A stretch of 64,000 nt of DNA from Actinomycetospora chiangmaiensis DSM 45062. GTDB lineage: Bacteria; Actinomycetota; Actinomycetes; Mycobacteriales; Pseudonocardiaceae. A program made the position numbers and the translations under genes. The notes beneath the pieces were generated by a model. That model did not search any database. It was given only the letters and a program-made list of their open reading frames with translations, and was not told the origin of the DNA. The stretch lies in NCBI RefSeq assembly GCF_000379625.1, contig NZ_KB903217.1, forward strand, positions 699,816-763,815. Direction: 5' to 3'. Shown here piece by piece: positions 1 through 64,000 of this stretch; position 1 is the stretch's first letter; each line of letters begins with the position of its first letter.

Positions 1-516
1 GTCGGCGTCGGCCACCTCGGCCACCGCGGCCTCGACGGCCGCGGCGAGCTCGGCCACCCGCGCCGCCTCGTCGTCGGGACCGCCCACCCGCGCGACGAGC
101 GCCGCGCCGTCCAGGCCGACCTCCTCGACGTCGACGACGCGGTCCCGCAGCGCGGCGGCGTCGTCGACGAGGGCGCCGAAGCCCCCGACCGTCGACATCA
201 TCGCGACCGTCCAGCCCTGCCCGGCGAGCGCCCGGTCGACCAGGTCGGTCGCCACCCCCGTGACCCGGGCCTCCGGTCCGCGACGACGGGTGCGGGCGTC
301 CGGGGTGCCCACGCTCAGGTTCACGGCGGGGTGGGTGAGCACCTCCTGTCGGTGCTCGACGTCGGCGGGGAGGTTCCAGCGGACGGCCCAGAAGCGGTCG
401 ACGAGCCCGTCGAGTCCCGGCGTGGGCGGGTAGCGCGCGAACGCCACGCGCTGTCGCAGCAGCCAGGGGTCGAGGATCCCGCGGCTGTCGCGGTCCACGG
501 GGGCCGGACCGGTCAT
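1..516 (-). CDS. AraC-family transcriptional regulator, N-terminal part (truncated by window edge)
   Basis: The frame is open from a minus-strand ATG at 514-516 to the window edge, giving 172 codons with no stop. Near the N-terminus it reads YPPTPGLDGLVDRFWAVRW and then QEVLTHPAVNLSVG. This matches, from memory, the cupin-like sensory domain (DUF6597 type) in front of many actinobacterial AraC regulators. The DNA-binding helix-turn-helix domain would lie beyond the left edge and is not visible. The gene is divergent from the gene starting at 599, with 82 bp between, so it may regulate that gene. Family assignment is moderately secure; the ligand is unknown. Confidence 0.6.
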   Translation of the reverse strand, partial: MTGPAPVDRDSRGILDPWLLRQRVAFARYPPTPGLDGLVDRFWAVRWNLPADVEHRQEVLTHPAVNLSVGTPDARTRRRGPEARVTGVATDLVDRALAGQGWTVAMMSTVGGFGALVDDAAALRDRVVDVEEVGLDGAALVARVGGPDDEAARVAELAAAVEAAVAEVADAD

Positions 517-598
517 GGGGGCAGTGTCCTCCGGGGTCCGCCGAGGTGTCGCGGAAGTTCAATCCCGACGGCGGGTCGCGGCGGCAGGCTCCCGGGCC

Positions 599-1171
599 AT
601 GACCGACACCCGCAGCCACGTGCACGCCGTCCTCACCGACCTGGCCGCCCTCCTCGACGACGTCGACGGCGACGCGTGGCACGCGCCGACGCCCTGCACC
701 GCGTTCGACGTCGCGGCACTCGCCGACCACGTGGTCGGCTGGTCCACGACGTTCGCGGCCGGCTACGCCGACCCGCAGGGTCGGGCGCCGGCCGGGCCGA
801 CCGACGTCGAGGGCGACCGGGCCGACGCGGTCCGGGCCGCGGCGACCGTCCTCGACGAGGCGCTGGCCGGTGGCGCGGCCGGGCGCCCGCTCTCCCTCGG
901 CGAGGCGGCCATGCCGGGGGAGATGGCGCTGTCGATGATCCTCTGGGAGTACCAGGTGCACGGCTGGGACCTGGCCGTGGCGCTGGGCCGGCCGTGGTCG
1001 CCGGACGAGCGGGGGCTCGAGGCGTCGCTGGCCTTCGCCCCGATGATGCTGACGCCCGACTACCAGGGCGAGGGCAAGCCGTTCGCGCCGCGGGTGCCGG
1101 TGCCCGACGACGCCCCGGCGCTGGATCGGCTTGTCGCGATCTCCGGCCGTGACCCGCAGTGGTCCGCCTGA
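599..1171 (+). CDS. TIGR03086-type / mycothiol-dependent maleylpyruvate isomerase-like protein
   Basis: 190 aa from the ATG at 599. An in-frame start at 515 would reach back into the start region of the opposite AraC gene, so the inner ATG is preferred. The N-terminal half has the DinB/MDMPI four-helix pattern: LDDVDGDAWHAPTPCTAFDV, then LADHVVGWS, whose His is usually a metal ligand in this fold. A later stretch, LWEYQVHGWDLAVALG, is typical of the TIGR03086 family. Members are probably metal- and mycothiol-linked enzymes, but most have no known substrate. The gene is divergent from an AraC-type regulator and converges on the F420-type oxidoreductase gene. The family call is good; the function is not established. 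Confidence 0.75.
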   Translation: MTDTRSHVHAVLTDLAALLDDVDGDAWHAPTPCTAFDVAALADHVVGWSTTFAAGYADPQGRAPAGPTDVEGDRADAVRAAATVLDEALAGGAAGRPLSLGEAAMPGEMALSMILWEYQVHGWDLAVALGRPWSPDERGLEASLAFAPMMLTPDYQGEGKPFAPRVPVPDDAPALDRLVAISGRDPQWSA

Positions 1172-1182
1172 GGCTCCGCCGG

Positions 1183-1232
1183 GACAGGAGAGCGTCGTCG
1201 CCGTCGTCCGGTGACGGCGACGACGCCCTGTC
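1183..1232. terminator. Bidirectional hairpin terminator between convergent genes
   Basis: A perfect 14-bp stem, 1192-1205 against 1213-1226, encloses a 7-nt loop. It is extended outward by GACAGG/CCTGTC across a 3-nt bulge. It lies between the stop of the 599-1171 gene and the convergent 1248-2288 gene. There is no U-tract, as is usual in actinobacteria. Confidence 0.7.
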
Positions 1233-1247
1233 AGGGACCGGGACGGC

Positions 1248-2288
1248 TCAGATCAGCGACTTGAGCGTCTCCAGCTGCGAGCGCACGTTCTCGTGCCCGG
1301 GGTGGAGCGGCATGATGTTGAGCTGCGTGACCCCGGCCTCGGCGAACTGCTTGAGCTGCGTGCGGACCTCGTCCTCGGTGCCGACCAGCGACACCGCGTG
1401 CGCCAGCTCGTCGGGGACGGCCGCCGCCGCCTCCTCCTTCCTGCCCGCGAGGTAGAGGTCCTGGATCTTCTCGGCCTCGTCGACGTAGCCGTACCGCTGC
1501 ATGAGCTGGTTGTAGAAGTTCTGGTCCTTCGCGCCCATGCCGCCGACGTAGAGGGCCATGGTCGGCTTGACGTACTGCAGCATCTCGCCGGCGCCCGGGC
1601 CGATCGCGAGGCCGACCGCGGTCGAGATGCCCAGCGGCCCGAGCTCGGGCGCCCGCTTCGCCTTCCCGGCCGCGAGCGGTTCGCCCCAGATCTCGTGCGC
1701 CTTGCCCGGGTGGAAGAACAGCGGCTCCCACACCTGCACGAGCTCCGCGGCCAGCTGCACGTTCTTCGGCCCGAGCGCTGCGAGCAGGATCGGGATGTCG
1801 GCGCGCACCGGGTGGTTGATGAGCTTGAGTGGCTTGCCCAGCCCGGTGCCCTTCTCCGGCGCGAGCGGCACCTCGTAGTACCTGCCGGAGTACTGGACCT
1901 TCTCCCGGCGCCACACCTGACGGCAGATGTCGACGATCTCGCGGGTGCGGCCGAGCGGGGCGTCGTAGCGGATGCCGTGGAAGCCCTCGATCACCTGCGG
2001 GCCGCTGGCCCCGATCCCGAGGGTGAAGCGGCCGTCCGAGACGTAGTCGAGGCCCGCCGCCGTCATCGCCGTGAGCGACGGGGTCCGCGTGTAGATCTGG
2101 ATGATCCCGCTGGCGAGCTCGAGGTGCTCCGTGCGGGCCGCGATGTAGCCGATCTGGCTGATGGCGTCGAACGTGTACGCCTCGCGGACCGCGACCGCGT
2201 CGAGGCCGGCCTTCTCCAGCTCGACGAGCTGATCGACGGTCTCGCGGAACCCCTCACCGCTGTAGGCGAGGCTCATCCCGATCTTCAC
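1248..2288 (-). CDS. LLM-class (luciferase-like) F420-dependent oxidoreductase
   Basis: 346 aa from ATG at 2288. It opens MKIGMSLAYSGEGF and has the bacterial-luciferase TIM-barrel signatures of the mycobacterial F420 group: VELEKAGLDAVAVREAY, an IIQIYTRTP strand and a long segment ending FTLGIGASGPQVIEGFHG. These enzymes use coenzyme F420, or sometimes FMN, for hydride transfer. F420 use here is inferred from the family. It lies 36 nt downstream of an acyl-CoA dehydrogenase on the same strand, probably as one transcript. That fits a role in oxidising a lipid or steroid-like substrate, but the substrate cannot be read from sequence. Confidence 0.85.
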   Translation of the reverse strand: MKIGMSLAYSGEGFRETVDQLVELEKAGLDAVAVREAYTFDAISQIGYIAARTEHLELASGIIQIYTRTPSLTAMTAAGLDYVSDGRFTLGIGASGPQVIEGFHGIRYDAPLGRTREIVDICRQVWRREKVQYSGRYYEVPLAPEKGTGLGKPLKLINHPVRADIPILLAALGPKNVQLAAELVQVWEPLFFHPGKAHEIWGEPLAAGKAKRAPELGPLGISTAVGLAIGPGAGEMLQYVKPTMALYVGGMGAKDQNFYNQLMQRYGYVDEAEKIQDLYLAGRKEEAAAAVPDELAHAVSLVGTEDEVRTQLKQFAEAGVTQLNIMPLHPGHENVRSQLETLKSLI

Positions 2289-2324
2289 TGCTCGGTTCCC
2301 TTCGACGAACGAGTCGGCACTGAC

Positions 2325-3467
2325 TCAGGCGAGGACGATCCGCCCGATGATCTCCTTCATGATCTCGGTGGTCCCGCCATAGATGGTCTGCACCCGGTTG
2401 TCGAGGAACGCCTTGGCCACCGGGTACTCGCGCATGTAGCCGTAGCCGCCGTGCAGCTGGAGGCACTGGTCGATGACCTCCTTGGCGGTCTCCGACGCCC
2501 AGTACTTCGCCATGGACGCCTCGGCGGGCCCGAGCGTCTTCGCGTTGAGCTCGGTGATGCAGCGGTCGACGAAGGCGCGGGTGACGGCGAGCTTCGTGGT
2601 CAGCTCGGCGACCTTGAACCGCGTGTTCTGCAGCGACGCGATGGGCCGCCCGAACGCGGTGCGCTCCTTGACGTAGGCGATCGTGTCCTCGAGGACCTTC
2701 TCGGCCCCGGCGGCCGCGGCGATCGCGATGGAGAGCCGCTCGCGGGGCAGGTTCTGCATCAGGTAGATGAAGCCCTGGCCCTCCTCGCCGAGGAGGTTCG
2801 AGGCGGGCACGCGGCAGTCGGTGAACGACAGCTCGGCGGTGTCCTGGGCCTTCATGCCGATCTTGTCGAGGTTGCGTCCCCGCTCGAAGCCCGGGGTGTC
2901 GCGCTCGACCGCGATCAGCGAGAAGCCGCGGGACCCGGCGTCGGGATCGGTCTTGGCGACGACGATCACCAGGTCGGACATGATGCCGTTGGTGATGAAG
3001 GTCTTCGCGCCGTTGATGACCCACTCGTCGCCGTCGCGGACCGCGCGGGTCTGGATGCCCTGCAGGTCGGAGCCGGTGCCCGGCTCGGTCATGGCGATGG
3101 CCGTGATCATCTCGCCCGAGCAGAAGCGCGGCAGCCAGCGCTCCTTCTGCTCCTCGGTGGTGAGCTCGGTGAGATAGGGCGTGACGACGTCGTTCGCGAG
3201 CGGGAAGCCCAGCCCGGAGAACCCGCCGCGGGCGATCTCCTCGGACAGGATCCACAGGAACGTCAGGTCGTCGGAGCCGCCGCCGCCGAAGCGCTCCGGG
3301 ACGTCCAGGCCGAGCAGACCGGTCTTGCCCGCCTGCAGCCAGACCTCCCGGCTGACGTGCCCCTGGCTCTCCCACTCCTCGTGGTGGGGCGCGACCTCCT
3401 TCTCCAGGAAGTCGCGCACCATCTCCCGGAACGCCTGGTGTTCGTCGGTGAAGATCGTGCGCTCCAC
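2325..3467 (-). CDS. Acyl-CoA dehydrogenase (FadE type)
   Basis: 380 aa, usual family length. I chose the GTG at 3465-3467 (VERTIFTDEHQAF) because AGGAG lies 7 nt upstream; the open frame continues to 3599 but that extension is low-complexity. It catalyses FAD-dependent alpha,beta-desaturation of an acyl-CoA. Visible signatures are TEPGTGSDLQG (FAD/substrate loop), YVKERTAFGRPI, QLHGGYGYM and a C-terminal YGGTTEIMKEIIGR. The last has Gly where medium-chain enzymes carry the catalytic Glu (YEGT), so the base should lie in the helix-G position used by the long-chain/isovaleryl group. It is the first gene of a fadE-oxidoreductase pair and divergent from a fadD. Confidence 0.92.
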   Translation of the reverse strand: MERTIFTDEHQAFREMVRDFLEKEVAPHHEEWESQGHVSREVWLQAGKTGLLGLDVPERFGGGGSDDLTFLWILSEEIARGGFSGLGFPLANDVVTPYLTELTTEEQKERWLPRFCSGEMITAIAMTEPGTGSDLQGIQTRAVRDGDEWVINGAKTFITNGIMSDLVIVVAKTDPDAGSRGFSLIAVERDTPGFERGRNLDKIGMKAQDTAELSFTDCRVPASNLLGEEGQGFIYLMQNLPRERLSIAIAAAAGAEKVLEDTIAYVKERTAFGRPIASLQNTRFKVAELTTKLAVTRAFVDRCITELNAKTLGPAEASMAKYWASETAKEVIDQCLQLHGGYGYMREYPVAKAFLDNRVQTIYGGTTEIMKEIIGRIVLA

Positions 3468-3634
3468 GGGCGTGCTCCTCTCGCGGGGTGTGGCCCCAGC
3501 GTCCCCGGACCCAACGGTAACAGTCAAGCCTGACTCTTCCGGCTCCCCGCGCGGGACGGCTACGGTGCCGCAGGCGGTGTGTCGGCGATCACCACGCACC
3601 CGTTTCGTCCGATTCCCGCTCCCGAGGAGACGTC
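3468..3634. promoter_or_regulatory. Divergent promoter region between fadE and fadD
   Basis: This 167-bp gap separates divergent fadE and fadD. It contains the inverted repeat AGTCA-AGCC-TGACT at 3522-3535 and, overlapping on the minus strand, TTGACTGTTACCGTT. The GTTACCGT part resembles elements at 5324 and 14572. A TetR- or GntR-type repressor site is plausible, but no regulator is identified. Confidence 0.35.
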
Positions 3635-5158
3635 GTGACCGCGTCCGCCCCGTTCCGCCTCACCGACGTCGTGCGCGACCACGCCCGCGAGCACGGTGAC
3701 CGGGTCGCCCTCACCGCCGGCGACACCCGCCTGACCTACGCCGAGCTCGAGGACCGCTCCGCCCGGGTCGCGGGGGGCCTGCGTGCGCTGGGGCTCGGTG
3801 AGGGCGGCCGGGTGGTGTGGATCGGCAAGAACGCGACCCCGTTCTTCGAGCTGCTCTTCGGCGCGGCGGCGGTCCGGGCCGCGGTGGCGCCGCTGAACCT
3901 GCGGCTCACCCCGGCCGAGCTGATCGACCTGACCGACGACGCCGAGGCGGGCCTCGTCGTCCTGGGCCCGGAGTTCGCGGGCCTCCGCGAGAAGCTCGGT
4001 GAGCGGGAGGTCCTCGTCGTCGGGGAGGACTACGAGGCGTGGGTCGACGGCCTGACCGACCGGGTGGACCCGTCGCCGGACGCGCAGGACGACGACGCGG
4101 TGCTGCAGCTCTACACCTCCGGCACCACGGGGCGGGCCAAGGGCGTGCTGCTCGCGCACGGCAACTTCTCCGCGCTGCTCTCGGTCGGCGGGCACTGGGG
4201 CTTCGACGACGACTCGGTCGGCCTCTGCGCGATGCCGCTCTTCCACATCGGCGGCTCGGGCTTCGCGCTGGTGTGCCTGTCCTTCGGGGCCCGCGTGGTG
4301 CTCGTCGCCGACATCGTCCCCGAGCAGCTGCTCGACACCATGGAGCAGGAGCGCGTCTCGAACGCGTTCCTCGTGCCCGCCGTGCTGCAGATGCTCTGCG
4401 GCGTCCCCGGCGCGGCCGACCGCGACTGGTCCCGGCTGCGTGCGGTGGCCTACGGCGCGTCGCCGATCACCGGCACGGTGCTGAACACGGTGCTCGAGAC
4501 GTTCAAGGCGCCGCTGTTCCAGGTGTACGGCGCCACCGAGACCACCGGCGCGATCACCCAGCTCGACCCCGAGGACCACGACCCGGACGGTCCGCGCGCC
4601 CACCTGATGCGCTCGGCCGGCAAGGCCTACCCGTGGGTGGAGCTCAAGATCGTGCGCGACGAGGAGGACCTCGGGCCGAACGAGATCGGGGAGGTGTACA
4701 TCCGCTCCGCGCAGGTGACGGCGGGCTACTGGCGGCGCCCGGAGGAGACGGAGAAGGCGCTCACCCCCGACGGCTGGCTCCGCACGGGCGACGGCGGCTA
4801 CCTCGACGAGGAGGGCTACCTGTTCCTGACCGACCGGATCAAGGACATGATCGTCACCGGCGCGGAGAACGTGTACCCGATCGAGGTGGAGAACGTCGTC
4901 GCGCAGCACCCCGCCGTCGCCGACGTGGCCGTGATCGGCGTGCCCCACGAGAAGTGGGGCGAGGAGGTCAAGGCGGTCGTCGTCGCGCACGAGGGCCGGA
5001 CGATCGACCCCGACGAGCTCGTGGCGTGGACCAAGGAGCGCATCGCGGGCTTCAAGCGGCCCCGCTCGGTGGACGTCGTCGACGCGCTGCCCCGCAACGC
5101 GACGGGCAAGATCCTCAAGAAGGACCTGCGCGCGCAGTACGGCGGCGAGCCTTCCTGA
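3635..5158 (+). CDS. Acyl-CoA synthetase / AMP-dependent ligase (FadD type)
   Basis: 507 aa from GTG 3635, with GAGGAGA just upstream. It activates a carboxylic acid to an acyl-adenylate and then to a CoA thioester. The AMP-binding P-loop is YTSGTTGRAKG at about residues 160-170. YGATETTGAI (A5) and GWLRTGDGGYLDEEG (A7) follow, then DRIKDMIVTGAENVYP in the hinge (A8). The C-terminal catalytic lysine is in PRNATGKILKKDL (A10). All core motifs are intact. It resembles the FadD13-like medium-length ligases. It is divergent from fadE and upstream of the ferredoxin-P450 pair. The substrate (fatty acid, aromatic acid or steroid side chain) is not determinable. Confidence 0.92.
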   Translation: MTASAPFRLTDVVRDHAREHGDRVALTAGDTRLTYAELEDRSARVAGGLRALGLGEGGRVVWIGKNATPFFELLFGAAAVRAAVAPLNLRLTPAELIDLTDDAEAGLVVLGPEFAGLREKLGEREVLVVGEDYEAWVDGLTDRVDPSPDAQDDDAVLQLYTSGTTGRAKGVLLAHGNFSALLSVGGHWGFDDDSVGLCAMPLFHIGGSGFALVCLSFGARVVLVADIVPEQLLDTMEQERVSNAFLVPAVLQMLCGVPGAADRDWSRLRAVAYGASPITGTVLNTVLETFKAPLFQVYGATETTGAITQLDPEDHDPDGPRAHLMRSAGKAYPWVELKIVRDEEDLGPNEIGEVYIRSAQVTAGYWRRPEETEKALTPDGWLRTGDGGYLDEEGYLFLTDRIKDMIVTGAENVYPIEVENVVAQHPAVADVAVIGVPHEKWGEEVKAVVVAHEGRTIDPDELVAWTKERIAGFKRPRSVDVVDALPRNATGKILKKDLRAQYGGEPS

Positions 5159-5311
5159 CGTCGGGTCGCCCCCGCTGCGCGGGCCGGTGCCGCCGGCTCC
5201 GGTGCCGGAGTGCCACCGACACCGAGATCACGCGCCGCGGGCGACTCCGATCGTCACTCGAACGTCGCCGTCCGGGTACAGGGCGGCTGATGTGACGTCG
5301 GTCGCGTCCGT

Positions 5312-5331
5312 ACCGTAGTTCATGTTACGGT
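5312..5331. promoter_or_regulatory. Inverted repeat upstream of ferredoxin-P450 pair
   Basis: ACCGTA and TACGGT arms of 6 bp flank an 8-nt spacer, ending 33 nt before the ferredoxin start. The TACGGT arm also fits a TANNNT -10 box, so this may be a promoter overlapped by an operator. The rest of the 5159-5364 gap shows nothing recognisable. Confidence 0.3.
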
Positions 5332-5364
5332 GGCTCGACGTCGTCGTTCCGAACGGAGGCACTC

Positions 5365-5556
5365 ATGAAGATCGTCGTGGACTACGACCGGTGCAGCGGG
5401 CTGGGCATGTGCGAGTCGATCGCGCCGGACGTCTTCGAGGTCGAGGACGACGGGTCGCTGACCCTGCACCTCACCGAGGTGCCGGACGGTCGCGAGGACG
5501 AGATCCGGCAGGCCTGCGAGGCGTGCCCCACCGAGGCGCTCTCTCTGCAGGACTGA
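5365..5556 (+). CDS. [3Fe-4S] ferredoxin, P450 electron donor
   Basis: 63 aa from ATG 5365. Cluster ligands are Cys10, Cys16 and Cys54 (in CPTEAL). The position that would be the fourth ligand in a 4Fe-4S protein, residue 13, is Leu. This is the pattern of the small 3Fe-4S ferredoxins that reduce actinobacterial cytochromes P450. Cys51 is a fourth cysteine, not in the usual ligand spacing. The gene is 95 nt upstream of a P450 gene on the same strand, so the two very probably form a redox pair. No reductase gene is nearby; it would come from elsewhere in the genome. Confidence 0.92.
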   Translation: MKIVVDYDRCSGLGMCESIAPDVFEVEDDGSLTLHLTEVPDGREDEIRQACEACPTEALSLQD

Positions 5557-5651
5557 CCGCCGCACCGCCCCGCCCGCGCCCCCGCCGCCCACCACCACGC
5601 TCCGCGGCGGGGGTCCGCCACCGCCGACGGACGCGAGGAGTCGACCCCACC

Positions 5652-6905
5652 ATGACCACTGCCCCCGACCAGCTCGACCTGTCGTCGCTCGACTTCTGGT
5701 CGCGGTCGACCGCCGAGCGCGAGGAGACGTTCGCCCCGCTCCGGACGGAGGCCCCGGTCAGCTGGCACCCCGCGCCCGAGGGCGTCATGGGCAGACCCGA
5801 GGGCGAGGGCGGGTTCTGGGCCGTCGTCCGCCACGCCGACATCGCGTACGTCTCCAAGAACCCGAAGCTGTTCTGCTCGCGGCAGGGCGTCCAGTTCCAG
5901 GACGCGCCGCCGGATCTGCTGGAGGCCAGCCAGTCGTTCCTCGCGATGGACTCGCCGCGGCACACCCAACTGCGCAAGATCGTCGGCTCGGCGTTCACCC
6001 CGAAGCGGATCGCGAAGCTCGAGGACACGATCGCGGCGCGGGCCGCGACGATCGTCGACGAGATGCTGGAGCACGGGGACGGCGACTTCGTCCAGCTCGT
6101 CTGTCGACGCCTCCCGATGGCGATGATCTACGACATGATGGGACTGCCCGTCGAGCAGCAGAGCGACCTCGCCGAGGCCGCCGACCTGCTGGTGTCGGCG
6201 AACGACGCCGAGGTCCGGGCCGCCCACGGCGTCGACGACCCGCTGGAGCTCATGGGCCAGGCCATGTTCGCGCTGACCGGACCGGGCCTGCAGCTCGCCG
6301 AGGAGCGCCGCGCGCACCCGCAGGACGACCTCATGACCGCCCTCGTGCAGGCCGAGGTCGACGGGCAGCGGCTGACCGACGCGGAGATCGGCGCCTTCTT
6401 CGTGCTGCTCTCGGTCGCCGGCAACGACACGACCCGCAACACCATCGCCCACACCGCCGTCGCGCTGACCGAGTTCCGCGACGAACGCCGCCGTCTCGCC
6501 GCCGACCCCGACGCGCTGATGGGGACCGCGGTCGAGGAGATGGTCCGCTGGGCCTCCCCGGTGCTGACGTTCCGCCGCACGGCCACGGAGGACACCGAGC
6601 TCGGCGGGCAGCGGATCGCGGCGGGCGACAAGGTCGTCATGTTCTACGAGTCCGGCAACCGCGACACCGAGGTGTTCGCCGACCCGCTGCGGTTCGACGT
6701 CGGCCGTGACCCGAACCCGCACCAGGGCTTCGGTGGCGGTGGGCCGCACTTCTGCATGGGCAACCAGCTCGCCCGCACCCAGCTGCGTGAGGTCTGGCGG
6801 CGCCTGCTCGCCGTCGTGCCCGACTTCGAGGTCGGCGAGCCCGCCCGTCTGACGAGCAACTTCGTCAACGCGGTGAAGTCCCTGCCGATCCAGCTCCACC
6901 GCTGA
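5652..6905 (+). CDS. Cytochrome P450 (CYP124/125/142-like)
   Basis: 417 aa from ATG 5652, normal bacterial P450 length. The open frame runs upstream through the ferredoxin region, but that part is a shadow. Hallmarks are I-helix AGNDTT at residues 256-261, ExxR at Glu296-Arg299, and the haem loop FGGGGPHFC with proximal Cys368. GNDTTRN and FGGGGPHFCMG recall the mycobacterial CYP124/125/142 group that hydroxylates methyl-branched lipids and the cholesterol side chain. That comparison is from memory. It is a cytoplasmic monooxygenase fed by the upstream ferredoxin. With the neighbouring SDR, ALDH and FadD genes it suggests terminal or omega oxidation followed by CoA activation. Confidence 0.93.
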   Translation: MTTAPDQLDLSSLDFWSRSTAEREETFAPLRTEAPVSWHPAPEGVMGRPEGEGGFWAVVRHADIAYVSKNPKLFCSRQGVQFQDAPPDLLEASQSFLAMDSPRHTQLRKIVGSAFTPKRIAKLEDTIAARAATIVDEMLEHGDGDFVQLVCRRLPMAMIYDMMGLPVEQQSDLAEAADLLVSANDAEVRAAHGVDDPLELMGQAMFALTGPGLQLAEERRAHPQDDLMTALVQAEVDGQRLTDAEIGAFFVLLSVAGNDTTRNTIAHTAVALTEFRDERRRLAADPDALMGTAVEEMVRWASPVLTFRRTATEDTELGGQRIAAGDKVVMFYESGNRDTEVFADPLRFDVGRDPNPHQGFGGGGPHFCMGNQLARTQLREVWRRLLAVVPDFEVGEPARLTSNFVNAVKSLPIQLHR

Positions 6906-6947
6906 CGGCGCGGGCCCGGCGGTCGCGGCCGTCGGACCCGCCCGCCG

Positions 6948-7787
6948 TCAGGCCCCGACGCGCTCGTCGTAGGCCCGGCGCGCGTCAACGTCGGCGCGGG
7001 CGAGCACCTTCGCCGCCCCGAGCAGGCCGGAGAGACCGTCGCGCACCGCGCGCGGCAGGAGGGTCATCGCCACGTACAGCGGGCGGCCCGTGGACGGGAC
7101 CCAGGTCTCGAAGCGCGGGCGGCGGATCACCGCCACGATCGCCTCGGCCACCTCCTCGGCGCTCACGGTGCGCTGCCCCGTGACCGTCCCCAGCCCGGAG
7201 CCGAGCTCGGTCGAGACGATCATCGGGATCACCACCGACGCGTCCACCCCGGTGCCCTCGAGTTCCGAGCGCAGGGCCTCGGTGAGCCCGACGACGGCGT
7301 ACTTCGTCGCGCTGTAGGTGGCGGCGCCCGCGAGCGCGACCCGACCGACCGCGGACGACACGTTGACGATGTGACCGCGACCGCGGGCGACCATCGCGGG
7401 GGCGGCGAGCTTCACGCCGTGCAGCACGCCGTGCAGGTTCACGTCGACGATGCGGCGGGCGCGGGCGTCGGTCTCGTCCACGAGCGGGCCGAGCGGCATG
7501 ATCCCGGCGTTGTTGACGAGCACGTCGACCGGCCCCAGGGCGGTGGTGACCGCCTCCAGGAAGGCCGCGAACGACGCCCGATCGGCGACGTCGAGCGGCA
7601 GGCCCACGACGCGGGTCCCGGTCGGGTCGACCCCGGTCGCCACCGCGGCGGTGTGCTCGGCGTCGAGGTCCCCGATCGCGACGAGGGCGCCGCGGGCCAC
7701 CAGCGCCCGCGCGGTCGCGAGCCCGATGCCGCGGGCCCCTCCGGTGACGGCGACGACGAGTCCGGTGAGATCGGGGTGGCGCGACAC
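6948..7787 (-). CDS. Short-chain dehydrogenase/reductase (SDR)
   Basis: 279 aa from GTG 7785-7787; GAGAGGA lies a few bases upstream and the longer frame to 7850 would run into the TetR gene. This is a classical SDR: TGGARGIG cofactor loop (15-22), NNAG (92-95), Ser around 144-145, and Tyr158-x3-Lys162 in YSATKYA. It should oxidise or reduce an alcohol/carbonyl with NAD(P)H; Asp40 after the second strand (IGDLD) suggests NAD(H). It lies 22 nt downstream of the TetR gene on the same strand, so the two probably form an operon and the regulator may control it. Substrate unknown; a lipid alcohol fits the context. Confidence 0.9.
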   Translation of the reverse strand: MSRHPDLTGLVVAVTGGARGIGLATARALVARGALVAIGDLDAEHTAAVATGVDPTGTRVVGLPLDVADRASFAAFLEAVTTALGPVDVLVNNAGIMPLGPLVDETDARARRIVDVNLHGVLHGVKLAAPAMVARGRGHIVNVSSAVGRVALAGAATYSATKYAVVGLTEALRSELEGTGVDASVVIPMIVSTELGSGLGTVTGQRTVSAEEVAEAIVAVIRRPRFETWVPSTGRPLYVAMTLLPRAVRDGLSGLLGAAKVLARADVDARRAYDERVGA

Positions 7788-7809
7788 GGGGGTCCTCTCG
7801 CAGATGGGG

Positions 7810-8385
7810 TCAGTCGGTCGACACGCGGCGCTCGAGCGCCGCGGTGGCATGGCCGCGGACGAGGACCTCGAACTGGTCGAGCTGCGCGGCGAGGTCCACG
7901 GGCGGGCCGGAGTGGTGCAGCTGCTGGTGGCCGACGAGCACGCTGAGCGCGACCTCGGCGAGCGTCGCGGTCAGCTCCTCGTCGGCGATCAGCGGGGCGA
8001 GCACCTCGCGCAGGGCGTCGCGGCGCAGGTCGTCGACGCGCTGCTGGGCCGCGGCGACGACCTCGTCGGTGCCGGCCCACCGCCGGATGGCCGTCTCGGC
8101 CTCGTGCGGGACGGTCAGGGCGAGCCGTTTCATCAGCTCCACCCGCTCGACGGGGTCGGACTCGCGGCGCACCAGCTCCACCAGCCGGTGCACCTCCTCC
8201 TGCGTCCAGTGCTCGAGCAGACCCGCGACGAAGCCGTCCCAGTTGCCGAAGTGGTGGTAGAAGCTCCCGCTGGTCACGCCCACCTCGCGGCACAGGCGAC
8301 CGATCCGGAGGGCGGGCAGCCCGGGGCCCGCGAGCAGGCGCATCGCGGCGGCGAAGTAGGTCTCGGGGGACGCCGTCCGGGACAT
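7810..8385 (-). CDS. TetR/AcrR-family transcriptional regulator
   Basis: 191 aa from ATG 8383-8385, with AGGAG 6 nt upstream; an ATG ten codons earlier lacks such a site. The N-terminal helix-turn-helix is seen at about residues 27-48, IGRLCREVGVTSGSFYHHFG, which is the TetR signature. The C-terminal ligand domain is unremarkable. It is divergent from the aldehyde dehydrogenase operon and cotranscribed with the SDR. It is therefore the natural candidate repressor of the 8386-8475 divergent promoter, with an acyl-CoA or aldehyde as possible inducer (inference). Confidence 0.9.
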   Translation of the reverse strand: MSRTASPETYFAAAMRLLAGPGLPALRIGRLCREVGVTSGSFYHHFGNWDGFVAGLLEHWTQEEVHRLVELVRRESDPVERVELMKRLALTVPHEAETAIRRWAGTDEVVAAAQQRVDDLRRDALREVLAPLIADEELTATLAEVALSVLVGHQQLHHSGPPVDLAAQLDQFEVLVRGHATAALERRVSTD

Positions 8386-8475
8386 GCCGGGCTCCTTCCC
8401 ACGGTCTTGATCCACGGCCGTAACGCACTATACGTTGTGGTTCCGCCCCCGGGCGTGCCGTCGAGGAGGACGTCG
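8386..8475. promoter_or_regulatory. Divergent tetR / aldehyde dehydrogenase promoter-operator
   Basis: The 90-bp gap contains CCGTAACG-CACTATACGTTGTGG near 8418-8440. On the minus strand TATAGT is a good -10 for tetR. The arms AACG/CGTT around CACTATA form a short inverted repeat that could be a TetR operator. It is the only AT-rich spot in the gap. Confidence 0.4.
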
Positions 8476-9894
8476 ATGTCGGAGGACCTGGCCGAGCGGG
8501 CCCCCGCCCGCACCACCGTCGGGGACGCGGTCCGCAGTGCCCGGGCGGCGTACGACTCGGGACGCACCCGCCCGTTGCGCTGGCGCCGGACGCAGCTCGC
8601 CGCCCTCGAACGCCTGCTCGCCGAGGCCGAGGAGGAGCTCGTCGCCGCGCTCGCGGCCGACCTCGGGCGCCCGGCGGTCGACGCGTGGCTGGCGGACCTG
8701 TCGTCGACCGCGGCCGAGTCGCGCCACGCCCGCCGCCACCTCGGGTGGTGGGCCCGCACGCGGGTGACCGGCGTGCCGGTGGGCGTGGTACCCGCCGTCG
8801 GGACCTGGCGCCCGGAGCCGCTGGGCGTCGTGGCGATCATCGGGCCCTGGAACTACCCGGTGTACCTGACGCTCGCCCCGCTGGTCGCGGCCCTCGCCGC
8901 GGGGAACACCGCGGTGCTCAAGCCGAGCGAGTACGCCCCCGCGACGGCCGCCGCGCTGGAGCGGCTGGTGCCCCGGTACCTCGACCCGCAGGCCGTGACG
9001 GTGGTGCAGGGCGGCCCGGCCGAGACCCAGGAGCTGATCGGCGCCGGGGTGGACCACGTCTTCTTCACCGGGAGCCCCGAGGTGGGGGCGGAGGTCATGG
9101 CGACCGCCGCCCGCACACTGACCCCGGTCACGTTGGAGCTCGGGGGCAAGAGCCCGACGATCGTCGACGCGAGCGCCGACGTCGCGGTCGCCGCCCGCCG
9201 CGTGGCCTGGACGAAGCTCATGAACTCCGGGCAGACCTGCGTCGCGCCCGACTACGTCCTCGTGCACCGCGACGTCGTCGACGCCTTCCTCGCCGGGTTC
9301 ACCGCGGCAGCCCGGGAGATGCGGGAGGGCGACCTCGCGATGCGGGTGGTCGACGACCGTCACGGCGCCCGCGTCCGCGGCCTGCTCGCCGGCCACGGGG
9401 GCCGCGTGGTCCTGGGCGGCGACACCGGGGTCACGACGGCAGGCGCGGGCGACCTGGCGGGCCCCGGCGTGGACCTCACCGTCGTCCTCGACCCGGACCC
9501 CGACTCGGCCCTCATGCGCGAGGAGATCTTCGGCCCGGTCCTGCCGGTGCTCACCGTCGACTCGATGGACGAGGCGATCGCGTTCCTCGCGGCCCGGCCC
9601 CGACCGCTCGCGACCTACGTCTTCTCCCGGACCCGCGCGACGGTCGAGGCCGTCCGGGACCGGATCGCGACCGGCGGGATCGTCACCAACCACACGATGT
9701 TCCACGTGCTCGTCCCGCAGCTGCCCTTCGGCGGCATCGGGCGCAGCGGCATGGGCGCCTACCACGGCAAGTGGGGCTTCGAGGCCCTCAGCCACCGGCG
9801 CCCCACGCTCGTCAAGCCGACCTGGCCCGACCCGTCCCTGGTCTACCCGCCGTACGCGGAGTCGACGAGGAAGCTGCTCCGGAAGATCTTCTAG
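8476..9894 (+). CDS. Aldehyde dehydrogenase, class 3-like (fatty aldehyde type)
   Basis: 472 aa from ATG 8476. It oxidises an aldehyde to a carboxylic acid with NAD(P)+. The Rossmann region has IIGPWNYPVYLTL and AAGNTAVLKPSE (about 121-152), then FFTGSPEVG. The general base is Glu221 in ELGGKSP and the nucleophile is Cys255 in SGQTCVAPDY. EEIFGPVLPV and PFGGIGRSGMGAYHGKWGFE follow. The SGQTCVAPDY form and short length point to the ALDH3/fatty-aldehyde subgroup. It is first in a four-gene operon with fadD, an alpha/beta hydrolase and a WS/DGAT, and divergent from tetR. The product acid could be passed to the next gene, an acyl-CoA ligase 10 nt downstream. Confidence 0.93.
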   Translation: MSEDLAERAPARTTVGDAVRSARAAYDSGRTRPLRWRRTQLAALERLLAEAEEELVAALAADLGRPAVDAWLADLSSTAAESRHARRHLGWWARTRVTGVPVGVVPAVGTWRPEPLGVVAIIGPWNYPVYLTLAPLVAALAAGNTAVLKPSEYAPATAAALERLVPRYLDPQAVTVVQGGPAETQELIGAGVDHVFFTGSPEVGAEVMATAARTLTPVTLELGGKSPTIVDASADVAVAARRVAWTKLMNSGQTCVAPDYVLVHRDVVDAFLAGFTAAAREMREGDLAMRVVDDRHGARVRGLLAGHGGRVVLGGDTGVTTAGAGDLAGPGVDLTVVLDPDPDSALMREEIFGPVLPVLTVDSMDEAIAFLAARPRPLATYVFSRTRATVEAVRDRIATGGIVTNHTMFHVLVPQLPFGGIGRSGMGAYHGKWGFEALSHRRPTLVKPTWPDPSLVYPPYAESTRKLLRKIF

Positions 9895-9904
9895 GAGGCC
9901 CCGC

Positions 9905-11452
9905 GTGTTCCCCGGTACCTTCGCCGCCTCCGCCCCGGAGCGGCCCGCCGTCCTCGTCGCCGAGACCGGCGAGACCCTCACCTACGCCGAACTCGACCGC
10001 GAGTCGACCCGGCTGGCCCGCGCCCTGCACGACCAGGGCCTGCGCCGCGGCGACGTCGTGGCCATGCTGGCGGACAACACGCCGTGGGCCTTCGTCGTCT
10101 ACTGGGCCGCCCAGCGCTCCGGGCTCTACATCACGGCCATCAACCACCACCTCGCGCCCGACGAGGCCGCCTACATCGTCGACGACTGCGGCGCCCGCGT
10201 GCTCGTGGTCGCCGGGCGGCGGCGGGCGCTGCGCGAGCTCGCCGTCGCCCTGCTCGACCGCACCCCGGGGGTCGAGCAGCGGATCTCCCTCGACGGCGCC
10301 CTCGACGGGTACGCCGACGGTGCGGCGCTGCTGGCCGCCACCTCGGCCGGGCCGCTGGCCGACCAGCCCCGCGGTGCCGACATGCTCTACTCCTCGGGGA
10401 CCACCGGCCGGCCCAAGGGCATCAAGCCACCGCTGCCCGACCGACAGGTCGACGAGCCCGGCGACCTGATGCTCGCGGTGTTCGGCCGGTTGTACGGCTT
10501 CGACGAGGACACGGTCTACCTCTCCCCGGCGCCGGTGTACCACGCCGCGCCGCTGCGGTACTGCGGGATGATCCAGTCGACCGGCGGCACCGCGGTGCTG
10601 ATGCAGCGCTTCGACCCCGAGGCCGCCCTGGCGGCGATCGCCCGCCACCGCGTCACCCACGGGCAGTTCGTGCCGACGATGTTCGTGCGTCTGCTGAAGC
10701 TGCCGCAGGAGACCCGGGACGCCTACGACGTGTCGAGCCTGCGGGTGGTGGTGCACGCCGCGGCCCCGTGCCCGGTCGACGTGAAGCGGGCGATGATCGA
10801 CTGGTGGGGCCCGGTGCTGCAGGAGTACTACGCCTCCACCGAGGCCAACGGCGTCACGCTGATCGACTCGCCGACGTGGTTGACCCACCCCGGCTCGGTC
10901 GGGCGCGCAGCGCTCGGCGTCCTGCACATCTGCGACGACGACGGGCGCGAGGTGCCGACCGGCGACGTCGGGACGGTGTACTTCGAGCGCGAGGAGGTGC
11001 CGTTCGCCTACCACAACGACGAGGCGAAGACGCGCGCCGCGCAGCACCCGGAGCACCCCACCTGGACGACGACCGGCGACCTCGGCCGCGTCGACGACGA
11101 GGGCTTCCTGTACCTCACCGACCGCAAGAGCTTCATGATCATCTCCGGCGGGGTGAACATCTACCCGCAGGAGATCGAGGACGCCCTCGCGCTGCACCCG
11201 CGGGTGCTCGACGTGGCCGTCGTCGGGGTCCCCGACGAGGACATGGGCGAGTCGGTGCTCGCCGTCGTCACCCCGGAGGGGGAGCCGTCGGACGATCTGG
11301 CCGAGGAGCTGCTCGAGCACCTCCGCGGACGGATCGCGGGCTACAAGGTGCCGCGTCGGCTCGTGTTCGACGACGACCTGCCGCGCACGCCCACCGGCAA
11401 GCTGGTCAAGGGACAGCTGCGGGAGCGCTACGCCGCGGCCGGTGCGGTGTGA
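9905..11452 (+). CDS. Acyl-CoA synthetase (FadD type)
   Basis: 515 aa from GTG 9905; AGGAGG sits at the end of the aldehyde dehydrogenase gene, at the right spacing. The adenylate-forming P-loop is YSSGTTGRPKG at about 162-172. Other core elements are YYASTEANGV, the TTGDLGRVDDEGFLYLTDRK region, GGVNIYPQEIE and a C-terminal PRTPTGKLVKGQL with the catalytic Lys. It should convert the acid made by the upstream dehydrogenase to its CoA thioester. Its TGA overlaps the GTG of the next gene by 4 nt, giving translational coupling. It differs clearly from the FadD at 3635, so this cluster holds two non-redundant ligases. Confidence 0.92.
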   Translation: MFPGTFAASAPERPAVLVAETGETLTYAELDRESTRLARALHDQGLRRGDVVAMLADNTPWAFVVYWAAQRSGLYITAINHHLAPDEAAYIVDDCGARVLVVAGRRRALRELAVALLDRTPGVEQRISLDGALDGYADGAALLAATSAGPLADQPRGADMLYSSGTTGRPKGIKPPLPDRQVDEPGDLMLAVFGRLYGFDEDTVYLSPAPVYHAAPLRYCGMIQSTGGTAVLMQRFDPEAALAAIARHRVTHGQFVPTMFVRLLKLPQETRDAYDVSSLRVVVHAAAPCPVDVKRAMIDWWGPVLQEYYASTEANGVTLIDSPTWLTHPGSVGRAALGVLHICDDDGREVPTGDVGTVYFEREEVPFAYHNDEAKTRAAQHPEHPTWTTTGDLGRVDDEGFLYLTDRKSFMIISGGVNIYPQEIEDALALHPRVLDVAVVGVPDEDMGESVLAVVTPEGEPSDDLAEELLEHLRGRIAGYKVPRRLVFDDDLPRTPTGKLVKGQLRERYAAAGAV

Positions 11453-12288
11453 GCACCTCTCCGGCCACCTCCCCGGTCACGGACGCTCACCGTGGCGGGG
11501 CCGGCTCGCCGCTGGTCCTGCTGCACGGCGCGTCGGTCTCCTGGCGCTGCTGGGAGCCGGTGCTCGCGCCGCTCGAGCGGGAGCACCGCGTGTTCGCGCC
11601 GACGATGCCCGGGCACCGCGGCGGCCCGCACTGGGACACCGCGGCCGGCCCGTTCTCGATCGACCGGCTCGCGGACGGCGTCTGCGCCCAGCTCGACGCC
11701 GAGGGCATCGACACCGCCCACGTCGTCGGGAACTCCCTCGGCGGCTGGGTGGCGATCGAACTGGTCCGCCGCGGCCGTGCCCGTTCGGCGGTGGCGCTGT
11801 CGCCCGCCGGGGCGTGGCGCTCGGGCTGGGACCTGCGCCGCCTGCTCTGGACGTTCCGGGTGCTGCGGGTCGTCTCCCGCCCCTCGTTCGCGCCCCTGCT
11901 CGCCGGGAGCCCGGCCCTGCGCCGGGCCCTGCTGCGCAAGACCATGGAGCACGGCGAGCGGGTCGGCCCCCACCTCGTCCCGGACATGATCGCCGACGTC
12001 CGGGGGTGCGACGTCCTGCTGCCGCTGCTCGACGCGGCCGTCGCGCACGGGACCACGCGGGTGCTGCGCGACCTGCCGTGCCCGGTCCGGATCGCCTGGG
12101 CCGAGCACGACCGGATGATCCCGTGGCGCGCGTTCGGCGCCCCGATGCGCCGGGTCGTCCCCGACGCCGAGTTCGTGCGTCTCCCCGGCGTCGGCCACGT
12201 GCCGATGTGGGACGACCCCGACCTCGTCGTCGACACCGTCCTCGGGGTCACCCGGACCGCCGACCCCACGGAGAAGGCCCTCGCATGA
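11449..12288 (+). CDS. Alpha/beta-fold hydrolase
   Basis: 279 aa. The GTG at 11449 overlaps the fadD stop (GTGA) and gives a normal N-terminus with the first strand SPLVLLHGAS. The nucleophile elbow is GNSLGG with Ser96; the acid is probably in WAEHDRMIPW and the catalytic His in VGHVPMWDDP. It is probably an esterase or thioesterase on acyl substrates. Its place between an acyl-CoA ligase and an acyltransferase suggests hydrolysis of a lipid ester or recycling of CoA esters. It is coupled at both ends (GTGA upstream, ATGA downstream). Confidence 0.88.
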   Translation: MSTSPATSPVTDAHRGGAGSPLVLLHGASVSWRCWEPVLAPLEREHRVFAPTMPGHRGGPHWDTAAGPFSIDRLADGVCAQLDAEGIDTAHVVGNSLGGWVAIELVRRGRARSAVALSPAGAWRSGWDLRRLLWTFRVLRVVSRPSFAPLLAGSPALRRALLRKTMEHGERVGPHLVPDMIADVRGCDVLLPLLDAAVAHGTTRVLRDLPCPVRIAWAEHDRMIPWRAFGAPMRRVVPDAEFVRLPGVGHVPMWDDPDLVVDTVLGVTRTADPTEKALA

Positions 12289-13664
12289 CCCTCGTCCCCC
12301 CGCAGGACGCCCTGTTCCTCCTCGGCGAGTCCCGCGAGAACCCGACCCACGTCACCGCCCTGCAGATCCTCCGGCCCCCGGCGGACGCCGGCGAGGACTG
12401 GCTCGACGAGCTGTACGCCACCCTCGTCGACCCCACCGACGTGAAGAGCGCCTTCGCCCGCAAGCCCGTCCGGTCGCTCGCGACGGCGGGGGCGTGGAGC
12501 TGGGAGCCCGACGAGGACTTCGACGTCGCGAGCCACGTCCGGCGCACCGCCCTCCCGGCGCCCGGCCGCGTGCGCGAACTCCTCGAGCACGTCTCGGCGC
12601 TGCACGCCCGGCTGCTCGACCGCAGCCGTCCGCTGTGGGAGGCCGAGCTGGTCACCGGGCTCGCCGACGGTCGCTTCGCGTTGATCACCAAGCTGCACCA
12701 CTCGCTGTTCGACGGCATCACCCTGAGCCGGCACATCGTCTCCGGGCTGGCGTTCGACCCCGACACCCGCGGCTGTCGGCCGCCGTGGCGGCGCAACCCG
12801 CAGAGCCGGCCCCACCCGTCGTCGGGAAGGGAGCAGGGCGGTGGGACCGTCGGCGACCTGATCCGCGGCGCCGCCGAGATGGCCGGGGGCGTCGTCGGCG
12901 GCCTCCCGGCCCTGGCGAAGGCGCTGGCGCAGGTCGCGACGGGGGACGTCGGGGTCGCCTTCCAGGCCCCGCACACCCGGTTCAACGACCGCCTCTCCGG
13001 GCAACGCCGCTTCGCCGGCCAGAGCTGGGCGTACGCGCGCCTCGCCGACGTGGCGAAGCGCCACGAGGTGACCGTCAACGACGTCGGGCTCGCGATGTCG
13101 TCCGGGGCGCTGCGGGCCTACCTGGACGAGCTCGGGGAACTGCCGGCGAGCTCGCTCGTGGCGATGGTGCCGGTGTCGCTGCGGGGCACGGACACGCGCG
13201 CCGAGGCGACCTCGGGGAACTCCTGGGGCTCGGTCTACTGCGTGCTGGGCACGGATCTCGCGGACCCCGCCGCGCGGCTGGCCAAGGTCCACGCCTCCAT
13301 GACGCAGGGCAAGGCCGCGCTGCGCTCGCTCGACCCCGTGACGTCGGTGGCGCTCAACGTGGCCACGATGGGGCTGGCGGCCCTCCCGACGCTGCGGATG
13401 CTGCCGATGCCGCCCCGGCCCGTGGTCAACCTGATCATCTCGAACGTGCCCTCGACCGACGAGAAGCAGTACTTCGACGGCGCCGAGGTGACCGACAACT
13501 ACCCGGTCTCGATGGTCGCCGACGGGCAGGCCCTCAACATCACGCTCCTGCGCTACGCCGACCAGATGGCCTTCGGGCTGACGGGCTGCCCGCGCGCGGT
13601 GCCGCACCTGCAGCGCCTGCTCGGCCACCTCGACACCGCGCTGCGCGAGCTGGAGTCGATCTAG
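12285..13664 (+). CDS. Wax ester synthase / diacylglycerol acyltransferase (WS/DGAT)
   Basis: 459 aa from ATG 12285, overlapping the hydrolase stop by 4 nt. The active-site motif HHSLFDG (HHxxxDG) is at 138-144, followed by TVNDVGLAM and a C-terminal NLIISNVPSTD, all characteristic of bacterial WS/DGAT enzymes. These transfer an acyl group from acyl-CoA to a long-chain alcohol or diacylglycerol and work at the membrane surface, storing carbon as neutral lipid. With an aldehyde dehydrogenase and FadD in the same operon, acyl-CoA supply is local. The set recalls the mycobacterial mymA-type operon (SDR, WS/DGAT, FadD13), an analogy from memory rather than shown orthology. Confidence 0.93.
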   Translation: MTLVPPQDALFLLGESRENPTHVTALQILRPPADAGEDWLDELYATLVDPTDVKSAFARKPVRSLATAGAWSWEPDEDFDVASHVRRTALPAPGRVRELLEHVSALHARLLDRSRPLWEAELVTGLADGRFALITKLHHSLFDGITLSRHIVSGLAFDPDTRGCRPPWRRNPQSRPHPSSGREQGGGTVGDLIRGAAEMAGGVVGGLPALAKALAQVATGDVGVAFQAPHTRFNDRLSGQRRFAGQSWAYARLADVAKRHEVTVNDVGLAMSSGALRAYLDELGELPASSLVAMVPVSLRGTDTRAEATSGNSWGSVYCVLGTDLADPAARLAKVHASMTQGKAALRSLDPVTSVALNVATMGLAALPTLRMLPMPPRPVVNLIISNVPSTDEKQYFDGAEVTDNYPVSMVADGQALNITLLRYADQMAFGLTGCPRAVPHLQRLLGHLDTALRELESI

Positions 13665-14512
13665 TCCCTCGCGCGTTCCCCGACGTGCTCCAGGACGAGC
13701 TCGGCCAGCTCGTCCGGGGCCTCGTCCGGAATCCAGTGCGAGATCCCGGGGAGCACGGCGAGCCGGTGGGGCGCGAGCACGAACCGCTCGTTGTTCTCGA
13801 CGGCGGCGCGGGTGATGAACCCGTCGCCGTCGCTCCACACCTGCAGGGCCGGGCGCTGGACCGGGCGCCGGGTGTAGCCCGGCGCCGCGAACGGCAGCGC
13901 GCGGTACCAGTTGAGCGGACCCGTGACGTGCCCGGCGAGGGCGGCGGCGTCCCGCGCGGCGTGGTCCCGGGTGGCGCCGGTACGGCGCAGGATCGCCGCG
14001 AAACGCCGCTCGTCGCCGAGCAGCAGCTCGGGCAGGCGGGGGAGCTGGAAGGCCCCCATGTACCAGGAGTGGGGCAGCTGCGGGCCCGCGTACATCGCGC
14101 GCAGGAACGCCGCCGGGTGCGGGACCGACACGCCCGTGACCGTGCGCACGAGCTCGGGCCGGTGGGCGGCCAGGGCCCAGGCCACCACCGCGCCCCAGTC
14201 GTGCCCGACCACGTGCACCGATCCGGCGCCGGACGACTCGATCAGGGCGGCCGCGTCGTCGACCAGGTGCTCGATCCGGTAGGCCCGCCGGCCGGCGGGG
14301 CGGGCACCGGGGGAGTAGCCCCGCTGGTCCGGCGCGAGCGTGCGCAGCCCCGCGTCGTGCAGGCGGGCGGCGACCGGCGCCCAGGACGCCGACGTCTGCG
14401 GGAAGCCGTGGAGCAGCAGCACCGTCGTGTCGGCGTCCGCCGGCCCGGCGTCGACGACGTCGAAGCGCAATGCGCCGTGCGTGAACGCGGTCATCCGGGT
14501 CATGGTCGACAT
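13661..14512 (-). CDS. Alpha/beta hydrolase, epoxide hydrolase-like
   Basis: 283 aa from ATG 14510-14512; starts at 14503 or 14494 are equally possible and none has a strong ribosome site. The oxyanion-hole motif HGFPQTSASW is at 35-44. The nucleophile elbow is GHDWGA with Asp105, the epoxide-hydrolase/haloalkane-dehalogenase arrangement; the His is in ISHWIPDE. The active site fits epoxide opening by an Asp nucleophile, useful after P450 chemistry (inference). Its stop codon shares the palindrome CTAG with the stop of the convergent WS/DGAT gene. Confidence 0.85.
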   Translation of the reverse strand: MSTMTRMTAFTHGALRFDVVDAGPADADTTVLLLHGFPQTSASWAPVAARLHDAGLRTLAPDQRGYSPGARPAGRRAYRIEHLVDDAAALIESSGAGSVHVVGHDWGAVVAWALAAHRPELVRTVTGVSVPHPAAFLRAMYAGPQLPHSWYMGAFQLPRLPELLLGDERRFAAILRRTGATRDHAARDAAALAGHVTGPLNWYRALPFAAPGYTRRPVQRPALQVWSDGDGFITRAAVENNERFVLAPHRLAVLPGISHWIPDEAPDELAELVLEHVGERARD

Positions 14513-14628
14513 CGTGCCGGAGCCGACCCCGCGACACGTCCCGGGATGCACCTCCGCGCGGGCATGGTCACGTTACGGTCGGCGCGCGCCCGATCCGGGT
14601 GGCTGGTGCCGACCGGCGGAAGGACGCG

Positions 14629-14796
14629 ATGAACCCGCGTGTGCGACTCCTGATCATCCTGGTCGTCGTCGCGATCGTGCTCTACTTCGTCATCGCCCAG
14701 CCGGACAACGCCGCCGCCCTGGTGCGCAACGTCCTGGCCGCCATCGGCCAAGCGGTCGAGCAGATCATCCGGTTCTTCCGTCAGCTCACGGCCTGA
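14629..14796 (+). CDS. Small single-helix membrane protein
   Basis: 55 aa from ATG 14629, with GGAAGGA 4 nt upstream; an in-frame start ten codons earlier is less well placed. Residues 5-23 (RLLIILVVVAIVLYFVIAQ) are a clear transmembrane helix. An amphipathic tail (AALVRNVLAAIGQAVEQIIR) ends in FFRQLTA. I do not recognise the protein. Its last 16 bp overlap the end of the convergent cinA gene. The upstream CGTTACGGT at 14572 may belong to its promoter. Confidence 0.65.
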   Translation: MNPRVRLLIILVVVAIVLYFVIAQPDNAAALVRNVLAAIGQAVEQIIRFFRQLTA

Positions 14797-16082
14797 TCCC
14801 GGGGCGTGAGGATCCGCCGGACCAGGTGCATGGCGAGCACCACCGAGCGCTCGCGGACGTCGCCGCGGTCACCGGGGAGAACCGGGTCGCGGACAATCTC
14901 GGTGCCGTCGGCGGTGCGCACGCAGAAGCAGACGTAGCCCACCGGCTTCGCCTCGGTGCCACCGCCCGGGCCCGCGATCCCGGAGATGGCCACGGCCACG
15001 TCCACGCCGAACCGGTCGATCGCCCCCCGGGCCATCGCCTGCACGGCCTGGGTGGAGACCGCGCCGTGCGTGTCGAGGACCTGCTGCGGGACCCCGAGCA
15101 GGTGCGCCTTCGCCTCGTTCGAGTAGGAGACGATGCCGCCCTGGACGTGCGCGGACGCGCCGGCCGGTGCGGTCAGGCGGCCCGCCAGCAGGCCGCCGGT
15201 GCAGGACTCCGCGGTGGCGATGGTGTGCCCGGAGAGCAGGTCGAAGAGGATCTCGTCGATCGTCTCGCCGGTGCGGGAGAACACCGCGGACCCGTGGCGG
15301 GCGTCGATCTCGGCGACGACCGCGTCGTGCGCGACCGCGGCGGCCTCGTCGCCCGGCGCCCGGCGCAGGTCGACCTCGAGGGTGAAGTCCCGCAGGCAGG
15401 TGGTGATCTCGAGCGGGGTGATGTCGGTGCGCTCGCCGACGGCCCGCAGGGTCGCGGCGATCTCCGACTCCGGCACCCCGAACAGTCGCAGGTGGGTCTC
15501 CGCGAACGGCTCGGTGCGTTCGAGGAGGGCCTGCATCGGCCCGGACGCGACGGCGTCGTCCCACATGCCCTGGACCTCGCGCGGCGGCCCGGGGAGCACC
15601 AGCACCGTGGGACGGAACCCGTCGCCGGGGGGCACGGCCAGGCCGGGCGCGGTGCCGACCGGGGGGATCGCGGAGGCGCCGCGGGGCACCATGGCCTGCT
15701 TGCGGTTCGCGTCCGCGAGGGCGTCCGCGTCCCAGCGCAGGCGGTCGGCGAAGCGGGCGATGATGTCGCCGACCACCTTCTCCATGTGCTCGTCGAGCTC
15801 CAGCGGGCGGCCCGTGAGATCGGCGACGACCGCCGCCGTGAGGTCGTCGGCGGTGGGCCCGAGTCCCCCGCTGGTCACCACCAGGTCGACCTCGGCGAGC
15901 GACCGGAGCGCCGCCGCCATCTCCTCCGGACGGTCGCCGACCAGGACGATCTCGGTGACGTCGATCCCGAGCCGGCCCAGCCGCTCGGCGATCCAGGGCC
16001 CGTTCGCGTCCCTCACCCGGCCCGCGAGCAACTCGCTGCCGGTGGCGACGATGCCCGCCGTGACCCGTGCTCCCGCGGCCAT
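14781..16082 (-). CDS. cinA: CinA-family protein (competence/damage-inducible protein A; nicotinamide-nucleotide amidohydrolase)
   Basis: 433 aa. I prefer the inner ATG at 16080-16082 because GAGGAGGAG lies directly upstream; an in-frame ATG at 16124 adds 14 residues without such a site. The N-terminal molybdopterin-binding-like domain has IVATGSELLAGRVRD, then VVTSGGLGPTADDLTAAVVA. The C-terminal PncC amidohydrolase domain carries TAESCTGGLLAGRLT, GGIVSYSNEAK and AVAISGIAGPGGGTEAKPVG. The C-terminal domain deamidates nicotinamide mononucleotide to recycle pyridine nucleotide, and the N-terminal domain is linked to ADP-ribose pyrophosphatase activity in homologues. Full-length, two-domain form. 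The 3' end overlaps the small membrane protein gene on the other strand. Confidence 0.93.
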   Translation of the reverse strand: MAAGARVTAGIVATGSELLAGRVRDANGPWIAERLGRLGIDVTEIVLVGDRPEEMAAALRSLAEVDLVVTSGGLGPTADDLTAAVVADLTGRPLELDEHMEKVVGDIIARFADRLRWDADALADANRKQAMVPRGASAIPPVGTAPGLAVPPGDGFRPTVLVLPGPPREVQGMWDDAVASGPMQALLERTEPFAETHLRLFGVPESEIAATLRAVGERTDITPLEITTCLRDFTLEVDLRRAPGDEAAAVAHDAVVAEIDARHGSAVFSRTGETIDEILFDLLSGHTIATAESCTGGLLAGRLTAPAGASAHVQGGIVSYSNEAKAHLLGVPQQVLDTHGAVSTQAVQAMARGAIDRFGVDVAVAISGIAGPGGGTEAKPVGYVCFCVRTADGTEIVRDPVLPGDRGDVRERSVVLAMHLVRRILTPRDQAVS

Positions 16083-16413
16083 CCGCTCCTCCTCGTCGAC
16101 GACGCTCGAGACCGTCCCGGTCATCCCACCAGGGAGGCGCCGGCTCCGCCGGACGGCGGTGACGACGCCAGGTGGTGCGCACGTTGCTCCGTACGGTGAT
16201 CGAGCTGGTCGCTCGACGAACTTCTTGGCCGGGATTGGTTCCTCTGGGTGATATACGGCGCCCCAGATCCGTCAGGATTCTTGCGTAGAGTGAGCGGGTA
16301 CCTGATGGGGTGACGCTGCAGCGTCATGGGCGGGCGGAGGTGAGTGCGGTGACGCCGACGAGCCGTCCGACGCTCCCCTCGGCGCGGCCGGTCACGGTCG
16401 CCGGGGTCCGGCG
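16083..16413. other. Intergenic region between cinA and the GGDEF-EAL gene
   Basis: 331 bp. It has the only AT-rich patch nearby (TTCTTGGCC ... GATATACGGC, 16222-16258), which could hold a promoter, though the possible -35 and -10 boxes are not well spaced. Near the right end GGAGG precedes a 22-codon GTG-initiated frame (16349-16417). Its TGA overlaps the GTG of the GGDEF-EAL gene, but its codon-position composition does not look coding. Confidence 0.4.
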
Positions 16414-18474
16414 GTGAGCGACCCGGTCCTCGGCGGCGTCACGCTGATCGCGGTCGGTCTGCTCGTCGTGGTGGTGGTCCTGCTCCGCGCGGCCCGACGT
16501 CGACGCTCGTCCGACCTCCGGACCCTGGGCGCGGTCGGCCGGGCCCTCGCTGCCCACGCCGGACGCCGGGGGGCGGCCGACGGTCGGGTCGCCGCACGGG
16601 CCGTCGCCGAGGCCCTACGGGCGCGCTACGACGCCCGCCGCGTGGTGCTGGCGGTCGCCTCGCTCGTCGAGTACGCCGGAACGCCACTGCCCGAGGACCT
16701 GCGCGCGGTCGACCTGGTGGCGCCCGACGAGGCGTTCGGCTGGGCCCGGGGCGCGTCCCGCTGGCACCGCCGGGCCGCCCCGCCCGCGGTGCGCGGCTGG
16801 ATGTCGGCCCGGGAGGCGACCGAGGTGCTCGTCGCCCCCGTCGCGGCCCCGGAGCTCCACGACGGCGCGGGCGAGCCGATGTCGTCCCCGGCGGTGCGCG
16901 CCCGGCGCGGGGTCATCGAGATCCACGATCCGGGTCGCGGCAGGACGCGTCGGCGGGGCGCGCGGCGCCGCCCGGTGCCGTCGGTGGTGCGGGGCGAACT
17001 GGCCCTGCTCGCGACCATCGCCCGCCAGGTCGGCGCCGAGGTGGAGAACACCCGCCTCGAGGCCCGGTTGCGGCGCGACGCCCATCGCGATCCCCAGACC
17101 CGGCTGCTCAACCGGTCGGGCTTCCTCCAGGCGTGCGCCCGGGAGGTCGGGAACGGCACGGGTGCGGTCGCGGTCGTGTCCTTCGGCCTCCTCGACCAGG
17201 TCAACGACACCCTCGGTCACGCCGGCGGCGAGCACTTCGTCGCGCTGGCGGCGCGTCGGCTCCAGGAGGTGTGCGAGAGCCCGCGCGCCGCGAGCGTCGC
17301 GCCGGGCGCACGCCTGGCCGCGCGGCTCGAGGGCGACACCTTCGCGGTCGTCGTCGCGGGCGTCGACCCGGCGACCGCGAGGAGCAGCGCCGAGGAGATG
17401 CGCGAGCACCTCGTCCGGCCGTTGGTGCTCGAGGGCATCCCCTTCGAGGCGCCGGTGCTGGTGGGCGTGGCGGCGGCCGGCGTCCCCGGCCTCGCGGCGG
17501 AGCGTGACCCCCACGTGATCGCCGCCCGCCTGCTCGCCCGGGCGGACGTCGCCCTGTCCGCGGCGCGCGGTGCGGGCCCGGTGCGCTGCTACGAACCGAG
17601 CATGGGGGAGCGGGCCGACCGCCGGCTCGCCGTCATCCGCGGCTTCGGGCCCGCCGTCGCCGACGGGCACCTGCGGGTGCACTACCAGCCCACCGTCTCG
17701 CTCGAGGGTCGGACGGTGCTCGGGGTGGAGGCGCTCGCGCGCTGGGAGCACCCGGAGCTGGGTCCGCTGCTCCCCGACGAGTTCGTGCCCGTCCTGGAGG
17801 CCACCGGGCAGATCGGCGGCCTCACGCAGTTCGTGCTCGACGAGGCCCTCACCGCGGCCCGGCGCTGGCTCGACCGGGGCCGGCGGCTCTCGGTCGCGGT
17901 CAACCTGTCGGTGGGGTCGCTGGACGACGACTTCCCGGAGATCGTCGCCGCGGCGCTCGCCCGCCACGGGGTGCCCCCCGAGCTGCTCACGCTCGAGGTG
18001 ACCGAGAGCGGCGTCTCGGTGGAGCGCGACCACGCCCTCCCGGCCCTGCGCCGGCTGCACGCGCTCGGGTGCCGGCTCGCCGTCGACGACTTCGGGACCG
18101 GGCAGTCCTCGCTGGCCCACCTGCGCCGGCTGCCGGTCGACACCGTCAAGATCGACAAGAGCTTCGTGCTCGGGATGGGCACGGAGTCCGGTGACGTCGC
18201 CGTCGTGCGGGCCATCGTCGAGATGGGGCACACGCTGGGCCTCACCGTGGTCGCGGAGGGCGTGGAGAGCGCCACCGTTCGCACCGCCCTCGCGGAGATG
18301 GGGTGCGACGTGGCCCAGGGCTACCTGGTGTCCAAGCCGCTGCCGGCGGGGTGCCTGGAGCGGTGGTTGGACGCGCTCGTCGAGGCGGGGGGTGGTCCGC
18401 AGGGAGGCGAAGGAGGCCCTGTACGCTGGTTACCGCCCGCAGAGACGGCTCCCGGCACCACCGGGGCGGCCTGA
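16414..18474 (+). CDS. Membrane-anchored GGDEF-EAL protein with degenerate GGDEF, probable c-di-GMP phosphodiesterase
   Basis: 686 aa from GTG 16414. Residues 6-25 form one transmembrane helix followed by RAARRRR, so the rest is cytoplasmic. A GAF-like region leads into a GGDEF domain (RRDAHRDPQTRLLNRSGF onward). Its signature is EGDTF at 306-310 instead of GGDEF, so diguanylate cyclase activity is probably lost. The EAL domain is complete: EAL at 439-441, AVNLS, LEVTESG, DDFGTGQSS, KIDKSFV and AEGVES all keep the metal- and base-forming residues. I infer c-di-GMP hydrolysis, possibly with GTP as an allosteric effector at the degenerate GGDEF, as in some hybrid proteins. It lies just upstream of the tRNA-Thr gene. 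Confidence 0.9.
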   Translation: MSDPVLGGVTLIAVGLLVVVVVLLRAARRRRSSDLRTLGAVGRALAAHAGRRGAADGRVAARAVAEALRARYDARRVVLAVASLVEYAGTPLPEDLRAVDLVAPDEAFGWARGASRWHRRAAPPAVRGWMSAREATEVLVAPVAAPELHDGAGEPMSSPAVRARRGVIEIHDPGRGRTRRRGARRRPVPSVVRGELALLATIARQVGAEVENTRLEARLRRDAHRDPQTRLLNRSGFLQACAREVGNGTGAVAVVSFGLLDQVNDTLGHAGGEHFVALAARRLQEVCESPRAASVAPGARLAARLEGDTFAVVVAGVDPATARSSAEEMREHLVRPLVLEGIPFEAPVLVGVAAAGVPGLAAERDPHVIAARLLARADVALSAARGAGPVRCYEPSMGERADRRLAVIRGFGPAVADGHLRVHYQPTVSLEGRTVLGVEALARWEHPELGPLLPDEFVPVLEATGQIGGLTQFVLDEALTAARRWLDRGRRLSVAVNLSVGSLDDDFPEIVAAALARHGVPPELLTLEVTESGVSVERDHALPALRRLHALGCRLAVDDFGTGQSSLAHLRRLPVDTVKIDKSFVLGMGTESGDVAVVRAIVEMGHTLGLTVVAEGVESATVRTALAEMGCDVAQGYLVSKPLPAGCLERWLDALVEAGGGPQGGEGGPVRWLPPAETAPGTTGAA

Positions 18475-18490
18475 TCCGGCGGGAGGACTG

Positions 18491-18563
18491 GCCCCTTTAG
18501 CTCAGTCGGCAGAGCGTCTCCATGGTAAGGAGAAGGTCTACGGTTCGATTCCGTAAAGGGGCT
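18491..18563 (+). tRNA. tRNA-Thr (GGT)
   Basis: The acceptor stem GCCCCTT pairs with AAGGGGC. The anticodon loop ATGGTAA, between TCTCC and GGAGA, gives anticodon GGT, and the T-arm is ACGG-TTCGATT-CCGT. CCA is not encoded. It starts 16 nt after the GGDEF-EAL stop. Confidence 0.97.
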
Positions 18564-18575
18564 CGGCGAGAGGAG

Positions 18576-18599
18576 ACCGGCGGGAACGTACCCGCCGGT
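18576..18599 (+). terminator. Hairpin after tRNA-Thr
   Basis: ACCGGCGGG pairs with CCCGCCGGT around a 6-nt loop and is followed by TTCGTC. This is a plausible intrinsic terminator between tRNA-Thr and tRNA-Met. Confidence 0.6.
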
Positions 18600-18612
18600 T
18601 TCGTCATGCCGT

Positions 18613-18688
18613 GGCGGTGTAGCTCAGGTGGCAGAGCAAGCGGCTCATAATCGCTGTGTCGCCGGTTCAAGTCCGGCCACCGCTACCA
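18613..18688 (+). tRNA. tRNA-Met (CAT), elongator type
   Basis: The acceptor stem GGCGGTG pairs with CACCGCT (terminal G-U pair). The anticodon loop CTCATAA gives CAT, and the T-arm is GCCGG-TTCAAGT-CCGGC. CCA is encoded at 18686-18688. The first pair is not the C-A mismatch of initiator tRNA, so it is an elongator. Confidence 0.95.
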
Positions 18689-18725
18689 AGACAGACGCAG
18701 TCGTAGTTCTCGAAAGGACACTCCC

Positions 18726-18890
18726 ATGGCCGCAACCGACGTGCGCCCGAAGATCACGCTCGCGTGCGAGGAGTGCAAGAACCGCAACTACATCACGCGG
18801 AAGAACCGGCGGAACGACCCCGACCGCCTCACGCTGAAGAAGTTCTGCCCGCACTGCGGCACGCACCGCGGGCACCGCGAGACCCGCTAG
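18726..18890 (+). CDS. rpmG: 50S ribosomal protein L33
   Basis: 54 aa from ATG 18726, with GAAAGGA upstream. It keeps both zinc-binding pairs, Cys14-Cys17 (CEEC) and Cys41-Cys44 (CPHC), so it is the zinc-containing paralogue type. Large ribosomal subunit protein near the E site. It sits 37 nt after tRNA-Met and 15 nt before hadA, the rpmG-hadA-hadB order known from mycobacteria and relatives. Confidence 0.96.
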
Positions 18891-18905
18891 GGGCCGTGGC
18901 GCGCC

Positions 18906-19355
18906 GTGGCCGTTGACGCCTCCTTCGTCGGTCGCACCTGGCCGCCCCGCACCTACCGCGTGGGGGCCGAGAAGGTCCGGGAGTTCGCCCGCGCGGTCGG
19001 CGCCACCGATCCGGTGCACACCGACGTCGAGGCGGCGCGGGCGGCGGGGCACGCCGACGTCGTCGCCCCTCCGACCTTCCCGGTGGTGTTCACCTGGGAG
19101 GCCACGCGGGAGGTCGTGGACGACCCGGCCCTCGGGCTGGACTTCACGCGCGTGGTGCACCGGGACCAGTCCTTCGAGCTGCACCGGCCGGTCGTGGCGG
19201 GCGACGAGCTCACCACCGTCGTGTCGGTGGCCGAGGTCAAGCAGCTCGCAGGCAACGACGTCGTCACCTTCCGGTGCGACGTGACCGCTCCCGACGGCGG
19301 GTCGGTGCTGGTCAGCACGGCGACGCTCGTCGGGCGGGCCGGGGACGACGCGTGA
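18906..19355 (+). CDS. hadA: (3R)-hydroxyacyl-ACP dehydratase subunit HadA
   Basis: 149 aa from GTG 18906. N-terminal MaoC/FAS1-like hot-dog fold: VGAEKVREFARAVGATDPVHTD, then APPTFPVVFTWEA and a mid-protein FELHRPVVAGDEL. In the mycobacterial FAS-II system HadA is the substrate-binding partner and HadB carries the catalytic Asp/His. It dehydrates 3-hydroxyacyl-ACP during long-chain elongation in the cytoplasm. Four-nt overlap with hadB. No hadC follows. Confidence 0.88.
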   Translation: MAVDASFVGRTWPPRTYRVGAEKVREFARAVGATDPVHTDVEAARAAGHADVVAPPTFPVVFTWEATREVVDDPALGLDFTRVVHRDQSFELHRPVVAGDELTTVVSVAEVKQLAGNDVVTFRCDVTAPDGGSVLVSTATLVGRAGDDA

Positions 19356-19771
19356 GCCTGCCCGCGGTCACCGTCGGCGACGAGCTCGACGGTCGCACGG
19401 TGACGCTCACCCGTGCGGACCTCGTCCGGTACGCCGGCGCCTCGGGAGACCTCAACCCGATCCACTGGAACGAGCGCACCGCCACGGCGGTCGGCCTCCC
19501 CGGCGTCATCGCCCACGGCATGCTCACCATGGGTCTCGCCGCGCAGTTCGTCGCGGACTGGGCGGGTGACCCCGCCGCGGTCCGCTCCGTCACCACCCGC
19601 TTCACCCGCCCGGTCGTCGTCCCCGACGACGACGCCGGGGCGACCGTGACCCTCGGGGCCTCGGTGAAGGCGGTCGACGACGACGGGGCCGTCACCCTCG
19701 CCGTCACCGCGCACGGCCCGGACGGCAAGGCCGTCCTGGGCAAGGCGCTCGCGGTCGTCCGCGCCCGCTGA
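19352..19771 (+). CDS. hadB: (3R)-hydroxyacyl-ACP dehydratase subunit HadB
   Basis: 139 aa. The GTG at 19352 overlaps the hadA stop (GTGA). Single hot-dog MaoC domain with the hydratase motif ASGDLNPIHWNE, which supplies the catalytic Asp and His, then GVIAHGMLTMGLAAQF. It forms a heterodimer with HadA. Its 3' end stops 6 bp from the convergent SGNH hydrolase gene, so the operon ends here. The first mycobacterial-type arrangement would continue with hadC, which is absent. Confidence 0.9.
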   Translation: MSLPAVTVGDELDGRTVTLTRADLVRYAGASGDLNPIHWNERTATAVGLPGVIAHGMLTMGLAAQFVADWAGDPAAVRSVTTRFTRPVVVPDDDAGATVTLGASVKAVDDDGAVTLAVTAHGPDGKAVLGKALAVVRAR

Positions 19772-19777
19772 GCGCCC

Positions 19778-20668
19778 CTACTCCGGGACGTCACCGACGA
19801 CGGTCGACACCACGGCCCGCGACAACGCCGCCGATCCGGCCGCGTTGGGATGGAACGGATAGGCCGGCGCGAGGGGGACGAGCCCCTCGACCCACCGCAC
19901 GCCCGGGGCCTGGCAGAAGTCGTGCCCGACCGACGGACCGGCGGTGTCGACGTACACCGCGCCCCCGGCCACGGCCGACCGCTCCAGGCGGGCGTCCAGG
20001 GCCGTGAGGACACCGCGCAGGTAGGCGAGGTCGCCGGGCGCGAGCGGGACCACCGGGTAGCAGCCGTACCCGGAGGCCGGGAGCAGCGACGGGTACCCGA
20101 CGACGGCCACCCGGGCCGCGGGCGCCCGCCGTCGCACCTCGCCGAGCACGGCCGCCAGCGCCGGGCCGAGCGCCTCCACGCGCTCCGCCAGCCGGTCGGT
20201 GCCCCCGCCCGTCCAGTGGTCCCGGCACGGCGTGCCGAACGGGAGCGCGGACAGACAGGTGCGCACGATTTCGGCGAAGCCGATGTCGTTGCCGCCGATG
20301 CCGACGGTGACGAGGCGGGTGTCCGGGCCGAGCGCGTCGAACTGCGCGGGGTTGGTCCCCGCGGACGTGGGCTGGGCGGCCGGGAGGGCCGCCGTCGTCG
20401 CCCCGGCGCAGCTCACGTCGGCGACCCCGAGTCGCAACGCCGCGGCGACCAGGTGCGGGTAGTCGTTCCCCGAGCGCAGACAGCCGAGCGGCGCGCCCGC
20501 GGTCGCCCCCGTCAGCGGGGCGGAGGTGTAGGAGTCACCGAGGGCGACGTAGGGCGCGGACGGCGGGCCCGTCTCCCGGGCGGCCGCCGGCCCGGCGGCC
20601 GCGAGCACGAGCCCCACGACCACGGACCCGACCAGCATCGACCGCCAGGTCCCCCACGTCCGCCGCAC
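19778..20668 (-). CDS. Secreted SGNH/GDSL-family lipase/esterase
   Basis: 296 aa from GTG 20666-20668, with GGAG 5 nt upstream; a longer frame exists but has no signal peptide. The N-terminus (VRRTWGTWRS, hydrophobic VGSVVVGLVLAAAG, cleavage near AAARE) is a signal peptide. Block I is ALGDSYT with the nucleophilic Ser, block III is GIGGNDIGF, and the C-terminal block V is YPFHPNAAG with the catalytic His. Six cysteines in the mature part suggest three disulfides, as in the Streptomyces SGNH lipases. It probably hydrolyses lipid esters outside the cell. It interrupts the usual spacing between hadB and secE. Confidence 0.88.
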   Translation of the reverse strand: MRRTWGTWRSMLVGSVVVGLVLAAAGPAAARETGPPSAPYVALGDSYTSAPLTGATAGAPLGCLRSGNDYPHLVAAALRLGVADVSCAGATTAALPAAQPTSAGTNPAQFDALGPDTRLVTVGIGGNDIGFAEIVRTCLSALPFGTPCRDHWTGGGTDRLAERVEALGPALAAVLGEVRRRAPAARVAVVGYPSLLPASGYGCYPVVPLAPGDLAYLRGVLTALDARLERSAVAGGAVYVDTAGPSVGHDFCQAPGVRWVEGLVPLAPAYPFHPNAAGSAALSRAVVSTVVGDVPE

Positions 20669-20718
20669 CCGCGCTCCGCCCGCCGACCCGCCCCGACCTG
20701 CCGTCGGGGGAGAGGATC

Positions 20719-21969
20719 TCAGGACATCTCGGCGAGGAGATCCGCCATCCGGCTGACCCCGGCGCGCAGGTCGTCGTCGCCGAGCGCGTAGGAGAGCCGG
20801 AAGTACCCCGGCGTCCCGAAGGCCTCGCCGGGGACCACCGCGACCTCGGCGTGCTCGAGGATCGCCGCGGCGAGGTCGACCGAGGTCTTCGGGCGGTCGC
20901 CACGGAGCTCCCTGCCGAGCAGGCCCTGCACGTCGGCGTAGACGTAGAAGGCGCCCTTCGGCGTCGGGCACTCGACCCCGTCGATCGCCGACAGCATCTC
21001 GACGATCGTGCGGCGCCGGCGGTCGAAGGCGGACCGCATGTCGGCGACCGCGTCGAGAGGTCCGGAGACGGCGGCCAGGGCGGCCCGCTGCGCCACGTTG
21101 CACACGTTCGACGTGACGTGGGACTGCATGTTGGCGGCCGCCTTGATGACGTCCGTCGGGCCGATGAGCCAGCCGACCCGCCATCCGGTCATGGCGTAGG
21201 TCTTGGCCACGCCGTTGACGACGATGCAGCGGTCGGCCATCTCCGGGACGGCCACCGGCATCGAGACGTGCTCGGCGCCGTCGTAGACGAGGTGCTCGTA
21301 GATCTCGTCGGCGATGACCCAGATGCCGTGCTCGGCGGCCCACCGGCCGACGGCCTCGACGAGCTCGCGCGGCGCGACGGCGCCGGTGGGGTTCGACGGC
21401 GAGCACCAGAGCAGCACCTTGGTGCGCGGCGTGCGGGCGGCCTCGAGCGCCTCGACGGTGGGGAGGAAGCCGGTGGAGGCGTCGGTGTCCACCTGGACCG
21501 GGTTGCCGCCCGCCATCCGGGCGGCCTCCGGGTAGGTGGTCCAGAACGGGGCGGGCAGCAGGACCTCGTCGCCCGGGTCGACGATCGTGGCGAAGGCCTC
21601 GAACACGGCCTGCTTGCCACCGTTGGTGATGAGGACCTGCGAGGCGGCGACCTCCCAGCCCGAGTCGCGCAGCGTCTTCGCGGCCACGGCCTCGCGCAGC
21701 TCGGGGAGCCCGCCGGCGGGGGTGTAGCGGTGGTTCCGCGGGTCGCTGCAGGCGGCGATCGCGGCGTCGACCACCGGCTGCGGGGTCGGGAAGTCGGGCT
21801 CGCCCGCGCCGAAGCCGATCACCGGGCGTCCGGCGGCCTTGAGCGCCTTCGCCTTCGCGTCCACGGCCAGCGTCGCCGACTCCGCGATCCCTCCGATGCG
21901 CTCGGAGATGCGCCGGTCGGTGGCAGCGGGGGCGAGGCCTCCCGAGGACGAGGACGTGACTGCGGTCAT
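20719..21969 (-). CDS. aspC: Pyridoxal-phosphate aminotransferase, aspartate aminotransferase type
   Basis: 416 aa from ATG 21967-21969 (preceded by GGGAGA); an ATG 19 codons earlier is possible. Class I aminotransferase: [12 protein letters not shown], the substrate-loop region [36 protein letters not shown], the PLP lysine in [14 protein letters not shown] and the C-terminal [12 protein letters not shown]. It exchanges the amino group between aspartate and 2-oxoglutarate. It is divergent from the tRNA-Trp-secE-nusG transcript. From memory, an aspartate aminotransferase next to secE is also seen in Streptomyces, so the position looks ancestral. Confidence 0.93.
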
Positions 21970-22181
21970 GTCACGGGATTCTCCCACGCAGGCGCACGCC
22001 GATTCCCGCGGGAGGGCGCCCCGCACGCCGCGCCGTCACGCGCCCCGCGCGGGGTCGTCGGAATCGACGGTGACGGGGTGCCGTAGGATGGTCGACGAAG
22101 GGCGATGAGTCCTCGGTTCGGCGTGCGTGCGCGTCCGGCTCCGTGGCTTCCTCGCCCCGGCGGCTCCGGACGGGCCGCCAC
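21970..22181. promoter_or_regulatory. Divergent promoter region, aspC / tRNA-Trp-secE
   Basis: 212 bp. TAGGAT at 22084-22089 is a good actinobacterial -10 for the rightward transcript, about 90 nt before tRNA-Trp, but no matching -35 is evident. Nothing else is recognised. Confidence 0.35.
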
Positions 22182-22254
<73 letters not shown>

Positions 22255-22338
22255 CACTGCGGCATGCAGGACTTCGAGACGGCGCCCGGCTGCCGGCCCG
22301 CCGGGCGTCCGGCGGACGGGCCGGATGAGGACGGAACA

Positions 22339-22719
22339 GTGAGCGAGGAGCGCAGCGGCCGCGGGGCCAACCGGCCCGACGGTGACGACGCGCGTGCCGA
22401 CGCCCGTCCCACCACGGCCGCGGGCCGGCGTCGACGCGCCGCCGGTGACGCCGACCCGGGGACGGGATCGGTCGCCACCAAGGGCGCCGCCACCCCCTCC
22501 CGCGACGGCCGGTCGACCGGCTCCGAGGGGTCGGCCCTCGCCCGGCTGCGGCGCTTCCTGCGGGAGGTCGTCGCCGAACTGCGCAAGGTGCACTGGCCGA
22601 CGCGCCGCCAGATCGTGGTCTACACCGCGGTGGTCCTGGTCTTCGTGGCGTTCATGGTGACCCTGGTCGGTCTCCTCGACGTCGGGTTCCAGAAGCTGAC
22701 CTTCACGCTGTTCGGCTGA
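22339..22719 (+). CDS. secE: Preprotein translocase subunit SecE
   Basis: 126 aa from GTG 22339, with GAGGA 8 nt upstream; earlier in-frame starts lie inside tRNA-Trp. About 70 residues of charged, low-complexity N-terminus precede the conserved core RFLREVVAELRKVHWPTRRQ and a single transmembrane helix (VVYTAVVLVFVAFMVTLVGL). SecE clamps SecY in the protein-conducting channel. The long N-terminal extension is usual in actinobacteria. Confidence 0.95.
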   Translation: MSEERSGRGANRPDGDDARADARPTTAAGRRRRAAGDADPGTGSVATKGAATPSRDGRSTGSEGSALARLRRFLREVVAELRKVHWPTRRQIVVYTAVVLVFVAFMVTLVGLLDVGFQKLTFTLFG

Positions 22720-22806
22720 CCGCCCGCCCACCGCAGCGGCCGGTACCCCGCGCGGTCCCCACGCCGCGCACCCGAGAGCCGCGACAGAAGAGAGAGCGAG
22801 ACGAGA

Positions 22807-23799
22807 GTGACCTCCGCAGATGTTCCCGCCACCGGGCCCGAGGGCGGCGAGCCCGAGCTCGTGGGCGAGGCCCGCACGCGCGGCGTGATCGTGCGCGAGG
22901 GCTCCGACCTGAGCACCGAGGAGGCCCCGGCCACCCTCGACGACGCCGAGGTCGCCCGCGCGGCCGCGCAGGCCCGCGAGGACGGGGACGTCCCCGAGGG
23001 CGACGACGAGCACGACCCCGAGGCCGACCTGGCCGCGGCCCGCGAGGCCCTCGGGGGCACCCCCGAGGAGGAGCCCGAGGACCTGCCGTCCCAGGCCGCC
23101 GGCACGGGGGACGCGGCCGTCGTCGAGGCCGAGGGCGCCCCGGTCGTGGTGCCGACCGAGCCCGCCGAGCCGGAGGAGCCCGAGGACCCGGTCCAGGCGC
23201 TCAAGGACTCGATGCGGCTCGCGCCGGGTGACTGGTACGTCGTGCACTCCTACGCGGGGTACGAGAACAAGGTGAAGACCAACCTCGAGACGCGCGTGCA
23301 GACGCTCGACGTCGAGGACTTCATCTTCCAGGTCGAGGTGCCCACCGAGGAGGTCACCGAGATCAAGAACGGGCAGCGCAAGCAGGTCCAGCGCAAGGTG
23401 CTGCCCGGCTACATCCTGGTGCGGATGGACCTCAACGACGCCTCGTGGAGCGCGGTGCGCAACACGCCGGGCGTCACCGGGTTCGTCGGGGCGACGTCGC
23501 GGCCCTCGCCGCTGACCCTCGACGAGGTCGTGAAGTTCCTGCTCCCGCGCCAGGAGGCCCCGGCCAAGAAGGCCAAGGGCGACACCGCGGCGGCCGCCAC
23601 GGACACCCGTGGCCCGGCGCCGGTCGAGGTCGACTTCGAGGTGGGCGAGTCGGTGACCGTCATGGACGGCCCGTTCGCGACGCTGCCGGCGAGCATCTCC
23701 GAGGTCAACGTCGACGCCCAGAAGGTCAAGGTCCTGGTGTCGATCTTCGGCCGCGAGACCCCGGTGGAGCTGGGCTTCAACCAGGTCTCGAAGATTTAG
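22807..23799 (+). CDS. nusG: Transcription termination/antitermination protein NusG
   Basis: 330 aa from GTG 22807. Residues 1 to about 135 are an acidic Glu/Asp/Ala/Pro extension. The NGN domain starts at [19 protein letters not shown] and ends around [10 protein letters not shown]; it binds the RNA polymerase clamp. A basic Ala/Lys linker leads to the KOW domain, [16 protein letters not shown] to [11 protein letters not shown], which contacts Rho or S10. Actinobacterial NusG proteins commonly carry such an acidic leader. It lies 87 nt after secE and 64 nt before rplK. Confidence 0.96.
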
Positions 23800-23863
23800 T
23801 CGTCCCCGCGGGAGTCCGGTCCCGCGGGGCGAGTCCCGATGGATATGTGAGGAAGTCCCAGGC

Positions 23864-24298
23864 ATGCCCCCGAAGAAGAGGCGACTGTCCGCGGTCGTCA
23901 AGCTGCAGATCAAGGCGGGTGCGGCGACCCCCGCCCCGCCGGTCGGCCCCGCGCTGGGTCAGCACGGCGTGAACATCATGGAGTTCTGCAAGGCCTACAA
24001 CGCCGCCACCGAGGCACAGCGTGGTCAGGTCGTGCCGGTCGAGATCTCGATCTACGAGGACCGCTCCTTCACGTTCGCGCTGAAGACGCCGCCGGCCGCC
24101 AAGCTGCTCCTCGCCGCCGCGGGGATCCAGTCCGGCAGCCCGACGCCGCACACGAAGAAGGTCGGGTCGGTCACCGACGCGCAGGTCCGCGAGATCGCGC
24201 AGACCAAGATGGCCGACCTCAACGCCAACGACCTCGACCAGGCCGCCAAGATCATCGCCGGCACCGCCCGGTCGATGGGCCTGACCGTCTCCGGCTGA
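23864..24298 (+). CDS. rplK: 50S ribosomal protein L11
   Basis: 144 aa, standard length. It opens [19 protein letters not shown] with the conserved [20 protein letters not shown] loop, the thiostrepton-region N-terminal domain. [15 protein letters not shown] and [20 protein letters not shown] form the RNA-binding C-terminal part. It builds the GTPase-associated stalk base of the 50S subunit and is needed for RelA activation. First gene of the L11-L1 pair. Confidence 0.98.
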
Positions 24299-24374
24299 CC
24301 AGCCGCCGGAGTCCGTGGGAGGGCGTGCGCCGCCCGTCACCACACCTGATCCACTCTCGTACGAAGGACAGAGC

Positions 24375-25085
24375 ATGAAGCGCAGCAAGGCCTACCGTCA
24401 GGCCGCCGAGCTGATCGACGAGGAGCACCTCTACGCGCCCCTCGAGGCGGTCGAGCTCGCGAAGAAGACGTCGACCACGAAGATGGACGCGACCGTCGAG
24501 GTCGCGATGCGTCTCGGCGTCGACCCCCGCAAGGCCGACCAGATGGTCCGCGGCACGATCAACCTGCCGCACGGCACGGGCAAGACGGCCCGCGTCATCG
24601 TCTTCGCCACCGGTGACAAGGCCGCCGAGGCCGAGGCGGCCGGTGCCGACGTGGTCGGCTCCGACGATCTCATCGAGCGCATCCAGGGCGGGTGGCTGGA
24701 GTTCGACGCCGCCGTCGCCGCGCCCGACCAGATGGCGAAGGTCGGTCGGGTCGCCCGCATCCTCGGCCCGCGCGGCCTGATGCCGAACCCGAAGACCGGC
24801 ACGGTCACCCCGGACGTGTCCCGTGCGGTCTCCGACATCAAGGGCGGCAAGGTCAACTTCCGCGTGGACAAGCAGGCGAACCTGCACCTGGTCATCGGCA
24901 AGGCCAGCTTCGACGCCGAGAAGCTCGTCGAGAACTACGGGGCCGCCCTCGACGAGATCCTCCGCGCGAAGCCGTCCGCCGCCAAGGGCCGCTACGTCAA
25001 GAAGATCACCGTGACGACGACGATGGGCCCGGGCATCCCGGTCGACCCGAACCGGACGCGGAACCTCACCTCCACGGAGGCCTGA
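24375..25085 (+). CDS. rplA: 50S ribosomal protein L1
   Basis: 236 aa from ATG 24375, with AAGGACAGAGC upstream; the open frame to 24315 is not conserved. Contains [20 protein letters not shown] and the signature [20 protein letters not shown]1 forms the mobile stalk at the ribosomal E site and typically represses its own L11-L1 mRNA. A strong hairpin follows 16 nt after its stop. Confidence 0.98.
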
Positions 25086-25101
25086 GCCCGCACGGACGTC
25101 C

Positions 25102-25140
25102 CGGCCCGGGGCACCCCGCTCGACGGGGTGTCCCGGGCCG
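25102..25140 (+). terminator. Strong hairpin terminator after rplA
   Basis: A 17-bp stem (25102-25118 against 25124-25140) has one G-U pair and a CTCGA loop. It lacks a U-tract but is stable enough to end the secE-rplA transcript. Confidence 0.75.
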
Positions 25141-25424
25141 TCGCGTATCCTGGTCGGGACAAGTCCGGCAGGCGTGCCTGCCGGCATCGTCACCGAGTTC
25201 CACCCGAGACCGCAGGTCTCCTGCTCCGCCCCCGGGCGGGTCAGGACGAAGGTCCGCTCCGGCGGACGTCCCGCGCAGGGGGACGAGGCAACGATGTGCC
25301 GCGGGCCCTGGCCCGTGATCTTCATCGAGCCCCGTGCGCCTGCGCACGGGGCTTCCGTCGTTTCCGGGCTCGTCGTTCTCGGGGGAGCACCGTCCGTACG
25401 CCCGAGTGAGGAGAGGAGGCGCGG
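25141..25424 (+). ncRNA. rplJ-rplL leader region (L10 leader-like) with promoter
   Basis: 284-nt untranslated stretch before rplJ. TATCCT at 25146-25151 can serve as -10. The RNA contains GAGACC-GCA-GGTCTC (25206-25220), which resembles the L10-L12 binding hairpin of ribosomal leader RNAs. It ends with an 11-bp hairpin (25328-25353). By analogy with known L10 leaders, binding of excess L10 would reduce rplJ-rplL expression; the identity is by position and local structure only. Confidence 0.5.
25328..25353 (+). terminator. Attenuator-like hairpin in the rplJ leader
   Basis: An 11-bp perfect stem, AGCCCCGTGCG/CGCACGGGGCT, with loop CCTG is followed by TCCGTCGTTTCC. It lies 71 nt before the rplJ start, so it would act as a partial terminator to set rplJL level. 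Confidence 0.55.
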
Positions 25425-26021
25425 ATGGCTGAACGTGCACCGGCCGCCGACAAGGTGGCCGCCGTCGCCGAGATCACCGCGGAGTTCCGCGACGCCTCGG
25501 CCATGGTCGTCACCGAGTACCGGGGCCTGACGACGAAGCAGATCACGCAGCTGCGACGGTCGCTGGGCAACGACGTGAACTACACGGTCGCCAAGAACAC
25601 GCTGGTCAAGCTGGCCGCCGCCGAGGCGGGGGTCGAGGGACTCGACGAGCTGCTCGTCGGCCCGACGGCGATCGCCTTCGTGTCCGGGGAGCCCGTCGAC
25701 GCCGCCAAGGCGCTGCGCGACTTCCAGAAGGACAACAAGGCCCTCGTCGTCAAGGGCGGCTACATGGAGGGGCGTCCCCTCTCCGCCGCCGAGATCGACA
25801 AGCTGGCCGACCTGGAGTCCCGCGAGGTCCTGCTGGCGAAGCTCGCCGGCGCCATGAAGGGCAACCTCGCGAAGGCCGCCGGCCTGTTCAACGCCCCGGC
25901 CTCGCAGATCGCCCGCCTGGCCCAGGCCCTGCAGGACAAGCGTGCCGCCGAGGGCAGCGGGAGCACCGAGGAGGCCGTCGCCGCGGTCGAGTCGGCCGAC
26001 GCCGCCGCTGCCGAGTCCTGA
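25425..26021 (+). CDS. rplJ: 50S ribosomal protein L10
   Basis: 198 aa from ATG 25425 after GAGGAGAGGAGG. Core motifs: [31 protein letters not shown] and a basic/hydrophobic C-terminal helix ([17 protein letters not shown]) that recruits L7/L12 dimers, then an acidic Ala-rich tail. L10 is the stalk base and the autoregulator of this operon. Confidence 0.98.
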
Positions 26022-26065
26022 TCCCCGTCACCACCCCCCTGAACGAAGAAAGAGGGACCGCCACC

Positions 26066-26452
26066 ATGGCGAAGCTTTCCACCGACGAGCTGCTCGACGC
26101 CTTCAAGGACATGACGCTGCTCGAGCTCTCGGAGTTCGTGAAGAAGTTCGAGGACACCTTCGAGGTCACCGCCGCCGCCCCGGTCGCGGCCGCCGCGCCC
26201 GCCGCCGGCGGTGCCGCCGCTCCGGTCGAGGAGGAGAAGGACGAGTTCAACGTCGTCCTCGAGGCCGCCGGCGACAAGAAGATCCAGGTCATCAAGGTCG
26301 TCCGCGAGGTCGTCTCGGGCCTGGGCCTCAAGGAGGCCAAGGAGCTCGTCGAGAGCGCGCCGAAGCCCATCATCGAGGGTGTCGCCAAGGAGGCCGCCGA
26401 GGCCGCCAAGGCGAAGCTCGAGGAGGCCGGCGCCAAGGTCAGCCTGACCTGA
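26066..26452 (+). CDS. rplL: 50S ribosomal protein L7/L12
   Basis: 128 aa. N-terminal dimerisation domain ([21 protein letters not shown]), an Ala/Pro hinge ([13 protein letters not shown]), and the C-terminal factor-binding domain with [20 protein letters not shown] and [12 protein letters not shown]. It recruits EF-G and EF-Tu to the ribosome. 44 nt after rplJ, followed by a strong terminator. Confidence 0.98.
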
Positions 26453-26505
26453 TTCCCGGTTCAGCCGGCGTCGTTCCCCCGCTCGGGGGAGGCGCCGTCA
26501 CCGCC

Positions 26506-26544
26506 ACGACGGGGCGGGGTCCGACTCGGACCCCGCCCCGTCGT
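26506..26544 (+). terminator. Terminator after rplL
   Basis: A perfect 17-bp stem (26506-26522 against 26528-26544) has loop GACTC. It separates the ribosomal transcript from the Mce operon. Confidence 0.8.
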
Positions 26545-26633
26545 CGTCCCTGGACCGTTCGGACCAGTAGATCGGGTGCGGCGTTGAGCCGGATGCCTCG
26601 CACCGAGCACGTCCGTACGCAGGGGTATCCCTG

Positions 26634-26655
26634 ACGGGTGACCCGGGTTACCCGT
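26634..26655. promoter_or_regulatory. Near-perfect 22-bp palindrome upstream of the Mce operon
   Basis: ACGGGTGACCCGGGTTACCCGT matches its own reverse complement except at one symmetric pair of positions. It lies 155 nt before mkl and is overlapped by a second inverted repeat, GTTAC-N7-GTAAC (26647-26663). It is probably an operator for a dimeric repressor of the Mce operon. No regulator gene is adjacent. Confidence 0.45.
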
Positions 26656-26809
26656 CCAGTAACCTCCCGCAGCGCAGGTCGTTGTCGCTGTGATGCCCGA
26701 CTCCTCGGGCCGTCGCGCCGTAGTCGGGCGCACACCTCGGATGGACCGTGGGGAAACACGGTCGGTCCGTGACACGGCGAGGTCGGACACCAGGGCCGGG
26801 AGGAACGCA

Positions 26810-28468
26810 ATGGGTGGCGTCGAGGTCGGGATCAAGAACCTCTCGAAGTCCTTCGGTAGCTCGAACATCTGGTCCGACGTGACGCTCACGCTCCCGGCCG
26901 GCGAGGTCAGCGTCCTGCTGGGCCCGTCGGGTACCGGTAAGTCGGTCCTGCTGAAGTCGATCATCGGTCTGTTGAAGCCCGAGAAGGGCTCGATCTTCAT
27001 CCACGACACCGACCTCGTGCGGTGCTCGGAGTCGCGGCTCTACGAGATCCGCAAGCTGTTCGGGGTGCTGTTCCAGGACGGCGCGCTGTTCGGGTCGATG
27101 AACCTGTACGACAACGTGGCCTTCCCGCTGCGCGAGCACACCCGCAAGGGCGAGTCCGAGATCAAGGACATCGTCATGGAGAAGCTCGACCTGGTCGGGC
27201 TCGGCGGCGCCGAGGACAAGCTGCCCGGCGAGATCTCCGGCGGGATGAAGAAGCGCGCCGGCCTGGCCCGCGCGCTGGTGCTCGACCCCGAGATCATCCT
27301 GGTCGACGAGCCGGACTCCGGGCTGGACCCGGTGCGCACCGCCTACCTCAACCAGCTCATCGTCGACCTGAACACCCAGCTCGACGCGACGATCCTCATC
27401 GTCACCCACCACCTGGGCACCGCGCGGTCGCTGCCGGACAACATCGGCATGCTGTTCCGGCGCAACCTCGTGATGTTCGGCCCGCGCGAGGTCCTGCTGA
27501 CCTCCGAGGAGCCCGTGGTCCAGCAGTTCCTGCAGGGTCGCCGCATCGGCCCCATCGGCATGTCCGAGGAGAAGGACACCGCTCAGATGGAGGCGGAGAT
27601 GGCCGAGCTGAAGAAGCAGGGCGGCTCCGCGGAGTCCGAGGAGTCGTTCATCGACCCGCAGCTGCTGCCCACCGAGGGCCTCGGCGAGCGCAAGGCGGTG
27701 CAGCGCCGCAAGGACCGCGTCATGCAGATCCTCCACACCCTCCCGGAGAAGGCGCAGACCGCCATCCTCGAGTCGCTCACCGACGAGGACATGGAGCGCT
27801 ACGGGATCTCCAAGGACCAGGACCGCACGGAACTGATCGAGATCACGCGCGACAACCCGCCCGAGGACGCCGACCCGTTCGGCTACCAGGCGATGGAGGA
27901 GAACCAGACCGAGTCGATGGTCGAGGGTTCCCCCGAGGGCAAGGGTGGCGAGGCCGGTTCCGGCGACCCCGACGGCGACCCGGAGGCCCGCAAGGCCGCG
28001 CCGGAGCCGCCGGAGTCCGACGAGCCGCTGGTCGGGGTCCCGGTCGACGACTACGCCGGCGGCACGGTGGTGCTCCCGCAGGCCGGTGAGCACACCAAGT
28101 CCGAGGAGGAGAAGGCCGAGGAGAGCGGCGCCGCTCCCGAGGACGGGTCCGACTCCGACACGGAGATGACCGAGACGGCCGCGGACGAGACCGCGACCGA
28201 TCCGGGCAAGGACTCGAAGGACTCGAAGGACCCGGGCGCGGCGGACGACGACGACCAGCGCACCGAGCAGATCCCGGTGGCGCAGCAGCAGGACGAGGGC
28301 CGCCAGGAGCAGTCGTCCCGCGGCGACGAGCGTGGCGGCTGGGCCGCCGCGTCGACCGAGCAGGGCTCGGGTCCGGACGCCGCGCAGGGCGGAGCGGCCG
28401 CGCCGTCTCGGTCCGGCCAGCGCTCCGAGGGTGGCCTGCGCCGACTCTTCCGCCGGAGCGACTCGTGA
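26810..28468 (+). CDS. mkl: Mce-system ABC transporter ATPase Mkl (MceG/MlaF-like) with long, largely acidic C-terminal tail
   Basis: 552 aa from ATG 26810 (GGGAGGAA upstream); a longer open frame upstream is unconserved. Walker A GPSGTGKS 38-45, Q-loop Gln89, signature SGGMKKR 143-149, Walker B ILVDEPD 163-169, and the switch His in VTHH. The family-specific C-terminal segment (VMQILHTLPEKAQTAILESL) follows. After about residue 345 comes a tail of roughly 200 residues, rich in Glu/Asp/Ser/Gly and apparently disordered, ending in the basic GGLRRLFRRSDS. Mycobacterial Mkl is about 360 aa, so the tail is extra. It powers Mce lipid import with the two YrbE permeases. Its TGA overlaps the GTG of yrbEA. 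Confidence 0.95.
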   Translation: MGGVEVGIKNLSKSFGSSNIWSDVTLTLPAGEVSVLLGPSGTGKSVLLKSIIGLLKPEKGSIFIHDTDLVRCSESRLYEIRKLFGVLFQDGALFGSMNLYDNVAFPLREHTRKGESEIKDIVMEKLDLVGLGGAEDKLPGEISGGMKKRAGLARALVLDPEIILVDEPDSGLDPVRTAYLNQLIVDLNTQLDATILIVTHHLGTARSLPDNIGMLFRRNLVMFGPREVLLTSEEPVVQQFLQGRRIGPIGMSEEKDTAQMEAEMAELKKQGGSAESEESFIDPQLLPTEGLGERKAVQRRKDRVMQILHTLPEKAQTAILESLTDEDMERYGISKDQDRTELIEITRDNPPEDADPFGYQAMEENQTESMVEGSPEGKGGEAGSGDPDGDPEARKAAPEPPESDEPLVGVPVDDYAGGTVVLPQAGEHTKSEEEKAEESGAAPEDGSDSDTEMTETAADETATDPGKDSKDSKDPGAADDDDQRTEQIPVAQQQDEGRQEQSSRGDERGGWAAASTEQGSGPDAAQGGAAAPSRSGQRSEGGLRRLFRRSDS

Positions 28469-29259
28469 CCTCCCGCATCTCCGCCGGGCGCTTCCCCGGC
28501 GCCGGGGCCCTCTCGGCCACCGGCAAGCTCTTCGCCCTCGGGCTGGACATCTTCGTCGGCATCTTCCAGCGGCCGTTCCAGACGAAGGAGTTCATCGAGC
28601 AGTGCTGGTTCATCTCGCGGGTCTGCATCCTCCCCGCGGCACTGGTCTCGATCTCCTTCGGTTCGGTCATCTCGCTGCAGCTGGGGTCCCTGATCCGGCA
28701 GTTCGGCGCCCAGTCCTTCTCGGGCGCCGCCAGCACCCTGGCCGTCATCCAGCAGGCCGCTCCGGTCATCTGCGCCCTCCTGGTGGCGGGCGCCGGCGGC
28801 TCGGCGGTCTGCGCGGACCTCGGCGCCCGCACCATCCGTGAGGAGATCGACGCGATGGAGGTGCTGGGCATCAACCCCATCCAGCGCCTCGTCGTCCCCC
28901 GCGTCCTCGCCGCGATGCTGGTCTCCGCGCTGCTGTTCGGTCTCGTCTCCATCGTCGGCGTCGCCGGCGGCTACTACTTCAACGTGGTCCTGCAGGGCGT
29001 CACCCCGGGCGCCTACATCCAGGGCTTCTCGGCTCTCTCGAAGCCGAGCGACCTGCTCGTCGGCTTCATCAAGGCGGTCCTGTTCGGCCTCGCGGCCGGG
29101 GTCGTCGCGGCCTACCGGGGGTTGAACCCCTCCGGCGGTCCCAAGGGCGTGGGGGACGCGGTCAACCAGGCCGTGGTCATCACGTTCATCCTGCTGTTCG
29201 CGATCAACGTGATCGTGACCGCCGTGTACCTGAACCTCGTCCCACCGAACAAGTTCTAG
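28465..29259 (+). CDS. yrbEA: Mce-system permease YrbEA (MlaE family)
   Basis: 264 aa; GTG 28465 overlaps the mkl stop by 4 nt. An N-terminal amphipathic region (FVGIFQRPFQTKEFIEQC) precedes about five to six membrane segments. The MlaE signature contains ICALLVAGAGGSAVCADLGA, then REEIDAMEVLGINP, the cytoplasmic coupling element that contacts the ATPase. It forms the inner-membrane core of the importer with YrbEB. Confidence 0.96.
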   Translation: MTSRISAGRFPGAGALSATGKLFALGLDIFVGIFQRPFQTKEFIEQCWFISRVCILPAALVSISFGSVISLQLGSLIRQFGAQSFSGAASTLAVIQQAAPVICALLVAGAGGSAVCADLGARTIREEIDAMEVLGINPIQRLVVPRVLAAMLVSALLFGLVSIVGVAGGYYFNVVLQGVTPGAYIQGFSALSKPSDLLVGFIKAVLFGLAAGVVAAYRGLNPSGGPKGVGDAVNQAVVITFILLFAINVIVTAVYLNLVPPNKF

Positions 29260-29311
29260 GCACGGACCACCTCATGCGGCTCGCTCCCCACACGGCCGGA
29301 GACACATCACG

Positions 29312-30151
29312 ATGGCAGTGATCACGCGTCGCGCCCGCGCGATCGTCGACGCCCCCCTGGGCGTCCTCGACACGATGGGGGACCAGGCGGCGTTCTTCGC
29401 GAAGACGATCGGCTGGATCCCCCGCACCCTGCGCCGCTACAAGCGCGAGGTGCTGCGCCTCCTCACCGAGGTCGCGTTCGGCTCGGGCGCCCTGGCCCTC
29501 ATCGGCGGCACCGTCGTCATCGTCGCGACGCTGACGTTCTTCACCGGCTCGGTCGTCGGTCTGCAGAGCTACTCGGCCCTGAACCAGATCGGCACCTCGG
29601 CCTTCTCCGGCTTCGTGACGGCCTACTTCAACACCCGTGAGGTGGCGCCGCTGGTCGGCGCCCTCGCGCTGTCCGCGACCGTCGGCGCCGGCTTCACCGC
29701 GCAGCTCGGGGCGCAGCGGGTGTCCGAGGAGATCGACGCGCTCGAGGTCATGGCGGTGCCCTCGCTGCCGTTCCTCGTGACCTCGCGCGTCATCGCGGGC
29801 TTCATCGCCGTCATCCCGCTCTACGTGATCGGCCTCGTCGCCTCGTACCTGGCGTCCCGGCTGCTGGTGACGAACTTCTACACGCAGTCCTCCGGCACGT
29901 ACGACCACTACTTCAACCTGTTCCTGCCGCCCGAGGACGTCGTCTACTCGTTCGCCAAGGTCCTGGTCTTCGCCTTCGCGATCATCCTGATCCACTGCTA
30001 CTACGGCTACAACGCCGGTGGCGGGCCCGCCGGGGTGGGCGTGGCGGTCGGTAACGCGGTGCGGAACTCGATCGTCGTCTTCACGGTCCTGGACAACCTG
30101 CTGACCCTCGCCATCTGGGGCACCACGACCTCCATCCGGATCGCCGGATGA
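29312..30151 (+). CDS. yrbEB: Mce-system permease YrbEB (MlaE family)
   Basis: 279 aa from ATG 29312. It has the paired MlaE features: VGALALSATVGAGFTAQLGA, then SEEIDALEVMAVPSLPF, and C-terminal membrane segments around KVLVFAFAIILIHCYYGYNA. The 52-nt gap after yrbEA is the largest in the mkl-mceF run. Its stop overlaps the mceA start (ATGA). It forms the second half of the permease. Confidence 0.96.
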   Translation: MAVITRRARAIVDAPLGVLDTMGDQAAFFAKTIGWIPRTLRRYKREVLRLLTEVAFGSGALALIGGTVVIVATLTFFTGSVVGLQSYSALNQIGTSAFSGFVTAYFNTREVAPLVGALALSATVGAGFTAQLGAQRVSEEIDALEVMAVPSLPFLVTSRVIAGFIAVIPLYVIGLVASYLASRLLVTNFYTQSSGTYDHYFNLFLPPEDVVYSFAKVLVFAFAIILIHCYYGYNAGGGPAGVGVAVGNAVRNSIVVFTVLDNLLTLAIWGTTTSIRIAG

Positions 30152-31596
30152 CCGCCCCGACGAAGGACCTCCGGCCGCCGCTGTCCTCGACCCGCCGCCG
30201 GCTCTACGGCCTCGTGCTGCTGTTGATCATGGCGCTCGTCGTGTCGCTGTGCATCCTGCAGTTCAACAAGTTCTTCAAGCCCGTCGAGATGGTCACGCTG
30301 CAGACCGACACCGTCGGCAACCAGCTGTCCAAGCAGGGCGACGTCAAGGTCCGCGGCGTCATCGTCGGCGAGATCAAGTCCGTCTCCTCGGACGGCCAGA
30401 AGGCCACGGTCGAGATGGCCATGGACCCCGACGCGCTGACGGCCATCCCCAGTAACGTGACCGCGCGCCTCATCCCGAAGACCCTCTTCGGCGAGCGTTA
30501 CGTGTCGCTGGAGATCCCGCCGAACCCGACGCCACGCCGCCTGCAGGGCGGCGACCTCATCGGCCAGGACCGCTCGCAGAACGCGGTCGAGACCGAGCAG
30601 GTGCTCGACAACCTGCTCCCGGTGATCCAGGCCGTCGAGCCGCAGAAGCTCTCGGACACCCTCGGCGCGATCTCGGAGGCGCTGTCCGGCCGCGGTCAGC
30701 AGACCGGTCAGACCCTGGTGCAGCTCAACCAGTTCCTCACCGGCATCAACCCGGCGCTGCCCGACCTCATCAACGACCTGCGCCTCCTGGCCCCGACCGC
30801 GGACATCTACAACGCCGCGCTGCCGGACCTGCTCTCCGCGTTAGACAACCTGGTGACGACGAGCCGGACGCTGGTCGAGGAGCGCGCCGCGTTCGAGTCG
30901 ACGTTCCGGTCGGTCACCTCGGCCTCGGACGTCACCACGACGTTCCTCGCGGCGAACCGGCCGAACATCATCGAGCTGTCGGCCCGGTCCTACCCGGTGC
31001 TCGACCTCCTCCGGCGCTACAGCCCGGAGTTCCCCTGCCTGTTCCAGCAGCTGACGGCCGTCACGCCCAAGATCAACGCGGTCCTGAAGCCGACGACGGG
31101 CATCCAGATCGCCGCCGAGATCGTCGTCGACCGCGGCAAGTACGTGCCGAGCGACTCGCCGGCCTACCGGGACAAGCGCGGTCCGCGCTGCTACTTCGTC
31201 AACGGCAAGGCACCGCAGTACCCGCCGGGCGGCCCGTTCGCGGACGGCTCGTACGCTCCGCCGGCGGCGAGCAACGCCAACATGGCGGCCACCGGTGGTG
31301 ACAACGGCGGCGTGCAGACCGCGGCGGTGGCTCCGCAGAGCGCCGGGAGCACCACGCCCGGCACCGCGACGACGCCCGGCACCGCCACCGCGCCGGCGCC
31401 CACCGCGGGTCAGGGCGCGCCGGGGATCGACGCGGCGAACATCGGCCTGCCGAACACGCCCAACTCGCCTGAGGAGCGGAGCCTGGTGACCGAGCTGACG
31501 GGGATGCAGATGGGTATCGACCCGTCGCAGGTGCCCGCGTTCGCCCCGTACCTGACCGCCGCCACCATGCGCGGCACGACGGTGGAGCTCCGATGA
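30148..31596 (+). CDS. mceA: MCE-family protein MceA
   Basis: 482 aa from ATG 30148. One N-terminal membrane anchor (LYGLVLLLIMALVVSLCILQ) is followed by the MCE/MlaD domain: VTLQTDTVGNQLSKQGDVKV, GVIVGEIKSV and LIPKTLFGERYVSLEIP. A long alpha-helical domain, rich in Leu/Asn, is expected to build the hydrophobic tunnel across the periplasm-like space. The C-terminus holds Pro/Gly/Thr repeats (TPGTATTPGTATAPAP) and a short conserved tail. The six Mce proteins are thought to form a hetero-hexamer. Four-nt overlaps on both sides. Confidence 0.95.
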   Translation: MTAPTKDLRPPLSSTRRRLYGLVLLLIMALVVSLCILQFNKFFKPVEMVTLQTDTVGNQLSKQGDVKVRGVIVGEIKSVSSDGQKATVEMAMDPDALTAIPSNVTARLIPKTLFGERYVSLEIPPNPTPRRLQGGDLIGQDRSQNAVETEQVLDNLLPVIQAVEPQKLSDTLGAISEALSGRGQQTGQTLVQLNQFLTGINPALPDLINDLRLLAPTADIYNAALPDLLSALDNLVTTSRTLVEERAAFESTFRSVTSASDVTTTFLAANRPNIIELSARSYPVLDLLRRYSPEFPCLFQQLTAVTPKINAVLKPTTGIQIAAEIVVDRGKYVPSDSPAYRDKRGPRCYFVNGKAPQYPPGGPFADGSYAPPAASNANMAATGGDNGGVQTAAVAPQSAGSTTPGTATTPGTATAPAPTAGQGAPGIDAANIGLPNTPNSPEERSLVTELTGMQMGIDPSQVPAFAPYLTAATMRGTTVELR

Positions 31597-32630
31597 GGGG
31601 CGTCGTCGCCCCGCTGGTGAAGCTGGGCATCTTCGCGCTGGTCACGGTGCTCTCGGTGATCCTGCTGCTGGGCACCATCCAGAACAACTTCTTCTCCTCG
31701 ACCCAGGAGTACAAGGCGCGGTTCGTCGACGCGTCCGGCCTCATCGGGGGCAGCGACGTCCGCATCGCCGGCGTCCGGGTCGGACGGGTCACCGACGTCC
31801 AGGTGGTCGACCGGTCGGTCGCCGAGGTGTCCTTCACCGTCGAGGACACCCGGAAGCTGCCGATCGGCGCTCGGTACGCGATCAAGTACCAGAACCTGGT
31901 CGGCCAGCGGTACCTCGACATCCAGCGCGGCAACGGGCCCATGAACCAGTTCCTGGAGCCCGGCGGCACGGTCCCGGTGACCCAGACGCAGCCGCCGCTG
32001 AACCTCACCGTGGTCTTCAACGGGTTCAAGCCGCTGTTCCAGGCGCTGAGCCCGGACGACGTCAACAAGCTGTCGTTCGAGATCATCCAGGTGCTGCAGG
32101 GCGAGAGCGGCAACATCAACCAGCTGCTCGCGAGCACCGCGTCGCTGACGTCGACGATCGCCGACCGCGACGCCGTCATCGGACGGGTCATCGACAACCT
32201 GAACCTGACCCTCGACACCGTGAACGCCCGCGACGACAAGCTCTCGAGCCTCATCGTCTCGTTGCAGCAGCTGGTCAGCGGCCTCGCCCAGGACCGGGTG
32301 GCCATCGGCTCCACGCTGCAGCCCATCGCCGACCTGACCCAGGTCACGGCCGGCTTCCTCGCCGACGCCCGTCCCCCGCTGCGGGACGACATCGTCAAGC
32401 TCGGCCAGGAGTCCGACATCCTCAACCGCAACCGAGGCCTCGTGGAGAACGCCTTGCGGAACATCCCGCAGAAGGCCAACAACTTCGGTCGGGCCGGCAG
32501 CTACGGGTCGTGGTTCAACTTCTACCTCTGCCAGGCGGGCGTCACCGTCAACCTGGCACCGCTGCTGCCGCTGCCGCCGGTCTCGGGTTCCATCCCGGTG
32601 GGGGACACGGGGTACCGATGCGCCGGATGA
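31593..32630 (+). CDS. mceB: MCE-family protein MceB
   Basis: 345 aa; ATG overlaps the mceA stop. N-terminal anchor (LVKLGIFALVTVLSVILLLG), MCE domain with YKARFVDASGLIGGSDVRIA, GVRVGRVTDVQV and IKYQNLVGQRYLDIQRG, then a helical domain. The C-terminus GSYGSWFNFYLCQAGV is a conserved Mce B-type ending with a cysteine that probably pairs with the last Cys (TGYRCAG). Shortest of the set. Confidence 0.95.
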   Translation: MRGVVAPLVKLGIFALVTVLSVILLLGTIQNNFFSSTQEYKARFVDASGLIGGSDVRIAGVRVGRVTDVQVVDRSVAEVSFTVEDTRKLPIGARYAIKYQNLVGQRYLDIQRGNGPMNQFLEPGGTVPVTQTQPPLNLTVVFNGFKPLFQALSPDDVNKLSFEIIQVLQGESGNINQLLASTASLTSTIADRDAVIGRVIDNLNLTLDTVNARDDKLSSLIVSLQQLVSGLAQDRVAIGSTLQPIADLTQVTAGFLADARPPLRDDIVKLGQESDILNRNRGLVENALRNIPQKANNFGRAGSYGSWFNFYLCQAGVTVNLAPLLPLPPVSGSIPVGDTGYRCAG

Positions 32631-33841
32631 AGCCGTTCCGGAAACGGAACCCGATCATCATCGGCGCGGTGAGCCTGCTCGTCCTCGTGCTGCTCATCCT
32701 CGCCTCGCTCAACATCCGTGACCTGCCGCTCATCGGGCAGGGCGCCACCTACACCGCCCGCTTCGGCGAGGCGGCCGGCGTCCAGCCCGACGACGACGTC
32801 CGGGTCGCCGGCATCCGCGTCGGCACGGTCACCGACGTCTCGCTCGACGGGAACGACGTCGTCATCTCGTTCAAGGCCCCCGACGCCTGGATAGGGGACC
32901 AGACGCGCGCCTCGATCGAGATCAAGACCCTGCTGGGGCAGAAGTACATCGCCCTCGACCCCGAGGGCTCCCAGCCGCTGGACCCGGACGTGGCGATCCC
33001 GCGGAGCCGCACCACGGCGCCGTTCGACGTCATCCAGGCCTTCTCCGACCTCACCACCACCGTGGAGGGGCTGAACACCGACCAGCTCGGCGAGAGCCTC
33101 AACACGCTCTCGCAGACGCTGGACGGGTCCTCCGGGCCGATCCGACCGGCCCTCGACGGCCTCTCGCGGCTCTCGCGGACCATCTCCTCGCGCGACCAGC
33201 AGCTCGCGAAGCTGCTCGCCAACACGCGGGCGACGACGCAGGTGCTGGCCGACCGCAACCGCGACGTCGAGGTGCTGATCCAGAACGGCAACCTGCTGCT
33301 CGGTGAGCTGCGCAGCCGCAAGGCGGCGATCGACGACCTGCTCAACGGGACGATCGCGCTGTCGAACCAGCTCCGCGGCCTCGTCGCGGACAACCGGGCG
33401 ACCCTCGGCCCGACGCTCGCCAGCCTCAACGGCGTGCTCACGACGCTGCAGCAGAACTCGGCGAACCTCGAGAACGGCATCCGCCTGCTGGCGCCCTTCG
33501 TGCGGGTGTTCGCCAACGTGGTCGGCAACGGCCGGTGGTTCGACGCCTACGTCTGCAACCTGGACCCGCCGGGAGACACGGCCTGCAACCCGAACGACTC
33601 GGGCAACGGGGCCGGTCTGGCCGGGTCGCTGCTCGGCAACCTGTCGCCGAACGCGGGCACCATCACCAACGCGGTGAACGGGCTCGGCCAGCCCCTGCTC
33701 CAGGCGGGTCAGGCGGCCGGCATCAACTTGAACACCCTGTTCCCGGGCGGCGTGCCGCTCATCAACCCGGCGGCCATCGGCCAGGCCCCCGCGGCCCAGG
33801 CCCCGGCCCAGCCCCAGCAGCCGACCCAGGGAGGGGGCTGA
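32627..33841 (+). CDS. mceC: MCE-family protein MceC
   Basis: 404 aa from ATG 32627, which overlaps the mceB stop as ATGA; an in-frame ATG at 32618 is the alternative. N-terminal helix IIIGAVSLLVLVLLILASL, MCE domain with YTARFGEAAGVQPDDDVRVA, GIRVGTVTDV and IEIKTLLGQKYIALDP, then a coiled helical region (SRTISSRDQQLAKLL, QLRGLVADNRATLGP). C-type ending GNGRWFDAYVCNLDPPGD, then a Gly/Asn/Pro/Gln-rich tail. Confidence 0.95.
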   Translation: MKPFRKRNPIIIGAVSLLVLVLLILASLNIRDLPLIGQGATYTARFGEAAGVQPDDDVRVAGIRVGTVTDVSLDGNDVVISFKAPDAWIGDQTRASIEIKTLLGQKYIALDPEGSQPLDPDVAIPRSRTTAPFDVIQAFSDLTTTVEGLNTDQLGESLNTLSQTLDGSSGPIRPALDGLSRLSRTISSRDQQLAKLLANTRATTQVLADRNRDVEVLIQNGNLLLGELRSRKAAIDDLLNGTIALSNQLRGLVADNRATLGPTLASLNGVLTTLQQNSANLENGIRLLAPFVRVFANVVGNGRWFDAYVCNLDPPGDTACNPNDSGNGAGLAGSLLGNLSPNAGTITNAVNGLGQPLLQAGQAAGINLNTLFPGGVPLINPAAIGQAPAAQAPAQPQQPTQGGG

Positions 33842-33844
33842 CCC

Positions 33845-35158
33845 GTGACGACGCGCATCACGACGCTGTTCGACAGCTTCGCCCGCACCCTGGCGATCGT
33901 CCTGATCGTCGCGCTCGTGGCGACCGGCGGACTCTGGTACGCGCTGCAGCGCGGGAGCTCCCGGACGATCACCGCGTACTTCACGAGCGTGGTCGGCCTC
34001 TACACGAAGAACACCGTGGACGTGAACGGCGTGCCGGTCGGCACCGTCGAGGACATCACGCCGCAGGGCAACGTCGTCCGGGTCGAGCTCAAGGTCGACA
34101 ACCGGGTGCCGATCGCGGCCGACGCGAAGGCCGTCATCGTCGCCCCGACCCTGGTCTCGGACCGGTACGTCCAGCTCGGCCCGAACTACACCGGCGGGCC
34201 GATGATGAACGACGGCGCCGTCATCCCCGTGCAGCGCACCGCGGTGCCGGTCGAGCTCGACCGCGTCTACCAGAGCCTCAACCAGCTCGCGACGTCGCTC
34301 GGGCCGAACGGCGCCAACAAGAACGGCGCGCTCAACGACCTGATCCGCTCCTCGGCGAACACCCTCGGCGGCAACGGCGAGGCGATCAAGCAGACGATCA
34401 CCGAGCTCGCCGGCGCGGTGGGGACGCTGTCGGACAACCGCGGCAACCTCTTCGCCACGGTGGACAACCTGGGCGTCTTCACCAACATGCTGGCCCGTAA
34501 CGACGGGCAGGTGCGGCTGCTGAACAACCAGCTGGCCGACATCTCCGGCTTCCTCGCGGCCGAGCGCGGCAACCTCTCGCAGGTCCTGCAGGTGCTGCCG
34601 CCGGCCCTCGAGGACGTGGCGTCGTTCGTCCGGGACAACCGGGACGGCCTGCGGACCGACGTCGGCCAGCTCGCGAGCATCACCGACATCCTGGTGCGCC
34701 AGAGCCGGGCGCTCGCCGAGTTCACCGACGTCGCCCCGCTGGCGCTGAACAACCTCACGAACTCGTTCAACGCGAGCTCGGACACCCTCGACGTCCGGCC
34801 GGTGATCTCGCCGGGGCTGAACCTCCCGCCGATCAGCCGGGCACAGATCATCTGCGCCCTGCTCAACGGCGGGCTGCTCCCGCAGCTGCCGGCGGGCACG
34901 GCGCCGCCGCTGCTGCTCGCGGGCCAGGTGCAGTGCGCCACCCAGACCCAGGCCGGCGTCACGGCCCTGAACCAGGCCCTCGCGCCCTACCAGCAGCTGG
35001 CGGCCCTGCTGAACCAGAACCGGACGGTCGCGCCGCTGGCGGCCGGTGTCCTGGCCAACGCGACCGCGGGCGTCACGCCGCGGACCGCCCAGCAGGACAC
35101 CACCCCGCTCACGGCGCCGGGCACGAACCTCATCAACGGGCTGGGAGTCGGACGGTGA
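33845..35158 (+). CDS. mceD: MCE-family protein MceD
   Basis: 437 aa from GTG 33845; the ribosome site GGGAGGGGG lies inside the end of mceC. Membrane anchor LAIVLIVALVATGGLWYAL, MCE domain with ITAYFTSVVGLYTKNTVDVN, GVPVGTVEDI and APTLVSDRYVQLGP, then a long helical region. The D-type middle RDGLRTDVGQLASITDILV is present. The C-terminus carries two cysteines (QIICALLNGG, QVQCATQTQ) and a Thr/Pro-rich tail. Stop overlaps mceE start. Confidence 0.95.
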   Translation: MTTRITTLFDSFARTLAIVLIVALVATGGLWYALQRGSSRTITAYFTSVVGLYTKNTVDVNGVPVGTVEDITPQGNVVRVELKVDNRVPIAADAKAVIVAPTLVSDRYVQLGPNYTGGPMMNDGAVIPVQRTAVPVELDRVYQSLNQLATSLGPNGANKNGALNDLIRSSANTLGGNGEAIKQTITELAGAVGTLSDNRGNLFATVDNLGVFTNMLARNDGQVRLLNNQLADISGFLAAERGNLSQVLQVLPPALEDVASFVRDNRDGLRTDVGQLASITDILVRQSRALAEFTDVAPLALNNLTNSFNASSDTLDVRPVISPGLNLPPISRAQIICALLNGGLLPQLPAGTAPPLLLAGQVQCATQTQAGVTALNQALAPYQQLAALLNQNRTVAPLAAGVLANATAGVTPRTAQQDTTPLTAPGTNLINGLGVGR

Positions 35159-36438
35159 CCACCACACCTCGCATCCGCCGGGCGTGGCGGCTCGCGGTCG
35201 TCGCGGTCGTCGCGGCGGTGGGCCTGTCGGGCTGCGGGCTGCAGTCCATCCAGGAGGTGCCGCTCCCGGGCGGGGCCTCCCTGGGGGACCACCCCTACAC
35301 CGTGACGGCGCTGCTCTCGAACGTCGTCGACCTCGTCCCCAACGCGAGCGTACGGACGAACGACGTCCCCGTGGGGGTCGTGCGCGAGGTCCGGCTGGCC
35401 CCGGACGGGTGGACCGCCGAGGTGACGATGGCGGTCAACGGGGACACGATGCTCCCCGCCAACGCCATCGCCCGGCTGCGCCAGACGAGCCTCCTCGGCG
35501 AGAAGTTCGTGGAGCTCGCGAACCCCGCGATCGGGGCACCGCAGGGCCGCCTGCAGGACGGTGCGGTCATCCCGCTCGACCGCACGGACGTCGGCGCCCA
35601 GGTCGAGGAGGTCCTCGGCGCCCTGTCGCTGCTGCTCAACGGCGGCGGGGTGGAGAAGATCCAGACGATCTCCCGGGAGCTCAACGCCGCACTGTCGGGC
35701 AACGAGGGCCAGATCCGGGCCCTGCTCGACAACCTCAACGTCTTCGTCGGGACGCTCGACCAGCAACGCGCCGACATCGTGCGGGCGCTCGACTCGGTCG
35801 ACCGGCTCTCGCGGACGCTGGTCGACCAGCGGGCGAAGATCGCGAACGTCATCGACAACCTGCAGCCGGGCCTCGACGTGCTCAACCAGCAGCGCGGCCT
35901 GCTGGTGGGCACGCTGCAGGCGCTCCAGCGGCTCTCGGTGGTCGGCACCGACGTCATCAACCGGGCGGGCCAGAACACCATCGCGGACCTGACGGCCCTG
36001 CAGCCGATCCTGGGCAACCTGGTCGCCTCCGGCGACGCGCTGCCCGGTTCGCTGCAGATCCTCCTCACGATCCCCTTCGCCGACAACGCCCTGAACGTCA
36101 TCAAGGGCGACTACGCGAACATCGACGTCTCCCTCGAGATCTCCCTGCAGGGACTGTTGCAGAACCTGCTCGGGGTCAACCCGTCGGCGACGAACCTCAA
36201 CCAGATCTTCGCGCTGCTCCAGAACCAGCAGGTGGCGCGGGCGACCGGGAACCCGCTGATCGCGCTCCCCGGCGTCACGGGCGCCGGGAACACCGCGGCC
36301 CCGCCCGCCGGGACCACGACGACCGGCGGCACCGGGACGACCACCACGACCGGTGGGACCGGAACGACCACGACGGGTGGGACGGGTCCGGCCACCACCG
36401 GCACGGGGACCACCGGGACCCAGGGCGGCGGGAACTGA
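35155..36438 (+). CDS. mceE: MCE-family lipoprotein MceE
   Basis: 427 aa from GTG 35155 (GTGA overlap). The N-terminus is a lipoprotein signal: basic RIRRAWR, hydrophobic LAVVAVVAAVG, lipobox LSGC, so it is anchored by a diacylglyceryl cysteine at about residue 27. The E member of Mce operons is typically the lipoprotein. MCE domain with YTVTALLSNVVDLVPNASVR and LRQTSLLGEKFVELANP, then a helical domain. The last 60 residues are Thr/Gly low complexity (TTTTGGTGT repeats), probably a flexible wall-spanning tail. Confidence 0.95.
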   Translation: MTTTPRIRRAWRLAVVAVVAAVGLSGCGLQSIQEVPLPGGASLGDHPYTVTALLSNVVDLVPNASVRTNDVPVGVVREVRLAPDGWTAEVTMAVNGDTMLPANAIARLRQTSLLGEKFVELANPAIGAPQGRLQDGAVIPLDRTDVGAQVEEVLGALSLLLNGGGVEKIQTISRELNAALSGNEGQIRALLDNLNVFVGTLDQQRADIVRALDSVDRLSRTLVDQRAKIANVIDNLQPGLDVLNQQRGLLVGTLQALQRLSVVGTDVINRAGQNTIADLTALQPILGNLVASGDALPGSLQILLTIPFADNALNVIKGDYANIDVSLEISLQGLLQNLLGVNPSATNLNQIFALLQNQQVARATGNPLIALPGVTGAGNTAAPPAGTTTTGGTGTTTTTGGTGTTTTGGTGPATTGTGTTGTQGGGN

Positions 36439-36439
36439 C

Positions 36440-37843
36440 ATGACGAAGCAGATCCGGAACCTGCTGATCCTCTTCGTCGTCCTCTCGCTCGTCGGGATCG
36501 GCTACATCGCCTTCCGGTACGTCGGGGCCGACTCGCTCATCGGTCTGGGCCCGTACACGGTCAAGGTCGAGATGAAGGACTCCGGCGGGATCTTCCCGAA
36601 GGCGTCGGTGAGCTACCGCGGCGTCGAGATCGGCAAGGTCGGCGACATGCGGATCACGCCCGACGGTCTCGAGGTCGACCTCCAGATCGAGAAGGACAGC
36701 CCCGACGTCCCGGCGTCGGCGCTGGCCGTGATCGCCAACCGTTCGGCGGTCGGCGAGCAGTACGTCGACCTGGAGCCGCCGCGCGACGGCGGGCCGTACC
36801 TCGAGGACGGGTCCGTCATCCCGGTCGACCGGGTCCGCACCCCGACGCCGGTCGACGGCCTGCTCGCCAACCTGAACACGCTGGCGACCTCCGTGCCGAT
36901 CCCCGAGCTCCGCACCACTGTCGACGAGCTCTACACGGCGTTCGACCGCACCGGACCGGACCTGCAGCGGCTGCTCGACAGCTCGAACGCGCTGGTGTCC
37001 ACCGCGATCCAGCAGCTCCCGCCGACCACCCAGCTGATCCGGGACGGCCGCGTCGTGCTCGGCACGCAGGCGAGCCTCGGCCCGCAGATCATCTCGTTCA
37101 GCCGCGACCTGAACCTGTTCACGGCGCAGCTCAAGGCGGACGACCCGAACCTCCGACGGCTCGTCACGGCGGCCCCGCCCGCCGCGCAGCAGCTCGAGGG
37201 CCTGATCCGGGACACCGGGCCGGACCTCTCGCGGGTGCTGGCGAACCTGCTGACGACCGTGCGCATCATCCAGCCCCGCCTCGCCGGCGTGGAGCAGCTG
37301 CTGGTGACCTACCCCGGTCTGTCCGCGGTGGCCCCCGCCGTGGTGCCCGGCGACGGGCGGGTGCACTTCGGCCTGGTCCTCAACATCGCGGACCCGCCGT
37401 ACTGCCGCGACGGCTACCTGCAGCCGAACGCCGGCTGGCGGCCCGCGACGGACCAGACCTTCATCCCGATGGACACCCGCGTCTTCTGTGCCCAGGACCA
37501 GCCGGTCAACCCGCGCGGTGCCCAGCACACCCCGAACGACGACGGCAGCAAGCGCGGCGGCGTGCGGGACCCCAACCAGTACTACTACTCGCCCGGCTAC
37601 GCCCCGCCCGGGACGTACCCGAACATCACGCCCGTGCCCGCGACGCCCTACACGCCCGGTCAGCGACCGGCTCCGGCCCCCGGCCAGAACCAGAACGGGA
37701 ACCCCGGGTCATCGGCGTCACAGGCCTCGTCGCAGAATGCAGACCAGACCACCGCGTTCTCCGCAGCGTCGTCGTCCCCAGCCGACGTCCTCGCGAACTC
37801 CGGGCGCGGTGCCCCGCCGATCGTCATCCCGGGTCTGGGCTGA
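36440..37843 (+). CDS. mceF: MCE-family protein MceF
   Basis: 467 aa from ATG 36440, one nucleotide after the mceE stop. Anchor LLILFVVLSLVGIGYIAFR, MCE domain with YTVKVEMKDSGGIFPKASVS, GVEIGKVGDM and ANRSAVGEQYVDLEPP, then the helical domain. F-type C-terminal region LVLNIADPPYCRDGYLQP and DTRVFCAQDQP with paired cysteines, then a Tyr/Pro/Gln/Ser-rich tail. Last of the six tunnel proteins. 41 nt separate it from the first Mce-associated gene. Confidence 0.95.
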   Translation: MTKQIRNLLILFVVLSLVGIGYIAFRYVGADSLIGLGPYTVKVEMKDSGGIFPKASVSYRGVEIGKVGDMRITPDGLEVDLQIEKDSPDVPASALAVIANRSAVGEQYVDLEPPRDGGPYLEDGSVIPVDRVRTPTPVDGLLANLNTLATSVPIPELRTTVDELYTAFDRTGPDLQRLLDSSNALVSTAIQQLPPTTQLIRDGRVVLGTQASLGPQIISFSRDLNLFTAQLKADDPNLRRLVTAAPPAAQQLEGLIRDTGPDLSRVLANLLTTVRIIQPRLAGVEQLLVTYPGLSAVAPAVVPGDGRVHFGLVLNIADPPYCRDGYLQPNAGWRPATDQTFIPMDTRVFCAQDQPVNPRGAQHTPNDDGSKRGGVRDPNQYYYSPGYAPPGTYPNITPVPATPYTPGQRPAPAPGQNQNGNPGSSASQASSQNADQTTAFSAASSSPADVLANSGRGAPPIVIPGLG

Positions 37844-37884
37844 CGAACGACCGGCGGGCCTCCTACCCCGAGGAGCTGAGGACC

Positions 37885-38457
37885 CTGCCCACCACCGACA
37901 CGCTCGACAAGCCCGAGAAGGCACCGTCGACGCGACGGGGCGTACGCGCCCCGTCGCAGCGCACGACCATCCGCGTCCTGGCCGTCCTGACGGTGCTCGC
38001 CTTCGCGGCGGCCGTCGCCGCCGGCGTCTACTGGTGGATCGGGTCGCACGGCCCGGCCGCGAACCAGGCGCACGACCGTGACGTGGCGGTCGACGCCGCC
38101 GAGCAGATCGTCGTCAACATCAACACCGTGCGTCCGCAGACGGTCGACGCCGACCTGCAGGCCGCGCAGACGTCGCTGACCGACCCGATGCTCTCCGAGT
38201 ACCAGAAGGTCCGCCAGCAGTTCGCCGACAGCCTGAAGAAGGCCCAGGCGTCCGTCGTCGCGACCCCGGCCGGGGCCTCGCTGACGGCCTTCGACGACGA
38301 CCGGGGCACGGCCTCCGCCCTCGTCGCGATCAACGTGACGGCGTCCAGCGCCAACCAGCAGCCCAGCCAGAAGCAGCAGCTGTTCCAGGTCGACATGCAG
38401 CGGACGCCGGACGGCTGGAAGGCCTCCAAGGCCTCCCCGACCGCGGGCCAGAGCTAG
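37885..38457 (+). CDS. Mce-associated membrane protein (Mas type), probable CTG start
   Basis: 190 aa if started at CTG 37885, which has GAGGAG 9 nt upstream. No ATG, GTG or TTG exists in this frame between mceF and the GTG at 37993. That GTG would start in the middle of the transmembrane helix (RVLAVLTVLAFAAAVAAGVYWW) and lose the positive residues before it. A CTG at 37840 overlapping the mceF stop (CTGA) is a second option. After the helix comes the usual Mas fold: DVAVDAAEQIVVNINTV and QQLFQVDMQRTPDGWKASKA. These proteins are thought to stabilise Mce complexes. The gene is secure; the start is not. Confidence 0.8.
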   Translation: MPTTDTLDKPEKAPSTRRGVRAPSQRTTIRVLAVLTVLAFAAAVAAGVYWWIGSHGPAANQAHDRDVAVDAAEQIVVNINTVRPQTVDADLQAAQTSLTDPMLSEYQKVRQQFADSLKKAQASVVATPAGASLTAFDDDRGTASALVAINVTASSANQQPSQKQQLFQVDMQRTPDGWKASKASPTAGQS

Positions 38458-38471
38458 AGGAGGGAGCGTCG

Positions 38472-39539
38472 ATGCCGCCCCGTACGCGCAGCACCACGAC
38501 GACCGCCCCCGCCGGTCGGCGCCCGAAGGTCGCGGGACTCCGCGCCCCCGGCCGCCGCGGCGTGACCGGAGGTTCCCCGACCCCCGCCGACGCGGAGGTC
38601 CGTGAGGACCAGGACACCGCGGACGCCCCCGAGGTCACGGAGGCTCCTGCCGCCCCCGCAGCAGCGGCTCCCGAGGCCTCCCGCACGTCCGACGCCCCGA
38701 CCGGTGCGGCCGAGGACGACGGCGCCGCCACGGACTCCCCGGAACCCCCGGACTCCGCCGACGGCGACGCGCCCGTCGAGGGACCCGCCGGGACGGCGGA
38801 CGCGACGGAGGCGCCGGCCGCCCGGCCCACCCCGAAGGCCCGCCGCACCGGCCGTACGATGACGCCCTCGGCACCGGCCCCGGAGCCGGTGACGCGCCGC
38901 GGCGGCACCGCCCTGCTCGAGCGGCCCGCACCGGCCCGGGCGACCCGCGACCGGTCGGAGCCGGCCCGGGAGTCGCGCGTCGCGCGGATCGCGGCCGCCG
39001 TCACCCGCCCGGTGGCGAAGCTCGGGGCGAACCCGCGGCGCCTCATCACGGTGCTCGTGGTCGTGCTCGTCCTGAGCCTGGGGCTCGGCACGTGGGCTTT
39101 CCTCGCCGCGCGGTCCGACCGGGCCGACGGCACGTCCTACGGCAACGAGGCCGTGGTGAACGTCGGCGGCACGGCCGAGGTCGTGGGCCAGACCCGGCAG
39201 GCGATGGAGCAGATCCTCTCCTACGACTTCACCAAGCTCGACGACTCGGTGAACGCGGCGAAGTCGCAGGCGACCGGTTCGTTCGCCTCGGAGTACCTGT
39301 CGGTCTTCGAGCAGACGATCCGACAGCCGGCGACGGACCAGAAGCTGCGCCAGACGGCGACCGTGCTCAACATCGGCGTGCAGCAGCTCTCGTCGGACCA
39401 CGCCACGCTCATGGCGCTGGTGCAGTTCACCGCCGAGCGCACGACGAACGGTCAGACCACCAACGCCCCCGGCCTGCTCACCGTGCAGGTGGTCAAGGAG
39501 GACGGGCGCTGGAAGATCAGTGAGCTGAAGCCGGTCTGA
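38472..39539 (+). CDS. Mce-associated membrane protein (Mas type) with long disordered N-terminus
   Basis: 355 aa from ATG 38472 after GAGGAGGGAG. About 190 residues of Ala/Pro/Glu/Asp low complexity, with basic patches, are cytoplasmic. One membrane helix follows (RRLITVLVVVLVLSLGLGTWAFLAA), then a Mas/NTF2-like extracytoplasmic domain (QAMEQILSYDFTKLDDSVNA, LLTVQVVKEDGRWKISELKP). Paired with the preceding gene as in other Mce operons. A terminator follows 20 nt after the stop. Confidence 0.88.
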   Translation: MPPRTRSTTTTAPAGRRPKVAGLRAPGRRGVTGGSPTPADAEVREDQDTADAPEVTEAPAAPAAAAPEASRTSDAPTGAAEDDGAATDSPEPPDSADGDAPVEGPAGTADATEAPAARPTPKARRTGRTMTPSAPAPEPVTRRGGTALLERPAPARATRDRSEPARESRVARIAAAVTRPVAKLGANPRRLITVLVVVLVLSLGLGTWAFLAARSDRADGTSYGNEAVVNVGGTAEVVGQTRQAMEQILSYDFTKLDDSVNAAKSQATGSFASEYLSVFEQTIRQPATDQKLRQTATVLNIGVQQLSSDHATLMALVQFTAERTTNGQTTNAPGLLTVQVVKEDGRWKISELKPV

Positions 39540-39559
39540 CCCCACCCCCGGAGCGTCAC

Positions 39560-39603
39560 GGGCCCGGGAGGCGAACCCCACGATGGGGGAGCCTCCCGGG
39601 CCC
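39560..39603 (+). terminator. Terminator of the Mce operon
   Basis: A perfect 13-bp stem (39560-39572 against 39591-39603) closes an 18-nt loop and is followed by TTCGTCG. Confidence 0.75.
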
Positions 39604-39971
39604 TTCGTCGTACGGGGTGGCTCTGACCTGCGACGGGAGACCCGGGACGCGGCCGTTTCGGGTGCGCGTCGGACTTGACGCGAGCGTGGTCACCGGTCAC
39701 TCTGTTCCCAGCGCGAGACCCTCGACGTCCGACCCCGCGGTCGGGCCCTGGCCCCCGGTCAGGCCCCCGCAGGCGTGTCACGGTAGGGGGGTGTTCGACA
39801 CGTACGCCCACCCGTGGCTAGACTGTCGGATCGCGCTGCCTTGTCGTGTCTCCACGTCACCCGTGGGCACCCCACAGGCCGCGCTGAATCGGCCGCCCGG
39901 GGCATAGCGCTGCGTCTCAGGCGGACGAGCTACTGACAGCGTCAGACAGCGTTGTTCCGGAAGGACGCATC
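39604..39971 (+). promoter_or_regulatory. rpoB promoter and leader
   Basis: 368 bp. The best promoter is -35 TCGACA (39795-39800) and -10 TAGACT (39819-39824) with 18-bp spacing, leaving a leader of about 140 nt. A second possible promoter is TTGACG (39675-39680) with CACTCT 17 bp later. No ORF is seen. GGAAGGA at 39959-39965 is the rpoB ribosome site. Confidence 0.5.
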
Positions 39972-43454
<3,483 letters not shown>

Positions 43455-43463
43455 CGCCTCGCG

Positions 43464-43493
43464 CCCGGGCCGGTGCCACCGCGCCGGCCCGGG
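43464..43493 (+). terminator. Hairpin in the rpoB-rpoC gap
   Basis: A perfect 10-bp stem CCCGGGCCGG/CCGGCCCGGG surrounds a 10-nt loop, 10 nt after rpoB. There is no U-tract. It may be a partial terminator or processing site that tunes rpoC level. Confidence 0.4.
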
Positions 43494-43540
43494 ACCGCGG
43501 ACCCTCTAGAGAATCAGCTCACCCATCCAGGGGAGAACCT

Positions 43541-47449
<3,909 letters not shown>

Positions 47450-47465
47450 CGTCGTCCGCACGCTC

Positions 47466-47500
47466 GACGCCCCCGTCCGGTCCCACCGGGCGGGGGCGTC
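47466..47500 (+). terminator. Terminator after rpoC
   Basis: A 15-bp stem (47466-47480 against 47486-47500), one G-U pair, loop TCCCA, 16 nt after the rpoC stop. Confidence 0.8.
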
Positions 47501-47917
47501 GTCGTCTCCGGGGGAATGCCCGCCGGCTGCGGCACGTTGTCCCCCACGTGACGCCGTTGGTGTAGTCTGCGGCGAGCCCGTTCGACGACGGTCGTGCCGT
47601 CGCCGATATGGAGATCCTGGCCGGTCTTCGAGGGCGCGTGGTTACTTCGGTAGCACAGGGTCCGTCGAGGGCGTCGTCGCGATGCGGCTCCGGACCCACC
47701 TGCGACCCCGCGCGTGAGCGCCGGGTATCGTCGTACCCGGTGCCCGACGCGATCGGGTCGTTGCGCTGCGCCCTCGCGGGCCAGCCGACGGCGACCGGGT
47801 GCGCCGGCGGTGTCGAGTGTGAGGGCGTGGACGCTCTTGCCGACACGCCCGATCCCGCGAGCGGGGTCCGACACCGACGAGACGACGTAGTTCGCAGGAC
47901 ACGAGCCAGAGGAACGA
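47501..47917 (+). promoter_or_regulatory. Promoter and leader of the rpsL-rpsG-fusA operon
   Basis: 417 bp without an ORF. Candidate promoter: TTGTCC (47537-47542) and TGTAGT or TAGTCT (47561-47568), spacing 18-20 bp. The predicted leader of about 340 nt contains a hairpin CCGGGTA-TCGTCG-TACCCGG (47721-47740). This length is enough for ribosomal-protein feedback, but I recognise no specific leader motif. GAGGAACG precedes rpsL. Confidence 0.4.
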
Positions 47918-48292
47918 ATGCCCACCATTCAGCAGTTGGTCCGCCGGGGCCGCGAGGACAAGGTCGAGAAGACCAAGACCGCGGCCCTCAAGGGCAGCCC
48001 GCAGCGACGCGGTGTCTGCACCCGCGTCTACACGACCACCCCGAAGAAGCCGAACTCCGCGCTCCGCAAGGTCGCGCGCGTGCGCCTCTCGAACCAGATC
48101 GAGGTCACCGCGTACATCCCGGGCGAGGGCCACAACCTGCAGGAGCACTCGATCGTGCTCGTGCGTGGCGGTCGTGTGAAGGACCTGCCGGGCGTTCGTT
48201 ACAAGATCATCCGCGGCGCGCTGGACACGCAGGCGGTCAAGAACCGCAAGCAGGCCCGCAGCCGCTACGGGACGAAGAAGGACAAGGGCTGA
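47918..48292 (+). CDS. rpsL: 30S ribosomal protein S12
   Basis: 124 aa. It contains [20 protein letters not shown] and [20 protein letters not shown]. Lys43 and Lys88 are wild type, so no streptomycin-resistance change is seen at the classic sites. S12 sits at the decoding centre. First of the str operon; its stop is 1 nt before rpsG. Confidence 0.99.
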
Positions 48293-48293
48293 C

Positions 48294-48764
48294 ATGCCGC
48301 GCAAGGGACCCGCTCCGAAGCGTCCGCTGGTGTCCGACCCGGTGTACGGGGCGCCGCTGGTGACGCAGCTGGTGAACAAGGTGCTCGTCGACGGCAAGCG
48401 GTCGCTGGCCGAGCGCATCGTCTACGGCGCCCTCGAGGGCTGCCGCGAGCGCAACGGCGCCGACCCGGTCGTCACGCTGAAGCGCGCGCTGGACAACGTG
48501 AAGCCGGCCCTCGAGGTCCGCAGCCGCCGCGTCGGTGGCGCGACCTACCAGGTGCCGATCGAGGTGCGCGCCGGTCGCTCGACCACGCTCGGGCTGCGCT
48601 GGCTCATCACCTACGCCCGTGCCCGTCGTGAGAAGACGATGATCGAGCGGCTCACCAACGAGCTGCTCGACGCCTCGAACGGTCTCGGTGCCGCCGTCAA
48701 GCGACGCGAGGACACGCACAAGATGGCCGAGTCGAACAAGGCCTTCGCGCACTACCGCTGGTGA
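48294..48764 (+). CDS. rpsG: 30S ribosomal protein S7
   Basis: 156 aa, standard. [12 protein letters not shown], then [20 protein letters not shown] and a conserved arm ([13 protein letters not shown]). It organises the 3' major domain of 16S rRNA and in E. coli represses the str operon. A weak hairpin CCCCCGG/CCGGGGG (48775-48797) lies in the 101-nt gap before fusA. Confidence 0.99.
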
Positions 48765-48865
48765 CGCGGGCCGGCCCCCGGTGAGAACCGCCGGGGGTCG
48801 CCCGATGTCGCGCAGGTCCGCCGCGCCAGACCCGCGGCGACGATCCGAGAAGGAAGAGGAATTCC

Positions 48866-50968
48866 GTGGCACGCGACGTGCTGACCGACCTGGGCAAGGT
48901 CCGCAACATCGGGATCATGGCCCACATCGACGCGGGCAAGACCACCACGACCGAGCGCATCCTGTACTACACCGGTATCAACTACAAGATCGGTGAGGTC
49001 CACGACGGCGCGGCCACGATGGACTGGATGGAGGAGGAGCAGAAGCGCGGCATCACGATCACGTCCGCCGCGACGACGACCTTCTGGAAAGACCACCAGA
49101 TCAACATCATCGACACCCCCGGCCACGTGGACTTCACGATCGAGGTCGAGCGCAACCTGCGCGTCCTCGACGGTGCGGTCGCCGTGTTCGACGGCAAGGA
49201 GGGTGTCGAGCCCCAGTCGGAGACGGTGTGGCGGCAGGCCGACACCTACGACGTCCCGCGCATCTGCTTCGTCAACAAGATGGACAAGCTCGGCGCGGAC
49301 TTCTACTTCACCGTGCAGACGATCAAGGACCGGCTGCACGCGAAGCCGCTCGTCCTGCAGCTGCCGATGGGCATCGAGTCGGACTTCTACGGCGTGATCG
49401 ACCTGGTCCGCATGCGCGCCCTCACGTGGCGCGGTGAGGTCTCCAAGGGCGAGGACTACGCCATCGAGGAGATCCCGGCCGAGTACGCCGAGAAGGCGGC
49501 CGAGTACCGCGAGGCCCTCATGGAGGCCATCGCCGAGAACGACGAGGCGCTCATGGAGCGCTACTTCGCCGGCGAGGAGATCTCCGTCGAGGACATCGAG
49601 CACGGCATCCGCGCCGTGACGGTGACCAGCGAGTACAACCCGGTGCTCTGCGGCACGGCGTACAAGAACAAGGGCGTGCAGCCCATGCTCGACGCCGTCA
49701 TCGCCTACCTGCCGGCGCCGGTCGACGTGAAGCCGGTCGAGGGGACGCTGCTCGACGGCGAGACCCCGGTCGTGCGGCACGCGACCACGGAGGAGCCCTT
49801 CTCGGCCCTCGCCTTCAAGATCATGAGCCACCCCTTCTACGGGAAGCTCACCTACATCCGCGTCTACTCGGGCAAGATCGCCTCGGGCGCGCAGATGATC
49901 AACTCGACGAAGGACCGCAAGGAGCGCATCGGGAAGGTCTTCCAGATGCACTCCAACAAGGAGAACCCGGTCGACGAGGCCATGGCCGGGCACATCTACG
50001 CGGTCGTCGGGCTCAAGGACACCACGACGGGTGACACGCTCTGCGACCCGCAGAACCCGGTCATCCTCGAGTCGATGGTGTTCCCGACCCCCGTCATCGA
50101 GGTCGCGATCGAGCCGAAGTCGAAGGCCGACCAGGAGAAGCTCTCCACGGCCATCCAGCGTCTCACCGACGAGGACCCGACCTTCCAGGTCGCCCGCGAC
50201 GAGGAGACCGGCCAGACCATCATCAAGGGGATGGGCGAGCTCCACCTCGAGGTCCTGGTCAACCGGATGAAGTCCGACTTCAAGGTCGAGGCGAACATCG
50301 GCAAGCCGCAGGTGGCCTACCGCGAGACCATCCGCCGCAAGGTGGACAAGTACGAGTACACGCACAAGAAGCAGACCGGCGGCTCCGGCCAGTTCGCGCG
50401 CGTCATCATCGCGCTCGAGCCGATGGAGAAGTCCGAGGACGGCGCGCTCTACGAGTTCGTCAACAAGGTCACCGGTGGTCGCGTCCCGCGCGAGTACATC
50501 CCGTCGGTCGACGCGGGTGCCCAGGACGCCATGCAGTACGGCGTGCTGGCCGGCTACCCGATGACGGGCCTGCGCCTGACGCTGCTCGACGGTCAGTACC
50601 ACGAGGTCGACTCGTCGGAGATGGCGTTCAAGGTCGCCGGCTCGATGGCGCTCAAGGAGGCGGCCCGCAAGGCGGACCCGGCCATCCTCGAGCCCCTGAT
50701 GGCCGTCGAGGTGTCGACGCCCGAGGAGTACATGGGCGACGTCATCGGCGACCTGAACTCCCGCCGTGGCCAGATCCAGGCCATGGAGGAGCGCAGCGGC
50801 AACCGGATCGTCAAGGCCGTGGTGCCGCTCTCGGAGATGTTCGGCTACGTCGGTGACCTGCGGTCGAAGACCCAGGGCCGGGCGAACTACTCCATGCAGT
50901 TCGACTCGTACGGCGAGGTCCCGGCCAGCGTGGCCAAGGAGATCATCGCCAAGGCGACCGGCGAGTGA
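48866..50968 (+). CDS. fusA: Elongation factor G
   Basis: 700 aa from GTG 48866 (GAGAAGGAAGAGG upstream). GTPase motifs [12 protein letters not shown] (G1), DTPGHVDFT (G3) and NKMDKLG (G4), the switch region [20 protein letters not shown], and domain IV/V ([31 protein letters not shown]). It drives ribosomal translocation. Normal length and full domain set. A 19-bp hairpin follows. Confidence 0.99.
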
Positions 50969-50974
50969 CCCCGT

Positions 50975-51015
50975 CCGCGCCCCGTCGTCCCGGCCACCGG
51001 GACGACGGGGCGCGG
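50975..51015 (+). terminator. Very strong terminator between fusA and tuf
   Basis: A perfect 19-bp stem (50975-50993 against 50997-51015) has loop CCA and starts 7 nt after the fusA stop. It implies that tuf is largely transcribed from its own promoter. Confidence 0.8.
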
Positions 51016-51160
51016 TGAGGCCGGGGATCCGTCCCCGTTAGCCTCGTGGAGTCACCTCGGGTCCTCCGCCCGGCGTCAGCCCACCCAGAGGACCGCACGA
51101 CCGACGTACCTACGCCGACCCGGCGACGACAGACCCAGAAAGTCCAGGAGGACGAGAGCA
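51016..51160 (+). promoter_or_regulatory. tuf promoter/leader region
   Basis: 145 bp between the fusA terminator and tuf. GTTAGCCT at 51037-51044 offers a -10 (TAGCCT); no clear -35. CAGGAGGACGAG at 51145-51156 is the tuf ribosome site. Confidence 0.35.
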
Positions 51161-52354
<1,194 letters not shown>

Positions 52355-52416
52355 GACCCTCACCCCGGTGTCGGGGCGCCCTCGGGCGCGTGCGACACTG
52401 GTGAGGTTGCTTGCCC

Positions 52417-52452
52417 GGGCGGTCGGCTCAATCGGTATCGAGCCGACCGCCC
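52417..52452 (+). terminator. Terminator after tuf
   Basis: A 13-bp perfect stem GGGCGGTCGGCTC/GAGCCGACCGCCC closes a 10-nt loop, 62 nt after the tuf stop. Confidence 0.7.
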
Positions 52453-52754
52453 CGGCGTGAGCGGGGTCCGACCCGGACCCGGGCACGATCCGGACGTCAC
52501 CCCAGGGCGACGTCCACCGTGCCGCCGATCCTCCCCGGAGGAGACGCGGGACGGACACACCATGAACAGCGAGGGTCTGAAGCGCACAGCGAGGGCCTGA
52601 GGCCGCGGAGCGACGAGCGTCCGGGGCGCGCCAGCCAGCGGCGTCGACACGCCCGACCGCGTGGACCGGAGAGGTCCGGCGGTCGCCGTGCGGGACGGCC
52701 GCCGAGGGCCGGCGCGGCATCGTTCGAGGACGAGAGAAGGAACGGCAAGCCACC
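52453..52754 (+). promoter_or_regulatory. Leader of the S10 operon
   Basis: 302 bp before rpsJ. It holds a 15-bp direct repeat ACAGCGAGGG(T/C)CTGA at 52566-52580 and 52586-52600, period 20 bp. A 12-codon ORF (52562-52600) runs through both copies. No convincing promoter boxes are seen. GAGAGAAGGAA before 52755 serves rpsJ. Confidence 0.4.
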
Positions 52755-53060
52755 ATGGCGGGACAGAAGATCCGCATCAGGCTCAAGGCCTACGACCACG
52801 AGGCCATCGATGCGTCGGCGCGCAAGATCGTCGAGACCGTGACGCGCACCGGTGCCTCCGTCGTCGGCCCGGTGCCGCTGCCCACGGAGAAGAACGTCTA
52901 CTGCGTCATCCGCTCGCCGCACAAGTACAAGGACTCGCGCGAGCACTTCGAGATGCGCACCCACAAGCGACTGATCGACATCGTCGACCCGACGCCCAAG
53001 ACGGTGGACGCGCTCATGCGCATCGACCTGCCGGCCAGCGTCGACGTCAACATCCAGTGA
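52755..53060 (+). CDS. rpsJ: 30S ribosomal protein S10
   Basis: 101 aa: [40 protein letters not shown], and [20 protein letters not shown] 30S head protein and partner of NusG/NusB in antitermination. First gene of the S10 cluster. Confidence 0.99.
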
Positions 53061-53068
53061 GGCCCGGC

Positions 53069-53749
53069 ATGTCTGCAGATCCTCTCCGCAGCAACGAGCG
53101 GCGGCTGAGCGGCGTCCTCGGCACCAAGGTCGGCATGACCCAGGTGTTCGACGAGGCGAACCGCGTCGTCCCCGTCACCGTGGTGAAGGCGGGCCCCTGC
53201 GTCGTCACGCAGGTGCGGACCCCTTCGGTGGACGGCTACAACGCGGTCCAGATCGCCTTCGGCGCGATCGACCCCCGCAAGGTGAACAAGCCGGAGGCCG
53301 GCCACTTCGCGAAGGCGGGCGTCACCCCGCGCCGCCACCTCGTCGAGCTGCGCACCTCCGACGCCGCGTCCTACGAGGTCGGCCAGGAGGTCACCGCCGA
53401 GGTGTTCTCCGCCGGCGCGGTCGTCGACGTCTCGGCGAACAGCAAGGGCAAGGGCACCGCGGGTGTCATGAAGCGCCACGGCTTCCACGGCCTCGGCGCC
53501 AGCCACGGCACGCAGCGCAAGCACCGCTCGCCGGGCTCCATCGGCGGTTGCGCCACGCCGGCCCGTGTCTTCAAGGGCACGCGCATGGCCGGCCGCATGG
53601 GCAACGTCAAGACCACGACGCAGAACCTGACCGTCCACGGCGTGGACGCCGACGCGGGTCTGCTGCTGATCCGCGGCGCCGTCCCCGGCCCGCGCGGCGG
53701 CCTGGTCCTCGTCACCTCTGCTGCCAAGAAGGGCGGTGACCAGCAGTGA
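53069..53749 (+). CDS. rplC: 50S ribosomal protein L3
   Basis: 226 aa from ATG 53069, 8 nt after rpsJ; the open frame further upstream is unconserved. [37 protein letters not shown] and the loop [20 protein letters not shown] near the peptidyl-transferase centre. The N-terminal extension [12 protein letters not shown] is slightly longer than in E. coli. Stop overlaps rplD. Confidence 0.99.
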
Positions 53750-54609
53750 CGACGCCTGACGGCCACACCCCGGGCGTGACCGACACCGAGGGCCCCGACG
53801 CGGGCGAGTCGGTGGACGCCGGTACCTCGTCGGCGACCGAGGCCGCGACCTCGACGCTGGCGGTCGCCCGTCGGCGCGGGTTCTCGGCCGGCGACGCCCG
53901 GCGCTCCGCGCGTCGCGACGCGCAGACCGCCGCCGCGACCGGTGAGACCCGCACGGTCACCGTGCACACGCCGACCGGCGGCACCGACGGCACCGTCGAG
54001 CTCCCCGGTGAGCTCTTCGACGCGCCGGCGAACACCTCGCTGATGCACCAGGTGGTCACCGCGCAGCTCGCCGCGGCCCGCCAGGGCACGCACGACACGA
54101 AGACGCGCGGCGAGGTCCGCGGCGGCGGCAAGAAGCCGTACCGCCAGAAGGGCACCGGCCGCGCGCGGCAGGGCTCGACCCGCGCGCCGCAGTTCGTCGG
54201 CGGTGGCACGGTCCACGGCCCCACGCCGCGGGACTACGCGCAGCGGACCCCCAAGAAGATGAAGGCCGCGGCCCTGCGTGGGGCGCTGTCCGACCGGGCC
54301 CGCCACGAGCGGATCCACGTCTTCACCGCGCTGGTGGACGGCACCGCGCCGTCGACCAAGGGCGCCCGCACGGCGCTCGAGGGCGTCATCACGCCGGACC
54401 GGGAGCACCGCAAGGTGCTCGCCGTCGTCGCCCGCGGCGACGAGGCCGGCCGCCGCAGCGTCGCGAACCTGCCGACGGTGCACCTGCTGACGCCGGACCA
54501 GCTGAACACCTACGACGTGCTCCACGCGGACGACGTGGTCTTCACGTCGGCGGCGCTGGACGCGTTCGTGAGCGCCCGCACCGCGCGCGCCGAGGAGGTC
54601 GACCAGTGA
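53746..54609 (+). CDS. rplD: 50S ribosomal protein L4 with long N-terminal extension
   Basis: 287 aa from GTG 53746, which overlaps the rplC stop (GTGA). The conserved L4 core begins only near residue 68 ([20 protein letters not shown]). It continues [20 protein letters not shown], the exit-tunnel loop. Bacterial L4 is usually 200-225 aa, so about 65 residues of Asp/Glu/Ala/Ser then Arg-rich sequence are extra. An internal GTG near 53961 could give a short form but has no good ribosome site. Stop overlaps rplW. Confidence 0.95.
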
Positions 54610-54905
54610 TCGCGGACCCGCGCGACGTCATCATCGCGCCGGTGATCTCGGAGAAGAGCTACGGCCTTCTCGAGGAGCGCCAGTACACGTTCCTGGTGCG
54701 CCCGGACGCGAACAAGACCCAGATCAAGATCGCCGTGCAGCAGATCTTCGACGTGACGGTGGCGAGCGTGAACACGCTCAACCGGGAGGGGAAGCGCAAG
54801 CGTTCCCGCACCGGCTACGGCAAGCGCAAGGACACCAAGCGCGCCGTGGTCACCGTGACGCCCGAGAGCCGGACGATCGACGTCTTCGGCGGGCCCGGGG
54901 CCTGA
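54606..54905 (+). CDS. rplW: 50S ribosomal protein L23
   Basis: 99 aa from GTG 54606 (GTGA overlap with rplD). [20 protein letters not shown] and [20 protein letters not shown], then [19 protein letters not shown]. It forms the docking site for trigger factor and SRP at the tunnel exit. Confidence 0.98.
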
Positions 54906-54923
54906 GGGAGTTAGCGAACCACC

Positions 54924-55763
54924 ATGGGAATCCGCAGGTACAAGCCGACGACCGCCGGGCGGCGTGGCGCGAGCGTCTCGGACTTCGCCGAGATCACACG
55001 TGACCACCCGGAGAAGTCGCTCATCCGCCCGCTGCACAACAAGGGCGGCCGCAACGCCACGGGCCGGATCACGACCCGGCACCAGGGCGGTGGGCACAAG
55101 CGGGCCTACCGACTGATCGACTTCCGGCGCAACGACAAGGACGGCGTGCCGGCCAAGGTCGCTCACATCGAGTACGACCCCAACCGCAGCGCGCGCATCG
55201 CCCTGCTCCACTACGCGGACGGCGAGAAGCGCTACATCGTCGCCCCCGAGCGGCTGCACCAGGGCGACGCGGTGGAGAGCGGCGCCCGCGCCGACATCAA
55301 GCCGGGCAACAACCTGCCGCTGCGCAACATCCCCACCGGCACCGTGATCCACGCGATCGAGCTCCGCCCCGGTGGCGGCGCGAAGATCGCGCGGTCGGCC
55401 GGCGCGCGGGTGCAGCTGGTGGCGAAGGACGGGCCCTACGCCCAGCTCCGGATGCCGTCCGGCGAGATCCGCAACGTCGACGTCCGCTGCCGCGCGACGA
55501 TCGGCGAGGTCGGGAACTCCGACCACTCGAACATCAACTGGGGCAAGGCGGGCCGCAACCGCTGGCGCGGCAAGCGCCCGACGGTGCGCGGTGTGGCCAT
55601 GAACCCGGTGGACCACCCGCACGGTGGTGGTGAGGGCAAGACGTCCGGTGGCCGCCACCCGGTGAACCCGGCGGGTACCCCGGAGGGCCGCACCCGCGGC
55701 CGCAAGGAGAGCGACCGCATGATCGTGCGCCGCCGGCGTACCGGCAAGAACAAGAAGCGATAG
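54924..55763 (+). CDS. rplB: 50S ribosomal protein L2
   Basis: 279 aa. [40 protein letters not shown] and the C-terminal [20 protein letters not shown] with the conserved His linked to peptidyl transfer. Standard length and order. Confidence 0.99.
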
Positions 55764-55781
55764 AGCAGGAGGGAGACAGCG

Positions 55782-56063
55782 ATGCCACGCAGTGTCAAGA
55801 AGGGGCCGTTCGTCGACGACCACCTGCTCAAGAAGATCGACGCGCTGAACGACTCGAACCGCAAGTCGGTCATCAAGACCTGGTCGCGCCGCTCGACGAT
55901 CATCCCGGACATGCTCGGCCACACGCTGGCCGTGCACGACGGGCGCAAGCACGTCCCGGTCTTCGTCTCGGAGGCCATGGTCGGGCACAAGCTCGGCGAG
56001 TTCGCCCCGACCCGCACGTTCCGCGGGCACGTCAAGGAGGACCGTCGGTCGCGTCGCCGCTAG
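55782..56063 (+). CDS. rpsS: 30S ribosomal protein S19
   Basis: 93 aa: [54 protein letters not shown]. It contacts S13 in the 30S head. 18 nt after rplB. Confidence 0.99.
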
Positions 56064-56114
56064 GCGCACGCATCCGCCGGTCACGACCCGCGAAACCAGG
56101 AAGGTAGACGAACG

Positions 56115-56528
56115 ATGTCTGCACCAGCCGACACCGACGCGGCGCCCCAGGGCGCCGTGGCTCGGGTGCGCTACCTGCGCATGTCGCCGATGAAGGTCCG
56201 CCGTGTCGTGGACCTGGTCCGCGGCATGCCGGTGGGCCAGGCCGCGTCGGTGCTGCAGTTCGCCGAGCAGGCCGCCGCGAAGCCGGTGGCCAAGCTCGTG
56301 GCGAGCGCCGTGGCCAACGCCGAGAACAACTTCGCGCTGGACCCCGCCACGCTCGTGATCTCGACGATCACCGTGGACGAGGGCCCGACCATGAAGCGGT
56401 TCCAGCCCCGGGCGCAGGGGCGTGCGTACCGCATCCGCAAGCGCACCAGCCACGTCACCGTCGAGGTCACCGCCGTGACCGACGCGGACCGGGCCGGACG
56501 CAAGCGCTCGAAGGGAAGGACCCGCTGA
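56115..56528 (+). CDS. rplV: 50S ribosomal protein L22
   Basis: 137 aa. [20 protein letters not shown], then a tunnel beta-hairpin [20 protein letters not shown], the macrolide-related loop, intact. Basic C-terminal tail. The TGATG junction couples it to rpsC. Confidence 0.98.
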
Positions 56529-57361
56529 TGGGTCAGAAGATCAACCCGCACGGGTTCCGTCTGGGCATCACCACCGACTGGAAGTCCCGGTGGTACGCCG
56601 ACAAGCAGTACGCCGACTACGTGGCCGAGGACGTCAAGATTCGCCGCATGCTCTCCAAGGGCATGGAGCGGGCCGGCATCTCCAAGGTCGAGATCGAGCG
56701 GACCCGTGACCGGGTGCGCGTCGACATCCACACCGCCCGCCCGGGCATCGTCATCGGCCGCCGCGGCGCCGAGGCCGACCGGCTGCGCGGCAACCTCGAG
56801 AAGCTGACCGGCAAGCAGGTCCAGCTGAACATCCTCGAGGTCAAGGGCGCGGAGGCGGACGCGCAGCTCGTGGCGCAGGGCGTCGCCGAGCAGCTGTCCA
56901 ACCGCGTCTCGTTCCGTCGCGCGATGCGCAAGGCCATGCAGTCGGCCATGCGTTCGCCCGGCGTCAAGGGCATCCGGGTGCAGTGCTCGGGCCGTCTCGG
57001 CGGTGCCGAGATGTCGCGGTCGGAGTTCTACCGCGAGGGCCGGGTGCCGCTGCACACGCTGCGCGCCGAGATCGACTACGGCCTGTTCGAGGCCCGGACC
57101 AACTTCGGCCGCATCGGCGTGAAGGTCTGGATCTACAAGGGTGACGTCGTCGGCGGCAAGCGCGAGGCCGAGCGCCAGGCGGCGCTCGACGCCGCGACCC
57201 GCGAGCCGCGTCGCGGTGGCCGCGGTGGCGGCAACGACCGTCCCCGGGGCCGTCGCTCCGGCGCCTCCGGCACGACCGGCTCGGGCACCGAGGCCGGGCG
57301 CGCCGCCGCCGAGCAGGCCGCGAACGCCGGCGCGCCGGCGACGACCGGATCGGAGGCCTGA
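56528..57361 (+). CDS. rpsC: 30S ribosomal protein S3
   Basis: 277 aa. [20 protein letters not shown], the KH-domain core [20 protein letters not shown] and [20 protein letters not shown]. The last 60 residues are an Arg/Gly/Ala/Thr tail, commonly longer in actinobacteria than in E. coli (233 aa). Part of the mRNA entry channel. Confidence 0.98.
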
Positions 57362-57363
57362 CC

Positions 57364-57780
57364 ATGTTGATGCCCCGCAGGGTCAAGTTCCGTAAGCAGC
57401 ACCGGCCGGACCGGTCCGGTGCCGCCAAGGGCGGGACGCAGATGTCGTTCGGCGACTACGGCATCCAGGCGCTCGAGCACGGCTACGTGACGAACCGCCA
57501 GATCGAGTCGGCCCGTATCGCCATCACCCGCCACATCCGTCGTGGCGGCAAGGTCTGGATCAACATCTTCCCGGACCGCCCGCTCACCAAGAAGCCCGCC
57601 GAGACCCGCATGGGTTCCGGTAAGGGCTCGCCGGAGAAGTGGGTCGCGAACGTGAAGCCGGGCCGGGTCATGTTCGAGATGAGCTACCCCAACGAGGCCA
57701 CCGCCCGTGAGGCACTGCGTCGCGCGCAGCACAAGCTGCCGATGCGCTGCCGCATCGTCACCCGTGAGGAGGCGTTCTGA
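57364..57780 (+). CDS. rplP: 50S ribosomal protein L16
   Basis: 138 aa: [60 protein letters not shown]. It helps form the A-site tRNA and EF-Tu binding region. TGATG junction with rpmC. Confidence 0.99.
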
Positions 57781-58016
57781 TGGCAGCGGGAACCCCCGCC
57801 AGCGAGCTGCGTGAGCTGTCCAGCGAGGACCTCGTCGCGCGTGCCCGCGAGGCGAAGGCCGAGCTGTTCAACCTCCGGTTCCAGATGGCGACCGGACAGC
57901 TCGACAACAACCGCCGGCTGCGGACCGTCCGCCACGACATCGCGCGCATCTACACGGTGATGCGCGAGCGTGAGCTCGGACTGTCCGCGGCCCCTGACGA
58001 GGAGGGTGCGGCATGA
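57780..58016 (+). CDS. rpmC: 50S ribosomal protein L29
   Basis: 78 aa. [20 protein letters not shown], then [20 protein letters not shown]. Located beside the tunnel exit with L23. Coupled to rplP (TGATG) and rpsQ (ATGA). Confidence 0.98.
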
Positions 58017-58333
58017 GCCAGGCCGCTGACGACGCGGCGGCCACGCCGGTCACCCAGCAGAAGCCGGGGGAGCGCAACGACGAGCGCGGCCTCCGCAAGA
58101 CCCGCGAGGGTCTGGTCGTCTCCGACAAGATGGCCAAGACGATCGTCGTGAGCCTCGAGGACCGGGTGAAGCACCCGCGCTACTCGAAGGTCATCCGCCG
58201 GACCAAGAAGGTCAAGGCGCACGACGAGCACAACACCGCCGGCCCGGGCGACCGCGTGCTCCTCATGGAGACCCGGCCGCTCTCGGCGACGAAGCGCTGG
58301 CGCCTCGTCGAGATCCTCGAGAAGGCCAAGTAG
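58013..58333 (+). CDS. rpsQ: 30S ribosomal protein S17
   Basis: 106 aa; ATG 58013 overlaps the rpmC stop. A 25-residue polar N-terminal extension precedes the core [39 protein letters not shown] and [17 protein letters not shown]. Ends the S10 part; a 67-nt gap with its own ribosome site (GGAGAGAAG) follows before rplN. Confidence 0.98.
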
Positions 58334-58400
58334 TTCCCCCTGCACGGGGCCACGTCGAAACCATCCGGCGCTCGTCGCCGGGAAGGTCAGGAGAGAAGCA

Positions 58401-58769
58401 GTGATCCAGCAGGAGTCGCGACTCCGGGTCGCCGACAACACGGGTGCCAGGGAAATCCTGTGCATCCGTGTGCTCGGTGGCTCGTCCCGCCGTTACGCGG
58501 GCATCGGCGACGTCATCGTGGCCACCGTCAAGGAGGCCATCCCGGCGTCCGGCGTGAAGCGCGGCGACGTCGTGAAAGCCGTCGTCGTGCGCACCGTCAA
58601 GGAGAAGCGCCGCCCGGACGGCTCGTACATCAAGTTCGACGAGAACGCCGCGGTGATCATCAAGAACGACCGCGAGCCGCGCGGGACCCGCATCTTCGGC
58701 CCGGTCGGCCGGGAGCTCCGCGACAAGCGGTTCATGCGGATCATCTCGCTCGCGCCGGAGGTGCTGTAG
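58401..58769 (+). CDS. rplN: 50S ribosomal protein L14
   Basis: 122 aa from GTG 58401: [60 protein letters not shown]. Subunit-interface protein and RsfS target. First gene of the spc cluster. Confidence 0.99.
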
Positions 58770-58773
58770 CCAG

Positions 58774-59094
58774 ATGAAGGTCAAGAAGGGCGACACGGTC
58801 CTCGTCATCGCCGGTAAGGACAAGGGCGCGAAGGGCAAGGTCATCCAGGCCTACCCCGACCGCGACAAGGTCCTCGTCGAGGGCGTCGGCCGCGTCAAGA
58901 AGCACACGGCCCAGTCCGCCAACCAGCGCGGCGCGCAGTCGGGCGGCATCGTCACGCAGGAGGCGGCCATCCACGTCTCGAACGTGATGGTCGTCGACTC
59001 GGACGGCAAGCCGACCCGCGTGGGTTACCGCGACGGCGGCGAGGGCGAGCAGAAGCGCGTGCGCGTCTCGCGCCGCAACGGGAAGGACATCTGA
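58774..59094 (+). CDS. rplX: 50S ribosomal protein L24
   Basis: 106 aa with KOW motif: [20 protein letters not shown], then [15 protein letters not shown] and [19 protein letters not shown]. Early assembly protein. TGATG junction with rplE. Confidence 0.99.
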
Positions 59095-59654
59095 TGACGA
59101 GCACCGAGTCTCGTCCCCGTCTGCAGCAGCGGTACCGGGACGCGATCCGTGCGGAGCTGACGGACCAGTTCCACTACGAGAACCCGATGCTCGTCCCCGG
59201 CGTCGTCAAGGTCGTCGTGAACATGGGCGTCGGCGAGGCCGCGCGCGACTCGAAGCTGATGGAGGGCGCGGTCCGCGACCTCACCCTCATCGCCGGCCAG
59301 AAGCCGGAGATCCGCCGGGCCCGCAAGTCCATCGCGCAGTTCAAGCTGCGCGAGGGCATGCCGATCGGCGCGCGCACCACGCTGCGCGGGGCGCGGATGT
59401 GGGAGTTCCTCGACCGCCTGGTCTCGATCAGCCTGCCGCGCATCCGCGACTTCCGTGGGCTCTCGCCGAAGCAGTTCGACGGCGCGGGCAACTACACGTT
59501 CGGTCTGTCCGACCAGACGATGTTCCACGAGATCGACCAGGACTCGATCGACCGGCCGCGGGGGATGGACATCACCGTGGTCACCTCCGCGACCACCGAC
59601 GAGGAAGGCCGGGCCCTGCTGCGCGCCCTCGGCTTCCCGTTCAGGGAGAACTGA
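59094..59654 (+). CDS. rplE: 50S ribosomal protein L5
   Basis: 186 aa. [20 protein letters not shown], the basic [20 protein letters not shown] and [20 protein letters not shown]. Binds 5S rRNA. Confidence 0.99.
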
Positions 59655-59656
59655 GC

Positions 59657-59842
59657 ATGGCGAAGAAGGCACTGGTCAACAAGGCCGCCGCGACCCCGAA
59701 GTTCAAGGTCCGCGGTTACACCCGCTGCAACCGCTGCGGGCGCGCGCGTGCGGTGCTCCGCAAGTTCGGGCTCTGCCGCGTCTGCCTGCGCGAGATGGCG
59801 CACCGGGGCGAGCTCCCGGGCGTCAGCAAGTCCTCGTGGTGA
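59657..59842 (+). CDS. rpsN: 30S ribosomal protein S14, zinc-binding (type Z)
   Basis: 61 aa: [20 protein letters not shown], then a zinc site of Cys24-Cys27 and Cys40-Cys43 (CNRC, CRVC) and the end [11 protein letters not shown]. The short zinc form, usual in the spc operon of actinobacteria. Its TGA overlaps by 4 nt with a GTG opening an unexpected ORF. Confidence 0.98.
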
Positions 59843-60090
59843 GCGGCGTGCACGACGACACGACCGTCGTCCCCGTCGAGGAGGAGGAGCTGCCGGGTCG
59901 TCCGATCGACCCGCAGCTGCTCGAGCTCATCCAGCGCGTCGCCCACCGCGAGCACCTGCTCGGCCAGGGCGACGAGCACCCCCGTACGAACAACTTGACC
60001 CGCCCCGGACGCCGCAGGCCCGCCACGAGGTCGTCCGCCCGCCGGACGACCCGGGGTACCACGGCGAGGAAGGTGACCTGGTCGCGATGA
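59839..60090 (+). CDS. Unrecognised 83-codon ORF wedged between rpsN and rpsH
   Basis: From GTG 59839 (GTGA overlap with rpsN) to TGA 60088-60090, which overlaps the ATG of rpsH (ATGA). Residues 1-47 look coding and read acidic then helical ([20 protein letters not shown], then [14 protein letters not shown]). Second-position GC there is about one third, third-position GC almost complete. Residues 48-83 do not look coding in this frame: mostly Arg, Thr and Ser, with about 86% GC at codon position 2. At the CCCCC run 59979-59983 the coding signal moves to the -1 frame ([37 protein letters not shown]). That frame runs without a stop into rpsH. So this is a real small gene, a frameshifted gene, or an N-terminal S8 extension split by a missing C. 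I recognise no homologue. Confidence 0.5.
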
Positions 60091-60485
60091 CGATGACCGA
60101 CCCCATCGCGGACATGCTCACGCGCATCCGCAACGCCAACTCGGCGTTCCACGAGAGCGTGACCATGCCGCACAGCAAGCTGAAGGCCCACGTGGCCCAG
60201 GTCCTGCTCGAGCAGGGCTACATCGCGGGATACCGCGACGAGCCGGCGACCGTCGGCAAGTCCCTGGTCATCGACCTGAAGTACGGGCCGAACCGCGAGC
60301 GCAGCATCGCCGGCCTCAAGCGGGTCTCGAAGCCGGGCCTGCGGATCTACGCGAAGTCGACCGAGCTGCCGCGCGTGCTCGGCGGCCTCGGCGTCGCGAT
60401 CATCTCGACGTCGTCGGGTCTGCTGACCGACCGTCAGGCCCACCAGCGACGGATGGGCGGGGAAGTCCTCGCCTTCGTCTGGTAG
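60087..60485 (+). CDS. rpsH: 30S ribosomal protein S8
   Basis: 132 aa from ATG 60087: [40 protein letters not shown], and the C-terminal [20 protein letters not shown]. It binds the central domain of 16S rRNA and in E. coli regulates the spc operon. The frame stays open upstream through the C-terminal half of the preceding ORF, so a longer form cannot be excluded; the conserved S8 start is [11 protein letters not shown]. Confidence 0.98.
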
Positions 60486-60504
60486 CGGAGAGGGGAACCG
60501 AACC

Positions 60505-61041
60505 ATGTCTCGCATCGGTAGGGCCCCGATCACCGTGCCGTCCGGCGTGGACGTCGCGGTCGAGGGCCAGAACGTCACGGTGAAGGGGCCCAAGGGCACC
60601 CTGACCCACACGGTGGACCGTCCGATCTCGGTCGCGCTCGAGGACGGCGTGCTGTCGGTCTCGCGCCCCAACGACGAGCGGGAGAACCGGGCGCTGCACG
60701 GTCTCTCGCGCTCGCTGCTGAACAACCTGGTCCTGGGCGTGACCCAGGGCTACGAGCGCAAGCTCGAGATCCACGGCGTCGGTTACCGCGTGCAGCTCAA
60801 GGGCTCCACCCTCGAGTTCGCGCTCGGCTACAGCCACCCCGTCCGGATCGAGGCGCCCGAGGGCATCACGTTCGCGGTGGAGAACCCGACCCGCTTCTCG
60901 GTGCAGGGCATCGACAAGCAGGTCGTCGGCCAGGTCGCCGCGAACATCCGGCGGCTGCGCAAGCCCGACCCCTACAAGGGCAAGGGCGTCCGGTACGCCG
61001 GCGAGCAGATCCGCCGCAAGGTCGGGAAGACGGGTAAGTGA
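60505..61041 (+). CDS. rplF: 50S ribosomal protein L6
   Basis: 178 aa: [28 protein letters not shown]-type loop ([17 protein letters not shown]), and [20 protein letters not shown]. Positioned near the sarcin-ricin loop. TGATG junction with rplR. Confidence 0.99.
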
Positions 61042-61442
61042 TGGCTGAGACCACCGAGAAGAAGCGCACCACGGTCGGCAGGAGCGTCTCGCAGACGCGC
61101 CGCACCGGTGTGGTCCGTCGGCACGCCCGCCTCCGCAAGAAGGTCGAGGGCACGCCGGAGCGTCCGCGCCTGGTCGTCACCCGGTCCTCGCGACACATCA
61201 CCGCGCAGGTCATCGACGACCTCGCCGGCCACACGCTGGCGCACGCCTCCAGCATGGAGGCCGACGTGCGTGGGCTCGAGGGTGACAAGAAGGCGCAGGC
61301 CGCCAAGGTCGGCGAGCTCGTCGCCTCCCGCTCCAAGTCCGCCGGCATCGACGCGGTCGTCTTCGACCGCGGCGGTCGCCGGTACCACGGCCGCATCGCG
61401 CAGCTCGCCGACGCGGCCCGCGAGGGGGGCCTGACGTTCTGA
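61041..61442 (+). CDS. rplR: 50S ribosomal protein L18
   Basis: 133 aa from ATG 61041 (a GTG three bases earlier is in frame but less likely). [40 protein letters not shown], and [20 protein letters not shown]. Binds 5S rRNA with L5. Its TGA overlaps an ATG that opens a 22-codon ORF. Confidence 0.99.
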
Positions 61443-61510
61443 TGAAGAACGAGCCCACCCCGATCACGGCAGTGCTTGACCGGAAATACGTGCAAGGGAA
61501 GGACGCCTGA
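61442..61510 (+). CDS. Unrecognised 22-codon ORF between rplR and rpsE
   Basis: ATG 61442 overlaps the rplR stop (TGATG) and its TGA at 61508-61510 overlaps the rpsE ATG in the same way. It encodes 22 residues, [20 protein letters not shown] then DA. Codon-position GC is coding-like (8 of 21 at position 2, 17 of 21 at position 3), but the run is AT-richer than its neighbours and uses CTT, AAA and CAA. It also contains the GGGAAGGA ribosome site for rpsE, so it may mainly serve to couple rplR to rpsE. Function unknown. Confidence 0.4.
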
Positions 61511-62112
61511 TGCCGGGCACTCAGCGCCGCGAGGGCGGCGGCCAGGGCGGGCGCGACCGCGACCGTCAGGGCGGCGGCCGCGGCGGCGCCCAGGACAGGA
61601 CGCCGCACCTCGAGCGCGTCGTCGCCATCAACCGCGTGGCCAAGGTCGTCAAGGGCGGCCGTCGCTTCAGCTTCACCGCGCTCGTCATCGTCGGCAACGG
61701 CGACGGCGAGGTCGGGGTGGGCTACGGCAAGGCCAAGGAGGTGCCGGCCGCGATCGCCAAGGGCGTGGAGGAGGCGAAGAAGAACTTCTTCCGCGTCCCC
61801 CGGATCGGCGGCACCATCACGCACCCGGTGCAGGGTGAGGACGCCGCCGGCGTCGTGCTCCTGCGCCCCGCGAGCCCCGGTACCGGCGTCATCGCCGGTG
61901 GCCCGGTGCGCGCGGTCCTGGAGTGCGCGGGGATCCAGGACATCCTGTCCAAGTCCCTGGGCAGCCAGAACGCCATCAACATCGTGCACGCCACGGTGGC
62001 GGCCCTGAAGGCGCTGCAGGTCCCCGAGGCCGTCGCGGCCCGTCGTGGGCTGCCGCTGGACGAGGTCGCGCCGGCCCGGATGCTGCGCCAGCGCGCGGGT
62101 CAGGGGGTCTGA
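61510..62112 (+). CDS. rpsE: 30S ribosomal protein S5
   Basis: 200 aa from ATG 61510, with GGGAAGGA 6 nt upstream. An Arg/Gly/Gln-rich N-terminal extension of about 32 residues leads to the core [40 protein letters not shown] and [20 protein letters not shown]. Decoding-accuracy and mRNA-helicase protein. Confidence 0.98.
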
Positions 62113-62114
62113 TC

Positions 62115-62294
62115 ATGGCCGAGCTGAAGGTCACGCAGGTCAAGTCGGTGATCGGGGGCAAGCGCAACCAGCGCGAGACCCTCCGGACGCTGGGCCTGCG
62201 TCGCATCGGCGCCACGGTCACGCGGCCGGACGACGCGCAGAACCGCGGGCTCGTCCACACCGTGCGGCACCTCGTCACCGTCGAGGAGGTCTGA
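62115..62294 (+). CDS. rpmD: 50S ribosomal protein L30
   Basis: 59 aa from ATG 62115: [40 protein letters not shown], ending [10 protein letters not shown]. Two nt after rpsE and 1 nt before rplO. Confidence 0.98.
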
Positions 62295-62295
62295 C

Positions 62296-62757
62296 ATGGC
62301 CAGCGACAGTTCCGCACCGCTGAAGCTCCACCACCTCCGTCCGGCTCCCGGGAGCAAGACGGAGAAGACCCGCGTGGGTCGCGGTGAGGGCTCGAAGGGC
62401 AAGACCGCCGGTCGCGGTACGAAGGGCACGGGCGCCCGCAAGAACGTGCCCGCGCGCTTCGAGGGCGGCCAGATGCCGCTGCAGATGCGCCTGCCGAAGC
62501 TCAAGGGCTTCCGCAACCGCAACAAGGTGGTCGCGCAGGTCGTCAACATCGGCGACCTCGCCCGCCTGTTCCCGGACGGCGGTGAGGTCGGCCCGGCCGA
62601 GCTCGTCGCCGCCGGCGCCGTCCGCGCGGGGCACCCGGTGAAGGTGCTCGGCGAGGGCGACCTGGGCTCGGTGACGCTGCAGGTGAGCGCGCACGCGTTC
62701 TCCGGCGCCGCCAGCGAGAAGATCGGTGCCGCGGGCGGGACGACCACCGTCCTGTAG
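62296..62757 (+). CDS. rplO: 50S ribosomal protein L15
   Basis: 153 aa. [60 protein letters not shown]. Late assembly protein. Followed by a terminator and a promoter-length gap before secY. Confidence 0.99.
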
Positions 62758-62776
62758 TCCGCGCACCACCCGCGCC

Positions 62777-62817
62777 ACGGGCCCGGAGGAGCTCACCCCG
62801 AGCACCTCCGGGCCCGT
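62777..62817 (+). terminator. Terminator after rplO
   Basis: A 13-bp stem ACGGGCCCGGAGG/CCTCCGGGCCCGT encloses a 15-nt loop with its own GCTC/GAGC mini-stem. It ends the spc transcript before secY. The rest of the gap (62818-63033) shows GTTACCCT near 62908-62915 as a possible -10 for secY and nothing else. Confidence 0.7.
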
Positions 62818-63033
62818 TCGCGTCCCCGGACCTGCCCGGACCTCCCCGGTGCCGGGTTCGGCCACGGGTCCCGGTCCCCGTCGCTCCGTGGGCCGAAACC
62901 GGCTGCTGTTACCCTCGCCGGAGGCCGCTCCGCGTCTCGTCGGACCGCCCCGGGTCCCGGGGTGTCGGCCGCTCCGGCCGGGGTCACCCGGCCGTGCGGC
63001 GGGCCTGCAATCGACGACCAGCTGGAGGTCCGA

Positions 63034-64000
<967 letters not shown>

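Follow-up and report, generated by a model that had tools for sequence, protein, structure and literature searches.

The spc operon of Actinomycetospora chiangmaiensis DSM 45062 raises the question of what an additional open reading frame (ORF) between the ribosomal protein genes rpsN and rpsH is for, and why its codon profile seems to change frame halfway along. The locus lies in a stretch of DNA of 64,000 nucleotides, which is referred to as the window; all positions are those of the window. The genes concerned are the following:

59657 to 59842, + strand: rpsN, encoding uS14 (Pfam Ribosomal_S14, E 7.1e-24); its last codons, TGG TGA, give a GTGA overlap
59839 to 60090, + strand: GTG-started ORF of 83 codons that stays open between the stop of rpsN and the start of rpsH and is found only in Actinomycetospora
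60087 to 60485, + strand: rpsH, encoding uS8 (Pfam Ribosomal_S8, E 8.5e-48); its start, ATGACG, gives an ATGA overlap

The GTG start of the ORF overlaps the rpsN stop, and its TGA stop overlaps the rpsH start. These coordinates, both overlaps, and a run of C at 59979-59983 agree with what a sequence-only reading of the locus had reported, which took the overlaps as the signature of translational coupling at both ends. Coupling is indeed probable, but the overlaps themselves are less telling than they seem. They are nearly automatic, because ATGA follows from the ATGAC that is found at the rpsH start in all 27 aligned loci, 10 of them devoid of the ORF, and GTGA follows from any rpsN that ends in a TGG codon and TGA, as is the case in 17/17 Actinomycetospora loci and in 4 of the 10 loci from other genera. 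In four of the 10 loci outside the genus (L022, L023, L025, and L030), a GTG or GTA frame of 27-43 codons is open from the rpsN stop to rpsH; these frames are due to chance or represent an early stage of the Actinomycetospora arrangement.

The ORF protein is encoded in 17 of 18 Actinomycetospora genomes. The remaining genome is 59% complete, and its best DNA match to a query covering rpsN to rpsH has an E value of 5.8e-5. A profile built from the 17 proteins matched 16 of 249 genomes of the family, all of them Actinomycetospora and thus one of 46 genera, with the other 233 genomes being without a match; a scan of contigs with two exact peptide patterns yielded 15 confirmed loci, all 15 from Actinomycetospora. 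A second weak match within the genus (G001, E 3.6e-5, containing two stops) was treated as chance, since it was absent at E values up to 1 when the G001 locus was searched by tblastn with the window protein. In all 17 genus loci the ORF is open from end to end, which is far beyond chance, and the claim of an extra translated ORF at this place is therefore borne out. The gap between rpsN and rpsH measures 235-286 nt in these loci versus 76-124 nt in the 10 loci from other genera (30 loci were taken, of which L026-L028 were unparsed and stand outside the counts). A short gap, which the sequence-only reading had named as an argument against a gene at this site, is hence found in relatives of other genera, but not within Actinomycetospora.

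For the 5′ half of the ORF and the region that follows it, two further features need to be distinguished:

59896 to 59961, + strand: residues 20-41, the conserved core of the small protein; pN/pS is 0.28 in the ORF frame and exceeds 1 in each of the other two
59962 to 60009, + strand: variable linker including the C-run, open in the ORF frame, with a pN/pS of about 1 in both the ORF frame and the -1 frame

Over residues 20-41, the pN/pS in the ORF frame is 0.28 overall, 0.17 in clade A, and 0.21 in clade B, while values in the other two frames range from 1.5 to 11.5. Purifying selection on amino acids is seen for these residues only; judged by pN/pS, constraint at the protein level is absent from the first ~20 residues, from the linker, and from the C-terminal half, and for codons 1-46 taken together the value is 0.89 over all pairs and 0.57 and 1.01 within the clades. 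AlphaFold predicts one helix at residues 25-43 and little else, with a mean pLDDT of 63 overall, of 84 for residues 21-30, and of 76 for residues 31-40. By comparison of homologous loci, the product of the 5′ half is a small protein that has a single conserved, predicted helix and is selected in the GTG frame only. Of the three explanations that had been put forward for this ORF, the new small protein is thereby supported, for its 5′ half. In Pfam the protein is without a match, as is the window copy in NCBIfam, where one of 17 relatives gave a weak match (E 0.083); a profile search of the PDB returned nothing better than an E value of 1.5.

The apparent frame switch concerns the part past the C-run. 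A recount reproduced the hand-counted figures on which it had been based: GC at codon positions 1, 2, and 3 amounts to 0.89/0.32/0.96 for codons 1-47, to 0.47/0.86/0.89 past the C-run in the ORF frame, and to 0.91/0.46/0.86 in the -1 frame. The composition that had been called textbook-coding in the -1 frame is thus real, but it does not reflect coding. A similar -1-frame profile is present in 17/17 genus loci (GC2 0.46-0.51, GC3 0.80-0.86), including the five in which the -1 frame has a stop past the C-run, and for this reason it is no sign of coding. For linker and leader part, taking all pairs and both clades, pN/pS spans 0.68-1.77 when read in the ORF frame and 0.75-1.27 when read in the -1 frame; the comparison of both frames that had been suggested thus gives values of about 1 in either for the 3′ half.

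These data bear on the view that a long form of S8 is made, be it by programmed -1 frameshifting at the C-run or through an unannotated N-terminal extension. Its appeal lies in the coding-like composition and in the fact that in 12/17 genus loci no stop interrupts the -1 frame from the C-run position into rpsH; in the window, the frame even extends back into rpsN, and counted from a GTG at 59748 it comprises 245 codons including S8. Yet in 5/17 loci the -1 frame meets a stop past the C-run position, no more than 35 codons short of rpsH, and in 8/17 loci it meets one at some point in the spacer; because of these eight, the 245-codon frame was not taken as a gene. The C-run is not conserved among the aligned loci, so that a conserved slippery site followed by an open downstream frame is lacking, and when the -1 frame is followed back from rpsH as far as the first stop or the rpsN end, no ATG, GTG, or TTG is encountered in any of the 17 loci, which leaves the spacer without a conserved upstream start for an extended S8. 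Together with the pN/pS of about 1 and with the NCBIfam S8 model, which starts only at 60087, this makes a long S8 very improbable.

Hardly worth considering is an assembly error, in which a base missing from the C-run would break one long frame and S8 would in truth carry an 84-residue extension at its N-terminus. A homopolymer does lie at the site of the apparent switch, but 17 separate assemblies, including that of a 98%-identical relative, agree in length modulo 3. A recent frameshift of the 3′ half is likewise at odds with the same frame being open end to end in 17/17 genus loci. There is no true frame switch; the ORF consists of two halves that differ in kind. An alignment with other genera reveals that the 3′ part of the ORF continues an element that is common to the order. 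Its difference from the 5′ half lies in its being an RNA element, one that relatives devoid of the ORF possess as well, and it is the composition of this RNA leader that gives the -1 frame its coding look. The parts of the leader are as follows:

60010 to 60073, + strand: conserved RNA leader, proposed S8-binding site, as judged from the match of model R2, covariation, and position in the class
60010 to 60014, + strand: 5′ arm of helix P1, CGCCG, pairing with 60062-60066
60016 to 60019, + strand: 5′ strand of the S8-like core, A60016 (595), G60017 (596), G60018 (597), and C60019 (598), with E. coli 16S numbers in brackets
60029 to 60051, + strand: apical hairpin, which varies between species and in Actinomycetospora shifts in length only by multiples of three
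60056 to 60060, + strand: 3′ strand of the S8-like core, G60056 (640), U60057 (641), A60058 (642), C60059 (643), and C60060 (644)
60062 to 60066, + strand: 3′ arm of P1, CGGCG, pairing with 60010-60014
60068 to 60073, + strand: Shine-Dalgarno-like GGAAGG at the end of the leader

The element was traced with two models of the RNA, R1 and R2. The first was built on a seed of 18 relatives of the order, chosen for short loops from 49 extracted leaders (L004-L007 were not used from the extraction and L032 is absent from it); the seed alignment of 18 leaders contains no change on both sides of a pair. This model gave one match each in 39 of 197 genomes of the class, a lower bound on account of strict filters that missed even the window's own genome, and all 30 of the matches that were fetched sit before the rpsH start, as located by motif. 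The second model, R2, was applied to 30 loci of the class selected by S8 protein score, of which 29 were matched in the right place with E values ≤0.013; the thirtieth (L136) has its match in the right place as well, but with an E value of 0.51, and was counted as a miss. Among the 22 of these 30 genomes that were not used in the model, 21 were matched. On 29 loci from other classes, R2 found nothing before rpsH, and two matches elsewhere had E values of 0.40 and 0.55. Two weak R1 matches (L099 2083 and L116 2705) were dropped prior to alignment A5, and two weak R2 matches elsewhere in L137 and L141 prior to the core counts given below.

In the window, R2 matches 60007-60076 with an E value of 7e-11. 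Four weaker matches (E 0.044-2.6) are found in the window, none of them at rplE; the sole strong match lies before rpsH and not at the rplE start, which would be the location of the E. coli type. The best of the weaker ones, at 9281-9334 on the - strand (E 0.044), is antisense to a long + strand ORF, which resembles an aldehyde dehydrogenase gene, and is probably due to chance.

Support for the structure comes from an alignment of 80 leader rows (76 distinct), which was itself fitted to the model. It holds 42 cells with changes on both sides of a pair versus 16.8 ± 3.0 after shuffling, a number reached by none of 500 shuffles, and its covariation score is 0.189 versus 0.108 for shuffled and ≤0.065 for slid versions. 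Three of five covariation measures exceed all 500 shuffles and two do not: the number of pairs with both-side change is 5, versus 4.6 when shuffled and 5 in one slid version, and is reached by 273/500 shuffles; the number of further pair types is reached by 29/500. The folding energy of the window leader is no better than that of its shuffles (z -0.07) and is uninformative. Searched against Rfam with lax thresholds, the leader was without a match in the spc stretch of the window and in 12 other loci. A conserved, covarying structure that holds a steady position upstream of a ribosomal protein gene is what characterizes a ribosomal leader, and the element shows both features. A short ATG frame of 9 codons lies between leader and rpsH in L076 and L082, which represent two genera of another family (f3), and its end, TAATG, falls on the start of rpsH; read by eye, the two frames have the pattern M-x-N-x-K-x-R-D-L, and this lineage may have a tiny coupled ORF of its own.

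The proposed ligand is S8 itself. According to PMC4176348, the S8 core contains the triples G597-C643-U641 and A595-(A596-U644) together with an invariant A642, and position 641 of natural S8 sites is written N641. The leader core has the geometry of 16S helix 21, that is, an unpaired A, two pairs, a two-nucleotide bulge in the 3′ strand ending in A, and then a further pair. E. coli numbers were placed on the other sequences by eye, and the rows counted are those of alignment A5 plus the 30 class loci, 110 in all, with nine genomes counted twice. The equivalents of A595, G597, A642, and C643 are present in 110/110 rows, so that the core geometry with the G597-C643 pair and A642 is found in every one. 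The pair 598-640 is C-G in 75 rows and U-A in 34, never mixed, with one row gapped; 596-644 is G-C in 108 and A-U in 2. The latter two are class relatives of one genus (g53; L139:1905-1946 and L150:1905-1946, both on the - strand), which read AAGU/AUACU, the exact E. coli helix 21 core, and which were found with a model holding no A-U at that pair. At position 641, where the core triple of E. coli has U, the leaders have A in 97 rows, U in 12, including the window, and G in 1. The 16S rRNA was compared in relatives, as none was found in the assembly of the window; that of four relatives carries a GAUAC strand. Since R2 matches neither the E. coli spc region nor the 16S rRNA of these four relatives at E values up to 10, the claim of mimicry rests on the short core.

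That the leader is a true cis-regulatory RNA with a ligand other than S8, for instance S14, or is a ribosome-gated stem, would be in line with the prevalence of A at position 641 and with the failure of R2 to recognize either helix 21 or the operator region of E. coli. The S8-core geometry, the invariant A642 and G597-C643 equivalents, the two loci whose core letters are exactly those of E. coli, and the immediate vicinity of rpsH all speak against it, and we consider it unlikely. An S8 leader is the preferred interpretation of the RNA.

In Actinomycetospora, the leader is at the same time part of a reading frame, and its length is kept accordingly. Across the 17 genus loci, the distance from the start to the Ile-23 codon is 54-72 nt, the stretch between the Ile-23 codon and the leader 105-123 nt, the leader hairpin 48, 57, or 69 nt, and the remainder 26 or 29 nt. 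All four segment lengths are constant modulo 3 in 17/17 loci, the distance from Ile-23 to the leader being always 0 modulo 3. On a tree of the flanking genes, parsimony yields 20 length changes, all of them multiples of three (p ~3e-10, given a chance of 1/3 for each and assuming independence); irrespective of the tree, no fewer than 14 changes are needed to account for the distinct lengths. As controls, the same hairpin in 63 leaders from outside the genus is distributed 29/20/14 over the classes modulo 3, and the outgroup rpsN-rpsH gaps are distributed 5/4/1. In a frame-blind alignment, 497 of 583 pairwise gap runs are multiples of three; the others are taken as alignment slips, since all total lengths agree. 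As the GTG frame is open through the leader and changes only in threes, the S8 site is probably traversed by translating ribosomes, which would couple rpsH to rpsN. The arms of the leader are nearly frozen over the same loci, the 5′ arm being identical in 17/17 and the 3′ arm differing at two positions, and the RNA function therefore seems to be kept even though ribosomes can cross it.

An open frame with no amino acid constraint in the linker and in the leader part would also be expected if the ORF served merely to keep ribosomes on the enlarged spacer (235-286 versus 76-124 nt), preventing Rho-dependent termination inside the spc operon, with the leader being a relic or independent of the ORF. 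This explanation leaves both the protein-level selection on residues 20-41 and the almost frozen leader arms unaccounted for and appears improbable. The best-supported reading, to which a probability of roughly two in three is assigned, is an S8 autoregulatory leader combined with a coupled small gene.

According to this reading, two layers of different age are superimposed. The older one, spread over the class, is an RNA stem that immediately precedes rpsH and has the S8-core geometry of helix 21. Surplus S8 would bind the stem and cover the adjoining Shine-Dalgarno sequence, thereby repressing rpsH and probably the genes downstream; that bound S8 would cover the rpsH start site is suggested by the position of GGAAGG just after the 3′ arm of P1. 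The younger layer is confined to Actinomycetospora, where the spacer was enlarged by ~150 nt and gained the small ORF, which starts on the rpsN stop, reads the linker and the leader, and ends on the rpsH start. A ribosome terminating at rpsN would start on the small ORF, unfold the S8 site in passing, and restart at rpsH, so that S8 could bind the leader only when ribosomes arriving from rpsN are rare. It is a tentative proposal, and one that may well prove wrong, that S8 autoregulation is translation-gated by the Actinomycetospora ORF in this way, with rpsH being repressed only if translation of rpsN is already low.

Translationally coupled small or upstream ORFs form a general class. The Actinomycetospora ORF resembles its members in the stop/start overlaps at both ends and in a frame that is kept open, in part with no amino acid constraint, but it differs from them in crossing a probable protein-binding RNA and in having a 5′ helix selected as protein.

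The E. coli spc operator, a mimic of helix 21, has the same core, with unpaired 595, pairs 596-644 and 597-643, bulged 641-642, and invariant A642, by comparison with the description in PMC4176348. It is located at rplE, whereas the Actinomycetospora leader precedes rpsH; moreover, 641 is mostly A in the leaders, and the E. coli region is without an R2 match. Eckert and Weinberg (2020; PMC7247131) present 20 predicted ribosomal leaders (r-leaders), each a conserved, covarying RNA beside one ribosomal protein gene in one lineage, and in this respect similar to the leader described here, which differs by its location within an operon and, in Actinomycetospora, within an ORF; an S8 leader was not found in the part of their Table 1 that was compared. 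Regulation of spc operons outside the E. coli type is stated to be unknown in PMC10931766. Searches of the open-licence literature of PubMed Central listed no paper on an rpsH or S8 leader in Actinobacteria.

For the interpretation of codon profiles, the locus is a reminder that the composition of an RNA can mimic a frame switch. For the class, the leader offers a concrete and testable candidate S8 site, one for which Rfam holds no counterpart in the spc stretch of the window and the 12 loci searched. The Actinomycetospora ORF, in turn, constitutes a natural experiment, in which ribosomes are driven through the same operator. If the gating were true, a class-wide S8 operator at rpsH would have gained a second input, by way of a small gene whose 3′ half doubles as that operator.
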